Below, in pieces: positions 1 through 64,000 of a stretch of 64,000 nt of DNA. Source of the DNA: Verrucomicrobiales bacterium (GTDB lineage Bacteria; Verrucomicrobiota; Verrucomicrobiia; Limisphaerales; UBA11358); the NCBI GenBank assembly GCA_028712475.1, contig JAQTQB010000001.1, positions 310,001 through 374,000 on the forward strand, read 5' to 3'. Each line of letters begins with the position of its first letter. The first letter of the stretch is position 1. Below the pieces are notes generated by a model, which saw only the letters and a program-made list of their open reading frames with translations, had not been told where the DNA came from and searched no databases. A program made the position numbers and the translations under genes.

Positions 1-1358
1 ACACGCCCGCGCTGAACGCCACCATCCACGGCGCGGTCACACGCGCGAACCATCTCAAGGTCGAGGTCGTCGGCCTCATCAAGGGTTTCAACTGCCTGTT
101 CAATCCGCGCGTGCCGCACGTCCACTTGAACCCGCTGTTTCAGGAGATCCCCGAGCTGGATCCGACCAAAGGCGGCACGCTCATTGGTTCGTCGCGCGAT
201 TACGTTGACCCGGAAAAGAAGGACGACCTGGATCTCGTCGCGTCGCGCCTCAAAAAACTCGGCATCGAGGGGCTGATCTGCATCGGCGGCGACGGCACGC
301 TGAACGGGTTGCAGCCGTTCGCGGAGCGGCTGCCGACGGTGCTGGCGCCCAAGACGATTGACAACGACCTCGGCCTGAATTATCCGAGCGAGCCGGACGA
401 ATATGTGCGCGTGAACGACGCTGCCGCCAGGGCCGGCTACCGTTACAAGCGCACGGAGTCGCACACGCAATTTGACCTGAACAACATCGTGAACTACGCC
501 ACGCCGGGGTATGCCACCGCCGTTTTTGTCTCCGCGCAGGGTGTTGAACGCATCCGCACCACGGCGGAAAGTCATCGTCGCATCGCCATCATTGAAGTCA
601 TGGGCCGGCACTCCGGCTACATCGCGCTCGGCACGGCCTACGGACAGCCGGACATTGTTCTGGTCCCGGAAATCGCGCCGGACCTGGAACTGCTCGTCGA
701 GCGGGTGAAGCATCTTTACGATCTGCAAAAAAACGTCGTCATCGTCTGCGGCGAAGGCATCGTGGATGAACAGGGCCGCGAACTGGGGGCGGAAACGAAG
801 TCCACCGACCCGGCGGGGAACGTGGTTTTGAGCGGCGCGTCGGAGGCGTTGCGGTCGAAATTGATCCAGATGATCGGCGATAAATATTTCCAGCTTTACC
901 GGCGCGGCGATTCGGCCAAGGAGGCGATCTTCACCCGCAAAGTCGGCCACACGCAACGCGGCGGGCGGCCAATCTTGTTCGACCGTTTTTACGCGGCGCA
1001 TCAGGGCGCGAAGGCCGTGGAACTGCTGGTGGAAGGCCGCAACAACGCCGTTTCCGTGCTGCAATACGACACGACGAAGGGTTTTTATGTGGAAGGCTAC
1101 GATGCGAACCGCTTCCGCGACCGCTGGGGTTTGATCCACGCGCGGCGGATGCACCCTTCACTTTACGATGCCAGGCTGATGAAGCCCTCGAAGCTGGGGA
1201 TGGATTATCTGACACCGATTTTCACGGACGCGATCGGCGCGGACGACATGGAACACTTGCGGCGGACGCTGTTCGGGGCAGGAAATCTTTCGCAACCGTA
1301 TCACTCGATCAACACGGACGTGCATAAACGCATCCGGTATCTGCCGGAGGCGGGTTAA
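1..1358 (+). CDS. 6-phosphofructokinase, 5'-truncated by the window edge
   Basis: Phosphorylates fructose 6-phosphate in glycolysis. The frame is open from base 3 to the window edge (it reads TPALNATIHGAVTRAN upstream of the listed Met), so the listed start is internal and the gene begins outside the window. Visible motifs are GGDGT (listed residues 59-63), PKTIDND (80-86) and EVMGRHSG. In this family Gly in GGDG points to ATP as donor, while Lys in PKTIDND is typical of PPi or plant-type enzymes. This Gly/Lys mix occurs in ATP-using plant and protist enzymes, so the donor is probably ATP but is not settled. About 40 extra residues sit between TIDND and the MGRH motif compared with the E. coli enzyme. 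Confidence 0.93.
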   Translation, partial: TPALNATIHGAVTRANHLKVEVVGLIKGFNCLFNPRVPHVHLNPLFQEIPELDPTKGGTLIGSSRDYVDPEKKDDLDLVASRLKKLGIEGLICIGGDGTLNGLQPFAERLPTVLAPKTIDNDLGLNYPSEPDEYVRVNDAAARAGYRYKRTESHTQFDLNNIVNYATPGYATAVFVSAQGVERIRTTAESHRRIAIIEVMGRHSGYIALGTAYGQPDIVLVPEIAPDLELLVERVKHLYDLQKNVVIVCGEGIVDEQGRELGAETKSTDPAGNVVLSGASEALRSKLIQMIGDKYFQLYRRGDSAKEAIFTRKVGHTQRGGRPILFDRFYAAHQGAKAVELLVEGRNNAVSVLQYDTTKGFYVEGYDANRFRDRWGLIHARRMHPSLYDARLMKPSKLGMDYLTPIFTDAIGADDMEHLRRTLFGAGNLSQPYHSINTDVHKRIRYLPEAG

Positions 1359-1408
1359 ATCTTTGGCGGGATATGGCGGGCCGCGCAATGCCCGGCGCTC
1401 CGTTACGC

Positions 1409-2773
1409 TCAGAATTTGCTGCTGCGTGCGGCGAGTTCGCGCCGGATACGGTCGAGCAGGAAGACGATGACTTGCAGCACGGCGAAGCGCATGAACGTAT
1501 TCCACACGAGCACGATGCCGGAGGAAGAATACCAATCATAATGATCCATCTGCAATGCAGACCAGGCCGCCGACGACGCCAGCGCCATGAAGGAACCCCA
1601 GCCACGCCCGACGATGATGGTCAGCGCCATGGCCGGCAGGGCATAAAAAATCGCGAGGCTGATTTCGGGTCCCGTGAAATGATCCACCACGCCAACACCC
1701 GCGAGGAGACCCATGCTGATGAGGATGGTGAGCCAGTGTTCGGTCAATTGCTGGCGCAAGCTGCGGCGTTCCACTCCGGCTTCGCCGCCGATGAACCACT
1801 CCTTGAACAGCCGGTAGTTCCGCAGCCAGGGCAGCGGGAGAAATTCAAACGCCAGCCGCTTCGCGTTTTCCGCCGCAAAGAAAAAACCGCCGATGAAGCG
1901 GTGATACATGCACTCGGCGGCAGAAGCTTCCGTCCCGGCGGTCCGGCAGGCGAGGCCGAGACGCTGGCCGCCCAAGCGCTCCCATCGGCGGCAGAAGCGC
2001 CGCAGCTTGGCTGCCTCGGGTGGCGGAACCAGGGCCTCGGAATAATTCTGCCGTCCGATGACGCCGCGCCGGAGAAATTCATGCTGCGGCTCCTGATAGA
2101 TGGCCGAGAAATCGGCGTGCTCCAGATCCAGCATCTCCTTGGTAAAAGGGACGCCGAGAAACTGGCAGGTGGCGCGGCACGTTTCTTCCGTTCGATCCAC
2201 CAGATCGTCATAGCTGACGTGGTGAATCCGCGCGCCCCCCCGCTGCAACTGCCCGGCTTCGCGGATCATCTTTTCCTGGTGAAAAATCAGGCGGTGCAAC
2301 ATTCCCGGACGGCGAAAGAAAGAAATTTTTTCCCCGGCACGAAGAATACTGCGGTAAACCTCCACCGGGTCGCGCCAGATGAGGATGAACGAGCCGTTGG
2401 GATACTGGCGCGCGAGCTGGGCCAGGCGGGTGGCATAGACCGGGGATTTTTCGCCCCAGAGCCGCGCGTCCTTGGAATCGCCGTGACAGCGGTAGAGGTC
2501 GTCGGGCGTCTGGATGTTCTCGAGTCCGTTCAGTTTGCCGCCAAAGATGAGCCGGTGGCGGGAGAGCGCCTGGTTGTAAAATTCCTGCCGCTCGAGCCAT
2601 TTGCCGGAAAAGCGCTGCCGCCCGGCCGCGCCGGGGAAATCCCACACGTCGCACTCATACATCAACGCGACCTGCGGGTGCTGGTTGAGCAGCGAGTAGA
2701 GCAGGGAGGTGCCGGAGCGGAAAACGCCCACGACAAACACCGGGTTCGACGGCTGTTGGCTGGATTCTGACAC
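1409..2773 (-). CDS. Sulfotransferase-family protein fused to a C-terminal membrane domain
   Basis: The N-terminal ~330 residues look like a PAPS-dependent sulfotransferase. The PAPS 5'-phosphosulfate loop is VVGVFRSGTSLLYSLL (near residues 14-29), and FILIWRDPVEVYRSIL fits the 3'-phosphate-binding region. From about residue 345 the protein changes to hydrophobic segments (LTILISMGLLAGVGVVDHF, SLAIFYALPAMALTIIVG and others; about four helices). The pattern 'DxxTGPEISLxxFYxLP' is what is usually seen in the N-terminal membrane sensors of histidine kinases and diguanylate cyclases. The acceptor is unknown. The gene is transcribed away from the large unknown ORF that follows. The overlapping plus-strand ORF of similar length is a shadow. 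Confidence 0.85.
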   Translation of the reverse strand: MSESSQQPSNPVFVVGVFRSGTSLLYSLLNQHPQVALMYECDVWDFPGAAGRQRFSGKWLERQEFYNQALSRHRLIFGGKLNGLENIQTPDDLYRCHGDSKDARLWGEKSPVYATRLAQLARQYPNGSFILIWRDPVEVYRSILRAGEKISFFRRPGMLHRLIFHQEKMIREAGQLQRGGARIHHVSYDDLVDRTEETCRATCQFLGVPFTKEMLDLEHADFSAIYQEPQHEFLRRGVIGRQNYSEALVPPPEAAKLRRFCRRWERLGGQRLGLACRTAGTEASAAECMYHRFIGGFFFAAENAKRLAFEFLPLPWLRNYRLFKEWFIGGEAGVERRSLRQQLTEHWLTILISMGLLAGVGVVDHFTGPEISLAIFYALPAMALTIIVGRGWGSFMALASSAAWSALQMDHYDWYSSSGIVLVWNTFMRFAVLQVIVFLLDRIRRELAARSSKF

Positions 2774-2993
2774 AACTGATTGTCCGATGGAAACCGGACG
2801 CCGTTCATTGTCGCCGCCCTTGTGATTTTTTCAAGAAAAATTCCGGTAACGCTTTTCCCAGACGCGGTTGATGCGCTGAATGTTTCTGCCAGCCCGTTAA
2901 AAAATTGTTTACCAGCCGCCCTGCAGCAGGCATCGTAACAGCCAAGGAATTGGTCGGGATAAAAAAGTCCAACCTGGATGGAAAAGTTTTGAA

Positions 2994-5900
2994 ATGAACG
3001 ACAGGCTGCCAGCCCAGCTCATTGCGCACATCAATGTCAAACTCGCGTTGATCGGCAGCCCGCCCGTGCCGATCGAGGGCGACAAGGAGTTCACGGAGGT
3101 CGTCTCCGCCATGGCCGCGCAGTCGCGCGAAAAGGACCGCCTGCTCGGCCATCATCTCTGCCCGGTGGACCAGCGCATCCAGACGTTTCTCTACGATTAC
3201 TTGCAGGACACGCCGGTGCCCAAGCTGCCTGCCCGCACCTTCACGCTCGACCGCCCCGGCCTCGCCCGCGTGCTCTCGCTGCCGGTGGACCGCAATGAAT
3301 TTGCCTCGGACATCATCAATTCATACCGCGTCAAGCAGGGCGTCCTGCACAATCCGAAAAGCGACCGGCGCACCACGGCGGGCATCTTCCACGTCACGGA
3401 AGGCGGTTTGCCGATTCCCGACGACAAGCTCGGCGTCCCGAAGATCACCTTTGCCAAAATGCTCGCGCTCGCGCTCAATCCGCCGCGGGAGTTGATGACC
3501 CTGCCGTTCACCGCCACGCAGCCGAAACCGGCGGAATGTTTCGTTTCGCTCCTGCTGCGGCCGCTGGTCTGCCCGGCAGTGCCCGGCTTCACCCCCGAAA
3601 AAACGATGGAAGTCCGCTTCTTTGTGCCGGGCAACCTCGTGAGCAACCTGGATTTTGTAGAAGCCATCTTCAACAACGGCGGCGATCCGATCCTGCCGGA
3701 AAACGACGCCGCGCTCGACAGCGAACATTGGACCGGCCACACCGGCTGCGTCATCCTCGCGCCGCACCTGACCAGGGTGACCAAGAAGGCCGCCGGCCTG
3801 CCGCCCTTCGACCACGCCACCGAACGCCAGCGGCGCGACGGAATGTGCTGGAAAAAGGAGGACGAACTCTACAACGGCGGCAACGCCTTCAAGCTCACCG
3901 CCCGCGATGAATCCGGCGTCATCGTCACCATCATCGCCGACAACTATTTCGGCTACTGCAAAAAGGAAGTGAAGACGCAGTTGAGCTACGCCGCGAACCT
4001 GTTCGGCCTCGCGGAAGAGGAACATGCCGGCGGCGCGCTGGTGTTTCCCAGCTACGACCTCGGCGAGGAATTCAACGGCGACGTGCTGGCACGGCGCCTG
4101 CCCCATTCTTTCGTGGAGATGACCTCCATGTTCGGCGACATCATGGACGTGCGGCCCGAAGGTTACGCGGTGGACAAAAATTTCCCGGAAATAATCTACG
4201 TTCCCGCCTCGGCCCGCTTCGATCTGCAAAGCCAGAAAATTCTCTGGACGAATCCCGTGTCCGGCGAACAAAGCATCAAGCTTTCGCCCGAAAAAACCTA
4301 CGTCCGTCCCTCCGGCTACAAGATCCGCATGGAAAAACCGGCCGGCCACGGCCGGCAATGGAGGCTCGTCGGCACGGTCGCGGAAGGCACCTATTGCCAC
4401 AAGCCCTGCACGGTTTCCGGCGGCGGCAAGTCGGAGATTTCCAAGCCCATCACCGACGCGATCCTCACCGGGACGGTGTTTGTGGCTGATCTGCAGGATC
4501 CCGCCCGGGTCGAAGCGCTGATTTCACGGGATTACTCGGACCGCTTTGCCGACAAGTCCCGCGTTGACAAGCGCTCTGTCCTTTCGCCGGACCGCTCGCT
4601 GGGTTCCGTCATCAAGCTGCTCACGCCGGATGAACACGATTACACGCCGGAATACAATGCGTGGCTGGCCGGCATCCCGCAATATGTCAAGGAACTCGTC
4701 TTCGTGGTGAAGCGCTATTACAAGCCCGAGTGGGGTGCGAACTGGCGCGAACATTTCAGCGTGGACATCATCAACGGCACGCCCGGCAACGAACTCAAAT
4801 GCGACAACCGCAAGCTCGTCACGACCTATCTGCGCGTCGGCTTCGATGCCGACGGCGCGTGGCGCACGTTCGGACTGCGCAAAGATTTTCATCCCGCCGT
4901 CAAGGTGCAGATGGAGGATGACATCACCGCCTCCACCGTCGTCCCGGCCGGGGCGCTGGAAAATCTTCCCGAGGGCGCGGATAAAAACTCGTCGCTCAAA
5001 TTCGCGCAGAACTGCGAACAGCGCCTGTTCCAGCGGCCGGACGATGCGATCCATCGCGGCTACGACAAGCAGGCGGAGCACGACTTCATCCAGCCGGAAA
5101 ATTTCTTTTCCAACTACCAGCCGCTCACGCCGAACGACGCGAAGGAAATGGTCGCGGACGCGCTGGGCTTTGACCAGTTCACCGGGCCGATGCAGAAGTT
5201 CATCCGCGAAGTCGCCGAAACCGGCGCACCGGATTATTTCGTCTGCACCGCCAGCCCGCGCCTGGTGGACGGCAAGCCCACGAAAAATCCGCGCTATCTC
5301 CAGAAACGCCCCGACCTCGTCCGCGCCAGCGAAACGTATCTGGCGGAGATCGCCGCCCGCCTGCGCAGGCGCGTGCCGCCCGGCAAACCGCTGCACACAC
5401 CCGTCACCGCCGTGCTGCCCGGCCGCCGCAACAATCCGCCCGAAAACGGCATCCGCGCGCTGGCCTGCTACAACCCGGTTCATTTCATGGAGCTGCCGGA
5501 ATTCTTCATGGAAGTGATTTGCAGCATGACCGGCAAATCGCCCTCCACCACCGGCGCGGGGTCCGAAGGCGCTCTGACCAAGGGACCGTTCAACGCGCTG
5601 CCGCCGATCATTGACCTGAACAACGCGCTCGTGTCGTTCATCCTGACCGGCCACAATCCCTTTGTCACCGCCGCCGGCTACGTCGGCCCGAACCTCCGCG
5701 TGGATCATGATGTCAGCCTGATCGTGCCGGAAGTCTGGGCCCGCATGACGCCCGAGGAACGCGACCCGAAATTTCTGATTGAGCATCACTTCCTGGAAAA
5801 ATGCACGGACTTCGAGCATGCCGGCAAAAAAGTCCAGGCGAGCCTGCTCGGCTGGCGCATCAACGCGCGGTTTGTCCACGCATTCTTTGGCCGCGTATTC

Positions 5901-6401
5901 AATCATCCCCACGTCGTCTTCACCGAGGCCATGCTCAAGCCGGAGTTGCAGGACAGGGGCGTTTTCGCCGATGGCATGGACAACATCATCGCCACCCAGA
6001 AACGCGTCGCCAAAATGTATTTCGACGACGGCAGCATCGCGCAGGCGTGTCCGCCGCTCAAGGCGCTGCTGCACATCATGCTCAACGACCAGTTCGAGGG
6101 CAAAGGCCTGGAGCATCCGGAAATCCGCAAACAATTCACGCGCGACTATCTGATGGCGAGCGACTGGTATGCGGCGCGGCTCGCGGCCAAGCAAAAAATT
6201 GACCGCGCACTGTGGAAACGGCATGTGGATTATCTCAATGCCTTTTTACGGAAGCCGAGCCACGAAGACATCGCGGCCAGCCTCAACATCGCCGACCGGC
6301 TGGCGCAGGCGCGCAAAACCCTGGCCGAAGTCGAATCGCCGGATTACTTGAAGAAACTTTCCGGCACGCTCGGCGCGGAGCCGATTGAGGCGTATCGGTA
6401 G
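2994..6401 (+). CDS. Large conserved-looking cytosolic protein of unknown function (1135 aa)
   Basis: The ORF is intact, has strong coding character and shows no signal peptide or membrane segment. I do not recognise a named family. The sequence is rich in motif-like blocks, for example GHTGCVILAPHLTRV, DNYFGYCKKEVKTQLSYAANL, TVSGGGKSEISKPI and MTGKSPSTTGAGSEGALTKG. These suggest an enzyme with several conserved loops; the last two resemble phosphate-binding turns, but that is only an impression. The protein has many Lys/Arg/His and aromatic residues and ends in a helical region. It stands alone, divergent from the sulfotransferase across a 220-bp gap and followed after 11 bp by a small zinc-ribbon ORF. 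I would treat it as a PVC-type protein awaiting a function. Confidence 0.8.
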   Translation: MNDRLPAQLIAHINVKLALIGSPPVPIEGDKEFTEVVSAMAAQSREKDRLLGHHLCPVDQRIQTFLYDYLQDTPVPKLPARTFTLDRPGLARVLSLPVDRNEFASDIINSYRVKQGVLHNPKSDRRTTAGIFHVTEGGLPIPDDKLGVPKITFAKMLALALNPPRELMTLPFTATQPKPAECFVSLLLRPLVCPAVPGFTPEKTMEVRFFVPGNLVSNLDFVEAIFNNGGDPILPENDAALDSEHWTGHTGCVILAPHLTRVTKKAAGLPPFDHATERQRRDGMCWKKEDELYNGGNAFKLTARDESGVIVTIIADNYFGYCKKEVKTQLSYAANLFGLAEEEHAGGALVFPSYDLGEEFNGDVLARRLPHSFVEMTSMFGDIMDVRPEGYAVDKNFPEIIYVPASARFDLQSQKILWTNPVSGEQSIKLSPEKTYVRPSGYKIRMEKPAGHGRQWRLVGTVAEGTYCHKPCTVSGGGKSEISKPITDAILTGTVFVADLQDPARVEALISRDYSDRFADKSRVDKRSVLSPDRSLGSVIKLLTPDEHDYTPEYNAWLAGIPQYVKELVFVVKRYYKPEWGANWREHFSVDIINGTPGNELKCDNRKLVTTYLRVGFDADGAWRTFGLRKDFHPAVKVQMEDDITASTVVPAGALENLPEGADKNSSLKFAQNCEQRLFQRPDDAIHRGYDKQAEHDFIQPENFFSNYQPLTPNDAKEMVADALGFDQFTGPMQKFIREVAETGAPDYFVCTASPRLVDGKPTKNPRYLQKRPDLVRASETYLAEIAARLRRRVPPGKPLHTPVTAVLPGRRNNPPENGIRALACYNPVHFMELPEFFMEVICSMTGKSPSTTGAGSEGALTKGPFNALPPIIDLNNALVSFILTGHNPFVTAAGYVGPNLRVDHDVSLIVPEVWARMTPEERDPKFLIEHHFLEKCTDFEHAGKKVQASLLGWRINARFVHAFFGRVFNHPHVVFTEAMLKPELQDRGVFADGMDNIIATQKRVAKMYFDDGSIAQACPPLKALLHIMLNDQFEGKGLEHPEIRKQFTRDYLMASDWYAARLAAKQKIDRALWKRHVDYLNAFLRKPSHEDIAASLNIADRLAQARKTLAEVESPDYLKKLSGTLGAEPIEAYR

Positions 6402-6412
6402 TTATAACTCAT

Positions 6413-6751
6413 ATGTCCGCCAGCAATTACAATTGGGTTTGCTTTTATTGCCGCATTGCAATTCGGCAGGCCAAGACTGCGCGTCGCGTCCCAAAGTGTT
6501 CTGAATGTGGAGCGGATTGTTACTGTCTCGGTTACAAGGTGGAAATTCCTAGAAAATCGGATGCACGTGGCTGGCGAAGATTGCATCTCGACTGTCGCGA
6601 ACGCCAGTTGGAATTGTCTGACAGAGCTGCTGTTAAGCGTGTTCGCGAGATTCATTTGGTCGAGCGCCATATCACTCGCTTACAATCTTTAGGGCCGAGT
6701 CGAAATCGCGAGTGGATTATTGCAGAACTGAAGAAGAAAATTCGCGCCTAA
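6413..6751 (+). CDS. Small putative zinc-ribbon protein
   Basis: A 112-residue basic protein. CFYC (residues 10-13) and CSEC (29-32) form two CxxC knuckles about 16 residues apart, as in a zinc ribbon; a third pair (CYC near 36, and C near 60) is less regular. The C-terminal half is helical and charged. It starts 11 bp after the 1135-residue ORF, so it may be cotranscribed, but its codon usage is less GC-rich than that neighbour. No family assignment is possible from sight. A nucleic-acid or metal-binding role is a guess. Confidence 0.55.
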   Translation: MSASNYNWVCFYCRIAIRQAKTARRVPKCSECGADCYCLGYKVEIPRKSDARGWRRLHLDCRERQLELSDRAAVKRVREIHLVERHITRLQSLGPSRNREWIIAELKKKIRA

Positions 6752-6857
6752 CCCGACACGACATGGACACGGCCATCACACTCCGGTTGCAAGCATGACT
6801 CTGGCGGGCCGGATCACTGAGTTGGTGTCTTAACAACAACGCTGCATGCGTGGCAGT

Positions 6858-7190
6858 TCAAAAGTGTTTCTGCACCCACTGCAGCGCCTGCTTCAGCCAT
6901 TCAAAATTGAACCAGCCGCGCACGAAACCAAAATAGGCCAGCCAGAGCGCGGCGAAAATCGCCGCCCATTCCCAGCAAAGAATCTTGTGTTTGCCCGCCT
7001 TGACGAAAATCAGCGCGACCAGAATGTTCGCCGCCCCGGCGATCCCCAATCCCCAAAACATGATCTGTTGTCCGGTCGAGGCGGATGACAACTGCACGCC
7101 GCCCAGTTGCGCCCGCGTCGCCGCCGGCAGACCGATGAGCAGCAACACCAGCAACACGCAATTTGTCGTGATGATCAAGAACCGCTGCAT
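6858..7190 (-). CDS. Small membrane protein next to a glycosyltransferase
   Basis: 110 residues with a hydrophobic N-terminus (FLIITTNCVLLVLLLIGLPAA, a signal peptide or anchor ending near the AxA of ATRAQ) and two further hydrophobic stretches (IMFWGLGIAGAANILVALIF and AIFAALWLAYFGFVRGWF). It begins 6 bp after the stop of the upstream glycosyltransferase on the same strand, so the two are very probably one transcript. It could be a membrane partner for the glycosyltransferase, which has no transmembrane segment of its own. The function is unknown. Confidence 0.65.
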   Translation of the reverse strand: MQRFLIITTNCVLLVLLLIGLPAATRAQLGGVQLSSASTGQQIMFWGLGIAGAANILVALIFVKAGKHKILCWEWAAIFAALWLAYFGFVRGWFNFEWLKQALQWVQKHF

Positions 7191-7196
7191 GGCCGG

Positions 7197-7937
7197 TCAG
7201 TTGATTCGCTCCCCGATTTTGTATTTGAACATCCGCTTCTGCATCCAGCGCACCGCGAGCAGATCATAGAACGACGCGAACAGCCGGTTCCACACGCCGT
7301 AATGACTCACCCCGGCGGAACGCGGATTGTGCCGCACGGGAATCTCCGTGACCGTGAAGCCCTCGATCTTGAACAGCGTCGGCAGGAAACGGTGCATGCC
7401 TTTGAAAAATTTCAGATCGGCGATGCACTCGCGTTTGAACGCGCGGTAACAGCAGCCGGCGTCAGTCACGTTTTCTCCGGACAGCTTGTTCCGCACCCAG
7501 TTCGCGATGCGTGAGGACGCGATGCGGACAAATCCATCGCCCTGGCCGCGCGCCTCGATGCGCGAGCCGCAGACGCAATCCGCCTTCTCCAGCGCCTTGA
7601 TGAACTCCGGCACGTCGCGCGGATCGTTCTGCAGATCCGCGTCAAGCGTGACGATGTAGCGGCCGCGCGATTCCTTCATGCCCGCCCACAGCGCCGCCGA
7701 CTGTCCGCAGTTGAACGCGAACCGCAATCCGCGCACGCACGGATCAGCCGCCGCCAGTTCCTTCAACACCGCCCAGGAATCATCCGAACTGAAGTCATCG
7801 GCGATGACAATCTCGTAAGTCCGCTTCAGCGGGTCAGTCGCCTCGCGGATCGCCGCGACGAGGGCGCGCAGATTGTCCTGCTCGTTGTGGCAGGGAATGA
7901 CAAAGCTGATTTCGACCGAAGTATTTTCAGCGCTCAA
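7197..7937 (-). CDS. Family 2 glycosyltransferase (dolichyl-phosphate mannose synthase-like)
   Basis: 246 residues with a GT-A fold pattern: SFVIPCHNEQDNL at the N-terminus for nucleotide binding, IVIADDFSSDDSW, and VTLDADLQNDP holding the DxD-type metal site. GSRIEARGQGDGFVR and CCYRAFKR follow as in DPM1/GtrB-like enzymes that move a sugar from a nucleotide donor to a polyprenyl phosphate. It lacks the C-terminal membrane helices that many bacterial homologues carry. The next gene, 6 bp downstream, encodes a small membrane protein that could supply them. The sugar and acceptor cannot be read from the sequence. Confidence 0.9.
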   Translation of the reverse strand: MSAENTSVEISFVIPCHNEQDNLRALVAAIREATDPLKRTYEIVIADDFSSDDSWAVLKELAAADPCVRGLRFAFNCGQSAALWAGMKESRGRYIVTLDADLQNDPRDVPEFIKALEKADCVCGSRIEARGQGDGFVRIASSRIANWVRNKLSGENVTDAGCCYRAFKRECIADLKFFKGMHRFLPTLFKIEGFTVTEIPVRHNPRSAGVSHYGVWNRLFASFYDLLAVRWMQKRMFKYKIGERIN

Positions 7938-7985
7938 GGTGCTGATACTTTTTAGAAATCACCTCGCGGCAGCAAGATAAAAGGC

Positions 7986-9428
7986 TCACCACGAATAATG
8001 CACGGTGTAAGTCACCGTGCGTTCCTCGTCGGGATTGACCGGCACGCGGAACTCGATGGTCTGCGCATCTTTTTTAACAAAGTCGTCGGATTTGGCGGTG
8101 ATTTTCCAATTGCTCCAGCGGTAGAGATGCTCAACCACGCGGATTTCCACGGGCCCGTCTTTCTTGCGGTTGCGGAGCTTGATCTCGAAGGTCTCGTCAA
8201 TGGTGTTGAAAATATTCGCTTTGAAATTCGTCTGCTTGCGTTCGCCCACGAGGTCGAAGGCGTTGCCGGTGGTCACGCGGACGGTCTCGTTGCGCGGCGT
8301 GTGGTCAATCTGGTTCTCGCCCACAAACTGCAACTGGCCGTCCGTGTCACGACGGTAGAAACGCAGCTTGCCAGCGGGCAGCGCGATCCCGAGCTGGTTC
8401 GTCTCGGCGTTCTTGAACTCGCGCTGGACGATGACCTTTTTGTTGTCGGATGTGCCGTAATTCTGGTCGCTGTTCAAACCGTAGAACTGATAACCCGCCG
8501 CGCCGTCATAAACGTAGATCGTCGGCGCATACATTTTTTCGGCGTGGACGAATTCAACCTGCTTCGTTTCGTTATCGTGCAGCGTCGTCGGGCGCGCGAT
8601 GGAATAGAGATGAAATTCGTCGAAGGCTTTTTCGGTGACGGCGGGGGCGGCATCCTCGTAAGCCATGGCGGCTTTCATCAACATTCTTCCCCCCATCGGC
8701 GTTACTCGGCGAGGCTGGATTTTATTCACGTCTCCGGCCATCAATTTGATTTTGGCGCTCTCAAAGGTCTTGCCGCTCTGGTTGTTCATCGTGATCCAGC
8801 CGACGAGGTCGCACTGGTCGCCTTTTTCCGGCGAGACGAGATTATAGCTGGCGCTCCAGTCGAAACCGCCGGTGACGTAGCCGACTTCCGCGTCGAACCT
8901 GCCGGGCTTGTCGGATTGCAGCAGCCAGTTGAACGCGGGCTTGAGAATCGTATCATCGCCGAGGTTCGGGAACAACGGCTGGCCGGGCAGCGTGAACTGC
9001 ATTTTTCCACTTACCTCAATGATGGGCTGCTGCGCAGCGCCGCCGGGAACGTAGCCGCTGCGGACAATTTTGCCGGGAATGAGTTCGCGGATCTGCGTGT
9101 TGTCTTTGATGCGGAAATTTTGAAAATCAATCGTCTTGCCCTCGAACAGCGAGAGCAATAATTCCTGCGAGACAGGATCGTTGCGGTAATTCTGCTCGAG
9201 GATTTGCAGTGAATGTCTGCCCGCCGGGTCGCGGAGAATCACCGAGTCCGGCTCCACCTGCGCGGTGGCGTCGGCGTAGCGCACGGCGTTCGCGCCGCCC
9301 TTCAAGTCGAGCGGCACGGTGTCGCGCACGACGGCGAAGTTCTGGTTGTAAATGGTCAGCGCAGGTTGCGCGGATGCGGCAAGCGTTGCCGCCGCGCCGA
9401 GGAAAAGAACGGAAGTGAGTGTTTTCAT
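7986..9428 (-). CDS. Secreted DUF4139-type protein
   Basis: I set the start at the internal Met (MKTLTSVLFLGAAATLAASA) rather than the track start, because that gives a clean signal peptide with AxA cleavage near residue 19. The mature part (about 460 aa) is mostly beta-strand. Stretches such as GWITMNNQSGKTFESAKIKL, EYREFKNAE-like strands and the tail VTYTVHYSW match the DUF4139 family (mucoidy-inhibitor-like proteins) as I know it. It is presumably periplasmic or surface-exposed, with unknown biochemical role. It is transcribed alone, and a palindromic repeat lies between it and the radical SAM gene upstream. Confidence 0.8.
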   Translation of the reverse strand: MKTLTSVLFLGAAATLAASAQPALTIYNQNFAVVRDTVPLDLKGGANAVRYADATAQVEPDSVILRDPAGRHSLQILEQNYRNDPVSQELLLSLFEGKTIDFQNFRIKDNTQIRELIPGKIVRSGYVPGGAAQQPIIEVSGKMQFTLPGQPLFPNLGDDTILKPAFNWLLQSDKPGRFDAEVGYVTGGFDWSASYNLVSPEKGDQCDLVGWITMNNQSGKTFESAKIKLMAGDVNKIQPRRVTPMGGRMLMKAAMAYEDAAPAVTEKAFDEFHLYSIARPTTLHDNETKQVEFVHAEKMYAPTIYVYDGAAGYQFYGLNSDQNYGTSDNKKVIVQREFKNAETNQLGIALPAGKLRFYRRDTDGQLQFVGENQIDHTPRNETVRVTTGNAFDLVGERKQTNFKANIFNTIDETFEIKLRNRKKDGPVEIRVVEHLYRWSNWKITAKSDDFVKKDAQTIEFRVPVNPDEERTVTYTVHYSW

Positions 9429-9496
9429 AGTTTGTCCGGTGTGTTTTGATACATAGCCAAAGAATTGGACGGCGTCGCGCAAAAAATACTCCCCGT

Positions 9497-9550
9497 TTGT
9501 AGCGGCGCCCTGTGAGCGTCGGCGCTGACGGTCACAGACCGCCGCTACAA
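9497..9550. repeat. Intergenic palindromic repeat, type 2 (TTGTAGCGGC ends)
   Basis: A 54-bp unit begins TTGTAGCGGC and ends GCCGCTACAA, a perfect 10-bp terminal palindrome with a GC-rich inner part. A related copy lies at 17714-17764. Both sit in short gaps between genes, as expected for REP or MITE-like repeats. Confidence 0.8.
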
Positions 9551-9555
9551 CGACC

Positions 9556-10647
9556 TCACACCGCTACCGGTTTCTTGCGGAAATCAATCTCGCGGCCTTT
9601 CCAGCAAGCCACGCCGATATTGTTCATCAGCCCCAGCCGGTAACGCCACGACGACCCGTAAAACGGATTGTTCGTCGGCCAGAACGAAATGATGTCCACG
9701 CCGATGGCCTTGGCCATTTCAATGGCCTTCGCGATGTGCTTGGGATGGTCGTTCCAATTGAAGAGAAGATATTTCCATTCGAGAATCGGCTGCTGCAAAC
9801 CGCGCGCGTTGCGATATGCCACCATGTCGCGCATCGCGGCATAGGCTTTTTCAAAATTGCCGCCCTTCATGTATTTCTCGCTCATCGCGTCGCTGATGCC
9901 GTGGACGGAAAAAAGGATGTGGCTCAAATACAGCGCCGCCTCGCGCTTGGCGTCCGTGTTCAACAGCACGCCGTTAGTCGAAACCACGATGCGGCAGTCG
10001 GGGTTCTTCTCGCGGAGCATCGGCAGTTCCTTGCCGATGTTCGGCGACAAAAACGGCTCGCCCAGGTTCAGATAAAAAATCTGCCGCATCCCCAGCCGCG
10101 CCGCGAGATCCGCCATCTGGCTCAATTCCGCCAGCGGCATTTGCTTCCCCGCGCGGATGTTGGACGCACTTTCGCGCGCGCAGCCGATGCAGTCCACGTT
10201 GCAGATCACCGTGTTCTCCAGCAGCATCCCGCGATACGGCAGACGCGGCCTGGCCGGTTCGATCTGGCCTTTGGCCATGCGCCGGAAATCGCCGCAGCGC
10301 GTGCAGGTGGGGATCGGAATTTTCCCTTTTGCCAGTTCCGCCTGGAATTTTTGCGAAACGGGGCCGAAGAAAACTTCTTCAAATGAATCCTTCCGCAGAT
10401 CGCCAAGATGCCCGCTGCCGTCGTAATCCTGGCAACTGCATGAAACCGTCAGGTCGGAATTGATGGTGATGCCGTATTCCGATTCGCCGATGAGCGCGTT
10501 GCAATAATATTTGCGGCCGGTGACCTTCGCGCGCAACTCATGAAACACCACCATGACGTGCCGGAGAAAATCGCTGACGCGCCAGTTGATGCGCGCTTTC
10601 GGGTCGCGATTGCGTCGCAATGCTGGCTGTGCGGGTTGAGTTGCCAT
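9556..10647 (-). CDS. Radical SAM protein with a SPASM-like cysteine domain at its N-terminus
   Basis: 363 residues from the ATG at 10647, which gives a 23-bp gap to mqnC and fits one transcript. The radical SAM cluster is CNVDCIGC (CX3CX2C) near residue 140, followed by NLGEPFLSP and VVSTNGVLL as in the TIM barrel. Before the barrel, not after it, is CSCQDYD...GHLGDL...CTRCGDFR, the pattern of a SPASM auxiliary cluster domain. SPASM domains normally follow the barrel, so this order is unusual. The substrate is unknown. Such proteins often modify peptides or act in glycan or tailoring clusters, but no precursor peptide is visible nearby. Confidence 0.85.
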   Translation of the reverse strand: MATQPAQPALRRNRDPKARINWRVSDFLRHVMVVFHELRAKVTGRKYYCNALIGESEYGITINSDLTVSCSCQDYDGSGHLGDLRKDSFEEVFFGPVSQKFQAELAKGKIPIPTCTRCGDFRRMAKGQIEPARPRLPYRGMLLENTVICNVDCIGCARESASNIRAGKQMPLAELSQMADLAARLGMRQIFYLNLGEPFLSPNIGKELPMLREKNPDCRIVVSTNGVLLNTDAKREAALYLSHILFSVHGISDAMSEKYMKGGNFEKAYAAMRDMVAYRNARGLQQPILEWKYLLFNWNDHPKHIAKAIEMAKAIGVDIISFWPTNNPFYGSSWRYRLGLMNNIGVACWKGREIDFRKKPVAV

Positions 10648-10670
10648 GAGAATAAGATGGCCGCTCGAAG

Positions 10671-11762
10671 TTAATTCAGCAAGCGATACCAGTTGTCGCG
10701 CTGATGCGGTTCCAGGCCGAGGTCTTTGATGAGGCGGTGCATGTCCGGCACGGTCATGCGGAAGGACGCGCCCGCCTGCGACACGACATTTTCCTCGAGC
10801 ATGATGCTGCCGAGGTCGTTCGCGCCGTATTTCAAAGCGACCTGCCCGATCTCCAAGCCCTGCGTGACCCACGAGCTTTGGACGTTCTTGAAATTATCCA
10901 GATAAATCCGGCTCAACGCCTGCGTCCGCAGATACTCGTGCGCGCCCACCGTCGGCGCGCGCAACTTCGTGTGCTCCGCCTGAAACGTCCACGCGATGAA
11001 CGCGGTGAAGCCTCTCGACTTGTCCTGCTGCACGCGCAACCGCTCCAGGTGTTCAATCCGGTCTTCAATCGTCTCGACGTGGCCGAACATCATTGTTGCG
11101 CTGGAAGCAAGCCCCAGCCGGTGCGCCACGTCCATGACTTCAAGCCAGTCGTCGCTCATCGCCTTGAGCGGGGCGACGCGCTGCCGCACGCGGTCCACAA
11201 GAATTTCCCCGCCGCCGCCGGGAATCGAGCCGAGGCCGGCCTTCACGAAATCCTTGATGATGGTTTCCAGCGGCTCGTTGAACACATCGCGGAAGTGCAC
11301 GAACTCGCTCGGGCTGAACCCGTGGATGTTAAAGCCGGGGAATTTATTTTTGACGTGCGACAGCAGATCGAGATACCACTGCTTCGTGAGCTTCGGATGA
11401 TGCCCGCCCTGCATCAACATCTGCGTGCCGCCGCAGGCGATGGTCTCCTCGATTTTCTTGTCAATCTCGTCGAGCGTGATGACGTAGGAATCGTCGTCTT
11501 TCTCCACGCGATAGAAAGCGCAGAACTTGCAATAGACATTGCAGACATTGGTGTAATTGACGTTGCGGTCAACGATGTAGGTGACGATCTCGTTGCCGCG
11601 CCCGTCGAAATCCTTTGCCTTGGCCAGTTGCCGGCGACGGTCCGCGAGCGCGCCGAGTTCCTCCAGCGGCAATTTATAAAGCCGCAAAGCCTCGGCGGCA
11701 TTGATGCGCTGTCCATCCCATACCTTTTGCAGCAACTCGTCCAATGACGCGTCGTAAATCAC
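10671..11762 (-). CDS. mqnC: Cyclic dehypoxanthine futalosine synthase
   Basis: A radical SAM enzyme of the futalosine menaquinone pathway that cyclises dehypoxanthine futalosine. The 4Fe-4S motif is CNVYCKFC (about residues 75-82), directly followed by AFYR as in MqnC/MqnE/CofG enzymes. GGTQMLMQGGHHP, HGFSPSEFVHF and GLGSIPGGGGEILVDRVR are strongly characteristic of MqnC. Length (363 aa) is normal. No other mqn gene lies in this window, so the pathway genes are dispersed. It implies respiration with menaquinone made through futalosine. Confidence 0.96.
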   Translation of the reverse strand: MIYDASLDELLQKVWDGQRINAAEALRLYKLPLEELGALADRRRQLAKAKDFDGRGNEIVTYIVDRNVNYTNVCNVYCKFCAFYRVEKDDDSYVITLDEIDKKIEETIACGGTQMLMQGGHHPKLTKQWYLDLLSHVKNKFPGFNIHGFSPSEFVHFRDVFNEPLETIIKDFVKAGLGSIPGGGGEILVDRVRQRVAPLKAMSDDWLEVMDVAHRLGLASSATMMFGHVETIEDRIEHLERLRVQQDKSRGFTAFIAWTFQAEHTKLRAPTVGAHEYLRTQALSRIYLDNFKNVQSSWVTQGLEIGQVALKYGANDLGSIMLEENVVSQAGASFRMTVPDMHRLIKDLGLEPHQRDNWYRLLN

Positions 11763-11857
11763 GGTGGAAGGTTAGCGCGTCCGTGCGATTGAGACAAGCC
11801 GGACAAAATGAAACCGCCTAGAAGCCAGGATGAAGTCGCAGAGCGACGGATGGCACC

Positions 11858-12298
11858 CTATTTAGAACCAATCAGGGATTCGAGGGCGTCGGACAACTGG
11901 TGCATTTTAAACGGCTTCCACAGTCCCACGCGCCCCGTCTGTTTGATGAACTCGACAACCTTGGGATCCCCCTGATGACCGGTGATAAAGATGAACCGCT
12001 TGCACAAATGCGGACGGGATCGCTGAACCGCCTTGTAAAACATGTCGCCGGGAAAGTTCGGCATCACCATGTCACATACGATCGCATCGAAATCGGAAGT
12101 GAGTATGTGCTGCACCCCTTCCGCGCCGGTCGGCACAATCGTGAGGCGATAACCCAAACTTTCAAGCGCGTCCTTCAGCGTGTCGGCAAAGGCCGTGTCA
12201 TCCTCCAAGATCAGAACGGTCCTGGCTTTTGTATCCAAGAGGTCGTCGGAGATTTCGTATGTCCTCGGCTCCAGTTTTGGCAGGTCGAACTCTTGCAT
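11858..12298 (-). CDS. Single-domain response regulator (copy 1)
   Basis: A CheY-like receiver domain without an output domain, preceded by a ~28-residue charged extension. Acidic pocket LILEDD, phosphoacceptor Asp in VCDMVMPNFPGD, Thr in FITGHQGD and Lys in LWKPF are all present, so it should be phosphorylatable. Its neighbour (12488-12946) is a close paralogue with the same layout, sharing FPGDMFY and FITGHQGD/FMTGHQGD. No histidine kinase gene is adjacent. The roles of the pair are unknown. Confidence 0.9.
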   Translation of the reverse strand: MQEFDLPKLEPRTYEISDDLLDTKARTVLILEDDTAFADTLKDALESLGYRLTIVPTGAEGVQHILTSDFDAIVCDMVMPNFPGDMFYKAVQRSRPHLCKRFIFITGHQGDPKVVEFIKQTGRVGLWKPFKMHQLSDALESLIGSK

Positions 12299-12487
12299 AT
12301 TTAAATTGGCTGATAAAAACTATGAGATAAGTAAGCCAGCCGTCCCGCCCCGGCAAGATAAAACATGCGCGTCCGGCTTTGCGCAAATCGCGGAGCAACG
12401 GGAGAAAGCAGCTTCTCCGGCGCCTTATTTGCCGATGCTGGCTTGCTAGGCCGGAGCTTCAGCAAAGGCTCGATACACCCCGTCTCG

Positions 12488-12946
12488 TCACTGATTCTTG
12501 CCGTTCACGACCTTGATGGCATCGAACAGGACATGCATCTCAAAGGGTTTCCAGAGCATCAATCCCCGGATGCTGCGGATGAACTGTTCGATCTTTCGAT
12601 CGCCCTGGTGTCCGGTCATGAAGATGAACCGGTTGCACAGTTGCGGGCGGACTCGTTCGACTGCCAGATAAAACATGTCGCCGGGAAAGTTGGGCATCAC
12701 CATGTCACAAAGGATGACGCTGTAATCGCCGGCCATTATCTTTTTCAGCCCTTCAGCCCCGTTTGGCACGACGGTGACAACATATCTTTGATTTTCGAGC
12801 GCTTCCTTCAGTATGAAGGCCAGGGCGGCATCATCCTCCAAAATCAGGATGCTCTTCGTCTTGGGAATCCCGCCGGTGTCAGGAAGTTCGTAAGTTTTCT
12901 CCGACCGCGCAGATTCGCGTCTCCGCATTAATTCGTAATCGTTCAT
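12488..12946 (-). CDS. Single-domain response regulator (copy 2)
   Basis: 152 residues, a receiver domain with an N-terminal charged stretch. LILEDDAAL, LCDMVMPNFPGDMFYLAVERVRPQLCNRFIFMTGHQGD and LWKPFEMH carry the full catalytic set. It aligns along its whole length with the downstream copy 1 and lies 189 bp upstream of it on the same strand, a clear tandem duplication. The N-terminal tails differ more than the receivers, which suggests different partners. No DNA-binding or enzymatic output domain is present. Confidence 0.9.
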   Translation of the reverse strand: MNDYELMRRRESARSEKTYELPDTGGIPKTKSILILEDDAALAFILKEALENQRYVVTVVPNGAEGLKKIMAGDYSVILCDMVMPNFPGDMFYLAVERVRPQLCNRFIFMTGHQGDRKIEQFIRSIRGLMLWKPFEMHVLFDAIKVVNGKNQ

Positions 12947-13070
12947 TTCGTCAAAATTTGAATTCTGGTTTCATTTTTTACTCCGCCATCTGTCACCCTT
13001 TGCGCAGAAACGATGTTGTGTCGGAACCCGCACCGGGAAAAGCTATCAAATTATTCCGGCATTGGCAAAT

Positions 13071-13171
13071 TCACCTTTTCCCGATGCTCATCCGCAAATC
13101 TTCTTCCAGCCGGCTTGTCGCGCCGAAGCAAAGCGAAAGCGCGCTCAAAAGCATCGCGGTTCTTCCTGCAA
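13071..13171 (-). pseudogene. Frameshifted 3' tail of an unidentified gene
   Basis: On the minus strand one frame reads DAFERAFA and another, after about 20 extra bases, reads RLEEDLRMSIGKR then stop. Together they resemble the tail at 15559-15699 (AAFERAFARLEKDLRAAVGR, stop). I interpret both as decayed 3' ends of one gene family; no complete copy is in the window. The remainder of 12947-13191 holds nothing else I can recognise. Confidence 0.35.
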
Positions 13172-13191
13172 AAATAATTCTCCCTTGGCGC

Positions 13192-13219
13192 TTGACATGC
13201 AACCAAAAGGTTGCATAAT
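13192..13219 (+). promoter_or_regulatory. Promoter with embedded operator for the arsR-type operon
   Basis: TTGACA at 13192-13197 and CATAAT at 13214-13219 are separated by 16 bp. The spacer and first -10 bases form a perfect palindrome, TGCAACC-AAAA-GGTTGCA (13198-13215), ideal for a dimeric ArsR-fold repressor. The ATG at 13229 lies 9 bp after the -10 box, so the transcript would be leaderless or nearly so. Autorepression is inferred from the overlap. Confidence 0.8.
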
Positions 13220-13228
13220 GTTGCGCAG

Positions 13229-13555
13229 ATGGATGCAGTCTTCAAAGCCCTGGCGGACGAGAGCCGGCGGAAATTGCTCGACCAGTTGCACCAGAGCAAC
13301 GGGCAGACGCTCGGCGAATTGTGCGCGCACCTCGACATGACGCGGCAGGCGGTGACCAAGCATCTCCTGTTGCTGGAGGCGGCGAATTTGGTCGTCGTCG
13401 TCTGGCGCGGGCGCGAGAAACTGCATTATCTCAATCCGGTGCCGATCCAAGAGATCTCCGAGCGCTGGATCGGCAAATACGAACGCCAGCGCCTCCAGGC
13501 GCTCGGCGATCTGAAAAAGGGTCTCGAACAAAACAAAACGAACAAGAAAGGATGA
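13229..13555 (+). CDS. ArsR-family winged-helix repressor
   Basis: I start at MDAVFKALADESRRKLLDQL because the track start (13211) lies inside the operator and -10 box. The protein (108 aa) has a typical ArsR fold: FKALADESRRKLL, then the HTH LGELCAHLDMTRQAVTKHLLLLE, and a wing VVVVWRGREKLHYLNP. No cysteine pair for metal sensing is visible, so this is the metal-independent subgroup that is usually paired with an SRPBCC protein. The SRPBCC gene starts 4 bp downstream. It probably binds the palindrome at 13198-13215 and represses its own operon. Confidence 0.93.
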   Translation: MDAVFKALADESRRKLLDQLHQSNGQTLGELCAHLDMTRQAVTKHLLLLEAANLVVVVWRGREKLHYLNPVPIQEISERWIGKYERQRLQALGDLKKGLEQNKTNKKG

Positions 13556-13559
13556 CGAT

Positions 13560-13994
13560 ATGCAAAAGCCAAAGTTAGTTTATACCACCTATATCCGCTC
13601 AACACCGAAGGATGTGTGGGCGGCCATCACCAAACCCGAATTCACCGCTCAATACTGGGGGAAGATGACGAACGTATCTGACTGGAAACGCGGCTCGAAA
13701 TGGGAACACCACAATCCCGAGCACGAAGTCTGGATCACCGGCAAGGTTTTGGAATCCGCGCCGCCCAAACGCCTCGTGCTGTCCTGGGCCGACCCGGATG
13801 ACCTCAAAGACAAATCGCGCGTCACGTTCGAAATCGAGAAGATCGAAGACATGACTTGCCTTACCGTCACTCACGGAAGTTTCACGACCGGTTCGACGAT
13901 GGCCGGCAAAGTTTCCCAAGGCTGGCCGAAAGTGCTCTCCAGTCTGAAAACCTTTTTGGAAACCGGCAAGGGACTCAACATCTTCTGCAAATGA
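13560..13994 (+). CDS. SRPBCC (AHSA1-like) domain protein
   Basis: 144 residues of the START/AHSA1 hydrophobic-pocket fold. TTYIRSTPKDVWAAITKPEFTAQYWG is the diagnostic N-terminal strand-helix, followed by GKVLESAPPKRLVLSW and a C-terminal helix with GWPKVLSSLKTFLETGK. It is translated from the operon of the ArsR repressor 4 bp upstream, a very common pairing. The ligand is unknown. It may bind a small hydrophobic molecule that also feeds into the regulatory loop, but the sequence does not show this. Confidence 0.92.
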   Translation: MQKPKLVYTTYIRSTPKDVWAAITKPEFTAQYWGKMTNVSDWKRGSKWEHHNPEHEVWITGKVLESAPPKRLVLSWADPDDLKDKSRVTFEIEKIEDMTCLTVTHGSFTTGSTMAGKVSQGWPKVLSSLKTFLETGKGLNIFCK

Positions 13995-14028
13995 CGGCGT
14001 GAGTTCCTGAACAAAAATTGAAAGGGGT

Positions 14029-14742
14029 ATGCGTATGCGAATCGGAATCATTGGCACTGGAAGCATGGGAGGGATACTTGCGCGTCACCTCGGCAAGCTC
14101 GGCGATCATGTTTCGATCGCGAACTCGCGAGGACCGGACAGTCTGATCGCGTTGGCGGCGGAGACGGGCGCGACGCCCGTTTCCGTTGCTGACGCCGCTC
14201 AAGCCGGAGAAATCGTCATCCTCGCCATTCCAACGAAGGCCGTCGCCGATCTTCCGAAGGCGTTGTTTGCGAACGTGCCGGACAGCGTCGTTGTGATTGA
14301 CATTGGCAACTACCATCCCGAGCTTCGCGATGGCCGCATCGCTGCGATTGACCGAGGTATGCTCGATAGCCAGTGGGTCGCGCAGCAGATCGGGCGTCCG
14401 GTGATCAAGGCGTTCAACAATATCTTCGCCAAAAGCCTTCTCGAAAAGGGTGTTCCGAGGGGAACGAAAGGGCGGATCGCTCTCCCGATCGCCGGCGATT
14501 CGTTGGATGCCAAGGCAACAGTGCTTCGCCTTGTTGACGAACTTGGCTTCGACCCTGTTGACGGCGGTGATCTGGACAACTCCTGGCGGCAGCAACCCGG
14601 CACGCCGGCTTACTGCCGCGATCTTGAAGCCGCTACCCTCCGTTGCGCGCTCGCCGAAGCGGATCGAAACCGGGTCGCGGAATACCGCGCTGAACAGGAA
14701 GCTCGTATCAGAAGACAGATGACAGCGCAGGCAGCAAAATGA
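14029..14742 (+). CDS. NADPH-dependent F420 reductase-like oxidoreductase
   Basis: 237 residues with a Rossmann dinucleotide motif GIIGTGSMGGILARHL at the N-terminus and NSRGPDSL directly after strand 2, which favours NADPH. VVIDIGNYHPELRDG and VIKAFNNIFAKSL are typical of the F420:NADP oxidoreductase-like family, which also contains members with no F420. It follows the SRPBCC gene by 34 bp on the same strand and may extend that operon. A second possible ATG lies two codons in. The true electron partner is not evident. Confidence 0.85.
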   Translation: MRMRIGIIGTGSMGGILARHLGKLGDHVSIANSRGPDSLIALAAETGATPVSVADAAQAGEIVILAIPTKAVADLPKALFANVPDSVVVIDIGNYHPELRDGRIAAIDRGMLDSQWVAQQIGRPVIKAFNNIFAKSLLEKGVPRGTKGRIALPIAGDSLDAKATVLRLVDELGFDPVDGGDLDNSWRQQPGTPAYCRDLEAATLRCALAEADRNRVAEYRAEQEARIRRQMTAQAAK

Positions 14743-14837
14743 GTCGCGGAGCGCGGTTGTGCCCGCAGGGTCAGCCGCAGCGTGTGGAATATTCGGAAGC
14801 GTCCGGATTAAACTGCGTGCTGCGGCTGGTCTGCGTT

Positions 14838-14927
14838 GGTAGGGCGGGCAGTCCTCTGCCCGCCGCGAGCGTGGTGAGTCGTCTATTTGCCAATAGCCGA
14901 CGGCGCGCACGAGTGACGCGCCCTACC
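14838..14927. repeat. Composite REP pair upstream of the RAYT gene
   Basis: Two palindromic units in opposite orientation: GGTAGGGCGGGCAGTCC... (14838-14866) and ...GAGTGACGCGCCCTACC (14902-14927). Nearly the same ~90-bp composite recurs at 15475-15563 on the other side of the transposase gene. This is the layout of a bacterial interspersed mosaic element served by a RAYT. Confidence 0.85.
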
Positions 14928-14968
14928 TTGCGCTTTGTCCCGTTGCGACGTTTCGTTATGCTCGCTGC

Positions 14969-15436
14969 ATGGATTTGCCTGTCCGCAAAAAACTGCCGCA
15001 CACGATTCCGCAATGGGTCGCCGAAGGCAGTTGGTTTTTCATCACCATCAAATGCGTGCCGCCGGGCAAGAACCAGCTTTGCCACGCGGACGCCGGCGAC
15101 GCCGTTCTCGCGGCGATGGCGCACAATCACAACAAACTCGTCTGGCATTGTCGTCTGTGTTTGCTGATGCCCGACCATTTGCACGCCATCATCGCGTCCC
15201 CGCGCGAGCCGGGAATGCAGACGGCGGTTTCAAATTGGAAGAAGTTCGTCGCGGTGAAACACGGCATCGAATGGCAACGAGATTTTTTTGATCATCGGCT
15301 GCGTAACCAAGACGAGCTGGAGGAAAAGACCAGCTACATTCTGGTGAATCCCGTCCGCAAAGGTTTGTGCGAACGGATGGAAGATTGGACTTGGGTCTGT
15401 CGTCCGAACGATCGCCCGCCACCAATGCTTGGGTAG
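14969..15436 (+). CDS. REP-associated tyrosine transposase (RAYT, Y1 HUH family)
   Basis: 155 residues. The HUH motif is MPDHLHAII (His70 and His72), and the candidate catalytic tyrosine is Tyr123 in TSYILVNPVRKGL, the conserved RAYT block. These enzymes nick single-stranded REP hairpins and are thought to spread REP elements. Both flanks carry REP-like palindromes: a composite unit begins 131 bp before the ATG and another unit overlaps the stop codon at 15432. All key residues are present, so it may be active. It is a single-copy domesticated type rather than an IS with terminal repeats. Confidence 0.92.
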   Translation: MDLPVRKKLPHTIPQWVAEGSWFFITIKCVPPGKNQLCHADAGDAVLAAMAHNHNKLVWHCRLCLLMPDHLHAIIASPREPGMQTAVSNWKKFVAVKHGIEWQRDFFDHRLRNQDELEEKTSYILVNPVRKGLCERMEDWTWVCRPNDRPPPMLG

Positions 15437-15461
15437 GGCGCGTCAGTCCCCTGCGCGCCGC
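15432..15461. repeat. Single REP unit overlapping the RAYT stop codon
   Basis: GGTAGGGCGCGTCAGTCCCC...GCGCGCCGC is a variant of the unit found at 14838 and 15475. It provides the last bases of the transposase gene. Confidence 0.75.
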
Positions 15462-15474
15462 ACAAATCAAATCA

Positions 15475-15563
15475 GGTAGGGCGGGCAGTCCTCTGCCCGC
15501 CGCTTTTGGAATGGACGCGTTCGGATTCACCACGACGGCGCGCACGGAGTGACGCGCCCTACC
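15475..15563. repeat. Composite REP pair downstream of the RAYT gene
   Basis: The left unit (15475-15503) is identical over 29 bp to 14838-14866. The right unit (15537-15563) differs from 14902-14927 by a single extra base. The right end supplies the TAG stop of the gene remnant on the minus strand. Confidence 0.85.
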
Positions 15564-15699
15564 TGCCAACCGCCGCGCGTAAATCTTTTTCCAGCCGGGC
15601 GAAGGCGCGTTCAAAGGCGGCGTGGCTCTTCCAGTTCGAGAAATCGGGGAGGTGATATTTGCGGACTTCTTCCGCCAAAGCTTCACTGGAGTAATGACG
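15559..15699 (-). pseudogene. 3' remnant of an unidentified gene
   Basis: The minus-strand frame reads HYSSEALAEEV...DFSNWKSHAAFERAFARLEKDLRAAVGR and stops inside a REP unit. The frame is closed by TAA at 15700-15702, so only a ~46-codon tail remains. It resembles the second remnant at 13071-13171. The 'DFxxW...AFxRAFxRLxxDLRA' pattern reminds me of C-termini of bacterial TIR-type proteins, but I cannot verify that. Confidence 0.4.
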
Positions 15700-15706
15700 T
15701 TATTCT

Positions 15707-16441
15707 TCAATTCCATTCTGGCCTGACACTCTGCACCGCCTCGTGCCATGCCGACGGTTTTCGCTTAATCCGCCTTAAGGCAATTTTTACATTGATGTCG
15801 TCCAAAATTAAATCGGTCAACTTCTCGCCCTTTTGCTTGTCTTCTTTTGCGACGGCAAATCTGGCTGCCCACATCGCGCTGGAAAAATTTCCACTCTGAA
15901 GTAATTCCGCAGCAGCTTGAGAAAATGTTTCCTTGCCATAAATTTCTCGAGGTGATTTCACCGTCCCTGAAATTGTTTCAGCCCAAGTTGCCGGATCGCT
16001 TGATCCTAATTTATGACGGCCTAAAATCATTCGAATAAGCCTTGCCCTTCGGTCAAAATATCTGAGTGTGAACCACCCAATCAACGGGAGTAGAAGAAGT
16101 ATCGCACCTGTCAATTCATCGCTGATTTTTCGGTCTGTGGCTGGACTTAACAATTCAACCAGAAGAACTATTGCGCCAATTACCAATGACAAAATCAACC
16201 ATCTTCTCAGATAGCAATAGAGGACTAGCTTAACCGACCATCGTATTGGAATTTTTCGATACTGATTCCCGTTCCAATCAAAAGTATGAATTGCTTGGTA
16301 GGGAAATATTGGCATGAAGAAAAACACCATGCATTCCATGCCATCGAAATCTGGACTTCGCGTCCAAATGCTATCCGTCCAAGCCACCATTCCATTGCTT
16401 GGAACAACCGCTGTCCCCATTCCATTGACGGTTAGTGGCAT
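15707..16441 (-). CDS. Hypothetical membrane protein
   Basis: 244 residues with two transmembrane helices in the middle (WLILSLVIGAIVLLVELL and LTGAILLLLPLIGWFTLRYF), a ~100-residue N-terminal part and a charged, mostly helical C-terminal domain. Base composition is clearly more AT-rich than trpB next to it, so it may be acquired. It lies 12 bp downstream of the trpB stop on the same strand but probably has nothing to do with tryptophan. No family recognised. Confidence 0.65.
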   Translation of the reverse strand: MPLTVNGMGTAVVPSNGMVAWTDSIWTRSPDFDGMECMVFFFMPIFPYQAIHTFDWNGNQYRKIPIRWSVKLVLYCYLRRWLILSLVIGAIVLLVELLSPATDRKISDELTGAILLLLPLIGWFTLRYFDRRARLIRMILGRHKLGSSDPATWAETISGTVKSPREIYGKETFSQAAAELLQSGNFSSAMWAARFAVAKEDKQKGEKLTDLILDDINVKIALRRIKRKPSAWHEAVQSVRPEWN

Positions 16442-16453
16442 TGGATCTTAATT

Positions 16454-17668
<1,215 letters not shown>

Positions 17669-17713
17669 GGCCTAATTCTCACGCAAAGGCGCGAAGGGCG
17701 CAAAGAGATTTTG

Positions 17714-17764
17714 TTGTAGCGGCGCTCTGCGAGCGCCGGACGACGGTCATAGACCGCCGCCACA
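17714..17764. repeat. Palindromic repeat type 2, overlapping the 3' end of tag
   Basis: Begins TTGTAGCGGCGCTCTGCGAG and ends ACCGCCGCCACA, a diverged copy of 9497-9550. It contributes the stop codon and the last residues (CGGGL) of the tag product. Confidence 0.7.
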
Positions 17765-18325
17765 TTCTTTATGACGGAAACAGCTCACAAGATGGTCGTT
17801 CACCATGCCGACGGCCTGCATGTTGGCGTAGCAGATCGTCGAGCCGACAAACTTGAACCCACGCTTCAGCAGATCTTTGCTCATCGCATCGGAGATGTCC
17901 GTCTGGGCGGGAACTTCCTCCATGCTCTTGCGATGATTGATGATCGGTTTGCCTTCCACAAACCGCCAAAGATACGCGTCGAAGCTGCCGAATTCCTCGC
18001 GCACTTTAAGAAAAGCTTTGGCGTTCTGGATGGCGGAGCGGATTTTCAACTGGTTGCGAATGATGCCGGAGTCGTTCATCAGCTTCACAACTTTCGCCTC
18101 GCCGTATCGAGCAATCTTCTCCGCATCAAAATTGTCAAACGCGGCGCGGTAGTTTTCCCGCTTGTTCAAGACTGTCTGCCAGCTCAAGCCGGCCTGGGCG
18201 CCTTCGAGAATGAGATATTCGAACAGCAGCCGGTCATCGTGAACCGGCACGCCCCATTCGGTGTCGTGATAAAGGGTGGAAAGTTCATTCGTCGGCCAGG
18301 GACAGCGGATGAGTTCCTTTTTCAT
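17747..18325 (-). CDS. tag: DNA-3-methyladenine glycosylase I
   Basis: Base-excision repair enzyme removing 3-methyladenine. RCPWPTNELSTLYHDTEWGVPVHDDRLLFEYLILEGAQAGLSW is the hallmark Tag N-terminus (aromatic pocket and zinc ligands), and the HhH-like core and GFKFVGSTICYANMQAVGMVNDH near the C-terminus complete it. Zinc ligands appear to be the N-terminal Cys with C-terminal His and Cys residues (NDHLVSCFRHKEC). The last residues, CGGGL, are encoded by a palindromic repeat, so the tail was probably rewritten by that insertion. 192 aa is a normal length. Confidence 0.95.
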   Translation of the reverse strand: MKKELIRCPWPTNELSTLYHDTEWGVPVHDDRLLFEYLILEGAQAGLSWQTVLNKRENYRAAFDNFDAEKIARYGEAKVVKLMNDSGIIRNQLKIRSAIQNAKAFLKVREEFGSFDAYLWRFVEGKPIINHRKSMEEVPAQTDISDAMSKDLLKRGFKFVGSTICYANMQAVGMVNDHLVSCFRHKECGGGL

Positions 18326-18407
18326 GCAACAGCTTTGGCGAAGACGATGAACACGCTTGCGATTACGTCATCAGCTTTTGGTTTGGGCACGAAGTTGCGC
18401 CAAACGG

Positions 18408-19472
18408 CTATTTATGCCCGGTTGCGTGCTTCTGCTGCTTCTGCTGCTTGCGAAGTTCGCGGAGGTGGCGGTAGCCGACCAGCCTCTTGTTCTTTTCATC
18501 CCAGAGCCGGTAGGTGGCTGATTTGAAACTGGAAAACAAGGTGATGGGCTTCACCTGCTGAAACAGCGGGTCGGCCTTGTGGCATTTCTCCAGGTTGTAA
18601 TTGGGAATGCGCGGGCTCAAATGATGAATGTGATGGAACCCGATGTTGCCGGAAAACCATTGCAGGACACGGGGCAGCTTGTAAAAGGAACTGCCCTGCA
18701 ACGCCGCCGCCACATAGCTCCAGTCTTCCCCGCGCTCCCAATAGACATCTTCAAACTGATGCTGGACGTAAAACATCCAGACGCCCGCGCCGCCGGCGAC
18801 CATCAGGATGATCAACTGGATCAGCAGATACTCCTTCCAGCCGAAAATCAAACTCAACGCGATGGCCATTCCCAGGATGGCCGCGTTCATCGCGTGGACG
18901 GAATGACGTTCCCGCTGGCTGGCCTTGGGCGACGGAAACCGCTGCCGGAGCAGGAACAGGAACAGCGGCGCGATGACAAACAAAATGAAAGGATTGCGCG
19001 ACAGCCGGTAGGCGAATTTTTTCCAGCGCGACGATTCCAGATATTCCTGCACGGTCATGGTCCACACATCGCCCGTGCCGCGTTTGTCCAGATCGCCCGC
19101 GCTGCTGTGATGGATGGCGTGTTCCCAGCGCCAGTGATAATACGGAGTGAACGTCAGGACGCCCGCGATAAATCCCACCGTGTCGTTGGCGGCGCGCGAT
19201 TTGAAAAACGAGCCGTGGCCGCAATCGTGAAAAATGATGAACACCCGCACCAGCATCGCCCCGGCAAATATCGCCAGCGGCACCACCAGCCACCAGGAAA
19301 CGGGAAGACACAGATACATCAGATACCACAACAATCCATACGGGATGACTGTGTCAATGATCTGCCACAACGCCCGCCACACCGAAGGCTTCTGGTATTT
19401 GAGCACGATCTCCTTCCACGCTGCGTTGTCGGCATGGGGCTTTGCAGGAATCGGCTTCGCATCGTTTGTCAT
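18408..19472 (-). CDS. Membrane fatty acid desaturase
   Basis: Di-iron membrane desaturase with three histidine boxes: HDCGHGSF, HAIHHSS, and HHIHHLSPRIPNY near the C-terminus. Hydrophobic segments (VIPYGLLWYLMYLCLPVSWWLVV, FILFVIAPLFLFLL, LGMAIALSLIFGW, LIQLIILMVAGGAGVW) fit four helices. The box spacing and PNYNLEKCH resemble acyl-lipid delta-12/omega-3 type enzymes, though the position of the double bond cannot be read. 354 aa, normal length. The lysine/glutamine-rich tail (RKQQKQQKHATGHK) is unusual. It is not obviously in an operon. Confidence 0.92.
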   Translation of the reverse strand: MTNDAKPIPAKPHADNAAWKEIVLKYQKPSVWRALWQIIDTVIPYGLLWYLMYLCLPVSWWLVVPLAIFAGAMLVRVFIIFHDCGHGSFFKSRAANDTVGFIAGVLTFTPYYHWRWEHAIHHSSAGDLDKRGTGDVWTMTVQEYLESSRWKKFAYRLSRNPFILFVIAPLFLFLLRQRFPSPKASQRERHSVHAMNAAILGMAIALSLIFGWKEYLLIQLIILMVAGGAGVWMFYVQHQFEDVYWERGEDWSYVAAALQGSSFYKLPRVLQWFSGNIGFHHIHHLSPRIPNYNLEKCHKADPLFQQVKPITLFSSFKSATYRLWDEKNKRLVGYRHLRELRKQQKQQKHATGHK

Positions 19473-19636
19473 AAATCTGAAAACAGTTTAACCCTAATTC
19501 CGGCGACGGCAATAGGGACTTTGAAAGAAGCGCCGGACGTTTGTCGTTTCCCCTGGCAAGGCCCGGCTCAAACCGTTTTAACTGCCACGATGCACGGCTG
19601 CGGCTTTTGTCTCCAGGCGGCGTTGCGGCCAGGCGG

Positions 19637-20944
19637 TTAAATGTCCTGCAGCCTGCCGTGCAGATAGCTTTCAAAGGAACTCAAGTCGAGCAGCCCGTGG
19701 CCGGAAAGGTTGAAGAGCAGCACGCGTCTTTTTCCTTCCTCACGCGCCTTGATCGCCTCGGCCACCACGGCCGCTATGGCGTGGGACGATTCCGGCGCGG
19801 GCACGATGCCCTCGTTGCGGGCAAACAACATCGCGGCCTCGAACACTTTCGTCTGATGATACGCCTCGGCTTCGATGAGTCCGAGCTTCAGCGCGTGGCT
19901 GACCATCGGCGACATGCCGTGGTAACGCAGCCCGCCCGCGTGGATGCTCGGCGGCATGAACTTGTGGCCAAGAGTGAACATCTTCAGCAACGGCGTGGTC
20001 TCGGCGGTGTCGCCGAAATCGTAGCGCAATTCGCCCTCCGTCAGGGTCGGACACGCAGACGGTTCGACGCCGACAATCCGGTATTTTTTCCCCTCCCGGA
20101 TTTTTTTGCGGAGGAAAGGAAACGCGATGCCGGCGAAATTGCTCCCGCCGCCGCAACAGCCGATGATCACGTCCGGCTCCTCGCCGGCCTTTTCCATCTG
20201 CTTGATGCTCTCCTCGCCGATGACCGTCTGGTGCAGGCAGACGTGGTTCAGCACGCTGCCGAGCGAATATTTTGTGCCCGGCGTCTTGACCGTGTCCTCG
20301 ACGGCTTCGCTGATGGCGATGCCGAGGCTGCCGGAACAATGCGGATCTTCCGCCTGCAACTTGCGGCCGTATTCGGTCAGGTTGCTCGGACTGGCATGCA
20401 CCGTCGCGCCCCAGGTGTGCATGAGCATCCGGCGATACGGCTTCTGGTCGTAGCTCACTTTGACCATGTAAATGTTACATTCCAGCCCGATCAGGCTGCA
20501 CGCGAACGCCAGCGATGCGCCCCACTGGCCCGCGCCGGTTTCCGTGGCGAGCCGTTTTGTGCCGGCGACCTTGTTGTAGTAAGCCTGCGGCACGGAGGTG
20601 TTGACCTTATGGCTGCCGGCGGGACTGACGCCTTCGTATTTGTAGTAGATGTGGGCCGGCGTGTTCAGCGCCTTTTCCAACCGCACGGCGCGGAGCAATG
20701 GCGTGGGCCGCCACAGCGCGTAGATGTCGCGCACGGGTTCGGGAATTTCAATCCACTTTTCCGCGCTCATTTCCTGCTCGATGAGATTGCGCGGGAAAAT
20801 CGCCTCCAACGCCTCCGGCGGCAGCGGTTCTTTGGTGCCCGGATGCAGCGGCGGCGGCAGCGGCTCGGGAAAATCGGCGTTGAGGTTATACCAGGCCGAC
20901 GGAATGTCCGCCTGTTCCAGATCGAATCGGGTTTTCTGGCTCAT
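19637..20944 (-). CDS. TrpB2-type tryptophan synthase beta-like protein
   Basis: I start at [21 protein letters not shown], since the 15 preceding track residues have no family character. PLP lysine is in [18 protein letters not shown], and [16 protein letters not shown] plus [15 protein letters not shown] complete the active site. WRPTPLLRA and [13 protein letters not shown] are diagnostic of the TrpB2 clade, which usually lacks a strong TrpA interface and may salvage indole or use other substrates. A canonical TrpB1 lies 2 kb away in the same window. Length (435 aa) is normal. Confidence 0.94.
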
Positions 20945-21034
20945 TTGAAATGTGGATTGCGGCAAATCATGCCCGCAGTCGTGAACCAAACCAATCCTGC
21001 GCTGCTAAAAATCAATTTTCTCGGCGCAATAACT

Positions 21035-22480
21035 TCAGCTCGCCTTCACCGCCGCGACGAGCGCGTTGAGCGAAGCTTTGGCATCGCCGAACAGCATCCG
21101 GGTGTTGTCCTTGTAGAAAAGGTGGTTCTCAATGCCGGCGAAACCGGCGGCCATCGAGCGTTTCATCACGATGCAGGTCTTGCAGCGGTCGGCGTCAATG
21201 ATCGGCATACCGTAGATCGGGCTGGTCTTCTCCTCGCGGGCAGCGGGATTCACGACGTCGTTCGCGCCGATGACGAGGCAGACATCCACGCGGTCCATCG
21301 AGGGATTGATCTGCTCCATTTCGATGAGCTGGTCGTAGGGAACATTCGCCTCGGCGAGCAGAACATTCATGTGACCGGGCATGCGGCCGGCGACCGGATG
21401 GATCGCGAACTGCACTTCCACGCCGCGCTTGCCGAGTTCTTCGGTCAGTTCGCGAACGGAATGTTGCGCCTGCGCCACGGCCATGCCGTAGCCGGGAACC
21501 ACCACGACGCGTTGCGCGTAGGCCAGCAGCAACGCCACTTCGTCGGCTTGAATCGGTTTGACGGTGCCGACCACGCCGGCTGCTGCCGCGCCCGCGCTGC
21601 CGCTGGAACCGAACGCGCCGAACAGAACATTCGTGACCGGACGATTCATCGCCTTGCACATGAGCAGCGTGAGCAGCGTGCCGGAGGAGCCGACCAGCGT
21701 GCCCGCCACGATCATGGCGTTGTTGTTGATGGCGAAGCCGTCCGCCGCGACGGCGAGGCCGGTGAAGGAGTTGAGCAGCGAAATCACGACCGGCATGTCC
21801 GCCCCGCCAATGGGCATGACCATCGCGATACCGAAAAACAGCGCCAGCGAGAACATCACGATGAACGCGACGACGGCGTTGTGGCCGGTGGCGTGGAACG
21901 TGAGCCAGCCGCACAGGCCGATGATCACCAGCAAAATCAGGCCGTTCAGGATGTTCTGGCCGGGAAAGGTGTGCGGCTTCTCGAATTTCCCTTCGAGCTT
22001 GAGATAGGCGATGATGCTGCCGGAGAAGGAAAGCGAGCCAATGAGCGTGGCGAACAGCATCGGAATCGTGATGGCCGCGCCGACATCATGGAGCATGGGG
22101 ATTTCGGCACCGGCGAGTTGTTGCGGTTGCGCACCCTTCAAAAATTCGAGGCTCGCGACCAAGGCCGCCGCGCCGCCGCCGAGGCCGTTGAAGAGCGCGA
22201 CCATTTGCGGCATGGAAGTCATTTTCACCGAATAGGCGCCCATGGCTCCGATGATAAGCCCGATGATTGTGCCGATGACGATGAGCGTGTAGTTGAACGT
22301 CCAGCCGTGCGACCAGACATTCGCGCCGTCCGGTTTGCACAGCACGATCAGGCCGATCAACATGCCCGCCGCCGCGACGAGGTTGCCCGCCCGCGCCGTC
22401 TTCGGCGAACTCAAGAACTTGATGCCGAGGATGAATAAGACCGAGACGCCGATTAAAATTAACGCAATGGTTGAGCTCAT
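21035..22480 (-). CDS. pntB: NAD(P) transhydrogenase subunit beta
   Basis: Membrane and NADP(H)-binding subunit of the proton-pumping transhydrogenase. About nine hydrophobic helices fill the N-terminal 270 residues, including SFSGSIIAYLKLEGK and GGADMPVVISLLNSFTGLAVAADGFAI. The cytosolic domain III follows: VVPGYGMAVAQAQHSVREL binds NADP, then VLLAEANVPYDQL, VIGANDVVNPAA and KRSMAAGFAGIENHLFY. Its ATG overlaps the stop of pntAB by 4 bp, giving translational coupling. It supplies NADPH at the expense of the proton gradient. Confidence 0.97.
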   Translation of the reverse strand: MSSTIALILIGVSVLFILGIKFLSSPKTARAGNLVAAAGMLIGLIVLCKPDGANVWSHGWTFNYTLIVIGTIIGLIIGAMGAYSVKMTSMPQMVALFNGLGGGAAALVASLEFLKGAQPQQLAGAEIPMLHDVGAAITIPMLFATLIGSLSFSGSIIAYLKLEGKFEKPHTFPGQNILNGLILLVIIGLCGWLTFHATGHNAVVAFIVMFSLALFFGIAMVMPIGGADMPVVISLLNSFTGLAVAADGFAINNNAMIVAGTLVGSSGTLLTLLMCKAMNRPVTNVLFGAFGSSGSAGAAAAGVVGTVKPIQADEVALLLAYAQRVVVVPGYGMAVAQAQHSVRELTEELGKRGVEVQFAIHPVAGRMPGHMNVLLAEANVPYDQLIEMEQINPSMDRVDVCLVIGANDVVNPAAREEKTSPIYGMPIIDADRCKTCIVMKRSMAAGFAGIENHLFYKDNTRMLFGDAKASLNALVAAVKAS

Positions 22481-22782
22481 TTTTTCTTTTTCTTGAACAT
22501 TTGCAGCATGCGGTCCGTGACCATGAAACCGCCAAAGACATTGGCCGATCCGAACACCACCGCGACAAAACCGAGCACTTGCACCAGCAGGGTGTCCGCA
22601 TCCGCGAGGACGAGGATGCCGCCGAACAGGATGATGCCGTGAATGGCGTTCGTGCCGGACATCAGCGGCGTGTGCAGCATGGACGGCACTTTGGAGATGA
22701 CTTCAAACCCCACGAAAATCGCGAGGACGAAGATGAACAACACCAGGATCTGGTTGTAAGCTTGGAGGCTTTCGAGCGTCAT
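22477..22782 (-). CDS. pntAB: NAD(P) transhydrogenase subunit alpha, part 2 (membrane)
   Basis: 101 residues with three membrane helices: ILVLFIFVLAIFVGFEVISKVPSMLHTPLMSGTNAIHGIILFGGIL carries the highly conserved 'TPLMSGTNAIHGI' signature. It is the membrane segment split from the NAD-binding part, as in Rhodospirillum-type three-subunit enzymes. It begins 6 bp after pntAA and overlaps pntB by 4 bp. The lysine run KKKKK at the C-terminus is near the overlap. Confidence 0.96.
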   Translation of the reverse strand: MTLESLQAYNQILVLFIFVLAIFVGFEVISKVPSMLHTPLMSGTNAIHGIILFGGILVLADADTLLVQVLGFVAVVFGSANVFGGFMVTDRMLQMFKKKKK

Positions 22783-22788
22783 AAAAAA

Positions 22789-23922
22789 TCAGTTGGGTTT
22801 GGGGAGAAGTTTTTCGTTCACGATCTTGCCGCCGTGGGTGACCAGGCAGCCCTTGATGATCTCGTCGTCGAGCTTGAGGACAAAGGTCTTTTCCTTCTTG
22901 TCCCAGAATTCCTCGACGAGCGCCACGAGGTTCGCCGCGTAAACCTGGCTGGCGTGCAGCGGCACGCGTCCGGGCAGATTGGCGATGCCGATGATCTTCA
23001 CGCCGTTGCGGTCGGTGACTTCGTTGTATTTCACGCCTTCCACGTTGCCGCCGGTGTCCACTGCGAGGTCCACGACCACGCTGCCGGGCTTCATGGCATT
23101 GAGCATTTCCGCAGTCACGAGAATAGGCGCTTTGCGGCCGAACACCTGCGCGGCGGAAATCACCACGTCGGAATCGGCGCAGGTCTTCTTCATCGCATCG
23201 CGCTGTTTCTGGATCTGTTCCTCGGTCAGCGCCTTGGCATAGCCGTCCTTCGTCTGACCGGTTTCGCCGATGTCAATTTTGAGAAATTGCGCGCCAAGCG
23301 ATTTCACCTGTTCCTCGACCACGGGCCGCGTGTCGTAGGCGGTGACTTTTGCGCCGAGGCGTTTCGCGGTGGCAATGGCCTGCAAGCCGGCGACGCCGAC
23401 GCCGATGATGAACACTTTGGACGGCAGGATCGTTCCCGCCGCCGTGGTCATCATGGGGAAAATCTTGTTGGAATAGCGCGCGGCGAGGATGACGGCCTCG
23501 TAACCGCCAAGGTTTGCCTGCGAGGAAAGCACGTCCATCTTCTGCGCCCGCGTCGTGCGGGGAATGAATTCCATGCTGATGGCGCTTACGCCGCAATCGG
23601 CAAATTTCTGGACCAACTCCTTTTCGTTGAACGGATCAAGCAGGCTGGCGTGGATGGCGCCGGACTTGAGCCAGGAAATTTCCTCCACCGGCGGTTTGCG
23701 CAGGCGCAGCACGATGTCGCCGGAACCGATGAGCGCCTTGCGGTCGGTCGTGATGGTGGCGCCGGCTTTGATGTAGGCGTCGTCGGAGAAGCCGGCACCA
23801 AGTCCGAGGCCGGCCTGGACTTCCACCTGCGCGCCGAGCTTGACGAGCTTGGCGGCGCTGTCCGGCGTGATGGGCGCGCGGTTTTCACCCGGATGCGTTT
23901 CTGAAGGAATTGAAATTTTCAT
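22789..23922 (-). CDS. pntAA: NAD(P) transhydrogenase subunit alpha, part 1 (NAD binding)
   Basis: I start at MKISIPSETHPGENRAPITPDS, six residues into the track ORF, which matches the family N-terminus. The alanine dehydrogenase/transhydrogenase fold is complete: the N-terminal domain, the Rossmann motif VFIIGVGVAGLQAIATAKRLGAKV, YDTRPVVEEQVKSLGA, and GRKAPILVTAEMLNAMKPGSVVVDLA. The first gene of the pntAA-pntAB-pntB operon, with 6 bp to the next gene. Confidence 0.97.
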   Translation of the reverse strand: MKISIPSETHPGENRAPITPDSAAKLVKLGAQVEVQAGLGLGAGFSDDAYIKAGATITTDRKALIGSGDIVLRLRKPPVEEISWLKSGAIHASLLDPFNEKELVQKFADCGVSAISMEFIPRTTRAQKMDVLSSQANLGGYEAVILAARYSNKIFPMMTTAAGTILPSKVFIIGVGVAGLQAIATAKRLGAKVTAYDTRPVVEEQVKSLGAQFLKIDIGETGQTKDGYAKALTEEQIQKQRDAMKKTCADSDVVISAAQVFGRKAPILVTAEMLNAMKPGSVVVDLAVDTGGNVEGVKYNEVTDRNGVKIIGIANLPGRVPLHASQVYAANLVALVEEFWDKKEKTFVLKLDDEIIKGCLVTHGGKIVNEKLLPKPN

Positions 23923-24115
23923 GCGAAAAATCTGGCGCAAAGTATCAGATGCCCGAATGTGCGAAACACATTTTTTGCCTTTTGCTTGGCTAAACTTGCT
24001 TCAGCGGCGGCTCCGTTCCGTTGGCGTGCCGTCCGCGTATTCCGGGCGGACGCCCTTGGTTTGAGACTCAATAGACGGCGATGCGTTTCATTTCCGAATC
24101 CTGTCTGCCGAAAAA

Positions 24116-24469
24116 TCAATTGTCCAGCGGACTCCGCACACCGATGCCCGGCTTCTGCATGACGTGCGTGTAAATCTGCGTCGAGACCGACACGCCTTGC
24201 ACCGCCAGCGCCGTCAAAAACGGCGTCACCCCCGTGCTGCCCAGATCGCGCGGATCCATCCAGACGCCCGCCCGCGCCCGGTGTAATTTTAGATGCCTCA
24301 CCACCCATTCCCAATACGCCTGCTCCGTGCGCAGCGACAAATGCTGGAACCGCGCCACCGCGTGAACCTGATCCTGCAGCCGGACTTTGGGCTTGGGCGG
24401 CGCGGCGTCCGGCAGCGCGTTTTCAGCCTTTGCAGCCGCCTTTGCTGAAAACAAATCATCCGTCGTCAT
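24116..24469 (-). pseudogene. Internally deleted integron integrase
   Basis: The N-terminal SAM-like domain (VRLQDQVHAVARFQHLSLRTEQAYWEWVVRHLKLH...) runs into [25 protein letters not shown]. The latter is the extreme C-terminus of an integron integrase, holding the catalytic Tyr in QIYTHV. All else, including the Arg-His-Arg residues and the IntI-specific insert, is missing. The second integrase in the window (30124-31447) has ACGCAGA at both deletion breakpoints, so a microhomology deletion explains the structure. The reading frame stayed open, but the protein cannot recombine DNA. I prefer the ATG at 24469; the track start at 24523 is possible. Confidence 0.88.
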
Positions 24470-24505
24470 GCTGCAAATTATGTGTTGGACAACACCTTCC
24501 GCCCA

Positions 24506-24568
24506 GCCTAACCTTGAATTCATTAAACTTGATAGGCCACAAATACTGCGGTCGAATACTTGTTAGGC
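24506..24568. other. Integron recombination site (attI/attC-like)
   Basis: GCCTAAC at 24506-24512 and GTTAGGC at 24562-24568 are exact complements in the consensus form RYYYAAC...GTTRRRY, 63 bp overall. The site lies between the integrase remnant and the cassette ORF. The inner arms pair poorly, so it may be the attI rather than a folded attC. Confidence 0.55.
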
Positions 24569-24582
24569 CACTTCACGCTTTT

Positions 24583-24927
24583 ATGACCACAGAAGATTTT
24601 GTTCGAGGTTTCAAGCATCAGAAAGATGAGATGATGCAGGAGTATTTCGCCGACACTTCCGCCGCTTCTGTCGTTTCGGTTGGCACACATATCCGTTCCT
24701 TGCATTTGAGTGCCGAGCAGTCAGAGACGATGCGGAAGTTGCTCGACCAAGCATTGACCGATGCGTTCTATTCCGTTTTACTCGCGTTCGATGGTTGCGC
24801 TCGGCTTGGCGATCTGGAGCAGCAGAGTTTTCAGATTCAGGCAGAGGACGGTTCGCTTGTGTGTCGCGGTGACGGCAAGCTTGAGGGTTTAGCTTATGAG
24901 AGTTTTCACAATAAGACCGTGGCCTAA
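24583..24927 (+). CDS. Integron cassette ORF, unknown function
   Basis: 114 residues from the ATG at 24583, which follows the boundary GTTAGGCCAC (24562-24571) by 11 bp. The stop TAA lies within GTGGCCTAAC (24919-24928), the exact reverse complement of that boundary. Those matched ends are what an integrated cassette shows. The product is acidic and helical (MTTEDFVRGFKHQKDEMMQEYF...). I see no known domain, signal peptide or membrane helix. Composition is less GC-rich than neighbouring trpF. It is the only cassette next to the integrase remnant. Confidence 0.7.
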   Translation: MTTEDFVRGFKHQKDEMMQEYFADTSAASVVSVGTHIRSLHLSAEQSETMRKLLDQALTDAFYSVLLAFDGCARLGDLEQQSFQIQAEDGSLVCRGDGKLEGLAYESFHNKTVA

Positions 24928-24928
24928 C
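24919..24928. other. Start of a truncated attC
   Basis: GTGGCCTAAC complements the cassette start at 24562-24571. The folded inner part and right core of the attC are absent; the sequence runs into the trpF 3' end within 35 bp. Confidence 0.55.
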
Positions 24929-24963
24929 AGCAGGATAGGCTGCAAACTTCCCCGGTAAGTTTT

Positions 24964-25581
24964 TCACACCGCCCGCACCGCCGCGATAAACGCCCGCACT
25001 TTCGCGATGTCCTTTTTTCCGGGCGCGGATTCTACGCCGCTGGAAACATCCACGGCGAACGGCTGCACTTTCCGCACGGCGTCCGCCACATTCTCCGGCG
25101 TCAAACCGCCGGCGAGGAAAATGGGTTTGCCGAACTTCTGCGCCTCGACGGCCAGATCCCAGTTGAACTTTTCGCCCGTGCCGCCGAGTCCGCTCTTGGA
25201 ATGTGCGTCGAGCAGAAACGCGTCGGTCTTATAATTCTCCAATGCTGCCAATGATCCCGCGTTGCTGATGCGGAAGGCTTTCAGGCTCATCGCGCCGAAC
25301 TGCGTGCAGAATTGCGACGGCTCGTCGCCGTGGAATTGCAGCAGGCTCAAGCCGCAGTCGCCGAGGGCGCGCATGACCAGTTCCTCCGCCGGATTCACGA
25401 ACACGCCGACCTTGAGGACGAACGGCGGCAGCGCGCGGGAGATTTCCACGGCCGTCTGCAACGTGATGTGACGCGGGCTTTGTTCGTAAAACATCAGCCC
25501 GATCATGTCCGCCCCGGCTTCGGCGGCGGCCAGCGCATCGGCGACATTGGTGACGCCGCAAATTTTTACTTTGACGCTCAT
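24964..25581 (-). CDS. trpF: Phosphoribosylanthranilate isomerase
   Basis: Amadori rearrangement step of tryptophan synthesis. I start at MSVKVKICGVTNVADA; the catalytic Cys is in KICGVTN and the catalytic Asp in FAVDVSSGVE. GLMFYEQSPRHI, LLQFHGDE, and LAGGLTPENV are typical of the TIM barrel. Length (205 aa) is normal. The gene stands apart from the two trpB-type genes, with an integron cassette immediately downstream, facing it. Confidence 0.96.
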   Translation of the reverse strand: MSVKVKICGVTNVADALAAAEAGADMIGLMFYEQSPRHITLQTAVEISRALPPFVLKVGVFVNPAEELVMRALGDCGLSLLQFHGDEPSQFCTQFGAMSLKAFRISNAGSLAALENYKTDAFLLDAHSKSGLGGTGEKFNWDLAVEAQKFGKPIFLAGGLTPENVADAVRKVQPFAVDVSSGVESAPGKKDIAKVRAFIAAVRAV

Positions 25582-25645
25582 GCTGCGGCGACAGCATTCC
25601 ACTTTGCGCGCGAAAGCTCAACTGCGTTCCGTTGCGCCGGAACAT

Positions 25646-27325
25646 TTACGGCGTTGTCAGCCGGAAGAACTGGGAGGTCGCTGTCTTGGGAACGAGCGCG
25701 GAGATGACCAGTCCGTTGGTGCTGGCAGTGGGCGTGGTCAAACTCCAACTGCCCGCGTTGATAAGATTCGTGGTGGTTTGAAGCTGGTAGCTGGAAGCAT
25801 ACAGCGGCCAGGAAACGAGGACGTTTGTGCCCGCCGGGGCGATGGACAGTTGCGGCGGCGTGGTGGCGATGATTTCCGAGATTTGAGTGGACCAGGTGCC
25901 GCCGGTGTCCGGGTCAACGGCGGAAGGGTATGTTTGAATCGTCCAAAACCGCGTCGGATCGGCGGGATCAACAGACATCGCGCTGTAATCGCCCCAGCGG
26001 CTCGGCACGACCGGCTCCTCAAGCAACTGCGCTATAATTTCGTAGATGTCATGATAGCTGCCGGCTCCCGCCTGCAACAAAATGCCGCCGCCAAATGTGG
26101 TCGTGCCATTTTTCGTTTCGCCAACGTAGGCATAGCTGTTGACGAATGTGGCGGCGCCGGAGCCGTTGCAGCCGATGACCACCACGCCGTATTGGTTGGC
26201 CGCGATGGACGGAAAAAACAAATCCAGATTCGGGTCGGCGATTGTTCCTTGTTCAATCAAGACGTGGTCGGCGGCGCGGATGCGATACCAGCGGATGGCG
26301 ATCCGTCCGTTCACGAGCGTGTTGTGAACGGCGTAAAGCACGCCGCCCACGGCATAAACCTTGGCGCTCAAGCGCGCGTCATTGGCCATCAGCGTGGTGG
26401 AGCCATCAGGTTGCAATGCGGTGAACTGCGGAGCGTCAAGGTCGGCGTTGTCCGGCACTTGATACGGCAGGACGTTCAAAAATGAGGAGGAGGACAAGGC
26501 CGGACTCGCGCCCCCGGCGTTTTGAACGGCGAACCAGACGACATTCGTGTGCGGGCTGCTGTCGCTTCCGATGTCGCCGATGCTTAACACGCTGCCGGTG
26601 GCGCTGCCGTCGAAGCAGATGGCCGGCTGCAGCACCGCTCCGCGCACGGCGTAGTCCATCACGCCAAACCAATGCATGTTCGCAACCGTTGGCGTGGCTG
26701 CCAGCAAATCCGCCTTGGGGATGGAAACCAGCCCCGGGCCTTCGGGTGTTTCTCCTGCGCTGTAAAAGTCGCCGGATATGTAAACGGCGTCTCCGTCAAG
26801 GCCAAGCGTCGGAAAGTCGGCGAAAAATCCGTTGTCCGGGTCGGCTTGAAATGAAAATCCTTTCCACGGGCCGGTCGGGCTGGAAGTAGTGGAAACGGCC
26901 ACCAGAAATTTGTTCGCCAGGGCCGTCGGGTCGGGCGCGGAAGAATTCACCGTCACCTGCACGGCAAACCAGCGCTGCACTGCGGGATCAAAAATCACGC
27001 GCGGATCACTTGTCACATTGTCCTGGGCAATGATCAGGCCCGCGTCCGCCCAGAATTCGAGGTTGGATTTTCGCTGGACGCTCGCGCCGTTGGTCTTGTT
27101 ATAGACAGCCACGGTGCCATTGATGAATTCCACGAACCTTCCCGGGCCGATGGCGCCGTTCGCATCCGGCGGTATGAACTCGGAATCCACTCCAAAAGTG
27201 CTGCCGGTGAAATTCACCCCCACGGAAACGGCGACCGCCGCGCCGGAATCCTTGCCCGCTAAAATAAGGAATAATGACAGCAGCCAGGGTGAAAGGCGGG
27301 AGATTGTTGAAAATGACTTCGGCAC
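25646..27325 (-). CDS. Large secreted beta-rich protein with verrucomicrobial tail
   Basis: The track ORF starts at 27487, but I favour the GTG at 27325 because it gives a clean signal peptide (PKSFSTISRLSPWLLSLFLILAGKDSGA). The mature chain contains PDANGAIGPGRFVEFINGTVAVYNKTNG, repeated FPTLGLDGDAVYISGDF-like strands and PSRWGDYSAMSVDPADPTRFW, a beta-propeller-like pattern. The C-terminal ~80 residues (VLVSWPLYASSYQLQTTTNLINAGSW...SQFFRLTTP) form the module seen on many verrucomicrobial exported proteins. The function is unknown; it is likely at the cell surface. Confidence 0.8.
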   Translation of the reverse strand: MPKSFSTISRLSPWLLSLFLILAGKDSGAAVAVSVGVNFTGSTFGVDSEFIPPDANGAIGPGRFVEFINGTVAVYNKTNGASVQRKSNLEFWADAGLIIAQDNVTSDPRVIFDPAVQRWFAVQVTVNSSAPDPTALANKFLVAVSTTSSPTGPWKGFSFQADPDNGFFADFPTLGLDGDAVYISGDFYSAGETPEGPGLVSIPKADLLAATPTVANMHWFGVMDYAVRGAVLQPAICFDGSATGSVLSIGDIGSDSSPHTNVVWFAVQNAGGASPALSSSSFLNVLPYQVPDNADLDAPQFTALQPDGSTTLMANDARLSAKVYAVGGVLYAVHNTLVNGRIAIRWYRIRAADHVLIEQGTIADPNLDLFFPSIAANQYGVVVIGCNGSGAATFVNSYAYVGETKNGTTTFGGGILLQAGAGSYHDIYEIIAQLLEEPVVPSRWGDYSAMSVDPADPTRFWTIQTYPSAVDPDTGGTWSTQISEIIATTPPQLSIAPAGTNVLVSWPLYASSYQLQTTTNLINAGSWSLTTPTASTNGLVISALVPKTATSQFFRLTTP

Positions 27326-27510
27326 GGCTTTGGCCGCTAATAGAACCCATGTTTCCACCCGCGTCAAGTTTGCCAGCGGCCCGGTAGCAGGCCGGTTTGG
27401 CGGGGCGGGCGTCCTCGCGAGCTGCCGAGCCGCCAGTTTTTTCCTCTGCTTTGTCAATTTCCTCGTTTTTGTTTTGAGCCTCCTCACATCGTCTCCTACC
27501 TTGGGAGCCG

Positions 27511-28659
27511 ATGCCGCGCACGGTTTATTTCGATTACAACGCCACCACCCCGCTCGACCCGGCGGTGCGCGACGCGATGCTGCCTTTCTTCGGCGAAATC
27601 TGGGGCAATCCCTCGTCCGTGCATCATGTCGGGCGCAAGGCGCGGGCGCTGCTCGATGATGCGCGCGACCGCACGGCTAAATTTCTGGGCGCGAAGCCGA
27701 GCGAAATCATTTTCACGAGCGGCGGCACGGAGAGCAACAACCTCGCCATCTTCGGCGCGGCGCGGATGCTCAAGCCGAGGGGAAAACATCTCATCACTTC
27801 CGCCATCGAACATCATGCGGTGCTGCACTGTTTCGATTACCTTGAAAAAAAAGAGGGTTTTGAAGTCACGCGCCTGCCGGTGAATTCAGAAGGCCGCGTT
27901 TCCGTGGATGATTTGAAACGGGCGATTCGCGCTGACACTGTTCTCGTTTCCATCATGGCGGCGAACAATGAAATCGGCACGGTCCAGCCGGTCGCGGAAC
28001 TCGGCGCGGCCTGCCGCGAGCGCGGAATTGTTTTCCACACGGACGCCGCGCAATGGTTCGGCAAGGAACCGTTTGAAATCATCAACCAGTTCAATGCCGG
28101 CCTCGTTTCTGTTTGTGCTCATAAATTTCACGGGCCAAAAGGCGCGGGACTGCTTTACATCAAATCGCCGTTGCACCCCGACCCCATCTTGTTCGGCGGC
28201 GGCCACGAAAACGAACGCCGCGCCGGCACGGAAAATCTTCCAGCCATCATCGGCCTTGCCGCCGCGCTTGAAAAATTTGTAAAGCCGCCGGTTTTTGAGC
28301 GTTATAAACTGGCGGCGATGTCTGCCAAACTCATTTCAGCCATTGAGAAAATTGACGGCTGCGAGCTGGTCAGCCCGCGCGAAAACTCGCTGGCTAACAC
28401 CGTTTCCTTCGTCGTGCGCGGCGCGGACAGCATTGGACTGATGGCGGGGCTGGACTTGGAAGGCATCTGTGCCTCGAGCGGTTCGGCGTGTTCCGCAGGT
28501 TCTCTGGAGCCGAGTCATGTGGTTCTGGCAATTGGTAAAAAAACTTCGGCAAATTCGCTCGTGCGTTTTTCTTTGGGGCGCGATTCGACGGAGGAGGAAA
28601 TTAAATTTGTATGCGATTCGCTGCCTGAAATAATCCGTCGCGCACAACTAGGCAAATAA
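27511..28659 (+). CDS. Cysteine desulfurase (NifS/IscS family)
   Basis: PLP enzyme supplying persulfide sulfur from cysteine for Fe-S clusters or tRNA thiolation. MPRTVYFDYNATTPLDPAV is the family N-terminus; FTSGGTESNNLAI binds PLP phosphate, the PLP lysine is in VCAHKFHGPKGAGLLY, and the catalytic cysteine is in ASSGSACSAGSLEPSHV with the short-loop context of group I enzymes. RRAGTENLP is intact. 382 aa. No iscU or mnmA is adjacent. It lies immediately upstream of the dnaN leader region. Confidence 0.95.
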   Translation: MPRTVYFDYNATTPLDPAVRDAMLPFFGEIWGNPSSVHHVGRKARALLDDARDRTAKFLGAKPSEIIFTSGGTESNNLAIFGAARMLKPRGKHLITSAIEHHAVLHCFDYLEKKEGFEVTRLPVNSEGRVSVDDLKRAIRADTVLVSIMAANNEIGTVQPVAELGAACRERGIVFHTDAAQWFGKEPFEIINQFNAGLVSVCAHKFHGPKGAGLLYIKSPLHPDPILFGGGHENERRAGTENLPAIIGLAAALEKFVKPPVFERYKLAAMSAKLISAIEKIDGCELVSPRENSLANTVSFVVRGADSIGLMAGLDLEGICASSGSACSAGSLEPSHVVLAIGKKTSANSLVRFSLGRDSTEEEIKFVCDSLPEIIRRAQLGK

Positions 28660-28692
28660 GCATGGGACGGACGGTGAATGGAATGTTGGCTC

Positions 28693-28862
28693 TGTGAACA
28701 AGTGGATAACTTGCCGGCTTTTTGGCTGGCTTCCGGAATCAATTCGCAGTTTCATTCCTGCCGGATCGGTTGCAGCAACTTGACAGCGCGAGTTGTTTGC
28801 CTTATTCACAGCCCTTAATAATAAGAATTATCTTAAGAAAAAGACTTTAATAATATACGAGC
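28693..28862. other. Possible replication-origin region upstream of dnaN
   Basis: TTATTCACA at 28802-28810 fits the DnaA-box consensus. AGTGGATAA (28701-28709) and TGTGAACAA (28693-28701) are one-mismatch boxes on the other strand. The last 50 bp (ttaataataagaattatctt...) is strikingly AT-rich, as in an unwinding element. dnaA is not in the window. This could also be only a DnaA-controlled dnaN promoter. Confidence 0.45.
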
Positions 28863-29972
28863 ATGAACCTCACCATCGCCAAAGATCAAATCCTCGTCGG
28901 CCTCCAGGCTGTGCAAAACATCGTCGGCTCGCGCACGACCCTGCCGATCCTTTCCAACGTCCTGCTGCGCGCCGAGGGCGGCCATGTGGAATTCACCGCC
29001 ACCGACCTCGACGTCTCGGTTTCGTGCAAGGTCGAGGCCAAGGTGAAGAAGCCCGGCGCCACCACGATTCCCGTGAAGAAGCTTTTCGGCATCGTCCGAG
29101 AACTCGGCGGAACCGAGATTGACATCGAAGTGGACGAGAAAAACATCTGCACCATCCGCTGCGGTTCGTCGTTCTTCAAAATCCACGGCCTTAACGCGGA
29201 TGAATTCCCGCCGCTGCCCAAGTTCAAGGACGACAAGAAAGTTTCCCTCTCGCAGGAAACCGTCAAAGGCATGTTGAAGAAAACCTCCTTCGCCGTCTCC
29301 ACCGACGAATCGCGCTACGTCCTCAACGGCATTTTCATCAGCCTCAAGGATCACAAGATGACGATGGTGGCCACCGACGGACGCCGCCTTGCGCTTGTGG
29401 ATGAGGAAGTGGACATCTCCGAGAAAAGCAGCGGCGAATTCATCGTGCCGGCCAAGGCCGTGAACGAATTGAACCGCCTGCTCCAGGAAAAAGGCGACGT
29501 GGAAATCAAGTTCGGCGAAAATCAGGCGTCCTTCGCGCTCAAGGACGATAAAGGATTTTCCGTCCTGGTCATCTCCAAGCTGATCGAGGGCAATTATCCG
29601 AATTACCGGCAGGTCATTCCCGGTGAAGCCAAGGAACGCGTGCCGCTCATGCGCGAAGAATTTGTGCAGGCCCTCCGGCGCGCAGAGATCATGACCAGCG
29701 AAAAAGCCAACTCCGTCAAACTCGCGTTCGGCAAGAACACGCTGGCCATCACCGCCAACTCGCCGGAAGTGGGCGAGGCGCGCGAAACCATGGCGGTGAA
29801 TTACAAGGGCAAGGAGATGGCCATCGCCTTCAACCCGCGCTACCTGATTGACGCCTTGAACGCGCTGACCGAGGACGAAGTGTTCTTTGAGCTGATTGAT
29901 GAATTAAGCCCCGGCGTGCTGAAGATCAACGGGCCGTTCCTCTACGTCGTCATGCCCATGCGGTTGAGCTAA
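28863..29972 (+). CDS. dnaN: DNA polymerase III beta sliding clamp
   Basis: 369 residues with three repeated clamp domains. MNLTIAKDQILVGLQAVQNIVGSRTTLPILSNVLL, RYVLNGIFISLKDHKMTMVATDGRRLAL and the C-terminal VFFELIDELSPGVLKINGPFLYVVMPMRLS are typical; the final MPMRL is the conserved tail of the partner-binding pocket. It forms the ring that tethers polymerase to DNA. No Shine-Dalgarno sequence precedes the ATG. Upstream lies an AT-rich region with DnaA-like boxes; downstream is a strong inverted repeat. Confidence 0.98.
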   Translation: MNLTIAKDQILVGLQAVQNIVGSRTTLPILSNVLLRAEGGHVEFTATDLDVSVSCKVEAKVKKPGATTIPVKKLFGIVRELGGTEIDIEVDEKNICTIRCGSSFFKIHGLNADEFPPLPKFKDDKKVSLSQETVKGMLKKTSFAVSTDESRYVLNGIFISLKDHKMTMVATDGRRLALVDEEVDISEKSSGEFIVPAKAVNELNRLLQEKGDVEIKFGENQASFALKDDKGFSVLVISKLIEGNYPNYRQVIPGEAKERVPLMREEFVQALRRAEIMTSEKANSVKLAFGKNTLAITANSPEVGEARETMAVNYKGKEMAIAFNPRYLIDALNALTEDEVFFELIDELSPGVLKINGPFLYVVMPMRLS

Positions 29973-29984
29973 GAAAAAGCCGAA

Positions 29985-30069
29985 ACATTCAACGCTCAAC
30001 ATTTAACCTCGAACATTCAATGGCCGAAAGCGCCCCTTGGATGTTCGGCGTTGAATGTTGAATGTTCGA
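29985..30069. terminator. Nested inverted repeat after dnaN
   Basis: AACATTCAACGC (29985-29996) pairs with GCGTTGAATGTT (30049-30060), and CGAACATTCAA (30011-30021) pairs with TTGAATGTTCG (30059-30069). It probably ends the dnaN transcript. No U-run follows, so it is not a classical intrinsic terminator. The remaining 54 bp up to the integrase remnant hold nothing else I recognise. Confidence 0.5.
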
Positions 30070-30911
30070 TGTTCCCTCAAATCTTCCGTCCCAGACGCTG
30101 GACGCCAGTTCCCAGACCCCATCTCACCCATCCAGCGGACTGCGCACGCCCAGCCCCGGCTTCTGCATGACATGCGTGTAAATCTGCGTCGTCGTCACGT
30201 CCTTGTGGCCGAGCAAATCCTGCACCGTGCGGATGTCATAGCCGTTCTCCAGCAGGTGCGTGGCGAAGGAATGGCGAAAAGTATGAGGCGTCACCGTCTT
30301 GCTCACGCCCGCCGCGAGCGCCGCCGCCTTGACCGCCCGCTGCAAATTCACCTCATGCACATGATGCCGCTGCAACCGGACGGTGGGGCCAGACCCGGTG
30401 GGGCGAGACTCCGTCGAGTCGTGACTCACACTTTGCGGATCATTCGCCAGTCCCCTGGCCGGAAACACCCATTGCCAGCCCCACTCCCGGTCCGCATTTT
30501 GATACTTCCGCGCCAAAGCAAACGGCAGCGAAACCCGGCCCAAGCCCGCCGCCAAATCTTTCGCGTGGATCGCCCGCACCCGCTCCAGATGCAGTTGCAG
30601 CGCGGGTTTAAGGCTCTCCGGCAGTATCGTCATCCGGTCCTTGAAACCCTTGCCTTCGTGAATCGTGATTTCGCTCCGCCCGAAATCCACGTCCTTGACG
30701 CGGAGGCGGAGACATTCCAGCAGGCGCATCCCCGTTCCATACAGCAACTGGCAGGTCAATTGATGCTCCGGCGACACCAGCGCCAGCACCCGGCGCACCT
30801 CCTCCTTGGTCAACACCGCCGGCAGCTTCCGCGTGCGCGTTGGCCGCTCGATTTCCCCGATGGCCCCCAATTCCAGGTTCAAAACCTCCCGATACAGGAA
30901 CACCAGCGCAT

Positions 30912-31175
30912 TTACCCCGTGAGATAGCGCCGCAAACGACCCTTGATATATCTCTTACCCCAAGCCGTCTTGAGGTATTTCTCACGTTGCGCGGCATCAC
31001 TCTCGTTCAGGCAACCCTCCCAATAGACAAGCTCCAATGGGACACGCTTCTTCGTTGAGGGAACTTGTCCGCTGTTATGTGCCTGTAACCGCGCCGGCAA
31101 ATTCCTGGTCAGCCCAACATAAAACTGACCATCCTTCTCGGAGCGCAACACATACACATAACAATAGGTGGCCAT
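30912..31175 (-). CDS. GIY-YIG nuclease encoded by the inserted element
   Basis: 87 residues from the ATG at 31175 (a TTG at 31181 is also possible). [32 protein letters not shown] carries the GIY-YIG core: the YVYVL/YVGLT pair, the catalytic Arg in RNLPARL and His/Asn in [18 protein letters not shown] supplies the catalytic Glu. It is the stand-alone, UvrC-N-terminal-like form with no DNA-binding extension. The ORF fills the element almost from repeat to repeat; its last codons YLTG-stop are the terminal inverted repeat itself. All active-site residues look intact. Confidence 0.92.
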
Positions 31176-31195
31176 GTGCAATTATCTCACGGGGT
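30914..31195. mobile_element. 282-bp GIY-YIG mobile element with perfect 13-bp terminal inverted repeats
   Basis: ACCCCGTGAGATA at 30914-30926 and TATCTCACGGGGT at 31183-31195 are exact inverted repeats bounding the inserted DNA in the integron integrase. Flanking host sequence rejoins as ...QAF|NAL... The only cargo is the GIY-YIG gene. No clear target duplication is seen, only a possible single A. No transposase is encoded. Confidence 0.85.
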
Positions 31196-31561
31196 GAACG
31201 CCTGATTCTGCGTGGCCGCCGCCACATTCCTTGCCACCGCCAGATGCGAGAGATACGCCCGCACCTCCGCCGCCTGCATCTCGCGCGGATGCCGCTTCTG
31301 ATGAAACAGGATGAAACCCCTGATCCAGTGCCAGTAGGCCGACTCTGTCCGATGTGAGAAATGCTTGAACCGCATGACCTCATGCACCTGCTCCTGCAGC
31401 TTCAACTTGGGATTCGGCAGAAATTTTTCAAATGTCGGTTTTGGCATTTCAGTAATGACCCGCAGATTTTCAGAAAACGCCTGCTTGACAAGCATAAAAC
31501 CCGGATTTAAGGTCGGAACCAATGAAAGCGATAAACATCAATCCAGTCGCTTAATCTTAAT

Positions 31562-31572
31562 GTTAGCCGACC
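31562..31572. other. Cassette boundary next to the integrase (attI junction)
   Basis: GTTAGCCGACC marks the crossover between the attI side and the first cassette. It is the exact reverse complement of GGTCGGCTAAC at 31962-31972 at the other end of that cassette. The attI proper would lie in 31448-31561, where I see no other feature. Confidence 0.7.
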
Positions 31573-31584
31573 ACCACGCCACAC

Positions 31585-31962
31585 ATGAATTCAGGCGCAC
31601 AGTTTATCGAGCAGCTCGGCATCGAGTTCCCGGAGTTGTGTGAGGACATCAAGGAGTATGAGGGCCTTCTTCATGTCCAGATGGGTTCGTTCGCTCGCAT
31701 CACTCAGGCAGCCATTGATGCCGGAGAGTTTGAGACGTTGCGGCGGCAGTTCATGTTTGCAGACCGTTTCTTTCGTGATGCCGCACCGGACCTTGAGAAC
31801 GCATTCTACGTCTCTTATTTGGAGCATTTGGATTTTCGTGGATCGCACGGACAGCGAGCACAGAGCTTCATGTCATCTGCATTGCGCAAGGGTTGGCAGG
31901 ACATCATGGAGTATATGGACGAGTTGTCTCGGAAAGGACAGAGTGACAAGAGGAAGTCATAG
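31585..31962 (+). CDS. Integron cassette ORF 1, unknown function
   Basis: 125 residues beginning 12 bp after the cassette boundary, with its stop codon touching the attC start, the compact layout of a gene cassette. The product (MNSGAQFIEQLGIEFPELCEDIKEYEGLLHVQMGSFARITQAAIDAGEF...) is acidic and mostly helical, containing LRRQFMFADRFFRDAAPDLENAFYVSYLEHLDF. Proteins of this look (DUF7674-like) occur in cassettes, but I cannot confirm the family. There is no signal peptide. Codon usage is less GC-biased than the host genes. Confidence 0.75.
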   Translation: MNSGAQFIEQLGIEFPELCEDIKEYEGLLHVQMGSFARITQAAIDAGEFETLRRQFMFADRFFRDAAPDLENAFYVSYLEHLDFRGSHGQRAQSFMSSALRKGWQDIMEYMDELSRKGQSDKRKS

Positions 31963-32056
31963 GTCGGCTAACCATGCGCTGCAGCGAACGGCGGCGGGCC
32001 GTCGCAGTTGCAGTCGGCGCGCCTCGTGGCCGCCGTCGCTGAGCTTTTGTCGTTGA
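31962..32056. other. attC recombination site of cassette 1
   Basis: Starts GGTCGGCTAACCATGCGCTG. The inner arms AGCGAACGGCGGC and GCCGCCGTCGCT pair perfectly except for one bulged A, the extra-helical base typical of attC. The right core is degenerate (GTTGATA instead of GTTAGCC). Confidence 0.78.
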
Positions 32057-32410
32057 TATGGCTTAATAATGTCAAGCGGACAGTTCTTCTGCTTTCCGAA
32101 AATTCTTTTCATTTTCCGGTTTCCTTCACCACGAACTATTCTGAGTCAGCCGCCGGGACGCCATGACTGCGGTTTCAAGGCTGAGATGCGTGAGTCCACT
32201 CGCCGGCTTGCACCGGGCGAAGTTATCACAGGTCACGGTCCGAGGCGGCGCGTGTCTCCGTCTAGGCTCAAGGATTGCCAGAGGCACCTTTCAACGACGA
32301 ACGAGCGTCACGCCTGACCGGGTCCCGGCCGCTGGTTCAGAACAGGTTCATGGGCGCTGTCATTTCTTTTCTTTTCTATAAGTGGTTTTGGTTTTTCCGT
32401 GCCGGTGCGT
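32057..32410. other. Stretch without recognisable gene
   Basis: About 350 bp between the attC and the first IS110 remnant. The short ORFs here have no coding character. I see no second attC, and no similarity by eye to the left end of the other IS110 copy. Confidence 0.5.
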
Positions 32411-32963
32411 TCAAGGGGTCGCCGCCACGGGTTTGACCTGGCGCGCGATGGCCCAGACAAAACCCGCCAGTTCGCGGGCCAGCGGCCCAGGGCAAAGCCG
32501 CGCGGCCCGGCTTCGTAACAGAATTTCAACGTCGTGCCGGGATGGGCGGCCTGGAGTTTATGGGCGAGTTTGAGCACGTCGTCGTGTTCGCCGCCGATGA
32601 TCCCGTAACGCCGCACCCCGGTTGAACCGGACGGCGCGAGGCTGACCGCGATGGAATCGTTATGCACGTCCAGGCCAATGAACAGGGCCGGGCCTTTCGT
32701 GGGCGCACCGGGGCGTGGCCGCAGGTGGGCGGCGGCCACGCGAGCCGCCGGTTTGAGCCGGGGCGGGCGCGGTGATTTTTGCGGCTGGACAGGCTGGGGT
32801 TGGCGCAGTATGTATGGCTTCATGGTGTTTGCTTTTCGTTTCAGTGTTGTTACGGACGCGAGTCCCACAACGGGTGGCCCGGCGCCGCTCACGCGGCGCA
32901 ACCCACGTTTGCTCCGGAGAGCAGACACCGCTTTCGCTTTCATCGCCAGCCATACTGTCTAGG
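32411..32963 (-). mobile_element. IS110-family element, internally deleted copy A
   Basis: The transposase remnant starts at the ATG 32823 (MKPYILRQPQPVQPQ). It keeps the DEDD/RuvC-like N-terminal domain (ALFIGLDVHNDSIAVSLAPSG, LKFCYEAGPRGFAL) and then, in a shifted frame, a short C-terminal piece GPLARELAGFVWAIARQV to a stop at 32411. The Transposase_20 domain is missing. The 140 bp upstream of the ATG are non-coding and nearly identical in copy B. The right end, CTGTCTAGG, abuts a cassette-like ORF at 32976. Confidence 0.8.
32743..32963. repeat. 221-bp direct repeat, first copy (second at 33971-34191)
   Basis: The two copies are 1228 bp apart and I find a single base difference (ggcgcc versus ggcacc). 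They cover the first transposase codons and the whole non-coding end of the IS110 elements. On the minus-strand RNA this region has the hairpin GCGCCGC-GUGA-GCGGCGC. The one difference turns a G-C pair into G-U, so pairing is kept. Confidence 0.9.
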
Positions 32964-32975
32964 CCGCTTCACACC

Positions 32976-33242
32976 ATGAGCAGTTCCGAACAGATCCCGG
33001 TTTACCGTTACGCGACTCGGTATCTGAACGAGGTCATTCAGTGCACCGAGCCGATGACCGACGAGTTGGCGCAGCGGATTCGTTCCCTGCACCGCGATCA
33101 CGGTCTCGACTACGAGACGCTTCCTGCTCATCTCTGCACTGGCGACACCACTGGCTCTCAGGCATTCGGCGCTGGTAAGATGTTGGTCGAGCTTGCAGCG
33201 TTTCATCTGCACGAGGATTATCGGCGTTGGAGACAGTCATGA
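32976..33242 (+). CDS. Cassette-like ORF 2, unknown function
   Basis: 88 residues (MSSSEQIPVYRYATRYLNEVIQCTEPMTDELAQRIRSLHRDHGLDYETLPAHLC...) starting 12 bp after the end of IS110 copy A. The leader TAGGCCGCTTCACACC closely matches the leader of the 24.6-kb cassette (TAGGCCACTTCACGC), so the ORF most likely entered as a cassette. The stop is followed by CACAACGGCCT, possibly the first bases of its attC, cut off by IS110 copy B. It is helical, without signal peptide. No family recognised. Confidence 0.6.
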   Translation: MSSSEQIPVYRYATRYLNEVIQCTEPMTDELAQRIRSLHRDHGLDYETLPAHLCTGDTTGSQAFGAGKMLVELAAFHLHEDYRRWRQS

Positions 33243-33275
33243 CACAACGGCCTCCTGATAAGCTGATTAGATAAG

Positions 33276-34191
33276 TCACTGGTTTGGGACGAGTTTTAGG
33301 CCGAGGGCGGCGGCGCTGTTGTGGAGGCGGGCGAGTTTCTTACGCTGCATTTTTTCTTCTTCTTTTTTGAATACTTCGGGATCAAATGGCTGGCGATACT
33401 TGAAGAGGTGCCAGAGGATACGTGCCAGTTTGTGCGCCATCGCCGTGATGGCCTTCGGGGTTCCGAGGCGCGCTTTCCAGCGCCGGTAGAGGTCGCCAAA
33501 GTGGTTCTGGGCCCGGTTCAAGGCTTGCGCGGCCAGTCGCAGCGCGGTGGCGGCCCGGCTCTTCACGTCGCGCGTGGAGGAACTCATGATCTTGCCGCCG
33601 GTGATCCGGTTGTCCGGACACAGCCCCAGCCAGTTCCAAAAATGTCTGGCCGTGGGAAACTTGGCGGCAAACTCCGGCCCCAACTCGGCCATCAGCACGA
33701 GCACGGTCGGGGTTTGGAAGCCGGGCACCGCCGTCAGGTCCACGCCCAAGACGCGGTGACATTCTTCCCGCGCGGCGAACTGCGGTTCGTTGCGCCGGGC
33801 TTTTTTATGGGTGGTCTTGGCCGGGGCCGGCGGCGTGAGGGCGAGGCCGGCCCGCGTGTCGAAGCCTTTGAGCAGCGCGGCGATCTCCACGTCACAGTCG
33901 GCAATCAAAGCCTGATGCTGCTGCCACAACGCGCGGGTTTGCCGCAGCGTGAAGAGGTGTTCGGGCCGCCAGCCGCCGGTTTGAGCCGGGGCGGGCGCGG
34001 TGATTTTTGCGGCTGGACAGGCTGGGGTTGGCGCAGTATGTATGGCTTCATGGTGTTTGCTTTTCGTTTCAGTGTTGTTACGGACGCGAGTCCCACAACG
34101 GGTGGCCCGGCACCGCTCACGCGGCGCAACCCACGTTTGCTCCGGAGAGCAGACACCGCTTTCGCTTTCATCGCCAGCCATACTGTCTAGG
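33276..34191 (-). mobile_element. IS110-family element, internally deleted copy B
   Basis: Shares the 221-bp end (33971-34191) and the ATG (34051) with copy A, but after about 25 codons the sequence jumps, in another frame, to the C-terminal half. This includes PEHLFTLRQTRALWQQHQALIADCDVEIAALLKGFD, VLGVDLTAVPGFQTPTVLVLMAELGPEF and FWNWLGLCPDNRITGGKI, the Transposase_20 (IS116/IS110/IS902) domain, ending LGLKLVPNQ. The DEDD domain is lost. Copies A and B therefore keep complementary halves, and neither is functional alone. The right end CTGTCTAGG is followed by ORF 3. Confidence 0.85.
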
Positions 34192-34206
34192 GCACATCGC
34201 ACGCTC

Positions 34207-34479
34207 ATGAAAAAGCACAGAGTGAAGATTGGGATTTTGATTTCCATACTATCGGTTATTGGCGTGTTGGAGTTTTTTGATCTGCATCCAAGTATTTCGA
34301 TTGGCAAGACCGACATCACGTGGACTGGATTCAGGCACATGAGTAGGTGGACGCGCGGAGAGCAGACCGCGTCCGTCGGAGCTCTTGGTGCTAAGAATGG
34401 CAAGCTCTATCGCAAGTGTTACATGCGTTTTATTGGTCCAATATCTATTTACAGATATGAACAACCTGTGCCCTCTTAA
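34207..34479 (+). CDS. Cassette-like ORF 3, small exported or anchored protein
   Basis: 90 residues (MKKHRVKIGILISILSVIGVLEFFDLHPSISIGKTDITW...) with a basic start and one hydrophobic helix at residues 8-24, so a signal anchor. It begins 15 bp after the end of IS110 copy B, in the same relation as ORF 2 to copy A. AT-rich relative to the chromosome. About 90 bp downstream, CTAACCATGCGC (34569-34580) repeats the start of the cassette 1 attC. No family recognised. Confidence 0.55.
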   Translation: MKKHRVKIGILISILSVIGVLEFFDLHPSISIGKTDITWTGFRHMSRWTRGEQTASVGALGAKNGKLYRKCYMRFIGPISIYRYEQPVPS

Positions 34480-34769
34480 GTAACAAGACGCGCAAGTGAT
34501 TGATATGCAAGTAAAGTCGCCACCCTTGTTTCTTGTGTCATTGCCCCGCCTCGGAGGCGGGTGGAGTGCTAACCATGCGCGAGCCCGTGTGAAAACCATT
34601 TACCGGCGGATGAGTTGAAGACGGGGAGCGGGAAAGTTTGTCTTGGAGGGAAAGTTTTGCCGGAACGGCTTCGTTCGATTCCGCTGGTGAGGGGAGCGAT
34701 CACCACTCTTATCAGGACGGGCTGACCCGCTTTTTTGCGGGCAGGCGTCGCCGCTACGAACAAAAGATT
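34480..34769. other. End of the cassette region: truncated attC and hairpins
   Basis: Contains the perfect hairpin CCCGCCT-cgg-AGGCGGG near 34545, the attC-type start GTGCTAACCATGCGC (34566-34580) without its other half, and CCCGC-TTTTTT-GCGGG near 34727-34742, which could end the MBL gene transcript. No gene seen. Confidence 0.5.
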
Positions 34770-35600
34770 TCAGCGCCCTTTTCCCGCCGGCAATAGAATC
34801 GTCAGGCCTTCACGCGCGGCGTCCACTTTCAGTTTCCCTTTCCGCTTTGCCACGAGTTTGCGGGCGTGTTTCACCAGTCCGTCCATCCGCCGGTCGTCGT
34901 GGTCGGGGTCGTGGTGAAAGAGATAAAGGTGTTTGACGCCGGCCGACAACGCGAGCGCCACGGAATCATCCACGCAGCCGTGGCCCCAGCCGGTGTGGGT
35001 CTGGTATTCCGCCCGGTCGTATTGTGAATCGAGAATCAGCACGTCGGCATCGCGCACAAAATCAATCATGTCGCGGTCAATGCCGCCGGTGCGCGGTTCA
35101 GTGTCGGGGAAAAAAGCGATCAATCCGTCCGGCGAAAACAGCCGGTAGCCGACGCAGACGCCGGGATGGTTGGCGCGTTGCGCCCGCACGAGCACGTTGC
35201 CGATGGCGAAGTTGAAGTCTTTGAATTCCTCGATCTCGATGTTGCTGGGCAGCTTGTCGAACGGCACGGGAAAGTAGGTGCTTTCCATCTGGCCGGTGAG
35301 CGCGGCGACGAGGCCTTTGCGCGCGCCCTCGCAGCCGAGAATCCGCAGCCGGCAGCGCGGATTGTAAATCGGCCCGAAGAACGGCAGGCCCTGGATGTGA
35401 TCCCAATGCGTGTGAGTGAGGAGCAAGGTGAGGTTCAGCGGCTGGCCTTTGAATTCCTTGAGCAGGGATTGCCCGAGCGCCCGCAGACCGGTGCCGGCAT
35501 CAAGGATGATGATTTCGTCGTCGTTGCGGACTTCGACGCAGGAGGTGTTGCCGCCGTGGCGCACTGTGCCCGCGCCCGGCGTGGCGATGGACCCGCGCAC
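34770..35600 (-). CDS. Metallo-beta-lactamase-fold hydrolase, start uncertain
   Basis: MBL fold with GGNTSCVEVR, LLLTHTHWDHIQGLPFFGPIY (the HxHxDH metal motif with Trp), a later metal Asp in FFPDTEP and C-terminal LYLFHHDPDHDD. This is the family often annotated with phosphodiesterase- or cAMP-like activity; the substrate is unknown. The first usual start is the GTG at 35600, giving VRGSIATPG. However, the frame continues upstream with IKFWG, the conserved beginning of the family (xIKFWGVRGS). No ATG, GTG or TTG precedes it before an in-frame TAG. Either an ATA at 35615 is used or the start codon has been lost. Confidence 0.85.
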   Translation of the reverse strand: MRGSIATPGAGTVRHGGNTSCVEVRNDDEIIILDAGTGLRALGQSLLKEFKGQPLNLTLLLTHTHWDHIQGLPFFGPIYNPRCRLRILGCEGARKGLVAALTGQMESTYFPVPFDKLPSNIEIEEFKDFNFAIGNVLVRAQRANHPGVCVGYRLFSPDGLIAFFPDTEPRTGGIDRDMIDFVRDADVLILDSQYDRAEYQTHTGWGHGCVDDSVALALSAGVKHLYLFHHDPDHDDRRMDGLVKHARKLVAKRKGKLKVDAAREGLTILLPAGKGR

Positions 35601-35773
35601 CCCCCAAAACTTTATGCAAGTGCCAGCTTTGATGGAGCTACTCTAGCGCAGCGCGGGAAATAATAAACTGGAAAATCAAAGAACCGGCAGCGCCTGGCGC
35701 GGTGTGCCGACCTCAACCGCCGCGCAAAAAATCTTGCGCGCTGGCGCGGGTAATTTAAGATGGTCGTCTTGGC

Positions 35774-35811
35774 GGGTTGGTAGCTCAGTCGGTAGAGCAG
35801 TGCCCTTTTAA
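35774..35811. repeat. Duplicated 5' half of tRNA-Lys (island left end)
   Basis: 38 bp identical to 38225-38262, the tRNA-Lys sequence from its first base through the anticodon loop (gggttggtagctcag...ccttttaa). It then diverges, so it is a fragment, not a tRNA. It marks the left attachment site of the island. Confidence 0.93.
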
Positions 35812-36278
35812 CTCGAAACGGGCAATAATTGCAGGCGGCAACTTTCGGCATCTTTCTTTATCTTGGTGCATCTTCGCCAGTGTTCACAATGGGATTGTGA
35901 GATTGCATTTTAGACTGGTGATAACTCGCGGCATCCTTGCGACGCTTGTTTTGACGTGTCGGGATGTAAAAACGGGATGTAAAAAAGATTCAGCGCAGCT
36001 TGAAACCGATTTTCTGGACGTTTTTGGACAAACTTCTTTGGACACGGACAAAGCCCATTTCCGGTGCTGGCATCAAGTCCGGTGTCCGATGTTGCGGGAA
36101 ACCGGATGCAATGCGGACGAATCTTCGGACACATTGACCGGACTTGTTTAGGACGCTTTAAGCTCTCTCCATCCTGTTTTGCGGTGTTTTTAGGCGGATT
36201 TTGGACGCCGTATGTCCGGCCTTGCTTGATACTCTAATCCGTCCGGCGTCCATTTTGCATCCGGCTTTGTGTGTCCGG

Positions 36279-36563
36279 TTACTTCCTTTGCCCGCGCAAC
36301 CAAGTGGCAACCTCGTCGTGATTCATTACGTCGTAAGCAATGAGGCTTTTCCCGTCGTGGATGAATACAACGCGCCATTGTAGATGAACTCTGGCTTCAT
36401 AGGAACGGCGCGCGAGCTTCCGCAAGCCAAGTCCGCTGTGCTTGTGCGGGTCGCCAAAAGCGGCGGCAACGGCGGCAATCACCTTGCCAGCCTTTTCGCG
36501 CACGTCGGGCGGCAGTTTGTCCGCCGTCTTGCGGATGCGCGGCGAAAGTATGACGGCAATCAT
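36279..36563 (-). CDS. RelE/ParE-superfamily toxin
   Basis: 94 residues of the RelE fold: helix pair TADKLPPDVREKAGKVIAAVAAAF, then strands GLGLRKLARRSYEARVHLQWRVVFIHDGKSLIAYDVMNHDEV. The RVHLQWRVVF strand and basic residues agree with a ribosome-dependent mRNA interferase, although the catalytic set varies in this family. The ATG overlaps the antitoxin stop by 4 bp. It probably stabilises the integrative element that carries it. Confidence 0.85.
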   Translation of the reverse strand: MIAVILSPRIRKTADKLPPDVREKAGKVIAAVAAAFGDPHKHSGLGLRKLARRSYEARVHLQWRVVFIHDGKSLIAYDVMNHDEVATWLRGQRK

Positions 36564-36838
36564 AATTTGCCAGTGAAGGCTTCCAGCTTGCCCGCCTTGC
36601 GGTCTGCCGTGAGTTCGGCAAGGGCGGCATCTTCGGCGGCGGTTGCTTGCGCCAGTGTCACGCCGTATTCATCCAGCGCGGGGAAGTGCGCGGGGCGAAA
36701 GGGCAGTCCGCGAAGTTTCACCATTTGCGCGAAGAACATGGACACGGCGGCGGCGGGCGTGATGCCAATTTCACGGCACACGCCAGCGGCCTCTTTCACC
36801 AACCCTTTGTCTATCCGCAATCTTATTTGCTCATTCAT
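36560..36838 (-). CDS. RelB/DinJ-type antitoxin
   Basis: 92 residues with a ribbon-helix-helix N-terminus (NEQIRLRIDKGLVKEAAGVCREIGITPAAAVSMFFAQMVKLRGLPF). The 'SMFFAQMVKLRGLPF' block is diagnostic of DinJ/RelB antitoxins. The C-terminal part should wrap the toxin. It is the first gene of the two-gene operon and probably represses it with the toxin as co-repressor. Confidence 0.88.
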   Translation of the reverse strand: MNEQIRLRIDKGLVKEAAGVCREIGITPAAAVSMFFAQMVKLRGLPFRPAHFPALDEYGVTLAQATAAEDAALAELTADRKAGKLEAFTGKL

Positions 36839-37245
36839 GCCTCAATTGTGCCACAAATGAGACGGGAAGCAAGCGCGGGCGGCGTGGTTTTCGTCAAAAT
36901 GGGAAAAAGGCTGTTTCTGGGATTGCGGAATAAGTAGGAATAAGGGGGGTAAGAAAACACTCAATGTTTATGCGGGTGAAAACTTTTGCCCCCTTGCTAC
37001 TTATTGTGGCGCGCGGGAATGCTTATTTGCCTTTGGGTGGGTTGTGACTCGACGTGTGACTTCCCAGGGGAAAGCATGAAAGCGGGCAAATCGTAGTTTT
37101 GGGTCGTTCGTGGCGAAAAGCGGGGCGCGCATTTAACCTGTGGCGCGTTTTGATTGGTTGCCCGCTGTCTTGACACTCCACTTTTCACGGGTGAAGGCAT
37201 TGGCATGGCGGCGCGGGCGGGCGGTGTCAGTAGCGGATGCGGTAG
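36839..37245. other. Stretch without recognisable gene inside the island
   Basis: About 400 bp between the toxin-antitoxin operon and the integrase. It may contain the lost 5' part of the integrase in decayed form (an out-of-frame ORF begins at 37140), but I cannot align it by eye. Confidence 0.5.
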
Positions 37246-37257
37246 AGAGTAACGGGC

Positions 37258-38013
37258 TTGCCCTTGGTTGGCTTGCGCGTCTCGGTAATCCGACACATTA
37301 CCGCCAAGCATTGCGAGTCCTGGGCAGTCACACGCAGCAAGGAAATTGCCGCCCCGACTTTCAACAACGAGCTTGAAACCATTCGCGGCGCATTCGGCTA
37401 CGCTGTCGAGCAAGGGCTAGTTGGCCGCGACCCGTCCAAAATCATCAAACAGCACAAGATTCGCAACCAGCCGCCCGCCGTGCCGACGCGTGAACAGTTC
37501 GCCGCCATCGTTGCCGCGATTCGTGCCGACATGCAAGGCAAGGGAGACGACGGCGCAAACCTTGTCGAGCTGCTCGCGTATTCGGGAATGAGATTGAACG
37601 AGGCGCGCTCGCTCCGCTGGCGCGACGTGAATTTCGCGCAAGGCGTGTTCACCGTGACAGGCGGTGAACGTGGCACGAAGAACCATGAGCAACGCCCCGT
37701 GCCGCTGTCGGATGAAATGCGCGGCTTGCTTAAACGATTCAAGCGCGCACGTGGCAAGGCCGCGCCGGATGCCTTCATCATTCAAACCACATCGGCGCGC
37801 AAGTGCATGGAGACCGCGTGCCGGAAACTGAAGCTGGCGAACGTCCATCATCATTCCTTGCGCCACTACTTCGCAACGTGTGCGATTGAATCTAAAGTGG
37901 ACGTGCCGACAGTTGCGCGCTGGCTTGGACACCGCGACGGCGGCGCGCTCCTGATGAAAACCTACGCGCATTGCCAATCCTTCAGCAACCGCTTGGGGTT
38001 GCCTTGTCGGTAG
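37258..38013 (+). CDS. Tyrosine-type integrase, 5'-truncated
   Basis: The catalytic domain is complete: Arg in YSGMRLNEARSLRW, Lys in GTKNHEQRPVPL, HSLRHYFATCAIES, WLGHRDGGALLMKTYAH with the nucleophile Tyr. The core-binding domain is present only from ITAKHCESWAVTRSKEIAAPTFNNELETIRGAF; a stop lies in frame at 37243, and the remaining start is TTG. The arm-binding N-terminus expected in a ~330-residue integrase is missing. The C-terminus after KTYAH is also short and unusual. It probably inserted the element at tRNA-Lys but may no longer act. Confidence 0.85.
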   Translation: MPLVGLRVSVIRHITAKHCESWAVTRSKEIAAPTFNNELETIRGAFGYAVEQGLVGRDPSKIIKQHKIRNQPPAVPTREQFAAIVAAIRADMQGKGDDGANLVELLAYSGMRLNEARSLRWRDVNFAQGVFTVTGGERGTKNHEQRPVPLSDEMRGLLKRFKRARGKAAPDAFIIQTTSARKCMETACRKLKLANVHHHSLRHYFATCAIESKVDVPTVARWLGHRDGGALLMKTYAHCQSFSNRLGLPCR

Positions 38014-38224
38014 TCTTGAAAGACTTGGAAAATTGCTTGCCCTTCAACTTCGCAAAGCCATAATACACGCCCGATGTTTACGGCGTTTCAAGTTCTCGCC
38101 AGCATATTGCCAGTCGCCTTCAGGCGTTTCAGGCGTATTTGAGTCCATGCCGCTATGCTAAGGATGCAAAAACGGGATGTAAAACATTTGTTTCAAGGAT
38201 TGAAACCCTTGAAAACATTGGCGG

Positions 38225-38300
38225 GGGTTGGTAGCTCAGTCGGTAGAGCAGTGCCCTTTTAAGGCATTGGTCGAGGGTTCGAGTCCCTCCCAACCCACCA
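38225..38300 (+). tRNA. tRNA-Lys (anticodon TTT), CCA encoded
   Basis: Full cloverleaf: acceptor GGGTTGG/CCAACCC, D-arm GCTC...GAGC, anticodon loop CTTTTAA, T-arm GAGGG TTCGAGT CCCTC, discriminator A, CCA. The 5' half is the right-hand copy of the island repeat, so the gene's promoter now lies inside the island. Confidence 0.97.
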
Positions 38301-38481
38301 GCCTTCGCTTGAACGAAGAGAATGCGAAGGCTGCCGCGCTGCAGCGCAGCGCAGGCGGGCGGGAATCAAACTTCGCCAAGAACTACGGCTCGGCGAGCCA
38401 GAACCAAGGCGCAGAGAGGAAATTTTTCCCCGCCAACAAAACTTGCTCCGCGCAACACGCGCCGACTAATCTCCCCGCAAC

Positions 38482-39603
38482 ATGCGGTTGCTTGACCGAT
38501 ATCTGTTCCGCGAACTGTTCGCGCCGCTGGCATACTGCCTCGGCGGGCTGCTGGTTCTGGGAACATGCTTCAGCCTGTTCGGCGAGCTGGCGGAATTGCA
38601 GGAACGCAAGCTGCATCTGCTCGATGTGATCGAGTATAGCGTGGCGATCATGCCGGGATTTCTGGTGCTGGTGCTGCCCATCACGCTGCTGCTGGCGCTG
38701 CTCTACACGCTCACGAACCATTCGCGCCACAACGAACTGACGGCCATGCGCGCGGCGGGCTTGAGTTTGTGGCGCATCTGCCTGCCCTATTTTGTCACGG
38801 GCCTGCTGGCCAGCGCGGGGCTGTTTGCACTGAATGAATACTGCGTGCCGCGCAGCGCGGACTGGGCGGAACAGATAAAAAGCAGGTATGTTCAAAAAGC
38901 TGGCGATGTGGAATCGAAAAATGAATTTTACAATTTCGGCTTCAGCAACGCGCGCGGGCATCGCTCGTGGTTCATCAGCGAATATCATGTGCATCCCCCG
39001 GAAATGCTGAAGTTGCAGGTGAACTCGGCGATGCCGGACGGCTCCATCCGCCGGATGTATGCCGACCGCGCCATCCGCACGAACGGCGTCTGGACGTTTT
39101 TCAACGTCGCAGCATATTCGCAGGCCGATGCCGGCGCGCAACTCGTGCCGTCCTTCCAGACCAATATGCTTGCGATGCCGGAATTTGACGAAACGCCCCG
39201 GCAAATCCAGAGCGAAATCAAAATCAGCAGCTACCAAAATCTCCGCCGCGCCCGCAGCTCGGACATTCCGCTGTCGGATATTTCGGCCTATCTGAAGTTG
39301 CATCCCAAATTGTCGCACGCGGATTCAAGCTGGCTGTTCACAAAATATTACGGGCGGCTCGCCATGCCGTGGACGTGTCTGGTCGTGGTGCTGATGGCGA
39401 TTCCTTTTAGCGCGGCACCGGGCCGGCGGAATATTTTTATCGGCGTGGCGGGAAGTATTTTCATCTGTTTCGCCTATTTTGTTATCCAACAGGTCAGTAT
39501 TGCGTTCGGCTCCGGTGGCCATCTGGCTCCGTGGCTGGCGGCGTGGCTCCCGAACATCATTTTTGGCGCGACGGGCCTGTTGTTGATGGTGCGCGTCCGG
39601 TGA
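38482..39603 (+). CDS. LptF/LptG-family permease
   Basis: Inner-membrane component of the lipopolysaccharide exporter. MRLLDRYLFRELFAPLAYCLGGLLVLGTCFSLF is the family start; six helices are arranged three plus three around a ~190-residue periplasmic beta-jellyroll. The coupling region NELTAMRAAGLSLWRI that meets the LptB ATPase is present, and the last helices read LVVVLMAIPFSAAPGRRNIFIGVAGSIFICF. I cannot tell LptF from LptG by eye. The partner gene is not next to it. Confidence 0.92.
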   Translation: MRLLDRYLFRELFAPLAYCLGGLLVLGTCFSLFGELAELQERKLHLLDVIEYSVAIMPGFLVLVLPITLLLALLYTLTNHSRHNELTAMRAAGLSLWRICLPYFVTGLLASAGLFALNEYCVPRSADWAEQIKSRYVQKAGDVESKNEFYNFGFSNARGHRSWFISEYHVHPPEMLKLQVNSAMPDGSIRRMYADRAIRTNGVWTFFNVAAYSQADAGAQLVPSFQTNMLAMPEFDETPRQIQSEIKISSYQNLRRARSSDIPLSDISAYLKLHPKLSHADSSWLFTKYYGRLAMPWTCLVVVLMAIPFSAAPGRRNIFIGVAGSIFICFAYFVIQQVSIAFGSGGHLAPWLAAWLPNIIFGATGLLLMVRVR

Positions 39604-39674
39604 GTTTTTAGTTTTGGATTTCAGATTTTGCGTTAAAACTTCTCCCGGTTGAAATTCAAAACGCAAAACAGAAA

Positions 39675-41402
39675 ATGAGCGAGGAACTTTCCAAGCTGAC
39701 GGCGCGTTATGAGCGGCTGCAATTGCTCTATCAGGTGAGCAACGTCATCCACTCGACGGTCGAGGCGCAGGAAGCGCTGCAATTGATAGTCAGCGAGGCC
39801 GTCCGCCTGATGAACGCCAGCTCCGGCTCGGTGGTTTTGCTCAATCCAACCTCGGGGTTGCTGGAGATTTCCGCATCGCAAAATCTGCCAAGCGCGGCAA
39901 CAAAATTGAAATTGCGCGTCGGCGAGGGCGTCACCGGCTGGGTTGCGCGCCATGGCAAACCCGTGCGTGTCGGCGATGTGACGCAAGACCCGCGCTACGT
40001 CGCGGCGCGGCGCGGCGTAAAATCAGAACTGGCTGTGCCGCTGGAAGTGAATGGCGAAACGCGCGGCGTGTTGAACGTGGATTCTGATCGTGTGGATGCC
40101 TTCAGCACGGACGATCAGGATTTGCTGGAACAGCTCGCTGTGCAGGCGGCCAGGGTGATCCATAAAACCTGGCTCTATGAGCAATTGCGGTTGAAAGTTC
40201 ATTTATTCGAGTCGCTTGCGAATGTGAGCCGCACGATCAACTCCACGTTGAGCCTGGACGAGGCGTTGCGCGTCATCACGCGTGAAACGTGTGTGCTGAT
40301 GCACGCCCGGATGTGTTCGCTGATGATGCTGGATGACAGCCGGGAATGGCTCGACCTGCGCGCGAGCTATGGTGCGGGCGAATCTTACATAAAAAAACCC
40401 CGGTTGAATGTAGAAGAAAGCCTGCTCGGCGTGGTCGCGCGCCGGAAAAAACCGATGCAAGTCGCCAATGTTCAGGCATCGAGCCGTTATCAAAATGTAG
40501 AGGTGGCACGTCAGGAAGGACTGGTTTCATTATTGAGCGTGCCGCTGCTTTTCGCCGGTCAGCCCATTGGAACACTCAATGTTTATACGGGCCGGCCATA
40601 CAATTTTTCCAACGAAGAGATCCGCATCTTGAGCGCGCTGGCGGAGTTGTCCGCGATTGCGATTGAAAAGGCGCGGCTCTACGAACGCATCGTGGACGTG
40701 GAGGAACAGTTGCGGCAGAACGAAAAATTATCCGCGCTCGGCCTGCTCGCCGCCGAAGTCGCCCACGAAATCCGCAATCCGCTCACGGTGATGAAATTGT
40801 TGTATCATTCGCTTGATTTGAAATTTCCACCCGGCGATCCGCGGGCAAAAGATGCGCGGATCATTGACGCCAAGATCGAACACATGAACAAGATTGTGGA
40901 GCAGGTTCTGGATTTCGCCCGCACGACCGAACCCAAGCTCGCTCCTGTGAACCTAAACGAGCTGGTTGACGAACTTGGCCTGCTCGTGCGACACAAACTC
41001 GCCAATCAAAACGTCCGGCTGGTCCGCGATTTGCAGTCTGATTTGCCATTCGTCATGGGCGATGCGCCACAACTGGAACAGGCATTTTTGAACCTGATTC
41101 TCAATGCCGCCGAGGCCATGCCTGACGGAGGCACGCTCATAGTCAAATCGCGCGAAATTCGCGAGCCAAGCTCAAGCCCTTACCCGACGCACATCGTTGT
41201 TGAATTCAAAGACACTGGCAAAGGGATTAGCGCGGAAATCCAAAAGCGCGCGTTCACCGCAGTTTTGAGCACGACCAAGGCCAAAGGAACCGGTCTGGGT
41301 CTGGCCATTGTCGGACGTATCATTGAAACGCACCGTGGCACCATCCGCATCAAATCCAAGACCGGTCGCGGCACGAGTATGATCATTAAGTTGCCGACGT
41401 AA
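39675..41402 (+). CDS. Cytosolic sensor histidine kinase with two GAF domains
   Basis: 575 residues: a short coiled coil, GAF 1 (about 25-165; GEGVTGWVARHGKPVRVGDV), GAF 2 (about 195-340; ESLLGVVARRKKPMQVANV), a linker coil VDVEEQLRQNEKLSALGLLAAE, the H-box VAHEIRNPLTVM with the phosphorylated His, and the ATPase boxes LNLILNAAEAMPDGG, FKDTGKGIS, GTGLGLAIV and GRGTSMIIKL. No membrane segment, so it senses an internal signal. No response regulator follows; the single-domain regulators at 12 kb are not linked. Confidence 0.96.
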   Translation: MSEELSKLTARYERLQLLYQVSNVIHSTVEAQEALQLIVSEAVRLMNASSGSVVLLNPTSGLLEISASQNLPSAATKLKLRVGEGVTGWVARHGKPVRVGDVTQDPRYVAARRGVKSELAVPLEVNGETRGVLNVDSDRVDAFSTDDQDLLEQLAVQAARVIHKTWLYEQLRLKVHLFESLANVSRTINSTLSLDEALRVITRETCVLMHARMCSLMMLDDSREWLDLRASYGAGESYIKKPRLNVEESLLGVVARRKKPMQVANVQASSRYQNVEVARQEGLVSLLSVPLLFAGQPIGTLNVYTGRPYNFSNEEIRILSALAELSAIAIEKARLYERIVDVEEQLRQNEKLSALGLLAAEVAHEIRNPLTVMKLLYHSLDLKFPPGDPRAKDARIIDAKIEHMNKIVEQVLDFARTTEPKLAPVNLNELVDELGLLVRHKLANQNVRLVRDLQSDLPFVMGDAPQLEQAFLNLILNAAEAMPDGGTLIVKSREIREPSSSPYPTHIVVEFKDTGKGISAEIQKRAFTAVLSTTKAKGTGLGLAIVGRIIETHRGTIRIKSKTGRGTSMIIKLPT

Positions 41403-41609
41403 AAAACCTCGCTGGAAGCTTTGTCTCGGCTCGCGTGCTCAAAACTTCTCAAAGAAAGCAAAAACCAAGGTGTGCTGCACCTCCACATCTCCGAAATTCA
41501 CTTTCAACGTGCCTTGATTTATAAATGGTGATAAGCTAGCCCACCTGATTTAATCGAAACGATTCAAATAGAAAACTGAAATTTTAATGACTGTTTTTGT
41601 CAATAATCC

Positions 41610-43562
41610 ATGTTCATTTATCCAAAAAAATACGACGTTATCGTAATAGGTGCCGGCCATGCCGGGGTTGAAGCCGCATTAGCTTCGGCACGGATGGGTT
41701 GCCAGACAATGCTATTGACAATGAATGCAGATTCGATTGGGCAAATGTCCTGCAACCCAGCAATCGGAGGGCTTGGGAAAGGGCATCTTGTTCGAGAAAT
41801 TGACGCCCTTGGTGGAGAAATGGGCAAGGCCACCGATTTGACAGGGTTGCAATTTCGGATGTTGAATATGAAAAAGGGGCCAGCCGTCTGGTCTCCGCGC
41901 GCACAATGTGATAAGAAGTCTTACCAATTCAGACTTAAATGGATATGTGAGTCAGAGCCGAATCTGGACGTTAAACAGGGGCAATCTACCAAAATATTGC
42001 ACAAAGATGGCGAGATTTTTGGAATAGAGACGAATTTAGAAGTTCAGTATCACGGACAGGCGGTCGTTATAACAACTGGAACATTTTTGCGCGGGTTGAT
42101 GCACATTGGATCAAATCAACAGGCTGGAGGTCGCTCTGGAGATTCGGCAGCAATGGATCTTTCCGGCTCACTCAAAGGAATTGGGCTGGAGCTTGCAAGA
42201 CTCAAAACTGGAACTCCACCGAGACTGCTTCGTCGTTCAATTAATTTTTCAAAGACTGAAGCACAATTCGGGGACGAGCCAGTCCCTTACTTCACCCATT
42301 GGAAGGACGATTTGTTCCACATGGAACAAGGACGAGGCAGATTTGCTGGTGCTGGCGGATCAGGCGGTAAATATCCACACGGTTCAGTGCTTGACAAAAT
42401 TAACTGTCAATTGCCGTGCTTCATCACATTCACAACCGAGGCTACAGCTAACTTGATTCGTGCGAATCTCCACAAATCCCCGATGTATTCGGGTGTGATC
42501 GAGGGTGTGGGTCCTCGGTATTGCCCTTCAATCGAAGATAAAATTGTCAAATTCGCAGAAAAGGAGCGCCATCAGATTTTTCTTGAGCCTGAAGGGATAG
42601 AGACGGATGAAATCTATGTGAATGGGTTTTCAACATGTTTGCCATTTGAGGTGCAAGTTGATTTAGTTCGAACAATCATCGGATGTGAGAACGCCGAGAT
42701 ATTGCGCCCAGCGTATGCCGTCGAATATGATTTTTCTCATCCGACGCAACTACTGCCATCGCTGGAAACCAAAGTTTGTAAAAATCTATATCTCGCCGGA
42801 CAAATTAACGGCACTTCCGGATATGAGGAGGCGGCCGCACAAGGATTGATGGCAGGAATCAATGCCGCTCGCCGAGTAAAAAATCTTGAACCAATTGTTC
42901 TCCGGCGCGATCAGGCGTATATCGGAGTCTTGATTGATGATTTGGTTACGAAAGGAACGACCGAGCCATATCGAATGTTTACGTCTCGGGCAGAATATCG
43001 GCTTTTGTTGCGTCAGGACAATGCCGACATGCGGCTTTCCGAAATTGGCTATGAAACAGGCCTGCTGTCAGAACAAAACTTTAAAAAATTCAGCACCAAG
43101 AAGCAGGCCATAGAAAGCGAGTTAAATCGTTTGACAAAAACGATTTGTGAAGGAGACTTTCTGGTTAAAATTTTAAGCAGGCCGGAAATTTCATACAAAG
43201 ATTTGCCGGATCGAAATGAAAATATATCTGATGAAGTTGTTCAGCAGGTTGAAATTGCGGTCAAATATGCTGGATACATTGACCGGCAGGAACTGGAGGT
43301 AAAAAAGTTCAAAAAAATGGAGGACAAGGCAATTCCCGAAACGTTTGATTTTTCAACCGTGCCAAGCTTGCGGCTCGAAGCCCGTCAAAAATTTTCAAAA
43401 ATCCGTCCAGGAACCATAGGTCAGGCGGCGCGCATTTCCGGCGTATCGCCCGCCGACATTAGCATTCTCATGGTTTGGTTAAAACGTTCGGCTAGCAGAC
43501 CAAATAATTTTGAGAAAGAACCGGAAGCGTGTGATGCGTGCGGGCCGGATTTGGAGGAGTGA
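41610..43562 (+). CDS. mnmG: tRNA uridine-5-carboxymethylaminomethyl modification enzyme MnmG
   Basis: With MnmE it modifies U34 of several tRNAs, including tRNA-Lys and tRNA-Gln, both present in this window. FAD motif VIVIGAGHAGVEAALASARMG, then MSCNPAIGGLGKGHLVREIDALGG, GTPPRLLRRSI, QINGTSGYEEAAAQGLMAGINAA and the C-terminal IGQAARISGVSPADISILMVWL are all intact. 650 aa is normal. GC content is visibly lower than in the neighbouring genes, suggesting transfer or a different mutational history. No mnmE is adjacent. Confidence 0.97.
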   Translation: MFIYPKKYDVIVIGAGHAGVEAALASARMGCQTMLLTMNADSIGQMSCNPAIGGLGKGHLVREIDALGGEMGKATDLTGLQFRMLNMKKGPAVWSPRAQCDKKSYQFRLKWICESEPNLDVKQGQSTKILHKDGEIFGIETNLEVQYHGQAVVITTGTFLRGLMHIGSNQQAGGRSGDSAAMDLSGSLKGIGLELARLKTGTPPRLLRRSINFSKTEAQFGDEPVPYFTHWKDDLFHMEQGRGRFAGAGGSGGKYPHGSVLDKINCQLPCFITFTTEATANLIRANLHKSPMYSGVIEGVGPRYCPSIEDKIVKFAEKERHQIFLEPEGIETDEIYVNGFSTCLPFEVQVDLVRTIIGCENAEILRPAYAVEYDFSHPTQLLPSLETKVCKNLYLAGQINGTSGYEEAAAQGLMAGINAARRVKNLEPIVLRRDQAYIGVLIDDLVTKGTTEPYRMFTSRAEYRLLLRQDNADMRLSEIGYETGLLSEQNFKKFSTKKQAIESELNRLTKTICEGDFLVKILSRPEISYKDLPDRNENISDEVVQQVEIAVKYAGYIDRQELEVKKFKKMEDKAIPETFDFSTVPSLRLEARQKFSKIRPGTIGQAARISGVSPADISILMVWLKRSASRPNNFEKEPEACDACGPDLEE

Positions 43563-43568
43563 ATAAAA

Positions 43569-43595
43569 TGGCTGTCCGACATGGATAGCAACCAT
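43569..43595 (-). repeat. 3' fragment of tRNA-Gln
   Basis: tggctgtccgacatggat is identical to the 3' end (CCA, acceptor and T-arm) of tRNA-Gln at 48935-49008, followed by three mismatches and ACCAT. It looks like a decayed attachment-site duplicate 7 bp after mnmG. Confidence 0.75.
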
Positions 43596-44000
43596 AAACT
43601 TGATTATTTTCACTGTGTTCATAGTTTTTTGGCCGCCTTCCATGTGCCACTGGCGCAATCGCGTTAAGTCGTGCGTGTGAATCCAAAAGCTTGATTTTCT
43701 GTCGCCAGTTGCTGAATAAATCCTTTTGTGCTGTCGCCACCACTGTCGGAGATTTGAAGTCCTTTGCAAAGGGCACTCTGATTCTGCGTCTGACTTCGAT
43801 GCCAGCCAGCCTTCCCCTTGACGAATTGGCCAATGTGCGCAAGTTTGCAATAAGAGGAACGATTGGAATTATGAAAAGGCGACTTTTTCCAATAATGTTG
43901 TCGGGCTGGTTAAGGCAGGTTTTTTATTTTCACTTCCCCCTTCATGGGCAATTGGAACAGGTGCGTTTGCCCCGCAAACATCGCAACCAAAGGAGGAATT
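43596..44000. other. Stretch without supported gene
   Basis: About 400 bp, AT-rich. The ORFs listed here lack coding character. The last bases carry AGGAGG for the next gene. Confidence 0.5.
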
Positions 44001-44474
44001 ATGAAAACTAAAGCGGGACTGTGGATTGACCATCAAGCGGCGATTATCGTGGAGCTGGCGGAAGCCGGGGAGCAAATCCGGCAGATAAAATCAACGGTTG
44101 AAAAACAACGGCGGCGTTCCAAAGACAGCGAGCCGGCTCAAGTGTCAATTGCGGCCGGGGAAGTTCCTCCTGATGATTCGCGCGAACGGGAATATCAAGG
44201 ACATCTTGCGCGCTATTATGACGAAATCATTTCGTATCTACAATCATCTGATGAAATCCTGATATTTGGTCCTGGGGAGGCCAAAGGCGAACTGAAAAAA
44301 AGGTTCGCGAAAGATAAAAGCGGCTCGCGCATCATCGCGCTCGAGACCACCGATAAAATGACCGTGCCACAGATTGTGGCTCACGTTCGGCAACATTTTC
44401 ACCATGAGGCACCCCGAGGGAGGGTGACAACCACCGCAGTTCCCAGACAATCAACCAAGGCTGATTATGCTTAA
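44001..44474 (+). CDS. eRF1-like/host-attachment-type small protein
   Basis: 157 residues, started at the ATG with a perfect AGGAGG 4 bases upstream, not at the earlier track start. MKTKAGLWIDHQAAIIVELAEAGEQIRQIKS resembles a family of bacterial proteins related to archaeo-eukaryotic release factor domains (often annotated translational machinery or host-attachment protein). QGHLARYYDEIISYLQSSDEILIFGPGEAKGELKKRFAKDK also fits that fold. The true role is unknown. It overlaps the next ORF by 8 bp, so the two are coexpressed. The strong ribosome site is unusual for this window. Confidence 0.75.
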   Translation: MKTKAGLWIDHQAAIIVELAEAGEQIRQIKSTVEKQRRRSKDSEPAQVSIAAGEVPPDDSREREYQGHLARYYDEIISYLQSSDEILIFGPGEAKGELKKRFAKDKSGSRIIALETTDKMTVPQIVAHVRQHFHHEAPRGRVTTTAVPRQSTKADYA

Positions 44475-44751
44475 AAAATTCTCAATAGATTACATTGCCA
44501 TGCCCAGGAACAACACCCGGGTCTTTACGCATCTCACCGATGATCCGGTCGAGGCCGAGGAGTTTTTGATGCATTTGCTGTCTGCCAATGCGCGCATCAA
44601 AGAGATCCGGCACGACGGCAACATTCTGACCGGACATCAGTTCGACAAAATGCTCAAGGTGGCCGCCGAACGCGTCGCGTCCCGGATGTTGGCGGAATCA
44701 CTCGCCGTTGACGGGGCGGAAATCAAGAACCGGTTTGGCTTTGCCGCCTGA
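44467..44751 (+). CDS. Small conserved-looking protein coupled to the previous gene
   Basis: 94 residues (MLKKFSIDYIAMPRNNTRVFTHLTDDPVEAEEFLMHLLSANARIKEIRHDGNILTGHQFDKMLKVAAERVASRML...). Alternating strand and helix pattern with no signal peptide or membrane helix. Its ATG lies inside the end of the previous gene, which implies coupled translation and a shared function. I do not recognise a family. Confidence 0.7.
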   Translation: MLKKFSIDYIAMPRNNTRVFTHLTDDPVEAEEFLMHLLSANARIKEIRHDGNILTGHQFDKMLKVAAERVASRMLAESLAVDGAEIKNRFGFAA

Positions 44752-44916
44752 AGCGACTGATTGCTGTTGAGAAGCGTCAGTCACCCGTGTTGAGCCCGTC
44801 AATTGAGGGCTTGACGCAAACGTGGCGGAGACTGGGAAATGGAGTGGAAATTGCGTTAAATATAATTCCCGGCGCATTGACCGGGCAACCGACCTTCAAA
44901 CAGGTCTGGAGGGAAT

Positions 44917-46350
44917 ATGGCAAACATTTATTCCGAGCCGGCTGCTAATAAAAAAACAGGACGCATGTCTCTGGGCAGTGAAGCAGCGGCGATCATCGGT
45001 GCAGTATTGATGCCGCACGCGCCGATTCTCGTGCCTGCCGTTGGCGGGGAAAGAGGGGGCGCGGTGGAGGCCAGTTGCCGGGCGATGCGCACCGCCGCCG
45101 CCTGCGTGACGAGCCTTCAGCCGGAGACAATTGTTGTGATTTCGCCGCACTCGCCGAGGAAACCAGGAGCGTTTGGCCTGTGGGCCGACGACCGCCTCGA
45201 AGGCGCGTTCACCCAATTCAACGCCCCGCACGCGCGGGTGAGTCTGCCCAACGATCAGCCTCTGATAGAAGCCATCGTCGCCGAAGCGCAGGCGGGCGGG
45301 GTGGAAACCTGGCTGATTCACAATCGCAGTCTTGATCACGGAGCCCTCGTGCCGCTCTGGTTTCTCGCCGGGGCGGGCTGGTCGGGACCGACTGTTGTTC
45401 TTAGTCTCAACAACCATGATGAATATGGCCTGACCAAATTGGGCGAGGTGATAGCCGCCGCCGCCAGCGCGCTGCGCCGTCGCGTGGCAATCGTCGCCAG
45501 CGGCGACATGAGCCATCGCTTGACGCCCGACGCTCCCGGCGGTTTTCATCCGCAGGCGCACCGGTTTGACGAAATTTTTATGCGCCTTATCCGCGCGGGC
45601 GATTACCGTGAAATTCAACACATCAATCCCGAGTTGAGAGAAGTGGCGGCGGAAGACGCGGCAGATTCCACCATGGTCGCGGCCGCCGCCGTGAAATGGA
45701 ACGCAACCGGCCACAAAGTTTTAAGTTACGAGGGACCGTTTGGAGTCGGCTACGGCGTGGCAATTTTGTTTATCAGGAAACCAAAGGCTCAAGGCGAGGC
45801 GGCGACATCGCCAGCAAGAGCCAGCCGTGATGGGGCCGGGTTGCCCGGTTTGGCTCGCCGGGCGGTGGAGACGGCGCGGCGGGGCAGCCCCGCTACTCCC
45901 CCGGCAGCCTCCGGGGAGTATTTGAATGAGCAACGCGGGGTCTTTGTGACGTTGCGCCACCGGAACGGCAACTTGCGTGGCTGTGCAGGGACGATTGACC
46001 CGGTCTGCACCAATTTAGTGGCGGAAACTTGGCGGAACGCTTGTGTGGCGGCATTCCAAGACGCCCGTTTTCCACCCGTCGCGGCGGCGGAACTCGCCGA
46101 CCTGCGGTTTCATGTCAATGTGATTCATTCAATTGAAGACATCTCGACGCCGGATGAACTTGACCCACAGCGCTACGGTATGATCGTTTTCACAGCGGAC
46201 GGACGCCGCGGCATCCTGTTACCTGGAATTGAGGACATTAAGACCGGTGAAGATCAGTTGAAACTTGCCCAGACGAAGGGCGGGATCAGGCCGAACGAAC
46301 CGATGAAAGTCCGTCGTTTTCAAGTAGATCACTTTGCAGATCCGGACTGA
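44917..46350 (+). CDS. AmmeMemoRadiSam proteins B-like and A fused (LigB-like domain plus AMMECR1)
   Basis: The N-terminal ~280 residues form a LigB/MEMO-type domain: AVLMPHAPILVPAVGGERGGAVEA, ETIVVISPHSPRKPGAFGL, VAIVASGDMSHRL. After a ~45-residue Ala/Arg-rich linker follows AMMECR1: GVFVTLRHRNGNLRGCAGTI, AAFQDARFPPVAAAELADLRFHVNVI, GRRGILLPGIEDIKTGEDQL. Such fusions are known, and the radical SAM partner is encoded 1.45 kb downstream (47801). The system's chemistry is still undefined, although linked to reactive-oxygen or carbon-radical reactions. Hsp20 and a cytochrome gene lie between the two parts here. Confidence 0.93.
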   Translation: MANIYSEPAANKKTGRMSLGSEAAAIIGAVLMPHAPILVPAVGGERGGAVEASCRAMRTAAACVTSLQPETIVVISPHSPRKPGAFGLWADDRLEGAFTQFNAPHARVSLPNDQPLIEAIVAEAQAGGVETWLIHNRSLDHGALVPLWFLAGAGWSGPTVVLSLNNHDEYGLTKLGEVIAAAASALRRRVAIVASGDMSHRLTPDAPGGFHPQAHRFDEIFMRLIRAGDYREIQHINPELREVAAEDAADSTMVAAAAVKWNATGHKVLSYEGPFGVGYGVAILFIRKPKAQGEAATSPARASRDGAGLPGLARRAVETARRGSPATPPAASGEYLNEQRGVFVTLRHRNGNLRGCAGTIDPVCTNLVAETWRNACVAAFQDARFPPVAAAELADLRFHVNVIHSIEDISTPDELDPQRYGMIVFTADGRRGILLPGIEDIKTGEDQLKLAQTKGGIRPNEPMKVRRFQVDHFADPD

Positions 46351-46645
46351 CAGCCAGCTTTCCGAAAAAGCGCAGCAAACTTGTGCCGGAAAGTTTCTTA
46401 TTTCAGTCGTCCATCAAATTTTAGACAGTGACGGCATTTCGGGCAGCCTAGGACACTGGTGCGCAAAGCCTGCCAGCACTGATGTGCGTCCTGAAAAGCT
46501 TGAGAAAACGACCAGATATTTTTTGCGTTCACCGTGGCAAAACCAGTTCCCTTGCGGACGAAACGGGCTGTGCTAGCTTTACAAACGGGGTCGGACGAAT
46601 GTGCCTTCCCGGTGGTTCGTTGACCTCATCCGGCAGGATGGAACG

Positions 46646-46687
46646 GTCGGCGGGACTGTTCTGCCGTCATGATCAACTCCCGCCGAC
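46646..46687 (+). promoter_or_regulatory. 10-bp perfect hairpin directly before the hsp20 ribosome site
   Basis: GTCGGCGGGA (46646-46655) pairs with TCCCGCCGAC (46678-46687) around a 22-nt loop, and AGGAGA begins on the next base. The ATG is at 46700. The position suggests control of translation or stability. The remaining leader, 46351-46645, holds no gene and no heat-shock promoter I trust. Confidence 0.65.
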
Positions 46688-46699
46688 AGGAGACAGATT

Positions 46700-47212
46700 A
46701 TGAATGCATTAACCAAATGGAATCCCTTTGGAATGCGTGAGCCAGTGAAGCTGTGGAGTGCGGAACGGCCATGGGATTCGTTTCTGGAAATGGAACGGGA
46801 AATGGCCACCATGTTGGACCGCATGGATCGGATGGTTGGTCGCTGGCCAATGGAAACCAAGGGCGAAGGTCTCACGGTCGCCGCGTGGACGCCGAGCGTG
46901 GACATCATCGAGGACGAGAAGGAGTATCTGGTTAAAGCCGAACTCCCCGAGGTGAAGAAGGAAGAAATCAAGGTGCGCGTGCGGGATCACACGCTCTCGA
47001 TCACCGGCGAACGCAAAGCCGAGAAAGAGGAAAAAGGCAAAAAATATCATCGCATTGAGCGCACCTACGGCAGCTTCGAACGCAGCTTCATGCTGCCCGA
47101 AGAAGCCGATGCAGGCAAAATCACATCCGAGTTCAAGGACGGCGTGTTGAAGGTGCATCTGCCGAAAGTTTCCGTCCCCGAACCGAAGACGACAGAAGTG
47201 AAGGTGGCGTGA
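46700..47212 (+). CDS. Small heat-shock protein Hsp20
   Basis: 170 residues. After a variable N-terminus (WNPFGMREPVKLWSAERPWDSFLEMEREMATMLDRM) comes the alpha-crystallin domain (about 65-155): TPSVDIIEDEKEYLVKAELPEVKKEEIKVRVRDHTLSITGERK, and YGSFERSFMLPEEADAGKITSEFKDGVLKVHLPK. An ATP-independent holdase for unfolding proteins. It has a clear Shine-Dalgarno (AGGAGA), with a strong hairpin just before it. The C-terminal IxI motif is replaced by VSVPEPKTTEVKVA. Confidence 0.95.
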   Translation: MNALTKWNPFGMREPVKLWSAERPWDSFLEMEREMATMLDRMDRMVGRWPMETKGEGLTVAAWTPSVDIIEDEKEYLVKAELPEVKKEEIKVRVRDHTLSITGERKAEKEEKGKKYHRIERTYGSFERSFMLPEEADAGKITSEFKDGVLKVHLPKVSVPEPKTTEVKVA

Positions 47213-47348
47213 TCCACCAAACACGCTCCGTGTGCGGAGACGCGCCGGGGCCAAAACAGTGAACCTTTGGCGGCGGACTGCCGCCAAAGGCAGGAGGTTT
47301 TCAGAGGTCAAATAGACCAAGGGCAGTTCAATGGAAAGGAACGCTTCA

Positions 47349-47792
47349 ATGAAAACACGATTAATAATTTTCTTGGGAGGATTGCTGGTTTTGGCCGTCT
47401 TATCCGGTTGCGGCAACAATCCAAAATCACCCCGGGGATTCCGTTTGCCAGATGGTGACGCAGACAAAGGCAGGCAGGCTTTTCTCGCGCTTAAGTGCAA
47501 CACATGTCATAAGGTGGAAGGCGTGGAACTGCCTCCGCCGAGTGCGTTCAACCTGACGCTCGGCGGCGAAATCACCTATGTGAAAACTTACGGCGAGCTG
47601 GTAACTTCCATCATCAATCCTTCGCATGTGCTGTCCGAAAATTACAAGAAGGAGCTCTTGGATGCCAAAGAATCCCCCATGCCGAAGTTCAATCATGTGA
47701 TGACGGTCGAACAGATGATTGACTTGGTGGCGTTTCTCCAGCCGCACTACAAATTAATAGTGCCGGATTACACAACTTATTCCGCCCCTTGA
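47349..47792 (+). CDS. Lipoprotein c-type cytochrome
   Basis: I start at MKTRLIIFLGGLLVLAVLSGCGNN, which gives a lipoprotein signal with the lipobox LSGC; the track's six extra residues are unlikely. One haem motif CNTCH, a downstream Met ligand in ESPMPKF, and GDADKGRQAFLALKCNTCHKVEGVELPPP, the usual single-domain cytochrome c layout. It would be anchored in the periplasm and pass electrons. It lies 8 bp before the radical SAM gene and may be its operon partner. Confidence 0.9.
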   Translation: MKTRLIIFLGGLLVLAVLSGCGNNPKSPRGFRLPDGDADKGRQAFLALKCNTCHKVEGVELPPPSAFNLTLGGEITYVKTYGELVTSIINPSHVLSENYKKELLDAKESPMPKFNHVMTVEQMIDLVAFLQPHYKLIVPDYTTYSAP

Positions 47793-47800
47793 GAACGCTT

Positions 47801-48895
47801 ATGCGCGCTGCTGCGAAACAGGTGATCGAACCTGTAGTGATTGCTGGCCAATGGTGGCACCGTTTGGCCGATGGCCGTGTTCAATGTGATGTCTGCCCGC
47901 GGTTCTGCAAACTTCACGAAGGGCAGCGTGGTTTCTGCTTTGTGCGCCAGAACAGCGGCGACCGCATCGTGCTGACCACCTACGGTCGCAGCAGCGGCTT
48001 CTGCATTGACCCCATCGAAAAGAAACCGCTGAATCATTTCTATCCGGGCACCAGCGTCCTCTCGTTCGGCACCGCCGGTTGCAATCTCGGCTGCCGCTTC
48101 TGCCAGAACTGGGACATCAGCAAGGCTCGTGAGTTCGACCGGCTGGCCGATCAAGCTTCGCCGGAAACCATAGCCGCCGCCGCCCGCCGGCTCGGGTGCC
48201 GGTCGGTCGCCTTCACTTACAACGACCCGGTGATCTTCGCCGAATACGCCATGGACGTGGCAGATGCCTGCCGCGAAGCCGGCGTCGCCTCCGTCGCGGT
48301 CACCGCCGGCTACATGACCGACGATTCGCGCCCCGAATTTTACCATCACATGGACGCCGCCAATGTGGATTTGAAAGGTTTCACCGAGGAGTTTTATCAC
48401 CGCAATTGTTTCGCCGAACTCACGCCCGTGCTCGACACTTTGAAATATCTGCGCCACCACACAAAAGTCTGGTTCGAAGTGACCACGCTGCTGATTCCCG
48501 GTGAAAACGACAGCGAGGGCGAACTTGAAAAGGCTTCTGACTGGTTTGCCGTCAACCTCGGCCCTGACGTGCCGTGGCATTTCACCGCGTTTCATCCGGA
48601 TTACAAGATGCTCGACAAGCCGCACACCCCGCCCGCAACGCTCACGCGCGCCCGCGAGATCGCACGCGCGAAAGGTCTCCGCTATGTTTACACCGGCAAC
48701 GTCCATGACCGCGACGGCAGCAGCACCTGGTGTCCGGGTTGCGGCCAACGGCTGATTGAGCGCGACTGGTATGACTTGGGCGAATGGAAACTCAAAGGCA
48801 ATCGCTGCGCCTTCTGCGGCTTTGAAATCGCCGGCCACTTCGACGCACAGCCCGGCGATTGGGGCAACCGCCGGCAGCCGGTGCATTTATCTTGA
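47801..48895 (+). CDS. amrS: AmmeMemoRadiSam system radical SAM enzyme
   Basis: 364 residues from the ATG at 47801; the track start is a TTG four codons earlier. VQCDVCPRFCKLHEGQRGFCFVRQN is the family's N-terminal Cys block, SFGTAGCNLGCRFCQNWDISK holds the CX3CX2C cluster, then FTYNDPVIFAEYAMDVADACRE and VDLKGFTEEFYH. The C-terminus WCPGCGQRLIER...CAFCGFEIAGHF is a rubredoxin-like zinc or iron knuckle. It pairs with the fused A/B protein at 44917. Confidence 0.95.
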   Translation: MRAAAKQVIEPVVIAGQWWHRLADGRVQCDVCPRFCKLHEGQRGFCFVRQNSGDRIVLTTYGRSSGFCIDPIEKKPLNHFYPGTSVLSFGTAGCNLGCRFCQNWDISKAREFDRLADQASPETIAAAARRLGCRSVAFTYNDPVIFAEYAMDVADACREAGVASVAVTAGYMTDDSRPEFYHHMDAANVDLKGFTEEFYHRNCFAELTPVLDTLKYLRHHTKVWFEVTTLLIPGENDSEGELEKASDWFAVNLGPDVPWHFTAFHPDYKMLDKPHTPPATLTRAREIARAKGLRYVYTGNVHDRDGSSTWCPGCGQRLIERDWYDLGEWKLKGNRCAFCGFEIAGHFDAQPGDWGNRRQPVHLS

Positions 48896-48934
48896 TTCAA
48901 TGGACAGGAGAAATCTACAACCACCAGGAAGTCA

Positions 48935-49008
48935 TGGCTGTCCGACATGGATTCGAACCATGAATAACGCCTTCAAAGGGCGCTGTGTTACCATTACACC
49001 ATCGGACA
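48935..49008 (-). tRNA. tRNA-Gln (anticodon TTG), CCA encoded
   Basis: Reads on the minus strand TGTCCGATGGTGTAATGG... with acceptor TGTCCGA/TCGGACA, anticodon stem CGCC/GGCG around CTTTGAA, T-arm CATGG TTCGAAT CCATG, discriminator G and CCA. A 3' fragment of it occurs at 43569. Confidence 0.97.
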
Positions 49009-49178
49009 ATCCGGCAATATATTAGATTTTTAACATCGCTGGAGCAAAGAGAAAATCACCGGCAGTCCGATACGTCTGCCACTGTCGGATCCGGAAGCCC
49101 GCAATGGAATGATTGATGATGCGCAAAATTCCTTCTTGTCATCCAGCTTGTCCGTGATAATGTTGCTCCCCTTTTATT

Positions 49179-49424
49179 ATGAAGACGGACATACATCCGA
49201 AATACAACGACGCAGAAATCCGTTGCGCCTGTGGCAACGTGATCAAGACGCGCTCCACCCGCTCAACCATCATCATCGGCATCTGCAACGCCTGCCACCC
49301 GTTCTACACCGGCACGCAGAAATTCGTGGATACCGCCGGCCGCGTGGATAAATTCCAGCAACGCCTCGCCAAGACGCAGGCCGCGCAGGCCGCCGCCGCC
49401 GCGCCGAAGAAGAAAAAAGTTTAG
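49179..49424 (+). CDS. rpmE: 50S ribosomal protein L31
   Basis: 81 residues, zinc-binding form: [27 protein letters not shown], then [27 protein letters not shown]. Cys ligands in CAC and CNAC are present, so it is the zinc-containing (C+) type. The C-terminal tail [13 protein letters not shown] is longer and more basic than in E. coli. It is upstream of prfA, a frequent neighbour. Confidence 0.97.
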
Positions 49425-49517
49425 CTGCCCGCTTTCATCCCGCCCGCACTCCCGTCATGGGATTGCGGGCGGTTTCTTTTTTCTTGAACGCGCGCACAGG
49501 ACGCGGTCACAAGAACC

Positions 49518-50597
49518 ATGGACTTAAAACCACACATTGAAAAATTCCGCCGCCGCTTCACCGAGATCGAAGCTGCGTTGAGCGACCCTGCGACGTTCGA
49601 CAACCAGCAGCGCGCACAGGAAATGTCCAAGGAATATGCCCGGCTCAAGGAGCTGGTGGCGTGCGGCGACAATTTTTTCAAGGCACAGGATCAACTGGCG
49701 GAAAACCGCGCGTTGCTCCAAGGCGAACTGCCCGACTCGGAAATCGCGCAGCTCGCGCGCGAGGAAGTGACGCGCCTCGAAGCCGAGGAAAAAAAGTTCG
49801 CGCAGCAGATCCAGTTCGGACTCGTGCCGCCGAACCCGGCCGATTCACGTAACACGATTGTGGAAATCCGCGCCGGCGCCGGCGGTTCGGAATCCGCGCT
49901 CTTCGCCGCCGACCTTTACCGGATGTATTTTCGTTACGCCGAGACTCGTAAATGGAAGGTCGAGCCGCTGGATTCCAACCCGTCCGACCTCGGCGGCTTC
50001 AAGGAAATCATTTTTGAAGTGACCGGCACCGATGTTTTCAAACGGCTCAAATACGAGAGCGGCGTGCATCGCGTCCAGCGTGTTCCCGCGACCGAGGCGC
50101 AGGGACGCATCCACACCAGCACCGCGACCGTCGCCGTGCTGCCCGAAGCCGAGGAAGTGGACGTGGAAATCAAGCCCGACGAAATTGAGATCAACGTCTG
50201 TCGCGCCTCCGGCAAGGGCGGGCAAGGCGTGAACACCACCGATTCCGCCGTGCAAATCATCCACAAGCCGACCGGCATGATCGTCCGTTGCGCCGACCAG
50301 CGGTCGCAGCAAAAAAACCGGATCCAGGCGATGACCGTTTTGCGCTCGCGTTTGCTCGACCGTAAAATCGCCGAGGAAAATGCGAAATACGCCGCGCACC
50401 GAAAAGACCAGGTCGGCACCGGCGAACGCAGCGAAAAAATCCGCACCTACAATTTCCCGCAGAACCGCGTCACCGACCATCGCATCGAGGTCACGCTCTA
50501 CAATCTGTCGAACTTCATTGACGGCGACCTCGACCCGCTCATCGAGCCGCTGATGACGCATGACCTGGACGAGAGGCTGAAGGCGTTAAATGGTTGA
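49518..50597 (+). CDS. prfA: Peptide chain release factor 1
   Basis: Class I release factor for UAA/UAG. NTIVEIRAGAGGSESALFAADLYRMYFRYAE, VHRVQRVPATEAQGRIHTSTATVAVLPE, and the peptidyl-tRNA hydrolysis loop ASGKGGQGVNTTDSAV with GGQ are intact. Following GGQ is GVN rather than the HVN of E. coli, a variant I associate with PVC bacteria. 359 aa. Transcribed with rpmE upstream; a 13-bp hairpin overlaps its stop codon. No prmC adjacent. Confidence 0.97.
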   Translation: MDLKPHIEKFRRRFTEIEAALSDPATFDNQQRAQEMSKEYARLKELVACGDNFFKAQDQLAENRALLQGELPDSEIAQLAREEVTRLEAEEKKFAQQIQFGLVPPNPADSRNTIVEIRAGAGGSESALFAADLYRMYFRYAETRKWKVEPLDSNPSDLGGFKEIIFEVTGTDVFKRLKYESGVHRVQRVPATEAQGRIHTSTATVAVLPEAEEVDVEIKPDEIEINVCRASGKGGQGVNTTDSAVQIIHKPTGMIVRCADQRSQQKNRIQAMTVLRSRLLDRKIAEENAKYAAHRKDQVGTGERSEKIRTYNFPQNRVTDHRIEVTLYNLSNFIDGDLDPLIEPLMTHDLDERLKALNG

Positions 50598-50629
50598 ATC
50601 GTTGCATTGGGCGCGACGATTCAACCATT
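50591..50629. terminator. Perfect 13-bp hairpin at the prfA stop codon
   Basis: ATGGTTGAATCGT (50591-50603) pairs with ACGATTCAACCAT (50617-50629), with a 13-nt loop. It includes the prfA stop. With only 17 bp left before the next ATG it may attenuate or separate the two genes. The CATTCAAC-type sequence resembles the repeat after dnaN. Confidence 0.55.
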
Positions 50630-50646
50630 CAACGATGTAACGATTT

Positions 50647-51222
50647 ATGAAATTACCCGCACACATCAAGGGACTGGTTTTCGACTGCGACGGCACGCTG
50701 GCCGACACCATGCCTTTGCACTGGCGCGCGTGGCAGGTGATCGCCAAGAAATACAAACTGCATTTCCCCGAGGACCGGTTTTATTCCCTCGGCGGCGTGC
50801 CTTCGCGTGACATCTTGAAGATGCTCGCCAAGGAACAAGGCGTCACGCTTGACCATATCCAGGCTGCGCACGAAAAGGAAAATGCGTATCTGCCGCTGAT
50901 GGCTCAAGTCGAACCCATCCACGCCGTCGTGGAAATTGCGAAGGCGAACTACGGAAAAATCCCGATGGCCGTCGCGTCTGGCGGCACGCAGCCGATCATC
51001 GTGCAAGTGCTGGAGCATTTGAAAATCCGGCACCTGTTCGGTGCGGTCGTGACCAGCGAGATGGTGAAGAACCAAAAACCTGCGCCGGATATTTTTATCG
51101 AAGCTGCGCGGCGCATTGGGGTGGATCCGAAATGTTGTCGCGGCTACGAAGATACGGATTTGGGTATGACCGCAATTCGCGCGGCAGGAATGGAAGCGGT
51201 GGATGTGCGTGGGTTGATTTAG
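50647..51222 (+). CDS. HAD-family hydrolase, beta-phosphoglucomutase-like
   Basis: 191 residues: motif I VFDCDGTLADTMPLH (nucleophile Asp plus acid/base Asp), cap domain FYSLGGVPSRDILKML, motif II VASGGTQ, motif III Lys in NQKPAPDIF, and motif IV GYEDTDLGMTAIRAAGM. Most such enzymes dephosphorylate small sugar phosphates; some isomerise glucose phosphates. The substrate is not evident. The short alpha-helical cap is of the C1 type. Confidence 0.93.
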   Translation: MKLPAHIKGLVFDCDGTLADTMPLHWRAWQVIAKKYKLHFPEDRFYSLGGVPSRDILKMLAKEQGVTLDHIQAAHEKENAYLPLMAQVEPIHAVVEIAKANYGKIPMAVASGGTQPIIVQVLEHLKIRHLFGAVVTSEMVKNQKPAPDIFIEAARRIGVDPKCCRGYEDTDLGMTAIRAAGMEAVDVRGLI

Positions 51223-51272
51223 AAGTTGAACGTCTGATTAAAGTCGCCTTAATTATCAATGCAGTGCAACTT

Positions 51273-51734
51273 TTAATTCAAAACTTTCTGTAAATCAGAT
51301 TTGAGCAATTTAATTTTCGTGTCAAGTTTTCTGCGCTTCACTACTGCTGCTAACAAATCAAGTTTCTGAAGGATTGTTTGTTTTAAGAAATCGTAGCGCT
51401 CCTCTTCGGATTTACGGAAAAAGTTTTCATTGTTTACGATTATCGGTATTCCAATTGATTTTTCTTTCTTCCTGTAGCTCTCTATGTCTTTCAAGTTTTG
51501 CAGTTCGTATGGAATCGGATTTACATAAAACTGAAATAATGCCAACACCAAATCCTTTCCGTAATCTTCATTTTTCAATTTCTTCAAGTTGTCACAAATT
51601 CCCTTTTCTCCCCAAATGTAAGTGCGAAATAAATCCCCTTGCTCCTTGGCTAAGGTTTTCATTTGTTGAGTAGCATCGTGATAAAGCGACGGGTAAGAAA
51701 TAAAACAACCAAAAATGTTATTTTCATCATTCAT
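51273..51734 (-). CDS. AT-rich orphan protein, unknown function
   Basis: 153 residues (MNDENNIFGCFISYPSLYHDATQQMKTLAKEQGDLFRTYIWGEKG...) with a charged helical C-terminus (KLDLLAAVVKRRKLDTKIKLLKSDLQKVLN). The base composition is far more AT-rich than both neighbours, a strong sign of recent acquisition. No signal peptide or membrane helix. It stands alone between a HAD gene and proC with no integrase or repeat that I can see. Small AT-rich orphans like this are often immunity or defence proteins, but nothing here proves that. Confidence 0.65.
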   Translation of the reverse strand: MNDENNIFGCFISYPSLYHDATQQMKTLAKEQGDLFRTYIWGEKGICDNLKKLKNEDYGKDLVLALFQFYVNPIPYELQNLKDIESYRKKEKSIGIPIIVNNENFFRKSEEERYDFLKQTILQKLDLLAAVVKRRKLDTKIKLLKSDLQKVLN

Positions 51735-51754
51735 CTTAATTGCAATTAGAAAAT

Positions 51755-52570
51755 TTATCCTTGCCCGAGCTTCTTCGACTTCTCCGTCGCCGCGCGGACG
51801 GCACTAATCACGGTGGCGCGTAGCTTGCCCTTCTCCAAAGCATGCAGACCTTCGATCGTCGTGCCGCCGGGGCTGGTGACTTGATCCTTCAGCGTGCCAG
51901 GATGCTGGCCGGTTTCCAAAACCATTTTCGCGCCGCCGAGAACGGTTTGTGCGGCGAGCTTGGTCGCGATGTCGCGCGGCAGGCCGGCGGCGACGCCGCC
52001 GTCGCTCAACGCCTCGATGAATTGATAAACATACGCCGGACCGCTGCCGCTCAAGCCGGTCACGGCATCAAGCAGACTTTCTTTCACATGAAACGCGATG
52101 CCGACGGCGGACAAAAGTTTTTTCGCCAGTTCGCCGTCTGCGGCGTTCGCATTTTTCCCGAGCGCGAATGCGGAAGCGCCTTCGCCCACGAGCGCCGGCG
52201 TGTTGGGCATGACGCGGATGACGCGCGCACCGGCGGGCAGCGCGGCTTCCAGTTTAGCCAGCGTCACTCCGGCGGCGATGGAGATGAGCAGATGGTTTTT
52301 TGTGAATGCGCGGGAAATTTCCGCGAGCGCGGCGGCGACCTGGTCCGGCTTCGTGGCGAGGATCAAAACCGTCGCGAACTGTGCGACGGCAATGTTTGTT
52401 GGGCTGGTTTTCGCGCCGACTTCGCCGGCGAAATTTTTCCGCGCCGTCTCAAACGGATCGCTGGCGATGATTTCTTTCGGGGTGACGAGTTCGGCGCGGA
52501 CAAAACCGCGCGCCAGGGCCGTGGCCATCTTGCCCGCGCCGAGAAAACCGATTTTTAATGGAACTGCCAT
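51755..52570 (-). CDS. proC: Pyrroline-5-carboxylate reductase
   Basis: Last step of proline synthesis, NAD(P)H-dependent. I start at MAVPLKIGFLGAGKMATALARGF (ATG at 52570); the 569-residue track ORF runs antisense through the Sel1 gene. Rossmann motif GFLGAGKMA, VIRVMPNTPALVGEGASAF and AVTGLSGSGPAYVYQFIEALSDGGVAAGLPRDIA, then TSPGGTTIEGLHALEKG near the end, are all canonical. 271 aa, normal. Confidence 0.97.
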   Translation of the reverse strand: MAVPLKIGFLGAGKMATALARGFVRAELVTPKEIIASDPFETARKNFAGEVGAKTSPTNIAVAQFATVLILATKPDQVAAALAEISRAFTKNHLLISIAAGVTLAKLEAALPAGARVIRVMPNTPALVGEGASAFALGKNANAADGELAKKLLSAVGIAFHVKESLLDAVTGLSGSGPAYVYQFIEALSDGGVAAGLPRDIATKLAAQTVLGGAKMVLETGQHPGTLKDQVTSPGGTTIEGLHALEKGKLRATVISAVRAATEKSKKLGQG

Positions 52571-52663
52571 GCGGGTTTTGTAGCAGGCGGCGGCGTGAAT
52601 CGGAAGCGTAATTCGCGGCTTGTGTTCGCGGGGCGAAAGCATAATTCTCTCTTCCTGTAAAAA

Positions 52664-53362
52664 ATGTCCAACAACCGGAAATCTTGGGACACGTTTGAAC
52701 TGATGCGGACCGCCGCGCAGGAAGGCGACGCGCAGGCGCAATGTTATCTCGGCGTGTGTTTTCAAAACGGCCAGGGCGTCCCGCAGGACTATCACGAGGC
52801 GGTGAAGTGGTTCCGCCGCGCGGCGGAGCAGAATGACCCCGTGGCGCAATGCTATCTGGGCGTGTGTTATTTGAACGGCGCAGGCGTGCCGCAGGAATAC
52901 ACGGAGGCGGCGCGGTGGTTGCGCGAAGCGGCGGAACAGGGCGACCCGGCGGCGCAGTTCAACCTCGGCATGCTTTACGAAACCGGCCAGGGCGTCCCGC
53001 AAAATTATCCCGAGGCGATCAAATGGTATCGCGAGGCGGCGGAACGCAACTATCCGGCGGCGCAATTTAATCTCGGCGTTTTTTACGAAATGGGGCAGGT
53101 CGTCCCGCAGGATTTCAAGGCGGCGGTGGAATGGTATTACGCGGCGGCGCAACAGGAATGTGCGCCCGCCCAATGCAATCTCGGCCTGTGCTACCAGACC
53201 GGGCGCGGCGTCGAGAAAAACACGGCGGAAGCGGTGAAGTGGTTCATCCGCGCTGCGCGGCAGGGCGACAAAACTGCGCAGCACAATCTCGGCCTTCATT
53301 ACGCTGCGGTTGAAGCGAAGACGGAAGCCGCCATCGAAGCCGAAAAAAACAGGCCGCGCTAA
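52664..53362 (+). CDS. Sel1-repeat protein
   Basis: 232 residues with about six 36-residue Sel1 (TPR-like) repeats of the form 'A(Q)xxLGxxYxxGxGVPQDYxEAxKWxRxAAEQ': LGVCFQNGQGVPQDYHEAVKWFRRAAEQ, LGVCYLNGAGVPQEYTEAARWLREAAEQ and so on. No signal peptide, so probably a cytosolic scaffold. The antisense long ORF is an artefact of the repeats. The divergent neighbour is proC. Confidence 0.93.
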   Translation: MSNNRKSWDTFELMRTAAQEGDAQAQCYLGVCFQNGQGVPQDYHEAVKWFRRAAEQNDPVAQCYLGVCYLNGAGVPQEYTEAARWLREAAEQGDPAAQFNLGMLYETGQGVPQNYPEAIKWYREAAERNYPAAQFNLGVFYEMGQVVPQDFKAAVEWYYAAAQQECAPAQCNLGLCYQTGRGVEKNTAEAVKWFIRAARQGDKTAQHNLGLHYAAVEAKTEAAIEAEKNRPR

Positions 53363-53633
53363 ATCAGCGCCGGTTGGCAGGTCTGCCTCTTTTTGCGGAC
53401 TGCCAAGGCGTAAGTGCGTGGGCCAGGTCAACACGCCACGGAACACTCCAGGAGGAAGGTGCAAACCCCGCAGTGCGCCCGGCTGCCAGTTTCCGACGGA
53501 CTTTGAATCTCAACTTAAAAGAAACCATGGCTCATGCGTCACCCCAATGCATGTCCACCAAACCGGAGCCAGGCCACACAGCGGCATTGGACACGCCGCC
53601 GATTTTTTGTATCGTGACGCGCGAAGGAGATTT
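53363..53633. other. Leader region with hairpins, no gene
   Basis: 271 bp. TTGGCAG...CTGCCAA forms a perfect 7-bp hairpin near 53375-53406, and GGAAGGTGC is near 53455. I looked for SRP RNA, riboswitch and tmRNA signatures and found none. The region may be a structured leader of the next gene. Confidence 0.4.
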
Positions 53634-55052
53634 ATGAACAAGGAAAAATTGAACACCGGCCAGAAGGCGCTGCAGATCAATCTTGACGCCAAAAAATACG
53701 GCACGTTCGCCGAGATCGGCGCGGGACAGGAGGTCGCCCGCTGGTTTTTCCACGTCGGCAAGGCGTCCGGCACCGTGGCCAAGACCATTTCCGCCTACGA
53801 CATGGCCGTGAGCGACGCGATTTACGGGACGGCGGAACGCTATGTGAGCCGCAATCGGCTGCAGGCGATGCTGGATCTGGAATTCGACCTGATCGTCAAG
53901 CGCCTCGAAAAGACGCGGGGTAATAAATGCACCTTCTTCGCCTTTGCCGACACCGTGGCCACCAAACAAGGTCTCAAGCCCGGAATGGAAGAAGGCCAGG
54001 GCTGGCTCGGCATCAAATTCCAGGCGCATCCGCTCGGCGACCCGTCCACCATCATCATCCATGCGCGGCTGCTGGACTGGGAAACTCCACATCAGCAGGA
54101 AGCCGTCGGCGTCCTCGGCGTCAATCTCATACACGCCGCATTTTATCAGCACACGGATCCGATCAGCTTGATTGGCTCGCTGCTCGACGGCCTCACCAGC
54201 CAGCGCGTCGAAGTGGACATGATTAAATTTTCCGGCCCCGCCTTCACCGGCGTGGACAACCGCCTCATGGCCTTGCAGCTCGTCGAGCAATGGCTCACCG
54301 AAGCCGCCATGTTCACCGCCGACGGCGAGAGCGTCATCCCCGGCGAACTGCTTTACAAAAAGCCCGTCCTCCTCGAACGCGGCAGTTTTCGTCCGCTCAC
54401 CAATCCCATGCTCGACATGCTCGAACGCGCGCAGGAGCAGTTCGTCCAAGAAGAATCGCTGCAAGGCGAACCGCCCGTTGTCATGTTCGAGATGACGCTG
54501 CGCCAGTTGCAGGTCGGCGACGCGATTGACCACCGCGACTTCCTCGACCGCGTGGACACGCTCGGCGCGCTGGGCAAACCGGTGCTGATCTCCAATTTTC
54601 TGCGCTACCATCGCCTCGTCAGCTACCTTTCGCGACAGACGCAGAAACCCATCGGCCTGCCCATCGGCCTCGTGCGCCTGCGCGACGTGCTGGATGAAAA
54701 ATTTTACACCGACCTGCCCGGCGGCCTGATGGAATCCCTCGGCCAGCTTTTCAAGAACGGCGCGAAACTCTATGTCTATCCTTCGCTCGACAAGAAGACC
54801 GGCAAGCTCACCACCATCGAAAACCTGGAAGTTGCGCCGCACCTGCGCCATCTCTACGCGCACCTTGTGGAAAATAAATTCATCGAGAACATCGCCAACT
54901 ATAACGCGGACGCCCTGAAGATTTATTCCGGCGAAGTTCTCGCCAAGATTCATTCCGGCGACGAAGCCTTGAGCAAACTGATTCCCGCGCCCATCTTTGA
55001 AGTTATAAAAGCGAAAAAGCTTTTCGGCTGGCGACAAAAGGCGGCGGCGTAA
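53634..55052 (+). CDS. Conserved cytosolic protein of unknown function (472 aa)
   Basis: I start at MNKEKLNTGQKALQINLD because GAAGGAGA lies just upstream; the track ORF has an unlikely 108-residue extension. I have seen this type (TGQKALxINLDxxxYGTFAEIGAGQEVARWFFxVGxASGTVAKTISAYD) in Bacteroidota and Verrucomicrobia, often mislabelled TonB-dependent receptor. It has no signal peptide, plug or barrel, so that label is wrong. KRLEKTRGNKCTFFAFADTVATK and FEMTLRQLQ...FLDRVDTLGALGKPVLISNFLRYHRL suggest a nucleotide or sugar enzyme. No function is known to me. Confidence 0.85.
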   Translation: MNKEKLNTGQKALQINLDAKKYGTFAEIGAGQEVARWFFHVGKASGTVAKTISAYDMAVSDAIYGTAERYVSRNRLQAMLDLEFDLIVKRLEKTRGNKCTFFAFADTVATKQGLKPGMEEGQGWLGIKFQAHPLGDPSTIIIHARLLDWETPHQQEAVGVLGVNLIHAAFYQHTDPISLIGSLLDGLTSQRVEVDMIKFSGPAFTGVDNRLMALQLVEQWLTEAAMFTADGESVIPGELLYKKPVLLERGSFRPLTNPMLDMLERAQEQFVQEESLQGEPPVVMFEMTLRQLQVGDAIDHRDFLDRVDTLGALGKPVLISNFLRYHRLVSYLSRQTQKPIGLPIGLVRLRDVLDEKFYTDLPGGLMESLGQLFKNGAKLYVYPSLDKKTGKLTTIENLEVAPHLRHLYAHLVENKFIENIANYNADALKIYSGEVLAKIHSGDEALSKLIPAPIFEVIKAKKLFGWRQKAAA

Positions 55053-55109
55053 TTCGAACGCGCCCAAGATTGAGTTGCATTTGCCCGGTTCAAATACAAA
55101 GATAAATCC

Positions 55110-55358
55110 ATGAATCTGCTTTGGTTTATTCTCATCGGGCTGGCGGCGGGATTTCTCGCCGGAGCAGTGATGAAGGGTCACGGCTTTGGGTTGCTGGGCA
55201 ATCTCATTGTCGGGGTCATCGGGGCGTTACTCGGCGGATTTCTGCTGGGCTTGCTCGGCATCTACACCGCCGGTGTAATTGGCAACCTGATCTCCGCCTT
55301 CATCGGGGCCGTGGTGCTGCTGGTGCTCATCGGCTTCATCAAGCGCAAGGGCGGCTGA
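55110..55358 (+). CDS. GlsB/YeaQ/YmgE-type small membrane protein
   Basis: 82 residues with three glycine-rich membrane helices: LLWFILIGLAAGFLAGAVMKG, GFGLLGNLIVGVIGALLGGFLLGLLG and NLISAFIGAVVLLVLIGFIKRKGG. This is the transglycosylase-associated/GlsB family seen in stress regulons. It lies 16 bp upstream of a second small membrane protein gene and is likely cotranscribed with it. Confidence 0.92.
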   Translation: MNLLWFILIGLAAGFLAGAVMKGHGFGLLGNLIVGVIGALLGGFLLGLLGIYTAGVIGNLISAFIGAVVLLVLIGFIKRKGG

Positions 55359-55374
55359 TTACAAAAGACATTTT

Positions 55375-55581
55375 ATGCAAAGAATCATCGGCGTCATCTG
55401 TCTGGTCATCGGCGTGCTGCTGCTCGTGTGGGGACACGACATCACGCGGTCAGTGGACTCGCAGGTCAAACAGCTCTTCACCGGCGCGCCGGTGGAGCGC
55501 GCAACGTATTATTACATTGCCGGCACGGCGCTGGGGCTGTTCGGCCTGTTCCAGATTTTCTGGCCGAAAAGATTAAAATGA
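55375..55581 (+). CDS. DUF3185-type small membrane protein
   Basis: 68 residues with two helices: RIIGVICLVIGVLLLVWGHDI and YYYIAGTALGLFGLFQIFWPK, separated by TRSVDSQVKQLFTGAPVERA. The 'GhDxxxSxxSxxxxxFTGxP' linker is the DUF3185 signature as I know it. Unknown function; starts 16 bp after the GlsB-type gene. Confidence 0.85.
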   Translation: MQRIIGVICLVIGVLLLVWGHDITRSVDSQVKQLFTGAPVERATYYYIAGTALGLFGLFQIFWPKRLK

Positions 55582-55613
55582 TTTTCCCGGCGTTCTACCG
55601 AGATGCCGCTGTT

Positions 55614-56756
55614 TCATAGCTTCACCCATCTGCCTTTGGCTGAAGATTCCTCAACGGCCGTCAGCACGCGCTGATTTTTCAGGCCGTCCTCAAACGTGGG
55701 ATGCACCGGCTTGCCCTCAACACACGCATTCACGAAGTCGGCGATGGTGTGGATGAACGTGTGCTCATAGCCAATGCCGTGTCCCGGCGGCCACCAATTG
55801 CCGACGTAAGGCTGGATGCCGTCGCGTTGCGTCACAAGAATATCACGGAAACCCTGCCGGTCTTTCGGGTCGTCGCCGTTGTAGTATTTCAATTTGTTCA
55901 TGTCCTCGAAATCGAAGCAGAGCGAACCCTTGCTGCCGTTGATTTCGATGGCGATTTGATTCTTGCGGCCCAAAGCGTAGCGCGTCGCTTCCAGGTTCGC
56001 CAGCACGCCGTTTTCCATCCGGCCGATGAACACGGCGGAATCCGGCGCGGTGACTTTTCCCATTTTGCGGACGCCTTTCGCCAGCGACGCGGCCAGCGGA
56101 CGTTCGGGAACAAATGTATTCACCACGCCGCAAACTTCCGTGAACTCGCCGACGAGATAACGCGCCAGATCAATGATGTGCGAATTGATGTCGCTGTGGA
56201 CGCCGCTGCCGCTCGTCTCCTTTTGCAAACGCCAGTCCAGCGGAAATTCCACATCGGCCAGCCGGTCCTGGGCGTAACGGGCGCGAAAATGAAAAATCCG
56301 TCCGAGCGCGCCTTCGGCCAGCATCCGTTTCGCCAGCGCGATGGCGGGAATGCGACGGTAATTGTGGCAGACCATGTGGACGACCTTGGCCTTTTTCACG
56401 GCGGCGAACATGGCTTCGCATTGCTTGAGATCCAGACCGAGCGGTTTTTCGCACAGGACATGCTTGCCATTCTGCGCGGCGGCGATGGCCATTTCCGCGT
56501 GCGAAAAAGTCGGCGTGCCGATGTCCACGATGTCAATCAGTGGCGACTCGACGAGTTCGCGCCAGTCGGTTGCGGCGTGTTCCCAGCCGAGCTGCGCCCG
56601 CGCGGCCTGAACGCCTTTCGCATCGCGCCCGCAAATCGTGTGCAGTTCGACCTTGGCTTTGAGATTGAAAAACCGGGGCGCCTGCCGCCAGGCGTTCGAG
56701 TGGGCGCGGCCCATGAAACGGTAGCCGATCAATCCGACGCGCAAGGTCTTGGTCAT
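55614..56756 (-). CDS. Gfo/Idh/MocA-family oxidoreductase
   Basis: 380 residues: Rossmann motif LRVGLIGYRFMGRAHSNAWRQ, then VDIVDIGTPTFSHAEMAIAAAQNGKHVLCEKPLGLD with the conserved EKP lysine, and DWRLQKETSGSGVHSDINSHIIDLARYL containing the D/H pair of the active site. FEDGLKNQRVLTAVEESSAKGRWV is the usual C-terminus. NAD(P)-dependent, acting on a sugar or inositol derivative that cannot be named. The gene is single and divergent from lpxD. Confidence 0.94.
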   Translation of the reverse strand: MTKTLRVGLIGYRFMGRAHSNAWRQAPRFFNLKAKVELHTICGRDAKGVQAARAQLGWEHAATDWRELVESPLIDIVDIGTPTFSHAEMAIAAAQNGKHVLCEKPLGLDLKQCEAMFAAVKKAKVVHMVCHNYRRIPAIALAKRMLAEGALGRIFHFRARYAQDRLADVEFPLDWRLQKETSGSGVHSDINSHIIDLARYLVGEFTEVCGVVNTFVPERPLAASLAKGVRKMGKVTAPDSAVFIGRMENGVLANLEATRYALGRKNQIAIEINGSKGSLCFDFEDMNKLKYYNGDDPKDRQGFRDILVTQRDGIQPYVGNWWPPGHGIGYEHTFIHTIADFVNACVEGKPVHPTFEDGLKNQRVLTAVEESSAKGRWVKL

Positions 56757-56819
56757 AAAAGTAGGGGTTGGAAATGACTGCGCCCGCCTTTATAGTGAGC
56801 CGCACTCATCAAGTCAAAT

Positions 56820-57851
56820 ATGCCTTTTACCACTGCTGAAATTGCGAAACGTCTCTCGGGCGAAATTCTCGGCGACCGCAACGCCACTCTGACCGGCTTC
56901 GCCACCGCCGACCAGGCCAAGCCCGGCGACCTCACCTTCGCGGAAAACGAGGAATTTTTCGCCCGCGCCGAAGCCAGCGCCGCCACCGCCATCATCGCCG
57001 ACCAGCGGTTCAGCTCGGCCAAGAAAATCCTCATCCGCGTGCCGAACGCCCGCATCGCATTTGCCAAGGCGCTCGCGCTGTTTTTCCCCGAACCCGTAAA
57101 GCCCGCCGGCATCCATCCGCTATCGGTTGTCGCGGCAAGCGCGCAGGTGGATCCGACCGCACACATCGGCCCGCACTGCACCGTGGGCGAACGCGTGAAG
57201 ATCGGCGCGCGCTGTGTATTGCAGGCGGGAAACTTTGTCGGCGACGATTCCACGCTCGCTGACGAAGTGAATTTATTTCCGAATGTCACGATTTATCCGC
57301 GCACCGAGATCGGCAAGCGCGTCCGCATCCACGCCGGCACGACCATTGGTTCGGACGGTTACGGCTATGTGCTGGACGGCGGTTTTCATCGCAAGGTGCC
57401 GCAGATCGGCAACGTCATCATCCGCGACGACGTGGAGATCGGCGCGAACGTGACGATTGATCGCGGCGCACTCGGCCCGACGATCATCGGCAAGGGCACG
57501 AAGATTGATAACCTCGTGCAGATCGCGCACAACGTCGAGATCGGCGAACATTGCCTCATCATCGCGCAGGTCGGAATCGCGGGGAGTTCCGAGCTTGGAA
57601 ATTACGTCGTGCTTGCGGGCCAGGCCGGCATCGGCGGCCATTTGAAGATCGGCAACCAAGCCACCATCGGCGCGCAGTGCGGCGTGATGACGGATATTCC
57701 CGACAAAACCACATGGCTGGGTTCGCCCGCACAGCCGGACCGGCAGTTCAAGCGTCAGGTCATCGCCCTCCAGCGGCTGCCGGATTTGCTGAAGCGCATC
57801 GCGGAATTTGAACGCAAGTTCGGCGTCAAGCTGGACGGTGGCGCGGAGTAA
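56820..57851 (+). CDS. lpxD: UDP-3-O-(3-hydroxyacyl)glucosamine N-acyltransferase
   Basis: Third step of lipid A synthesis. The N-terminal uridine-binding domain (TTAEIAKRLSGEILGDRNATLTGFATADQAKPGDLTFAEN) is followed by left-handed beta-helix hexapeptide repeats (IGPHCTVGERVKIGARCVLQAGNFVG...). The catalytic His is in IAHNVEIGEH. HRKVPQIGNVIIRDDVEIGANVTIDRGALG is diagnostic. 343 aa, normal. It confirms an LPS-type outer membrane. No lpxA or fabZ adjacent. Confidence 0.97.
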   Translation: MPFTTAEIAKRLSGEILGDRNATLTGFATADQAKPGDLTFAENEEFFARAEASAATAIIADQRFSSAKKILIRVPNARIAFAKALALFFPEPVKPAGIHPLSVVAASAQVDPTAHIGPHCTVGERVKIGARCVLQAGNFVGDDSTLADEVNLFPNVTIYPRTEIGKRVRIHAGTTIGSDGYGYVLDGGFHRKVPQIGNVIIRDDVEIGANVTIDRGALGPTIIGKGTKIDNLVQIAHNVEIGEHCLIIAQVGIAGSSELGNYVVLAGQAGIGGHLKIGNQATIGAQCGVMTDIPDKTTWLGSPAQPDRQFKRQVIALQRLPDLLKRIAEFERKFGVKLDGGAE

Positions 57852-57915
57852 ATTTTATCCAAAAGAACTCCTAGTGGAGTAAATCTACTACGGCGTTGTG
57901 CCTTACAATCCAAGT

Positions 57916-58248
57916 TTAGATTTTAACGCTGTTCACATTGTTCGTGCAGCTCAAAGTTCCCACCGCAAGGTTGATGCTGAACTTGTTCGTGCAACCTTTA
58001 CCGCACTTGGCGAGAACCGCGCTCACCTTGTTCGTGCAACCCTTGCCACAATCGGCGAGGGCTGCGTTCACTTTGTTGGTGCAGCCGCCGGGACATGCCA
58101 GCAGCGGATCAGCAGCGAAGCCGTTCGTGCAGCTTGTCGCTGCCGCGGATTTGGCACCGGCATTGTTCATTTTGCCGGAGGCCGGGTAGCTAATAGCCGT
58201 TAGCGTGGTGACGGCAATGACCGCCGCCAATATTATCATTTTTTTCAT
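57916..58248 (-). CDS. Exported Cys-rich repeat peptide
   Basis: 110 residues. Signal peptide MKKMIILAAVIAVTTLTAISYPASG, then three 15-residue repeats GCTNKVNAALADCGK, GCTNKVSAVLAKCGK, GCTNKFSINLAVGTL and a partial SCTNNVNSVKI. Cysteines come in pairs one repeat apart, so disulfides or metal binding between turns is plausible. I do not recognise a family. Next on the same strand, upstream, is another exported Cys-rich protein (58381-58578), suggesting related roles. Confidence 0.75.
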   Translation of the reverse strand: MKKMIILAAVIAVTTLTAISYPASGKMNNAGAKSAAATSCTNGFAADPLLACPGGCTNKVNAALADCGKGCTNKVSAVLAKCGKGCTNKFSINLAVGTLSCTNNVNSVKI

Positions 58249-58380
58249 GCTGTTTTCCTTTGGTTATTCATAAATCTCTTCTACCAACCGCCAATACCAT
58301 CCACGGTGGCCGCCGAGATATCAATTATTATCCGTCCGTCAGACCGACTCACTTGACGGTTTCTGATGTTCAACGGTTAC

Positions 58381-58578
58381 TTATTTTTTGCAGCACTTGG
58401 CGCAACCGGCCTCGTCCGTGCAGCATTTAGTGCATGTCGCCTTGTCTTTGCAGCAGCTTCCGTCGCAGGCCATGGCCGGCTTGGCGCTGGCTGCGTCTTT
58501 CTTGCAGCAGGTTGAGCAGCCGGTGGTCATCAGGATTCCTGCGGCAAAAACCGCAGCCAGTGTGAGCATTGTTTTCAT
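58381..58578 (-). CDS. Small Cys-rich lipoprotein
   Basis: 65 residues from the internal ATG at 58578, which gives a lipoprotein signal MKTMLTLAAVFAAGILMTTGC. The mature part is packed with cysteine pairs: CSTCCKKD, CDGSCCKDK, CTKCCTDEAGCAKCCKK, 14 Cys in about 46 residues with many Lys and Asp. It resembles a metallothionein-like metal binder held on a membrane. The neighbours are another exported Cys-rich repeat peptide and DAHP synthase; no metal regulator is nearby. Confidence 0.75.
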   Translation of the reverse strand: MKTMLTLAAVFAAGILMTTGCSTCCKKDAASAKPAMACDGSCCKDKATCTKCCTDEAGCAKCCKK

Positions 58579-58833
58579 GTTTGTTGGTCTTTTTTGTGGT
58601 TGGTTTTTTTGCATCCGCACCCGCTCTGGGCCGGGCGCAACTTAACACCTTTTGTCCATGCCGCAACCTTCATCCAGCGGCCTTGCCTCGGTTTGGTGGA
58701 CAGCGTCCCCGCTAATCCAGCGTGTGGGCTTTCATGCCCTTGAGCCTGCCAGGCTGCGTTCAATTTGACCATGAACTGCCAAAATGCGTCGTTTCAGACT
58801 TTCCGCGCAACGGAAACGCGCTATACTTTTTTT

Positions 58834-59907
58834 ATGTATCGGACGCAGGATTTACACGTCAAAGAAATCGTCCGGCTCTCGACGCCCAGCGCCCTGAAGG
58901 CGCTGGCACCGACGACCGAAGCCGCGAATGCCACCGTCGCCCGCAGCCGCGAACGGGTCATCCGCATTTTGCGGCAGGAAGACCCGCGCCTGCTCGTCGT
59001 CATCGGGCCTTGCTCGATCCACGATGAAAAAAGTGCGCTCGAATACGCGGCCAAATTGAACGTGCTACGGAAGGAATTTGCCGACCGCATGGAAATCATC
59101 ATGCGCGTCTATTTTGAAAAACCGCGCACGACCATCGGCTGGAAAGGGCTGATCAATGACCCGCACCTCGACGGTTCGCAGGACATCGAGACGGGTTTGA
59201 AAATCGCGCGGCGGCTGTTGCTCGAAATCACCGGCATGGGCCTGCCGGCGGCCACGGAATTTCTCGACCCCATCGTGCCGCAATACATCGCCGACCTCGT
59301 CACCTGGGCGGCGATCGGCGCGCGCACGACGGAATCGCAGACGCACCGCGAGATGGCGAGCGGCCTTTCCATGCCCGTCGGCCTGAAGAACGGCACGGAC
59401 GGCAGCCTGCAAATTGCGATTGATGCGATGGGCGCGACGCGGCACGCGCACAGTTTTCTGGGCATTGACCAGGACGGTGCCACGGCCATTGTGCGCACCT
59501 CGGGCAATCCCCACGCGCACGTCGTGCTGCGCGGCGGACGCGCGAAGACGAATTACGACGCGGAAAGCATCCGTGCGGCGGAGGAGCAATTGATCGCCGA
59601 AAATTTGCCGCCGGTGCTGATGGTTGATTGCAGCCACGCGAACTCGGAAAAGAAATTCGCGAAACAGGAAGACGTCTGGCACAGCGTCATCCAGCAGCGC
59701 GTCGAAGGCACCAAGTCGCTCATCGGCATGATGGTGGAAAGCAACTTGAATGAAGGCAGCCAGCCAATCCCGAAAAACGCGGCGGATTTGAAATACGGCG
59801 TGTCCATCACCGATTCGTGCATCGGCTGGGAAACGACGGAGCGGATGCTGCGCTGGGGCTACGAAGCTTTAGGGAAAACGATGCCAGCCGTTGTTTCGGC
59901 GGCGTGA
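58834..59907 (+). CDS. 3-deoxy-7-phosphoheptulonate (DAHP) synthase, type I AroFGH
   Basis: First step of aromatic amino acid synthesis. Started at [15 protein letters not shown] (ATG at 58834). [86 protein letters not shown] and [12 protein letters not shown] are the conserved active-site and metal residues. At 357 aa it matches the E. coli AroG class, which is usually feedback-inhibited by an aromatic amino acid. It joins trpB and trpF of this window in one pathway, though unlinked. Confidence 0.97.
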
Positions 59908-59916
59908 TCCATTCCA

Positions 59917-60999
59917 TCACGGCCAGGACCAGGCGTAAGGGAAACGCAGCCGGTAAAACTGCTGTGGCCCGGAAATTGGGACAAAAACCGCCTGCGTAGT
60001 GCTGATGCTGTTGAAGCCTTGCACGCTCGACCAGTTCGTCTGCATCAGATTCGTGACGCCATCCACAAAGCCATTCAGGCCAATCGGGACATTCACCAGA
60101 TCAAGCCGGTTGCTACCGGTGAAGGAAGCGATGTTGCCGATCTGCACCGGCGAGATGAGTTGCTGCGCAAGGCTCGCCATCAGGCTGTGGACCATCGCCG
60201 TTGGATCTTTCTGATCCCAAAAGATGTAGTTCGTGCCATAGCCATTAGTGTTTGCTGTGGGAAATCCATAGTTGGACGCATCTACCGCGTCCATGCTCAA
60301 GCCCCCAACCAAGACATTGGTCACTCCATAGTTTGAGGGGTGCGTCAGCAGATTTGAAAGCAGGGCGTAAAAGCCTGGGACAAAAATGGTGAGGCCGGGG
60401 CAGTTTGTTCTGGCCTTATCCAGCGTGGCGTAGAATGCGACATTGAAATCCGTTGAAGCCTGATGAAACAGGTTTGTTTGAGTTGTGTAAGTATTGAACG
60501 CTGGAATCGTGGAAATATCCACGACGTCGGGCATAATCAAGGTGCGAATGCCCTTGGCGTAAAGGTTCGTGATGGCCTTGAAATGATTCGTCTGGGCGAA
60601 ATTGATGGCGCTGGTGAATTTCGCCAGCGTCGGGCTGGGATCAGCCGCCGGATAATACAAATCCGCATTGTTGACCCAGATGACCACGAGTGCGTTGCTC
60701 GCATCCGTCGGCGAGGTAAAGTTATTGATTTCGGCCAGCAGATTGCTGCTGGTGTTGCCAAAGAAGGAATTGGTGTTACTGGCCGGGTTAAAGGCCAGCC
60801 CTTGCCGTTGGGCCAGCACCTCCACCCAGACACGCCCGTTGGAAAAACGCTTGCCATAATAAAACGACCCAGCTTGCGGGTTGGTTGTCGTGCAGGAAAG
60901 GCCGTCGCCAAAAACAATAAGCGACGAGTAGGCGTGCGCCGGGAAAAGAGACGCCCCGAAAAACAAGATAATCAGCAAGAACCGAAACCAGCTTTTCAC
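59917..60999 (-). CDS. Secreted GDSL/SGNH-like esterase with verrucomicrobial tail
   Basis: 360 residues. Signal peptide MKSWFRFLLIILFFGASLFPAHA. The nucleophile block is LIVFGDGLSCT (GDGLS in place of GDSLS), WVNNADLYYP follows as a variant of the Asn block, and FWDQKDPTAMVH supplies Asp and His of the triad. The substitution of the usual Ser-bearing GDS with GDGLS keeps a Ser one position later. The end, STTQAVFVPISGPQQFYRLRFP, is the FYRL-type tail also present on the 25.6-kb protein. Likely an outer-surface hydrolase. Confidence 0.82.
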   Translation of the reverse strand: MKSWFRFLLIILFFGASLFPAHAYSSLIVFGDGLSCTTTNPQAGSFYYGKRFSNGRVWVEVLAQRQGLAFNPASNTNSFFGNTSSNLLAEINNFTSPTDASNALVVIWVNNADLYYPAADPSPTLAKFTSAINFAQTNHFKAITNLYAKGIRTLIMPDVVDISTIPAFNTYTTQTNLFHQASTDFNVAFYATLDKARTNCPGLTIFVPGFYALLSNLLTHPSNYGVTNVLVGGLSMDAVDASNYGFPTANTNGYGTNYIFWDQKDPTAMVHSLMASLAQQLISPVQIGNIASFTGSNRLDLVNVPIGLNGFVDGVTNLMQTNWSSVQGFNSISTTQAVFVPISGPQQFYRLRFPYAWSWP

Positions 61000-61149
61000 C
61001 CGACCATTCTATCTCATGTCGCACCAAAGTAAAGGAGACCTCCGCTCTGAACGGGCATATTTTGGAATCCGTCTGGAGTTTGATATTTGCTGGAACGCCG
61101 CCCGGCGATGGGTAAGCTTCTGCCCCAAGTGCAGCACCCACGCTCAACC

Positions 61150-62442
61150 ATGAGACCTGTTCCGCTGTTTGAACCGACGAACCGGCTCAAAATATCGGGA
61201 TTGCTGGCGGTATTGATCTGGGGAGTTGCGGCTCTTAAAACTTTTGCGAACGGCTTCGGACTTTCCGATCAGGACGCGTTTGCGACCGCACGCGGCGAGG
61301 CGTTCGTCGCCACGGCGGACAATCCATCGGCCATCTACTACAATCCTGCGGGCATCACGCAGATCGAAGGCAGCAACGTGCGGATGGGCATTTATGCCAT
61401 TGATTACCACATCAGCTTCAAGCCGCCGTCAGGCCAGGCGAACACAGGGCACACCTACAATGAGCAGGACAACTTCGCGGCGATCCCGCAATTTTTCTAC
61501 ACCTGCTCGCCCACCAATCTGCCGATGAGTTTTGGGCTGGGCATTTATTCGCCGTTTGGCGGAAATATGAGCTGGCCGCAGGACACCGGTTTCCGCTCGG
61601 TGGCGTTGAGCGGCAAGCTGACCTATGTGACGATCAACCCGGTGGTGGCGTGGAAAATTTCACCTTCGCTTTCCATCGCCGCCGGTCTGATGGTGAACTA
61701 TGTGGACATGAGCCTGGAGCAGGGGTTGCTTAGATTTCCAAAACCTTTCGCCAATTACTTTCGCTTCACCGGCGACGGCTGGAGCGTGGGTTACAATCTC
61801 GGTGCGCGCTGGCAGCCGCTGGAAAAACTTTCCTTTGGCGCGAGTTTTCGCAGCCCGGCGAAAGTGACGCTGGATGGCCGGACGCAAATCGCCTACCCGG
61901 GCATTGCCAACTCGCAAACGTCCGCACACACGGACTTCACTTTTCCGATGAGCGTGATCGGCGGCGTTTCCTACCGGCCGACACCGAAGTGGAATCTGGA
62001 ATTTGACGCGAACTACACCGACTGGAGCAGTTTCGATTCAACCACCATTCATCAGGCGAATCCGCCGGCTCCGTTCCATCCAGACGTTCCAGTGACGCTC
62101 GACTGGCAGGCGAGCTGGATGTATGAATTCGGTGTGACGCGGTATTTTGACAACGGCTGGCATGTGAGCGGCGGCTACGTTTTCAACGAGAACTCGGTGC
62201 CGGACAAATATTACACCCCGCTGGCCGCCGACATGGACCGGCATTTCTTCAGCCTCGGAGCCGGGCGCAAAGGCAAAACCTTTGATTTTGATGTCGCCTA
62301 TCAATTTGGATATGGCCCGACGCACACAGTGTCGGACAGCAAGCCGTCATCCACCCCGGGTTTCATTACCGGGCAAAATGCCGATGGCAAATACAGCTTC
62401 AACAGCCAGGCCGTCATCGTGTCGGTGGGAATGCACTTTTAA
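61150..62442 (+). CDS. FadL/OmpP1/TodX-family outer-membrane porin
   Basis: 430 residues from MRPVPLFEPTNRLK, with a signal peptide ending near FANGFGLSDQDAFATARG. The mature N-terminal hatch shows ATADNPSAIYYNPAGITQIEGSNVRMGIYAI, the classical FadL 'NPAG' signature. Amphipathic strands such as WKISPSLSIAAGLMVNYVDMSL and FDANYTDWSSFD follow, with a final aromatic residue (VSVGMHF). It imports hydrophobic compounds such as fatty acids. It stands alone. Confidence 0.93.
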   Translation: MRPVPLFEPTNRLKISGLLAVLIWGVAALKTFANGFGLSDQDAFATARGEAFVATADNPSAIYYNPAGITQIEGSNVRMGIYAIDYHISFKPPSGQANTGHTYNEQDNFAAIPQFFYTCSPTNLPMSFGLGIYSPFGGNMSWPQDTGFRSVALSGKLTYVTINPVVAWKISPSLSIAAGLMVNYVDMSLEQGLLRFPKPFANYFRFTGDGWSVGYNLGARWQPLEKLSFGASFRSPAKVTLDGRTQIAYPGIANSQTSAHTDFTFPMSVIGGVSYRPTPKWNLEFDANYTDWSSFDSTTIHQANPPAPFHPDVPVTLDWQASWMYEFGVTRYFDNGWHVSGGYVFNENSVPDKYYTPLAADMDRHFFSLGAGRKGKTFDFDVAYQFGYGPTHTVSDSKPSSTPGFITGQNADGKYSFNSQAVIVSVGMHF

Positions 62443-62538
62443 TCCCGCCTCCTAATGCGGAAACTTGAGGCGCCCAGCGGCAAAGGAAACATGAATCGTG
62501 CTTGACGCGGGCGGCTTTTTTGATTGGAGTATGCGCAT

Positions 62539-62934
62539 ATGAAAAAGATAATTTTTGCGGCGTTTGCGGGAATGGTCATCATCGCCACCGGTTGCGTCAA
62601 AACCGTGAGCGGCACCCACTCACCGGCGATCACCTGGTCCAAGGACCGTGTCGTGGGCCGTTACCAGCGTTCCCTTGATCAGGTTTATCAGGCCTCCGTG
62701 GCCGTCATCCAGGCCAACGGAGTGATGATTCAAGAATATATTCCGCACGACACCACCAACACCGTGCGCTCGGTGCAGGGCAAGGTGAATGAGAAAAATG
62801 TCTGGATCAGCGTTGAGGCGGTGGATCCCAAAATCACTCAGGTCACCGTGCAGGCCCGCTCGACGATGGGCGTCAGCGACATTGATCTCTCGCACGAACT
62901 GGAAAAGGAAATCGCCCTACAACTGGCGCGGTGA
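62539..62934 (+). CDS. DUF3568-like lipoprotein
   Basis: 131 residues. MKKIIFAAFAGMVIIATGCVKT gives a lipobox IATGC. The mature domain (DQVYQASVAVIQANGVMIQEYIPHDTTNTVRSVQGKVNEKNVWISVEAVDPKITQVTVQARSTMGVSDIDLSHELEKEI) has the two-strand/helix pattern of the DUF3568 family of small lipoproteins. Function unknown. Its 3' end overlaps that of the convergent gene by 18 bp. Confidence 0.82.
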   Translation: MKKIIFAAFAGMVIIATGCVKTVSGTHSPAITWSKDRVVGRYQRSLDQVYQASVAVIQANGVMIQEYIPHDTTNTVRSVQGKVNEKNVWISVEAVDPKITQVTVQARSTMGVSDIDLSHELEKEIALQLAR

Positions 62935-64000
62935 GCCGTATTTCAGCCCGATGTTTTGCTCGTAAACGCCGAGTTTTTTGCCCGGCGTTTCTTTTTGCCC
63001 CTTGATCTCCAGCTTCAAACGCCCCAGCCGCGATTGGGCGATTTCTGCGACGGGCAGATCAGGAAAGCGCTCCACGATTTGCTCCAAAGTCCCGCGCACC
63101 GTGTCATAATCCGCGCCGCCATGAATCTGCAAATCCGCCAGCAGATTAAGCCAGTGCGCCACGCGCTTCACCGGCTGGTTCGGCTCGTTGATCAACTGTT
63201 CCAGTTCGAGCGCCGCCAGATCCAGCCGCTGATAGTGGCGCGCATAAATGATCGCCAGTTCCTCCCGCGCCTCCGTGTCCTGCGGGTGCTGCTCCAGGTG
63301 CTTCACATATTCCGCCGCCAGTTTTTCCGGGTCGGTTTCAGTCGGTCGTAAAAACTCGGTGGAATCCAGCAGGCCGATATTATTGACGCCTTCCGGGAGA
63401 AACATTGCCTGCCGGTCATGCGCTGCCGACAGAATTTTCTCCGCGCCGCCCAGATGCGCGATGCGTTGCGCCGCCTGCGCCGCCAGTGCGGTTCCCGGAA
63501 ACCGGGCGATGATTTTTTCCAGCACGGCGCGCGCGGAATCCGCGTCCTGCGCGATTTTCAAATGCCAGTCGGCAAGTTGCGTGAGCGCGGCGGCGACCTG
63601 CAATGGCGGCGCGTCTTTCCGGTCGCAAAAATGATTGAAGGTGATTTCCGCGCCGGGCAGATCCTTCATGTCCTCCGCCTGGATGCTCGCGAGCAGCGCG
63701 ACGCCTTCGTAATCATTTGGAAATTTGGCGAGTTGTTTGCGGATTTCCACGACCGCTTCGAGCGGCTTGTTCAATTTCCGCTTGGTCATGGCGGTGGAAT
63801 AAAGTGGTTTTGGATCCGGCGGTTCAGTGCCGCCGTCATACAATCCTGCCAACGGTTTGGCCAGCAATTCGCCGATGTGCGGCGCCCACATTGGCGACAG
63901 AACGACGGCCATAAAAACTATGAGGAACGGGCCGGCCACGCCTATGTGTCCCGCTGTCCATATGCAAAAGATCACAAAAGGAATGGTGAACGCCCATTTG
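62917..64000 (-). CDS. Membrane-anchored TPR-like protein, 5' end beyond the window
   Basis: The frame is open to the right edge (it reads KWAFTIPFVIFCIWTAG beyond the track start), so the gene is incomplete. Two hydrophobic helices at the start (IPFVIFCIWTAGHIGVAGPFLIVFMAVVL) lead to about 290 residues of helical repeats: LEAVVEIRKQLAKFPNDYEGVALLASIQ, ARAVLEKIIARFPGTALAAQAAQRI, AAEYVKHLEQHPQDTEAREELAIIYARH, GTLEQIVERFPDLPVAEIAQSRL. These match tetratricopeptide-type scaffolds. Partners unknown. Confidence 0.8.
   Translation of the reverse strand, partial: KWAFTIPFVIFCIWTAGHIGVAGPFLIVFMAVVLSPMWAPHIGELLAKPLAGLYDGGTEPPDPKPLYSTAMTKRKLNKPLEAVVEIRKQLAKFPNDYEGVALLASIQAEDMKDLPGAEITFNHFCDRKDAPPLQVAAALTQLADWHLKIAQDADSARAVLEKIIARFPGTALAAQAAQRIAHLGGAEKILSAAHDRQAMFLPEGVNNIGLLDSTEFLRPTETDPEKLAAEYVKHLEQHPQDTEAREELAIIYARHYQRLDLAALELEQLINEPNQPVKRVAHWLNLLADLQIHGGADYDTVRGTLEQIVERFPDLPVAEIAQSRLGRLKLEIKGQKETPGKKLGVYEQNIGLKYGSPRQL

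What the first reader, a model, noticed from the sequence alone, without database searches (positions are those of the whole stretch)
32411..34191. Two IS110-family deletion derivatives that share only the non-coding end, a candidate guide (bridge) RNA
Copy A lost the Transposase_20 domain and copy B lost the DEDD domain, yet both keep 221 bp that differ at one position. That repeat covers the region upstream of the transposase ATG, where IS110 elements encode their bridge RNA. On the transcribed strand it contains GCGCCGC-GUGA-GCGGCGC, a stem closed by a GNRA loop. The sole difference changes G-C to G-U and keeps the pair. Retention by both defective copies suggests the RNA or end sequence is what is selected or copied.
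Basis: partly seen in the sequence, partly recalled or inferred. Interest (0 to 1): 0.75.

Follow-up and report, generated by a model that had tools for sequence, protein, structure and literature searches.

The report
Left end of integron-targeting jumping gene
The repeated 221 bases are the left end of an RNA-guided jumping gene that inserts into integron recombination sites; its likely guide RNA lies at the other end, while lone left ends like these are scattered in front of small genes across a bacterial order, for reasons still unknown.

Summary
In detail: 32743-32963 and 33971-34191 are identical except at one base. The repeat is the left end (LE) of an IS110-family element whose intact copy lies elsewhere in the genome (contig C7). 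The element sits in the last core of integron attC sites: GGTCGTT | element | AGGC(C). Every LE copy abuts a different small ORF.

The bridge-RNA reading is half right. The guide RNA is best placed in the right end (RE), 3' of the transposase. Copy A keeps it (32055-~32410); copy B does not. The RE folds well (z -3.4), covaries, and carries guide segments matching both halves of the attC target. Guide and target covary across relatives (permutation p 0.0002-0.003). The LE has conserved hairpins but no target match. Copy B is not a sister derivative: its C-terminal domain comes from a different IS110.

Beyond the finding: lone LEs outnumber REs across the order (LE in 39 of 320 genomes, RE in 22). 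One genome has 26 LEs, no RE and no DEDD transposase. Most lone LEs end about 50 nt inside the old reading frame and sit a median 12 nt before an ORF. Why this ~195-bp module persists or spreads is unexplained.

The parts
30124..30903 (-). C-terminal catalytic part of an integron integrase
   Evidence: TIGR02249 E=1.2e-103, PF00589
31187..31522 (-). N-terminal SAM-like domain of the same integrase, separated from the catalytic part by a GIY-YIG ORF (30912-31181)
   Evidence: PF13495 E=7.8e-24, PF01541 E=9.6e-16
31585..31962 (+). Gene cassette ORF (DUF7674)
   Evidence: PF24722 E=4.4e-19
31964..32054 (+). attC-like site cut by the element at its last core (...GAGCTTTTGTCGTT | element | AGGCC)
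   Evidence: read from sequence; same junction in C7 and C18 copies; folds as imperfect hairpin but only z -1.2 to -1.6
32055..32960 (-). Copy A: internally deleted element with both ends kept
   Evidence: blastn to C7 copy: 97.8% over 450 bp and 95.5% over 485 bp, with about 830 bp missing between them
32136..32346 (-). Predicted bridge/seek RNA in the right end: guide segments GUCGUU (pairs with right target AACGAC) and GCCUAGAC (left target GCCT plus element AGAC)
   Evidence: model R1 hit 223 bits; covariation; z -3.38; guide-target covariation
32070..32075 (-). TTGACA, conserved near the RE tip; candidate -35 of a promoter formed when RE and LE join in a circle, with CAGTAT at the LE tip as -10
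   Evidence: alignment of RE tips; inference
32743..32963 (-). 221-bp repeat, copy A: left end (non-coding 32824-32960) plus start of the transposase frame (ATG at 32823)
32967..33242 (+). Cassette region after copy A, with a small ORF whose ATG lies 17 nt past the LE
   Evidence: sequence; no Pfam match
33246..33966 (-). Copy B, C-terminal part: from a different IS110 element (Transposase_20)
   Evidence: PF02371 E=4.1e-10; 97.5% to L022 over 487 bp, none to C7
33971..34191 (-). 221-bp repeat, copy B: left end fused to the other IS110 (element tip at 34188)
34209..34479 (+). Cassette ORF after copy B
   Evidence: the ORF listing

Best explanation
The repeat is the left end of an IS110-family, RNA-guided insertion element that targets the last core (GTTAGGC) of attC sites in a Verrucomicrobia integron. 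The intact copy on C7 encodes a 455-codon frame (probable start at codon 42) with DEDD and Transposase_20 domains. Inferred cycle: RE and LE join in a circle and build a promoter; the transcript covers the structured LE leader, the transposase gene and the RE; a structured RE RNA guides the transposase with two segments, one pairing with AACGAC on the right of the target and one with GCCT on the left. Window copy A is a non-autonomous derivative with both ends and the guide RNA. Copy B keeps only the LE, fused to another IS110. Shown: target site, both ends, RE structure, guide-target covariation. Inferred: transcription, circle, mobilisation in trans.
For: Ten genome copies, all followed by a different ORF with ATG 9-33 nt past the LE. 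C7, A and C18 copies start at ...GTCGTT|GATATGGC (attC end). C7 transposase NF033542 E=3e-67, PF01548 and PF02371. RE: consensus structure with 91.6% cells paired, 10 pairs changed on both sides, 0/500 shuffles. Guide complementarity to own right flank: 139/161 against 128.9 by permutation, p=0.0007; 0.00015 at 9 nt; 0.001-0.003 with one entry per guide-flank combination; e.g. L082 UUUUUCGUU with AACGAAAAA, L100 GACGUU with AACGUC. Copy A and C18 copy 2 share one deletion junction but differ in flanks on both sides.
Against: No expression data. In C7 itself the match of the RE to its target is only borderline against shuffles when taken alone (0.056-0.075). Some copies sit at sites that fit poorly (L081, L085, L089). 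No empty attC with the exact core was found in this genome. The LE is also conserved and structured, so a role for LE RNA is not excluded.
Confidence: 0.82

Rival explanations
1. The LE repeat itself is the bridge RNA, as in the IS110/IS621 group.
For: The LE is conserved across the order with a GNRA hairpin and a stem with compensatory changes; IS110-group elements carry the RNA upstream of the gene (PMC11187229, PMC11208160).
Against: No junction-anchored target match in the LE beyond chance; RE has them. LE single-sequence fold z -0.59. Guide-target covariation lies in the RE. RE is the longer non-coding end (about 355 versus 144 nt).
Confidence: 0.1
2. Lone left ends persist because they give the promoterless cassette behind them an outward promoter or 5' leader.
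For: 77 of 87 LE tips are followed by an ORF within 50 nt (median 12) against 25% at random places. The inner edge of lone LEs lies at a conserved TCGACA-N17-TATGTA pair facing the cassette, 17-nt spacer in 39 distinct copies. LE is kept where RE and transposase are gone.
Against: The site-specific insertion alone explains the ORF position. Promoter scan finds no sigma-70 match in either window copy. Within G085 the conservation is even along the whole unit with no peak at the hexamers. Some lone LEs lack the hexamer region.
Confidence: 0.3
3. The lone left end (~195 bp) is itself a mobile unit, moved in trans, with an unrecognised second end about 50 nt inside the old frame.
For: 24 aligned copies in G085 share sharp edges on both sides with unrelated flanks; conservation drops from ~1.2 to ~0.5 bits at the inner edge. 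38 of 94 copies end within one 60-nt stretch of a ~1.75-kb element.
Against: No RE-like tip, no attC half beside the inner edge, no DEDD transposase left in G085. The linker beyond the edge is variable even in complete copies, which blurs the edge.
Confidence: 0.3
4. Both window copies are simple decay products of IS insertions with no further meaning.
For: Many breakpoints, chimera B, several truncated copies.
Against: Order-wide excess of LE over RE and clustering of inner edges.
Confidence: 0.35

Closest known systems
IS1111-attC group (ISKpn4, ISPst6, ISPa25, ISPa21)
   Same: Insert at one end of attC sites in one orientation; long non-coding region downstream of the transposase; guide order top-strand match first, then bottom-strand match; 7-bp left and 3-bp right tips (PMC11187229, PMC11616780)
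   Different: Inverted repeats here only 6-7 bp ((T)ATGGCT) instead of 11-13; transposase longer (about 414-455 aa against 330-350); LE is also long and structured; host order in Verrucomicrobia; lone LEs abound
IS110 group / IS621 bridge-RNA system
   Same: DEDD plus Transposase_20 recombinase; structured RNA with two target-pairing segments; probable junction promoter
   Different: Guide RNA predicted in the RE, not the LE; reversed order of guide segments
Solo ends / MITEs of bacterial IS
   Same: Non-autonomous remnants repeated in a genome
   Different: Only one end is kept, with a recurrent inner edge; I found no described case for IS110

Membership tests
IS110 family (broad) | DEDD domain and Transposase_20 domain in the intact copy | tested here: met
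   C7 ORF: PF01548, PF02371, NF033542 227 bits, cut-off 140
IS110 family (broad) | Site- and orientation-specific insertion without target duplication | tested here: met
   GGCCT / AACGACC halves abut the tips with no duplicated bases; inferred from filled sites, no empty site found
IS1111 group | Subterminal inverted repeats of 11-13 bp | tested here: not met
   only (T)ATGGCT, 6-7 bp
IS1111 group | 7-bp left and 3-bp right extensions outside the repeats | tested here: met
   AGACAGT|ATGGCT ... AGCCAT|ATC
IS1111 group | Longer non-coding region downstream of the transposase, top-strand guide 5' of bottom-strand guide | tested here: met
   RE about 355 nt; GUCGUU before GCCUAGAC
IS1111 group | Transposase related to IS1111 over its whole length (330-350 aa) | tested here: inconclusive
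   length 414-455 aa fits the IS110 subgroup; no IS1111 reference set to build a tree
IS1111-attC elements | Insertion in attC of gene cassettes | tested here: met
   C7, A, C18 and relatives L084, L087, L104 at attC-type flanks AACGACC(C)AAGCT
Bridge/seek RNA | RNA bound to the transposase and required for movement | not testable with these tools
   needs RNA and transposition assays
Integron | Integron integrase next to attC-flanked cassettes | tested here: met
   TIGR02249 though the gene is split; attC-like sites by sequence, fold only weakly better than shuffles

The most novel reading that the evidence does not exclude
The ~195-bp left end of an RNA-guided attC-targeting element has become an independent module in Verrucomicrobia integrons, either mobile by itself or kept as a leader/promoter in front of cassettes, and outlives the element in genomes without any DEDD transposase.
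Probability: 0.4. Interest if true: 0.72.

Novelty: new variant of a known kind. Interest (0 to 1): 0.55.

Why it matters
It gives a natural set of RNA-guided elements aimed at integrons in which guide and target change together, in a phylum where neither is well studied. If the lone left ends are a cassette leader or a one-ended mobile unit, they would show how RNA-guided elements reshape gene-cassette arrays and how promoterless cassettes gain expression.

Tried and rejected
LE as guide RNA: rejected for lack of target match and weak fold. Rfam match: none. Sigma-70 consensus in the window copies: none. Copy B as a deletion of the same element: rejected, different IS110. Deletion endpoints at random: unlikely in view of the clustering, but the variable linker limits precision. 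The right repeat 34568-34754 as the partner end of the LE: rejected, no similarity to RE and only 5 copies. Empty attC with exact core in this genome: not found.

Full report
Observation. The repeat is exactly as stated: 221 bp, 32743-32963 and 33971-34191, one difference at 32884. The named stem and the pair-preserving change are real. The genome (3.4 Mb, 29 contigs) holds ten copies.

What the repeat belongs to. One copy, on contig C7 (L017), is part of a complete element: a 455-codon frame with DEDD and Transposase_20 domains, a non-coding left end of 144 nt and a right end of about 355 nt. Close full or partial relatives occur in other Verrucomicrobia MAGs, and more distant ones (about 40-55% aa identity) in rhizobia, beta-proteobacteria, Bacillus and others.

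Where it inserts. The left side of copies C7, A and C18 reads ...GAGCTT(T)..GTCGTT and the element follows; the right side reads ...ATACTGTCT and then AGGC(C). Put together this is GTCGTTAGGC, the last core of attC sites. The window carries an integron integrase (split by a GIY-YIG ORF) directly before the array. All ten copies are followed by a different ORF within 9-33 nt; across the order 77 of 87 LE tips are followed by an ORF with its ATG at a median of 12 nt, against 25% at random places.

Copies A and B. A keeps 450 bp of the right end and 485 bp of the left end with ~830 bp missing between. The copy C18-2 has the same junction, with different attC and different cassette; no long direct repeat at the junction would favour independent origin. 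So this derivative was probably mobilised as such, unless both flanks were exchanged by recombination. B joins the left end to the C-terminal half of another IS110 (97.5% to L022; no blastn match to C7).

Which end holds the guide RNA. The tips follow the IS1111 layout: 7 bp outside the left repeat, 3 bp outside the right one, longer non-coding region downstream. In that group the RNA lies downstream and the top-strand match precedes the bottom-strand match (PMC11187229). The RE contains GUCGUU followed by GCCUAGAC on the two sides of a stem-closed loop. Six relatives give a structure with 44 pairs, 91.6% of cells paired, 10 pairs changed on both sides, none of 500 shuffles as good. The window copy folds with z -3.38. 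A covariance model of it found 28 copies in 22 of 320 genomes of the order. In 23 of these loci the guide was compared with the element's own right flank: matches exceed permuted pairings (p 0.0007 over 7 nt, 0.00015 over 9 nt; 0.001-0.003 after collapsing equal combinations). L082 (UUUUUCGUU with AACGAAAAA) and L100 (GACGUU with AACGUC) are clear cases of joint change. The first four bases (AACG) hardly vary, so the signal rests on a modest number of loci.

What the left end does. It is conserved too: GNRA-capped hairpin of varying length, an outer stem with two compensated pairs (98% of cells paired) and a segment GGUGUCUGC complementary to the bases just before the start codon (9 pairs, 83% of cells). 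The support against shuffles is moderate (8/500). I read it as a structured leader of the transposase message that can close over the start region. TTGACA near the RE tip and CAGTAT at the LE tip would form a promoter in the circle (inference).

Lone left ends. An LE model finds it in 39 of 320 genomes, mostly without RE. In G085 there are 26 LEs, no RE at E<=1 and no DEDD domain. Many of them stand one per cassette in arrays spaced 0.6-1 kb. Of 94 copies compared, 38 lose similarity between 180 and 239 nt from the tip, about 50 nt inside the frame, right after MKTYILRxPxxVEPQ. In G085 conservation is even along the unit and falls off sharply on both sides. Inner edges that lie earlier or later also exist. 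The linker beyond is variable even in complete elements, so the edge is less exact than it looks, and the LE search cannot see copies that lost the LE.

Why they remain is open. A promoter facing the cassette would explain retention (TCGACA-N17-TATGTA), but standard scans find none and the hexamers are not more conserved than the rest in G085. Movement in trans of the short unit is possible but no second tip is seen. Plain decay is the remaining choice.

Literature. attC-targeting IS1111 elements and their seekRNA are known (PMC11187229, PMC11616780, PMC11208160). I found no account of lone left ends in integrons, within an open-access library only.

Noticed in passing
window 30124-31522: The integron integrase is in two pieces with a GIY-YIG nuclease ORF (30912-31181) between them, which suggests an insertion into the integrase gene.
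   Followed up: partly
window 34568-34754: A second ~187-bp repeat starts at the cassette's GCTAAC core and recurs at C9:91, C18:35919, C17:335417 and partly C10:91.
   Followed up: partly
window 33246-33290 and L022 4170-4230: The other IS110 ends at CTCCTGATAAGCTGAT, apparently in the first core of attC (compare CCTGATAAGCTAAC in L016), so a second IS110 type may target the opposite end of attC.
   Followed up: no
L022 2900-4240: That other IS110 C-terminus is fused in frame to what looks like part of a different (DDE-type) transposase.
   Followed up: no
L106 (G000:C14:39078-39288): An RE copy without a detected LE in the same genome, at a site AACGAAAAAAGCTGAGCCAC that its guide fits poorly but the guide of G016 (L082) fits well.
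   Followed up: partly
L139, L157 (G145): Three lone LEs share a further 40 codons ending in KCPGCGQTMRLIGSVARKPP and a stop, then diverge.
   Followed up: no
L186-L191 (G056), L181-L182 (G280): A second subfamily has the frame start MNKTVHYIGLDVHKET in place of MKTYILRxPxxVEPQ and also occurs as lone LEs; the N-terminal extension looks like a decayed copy of that start.
   Followed up: partly
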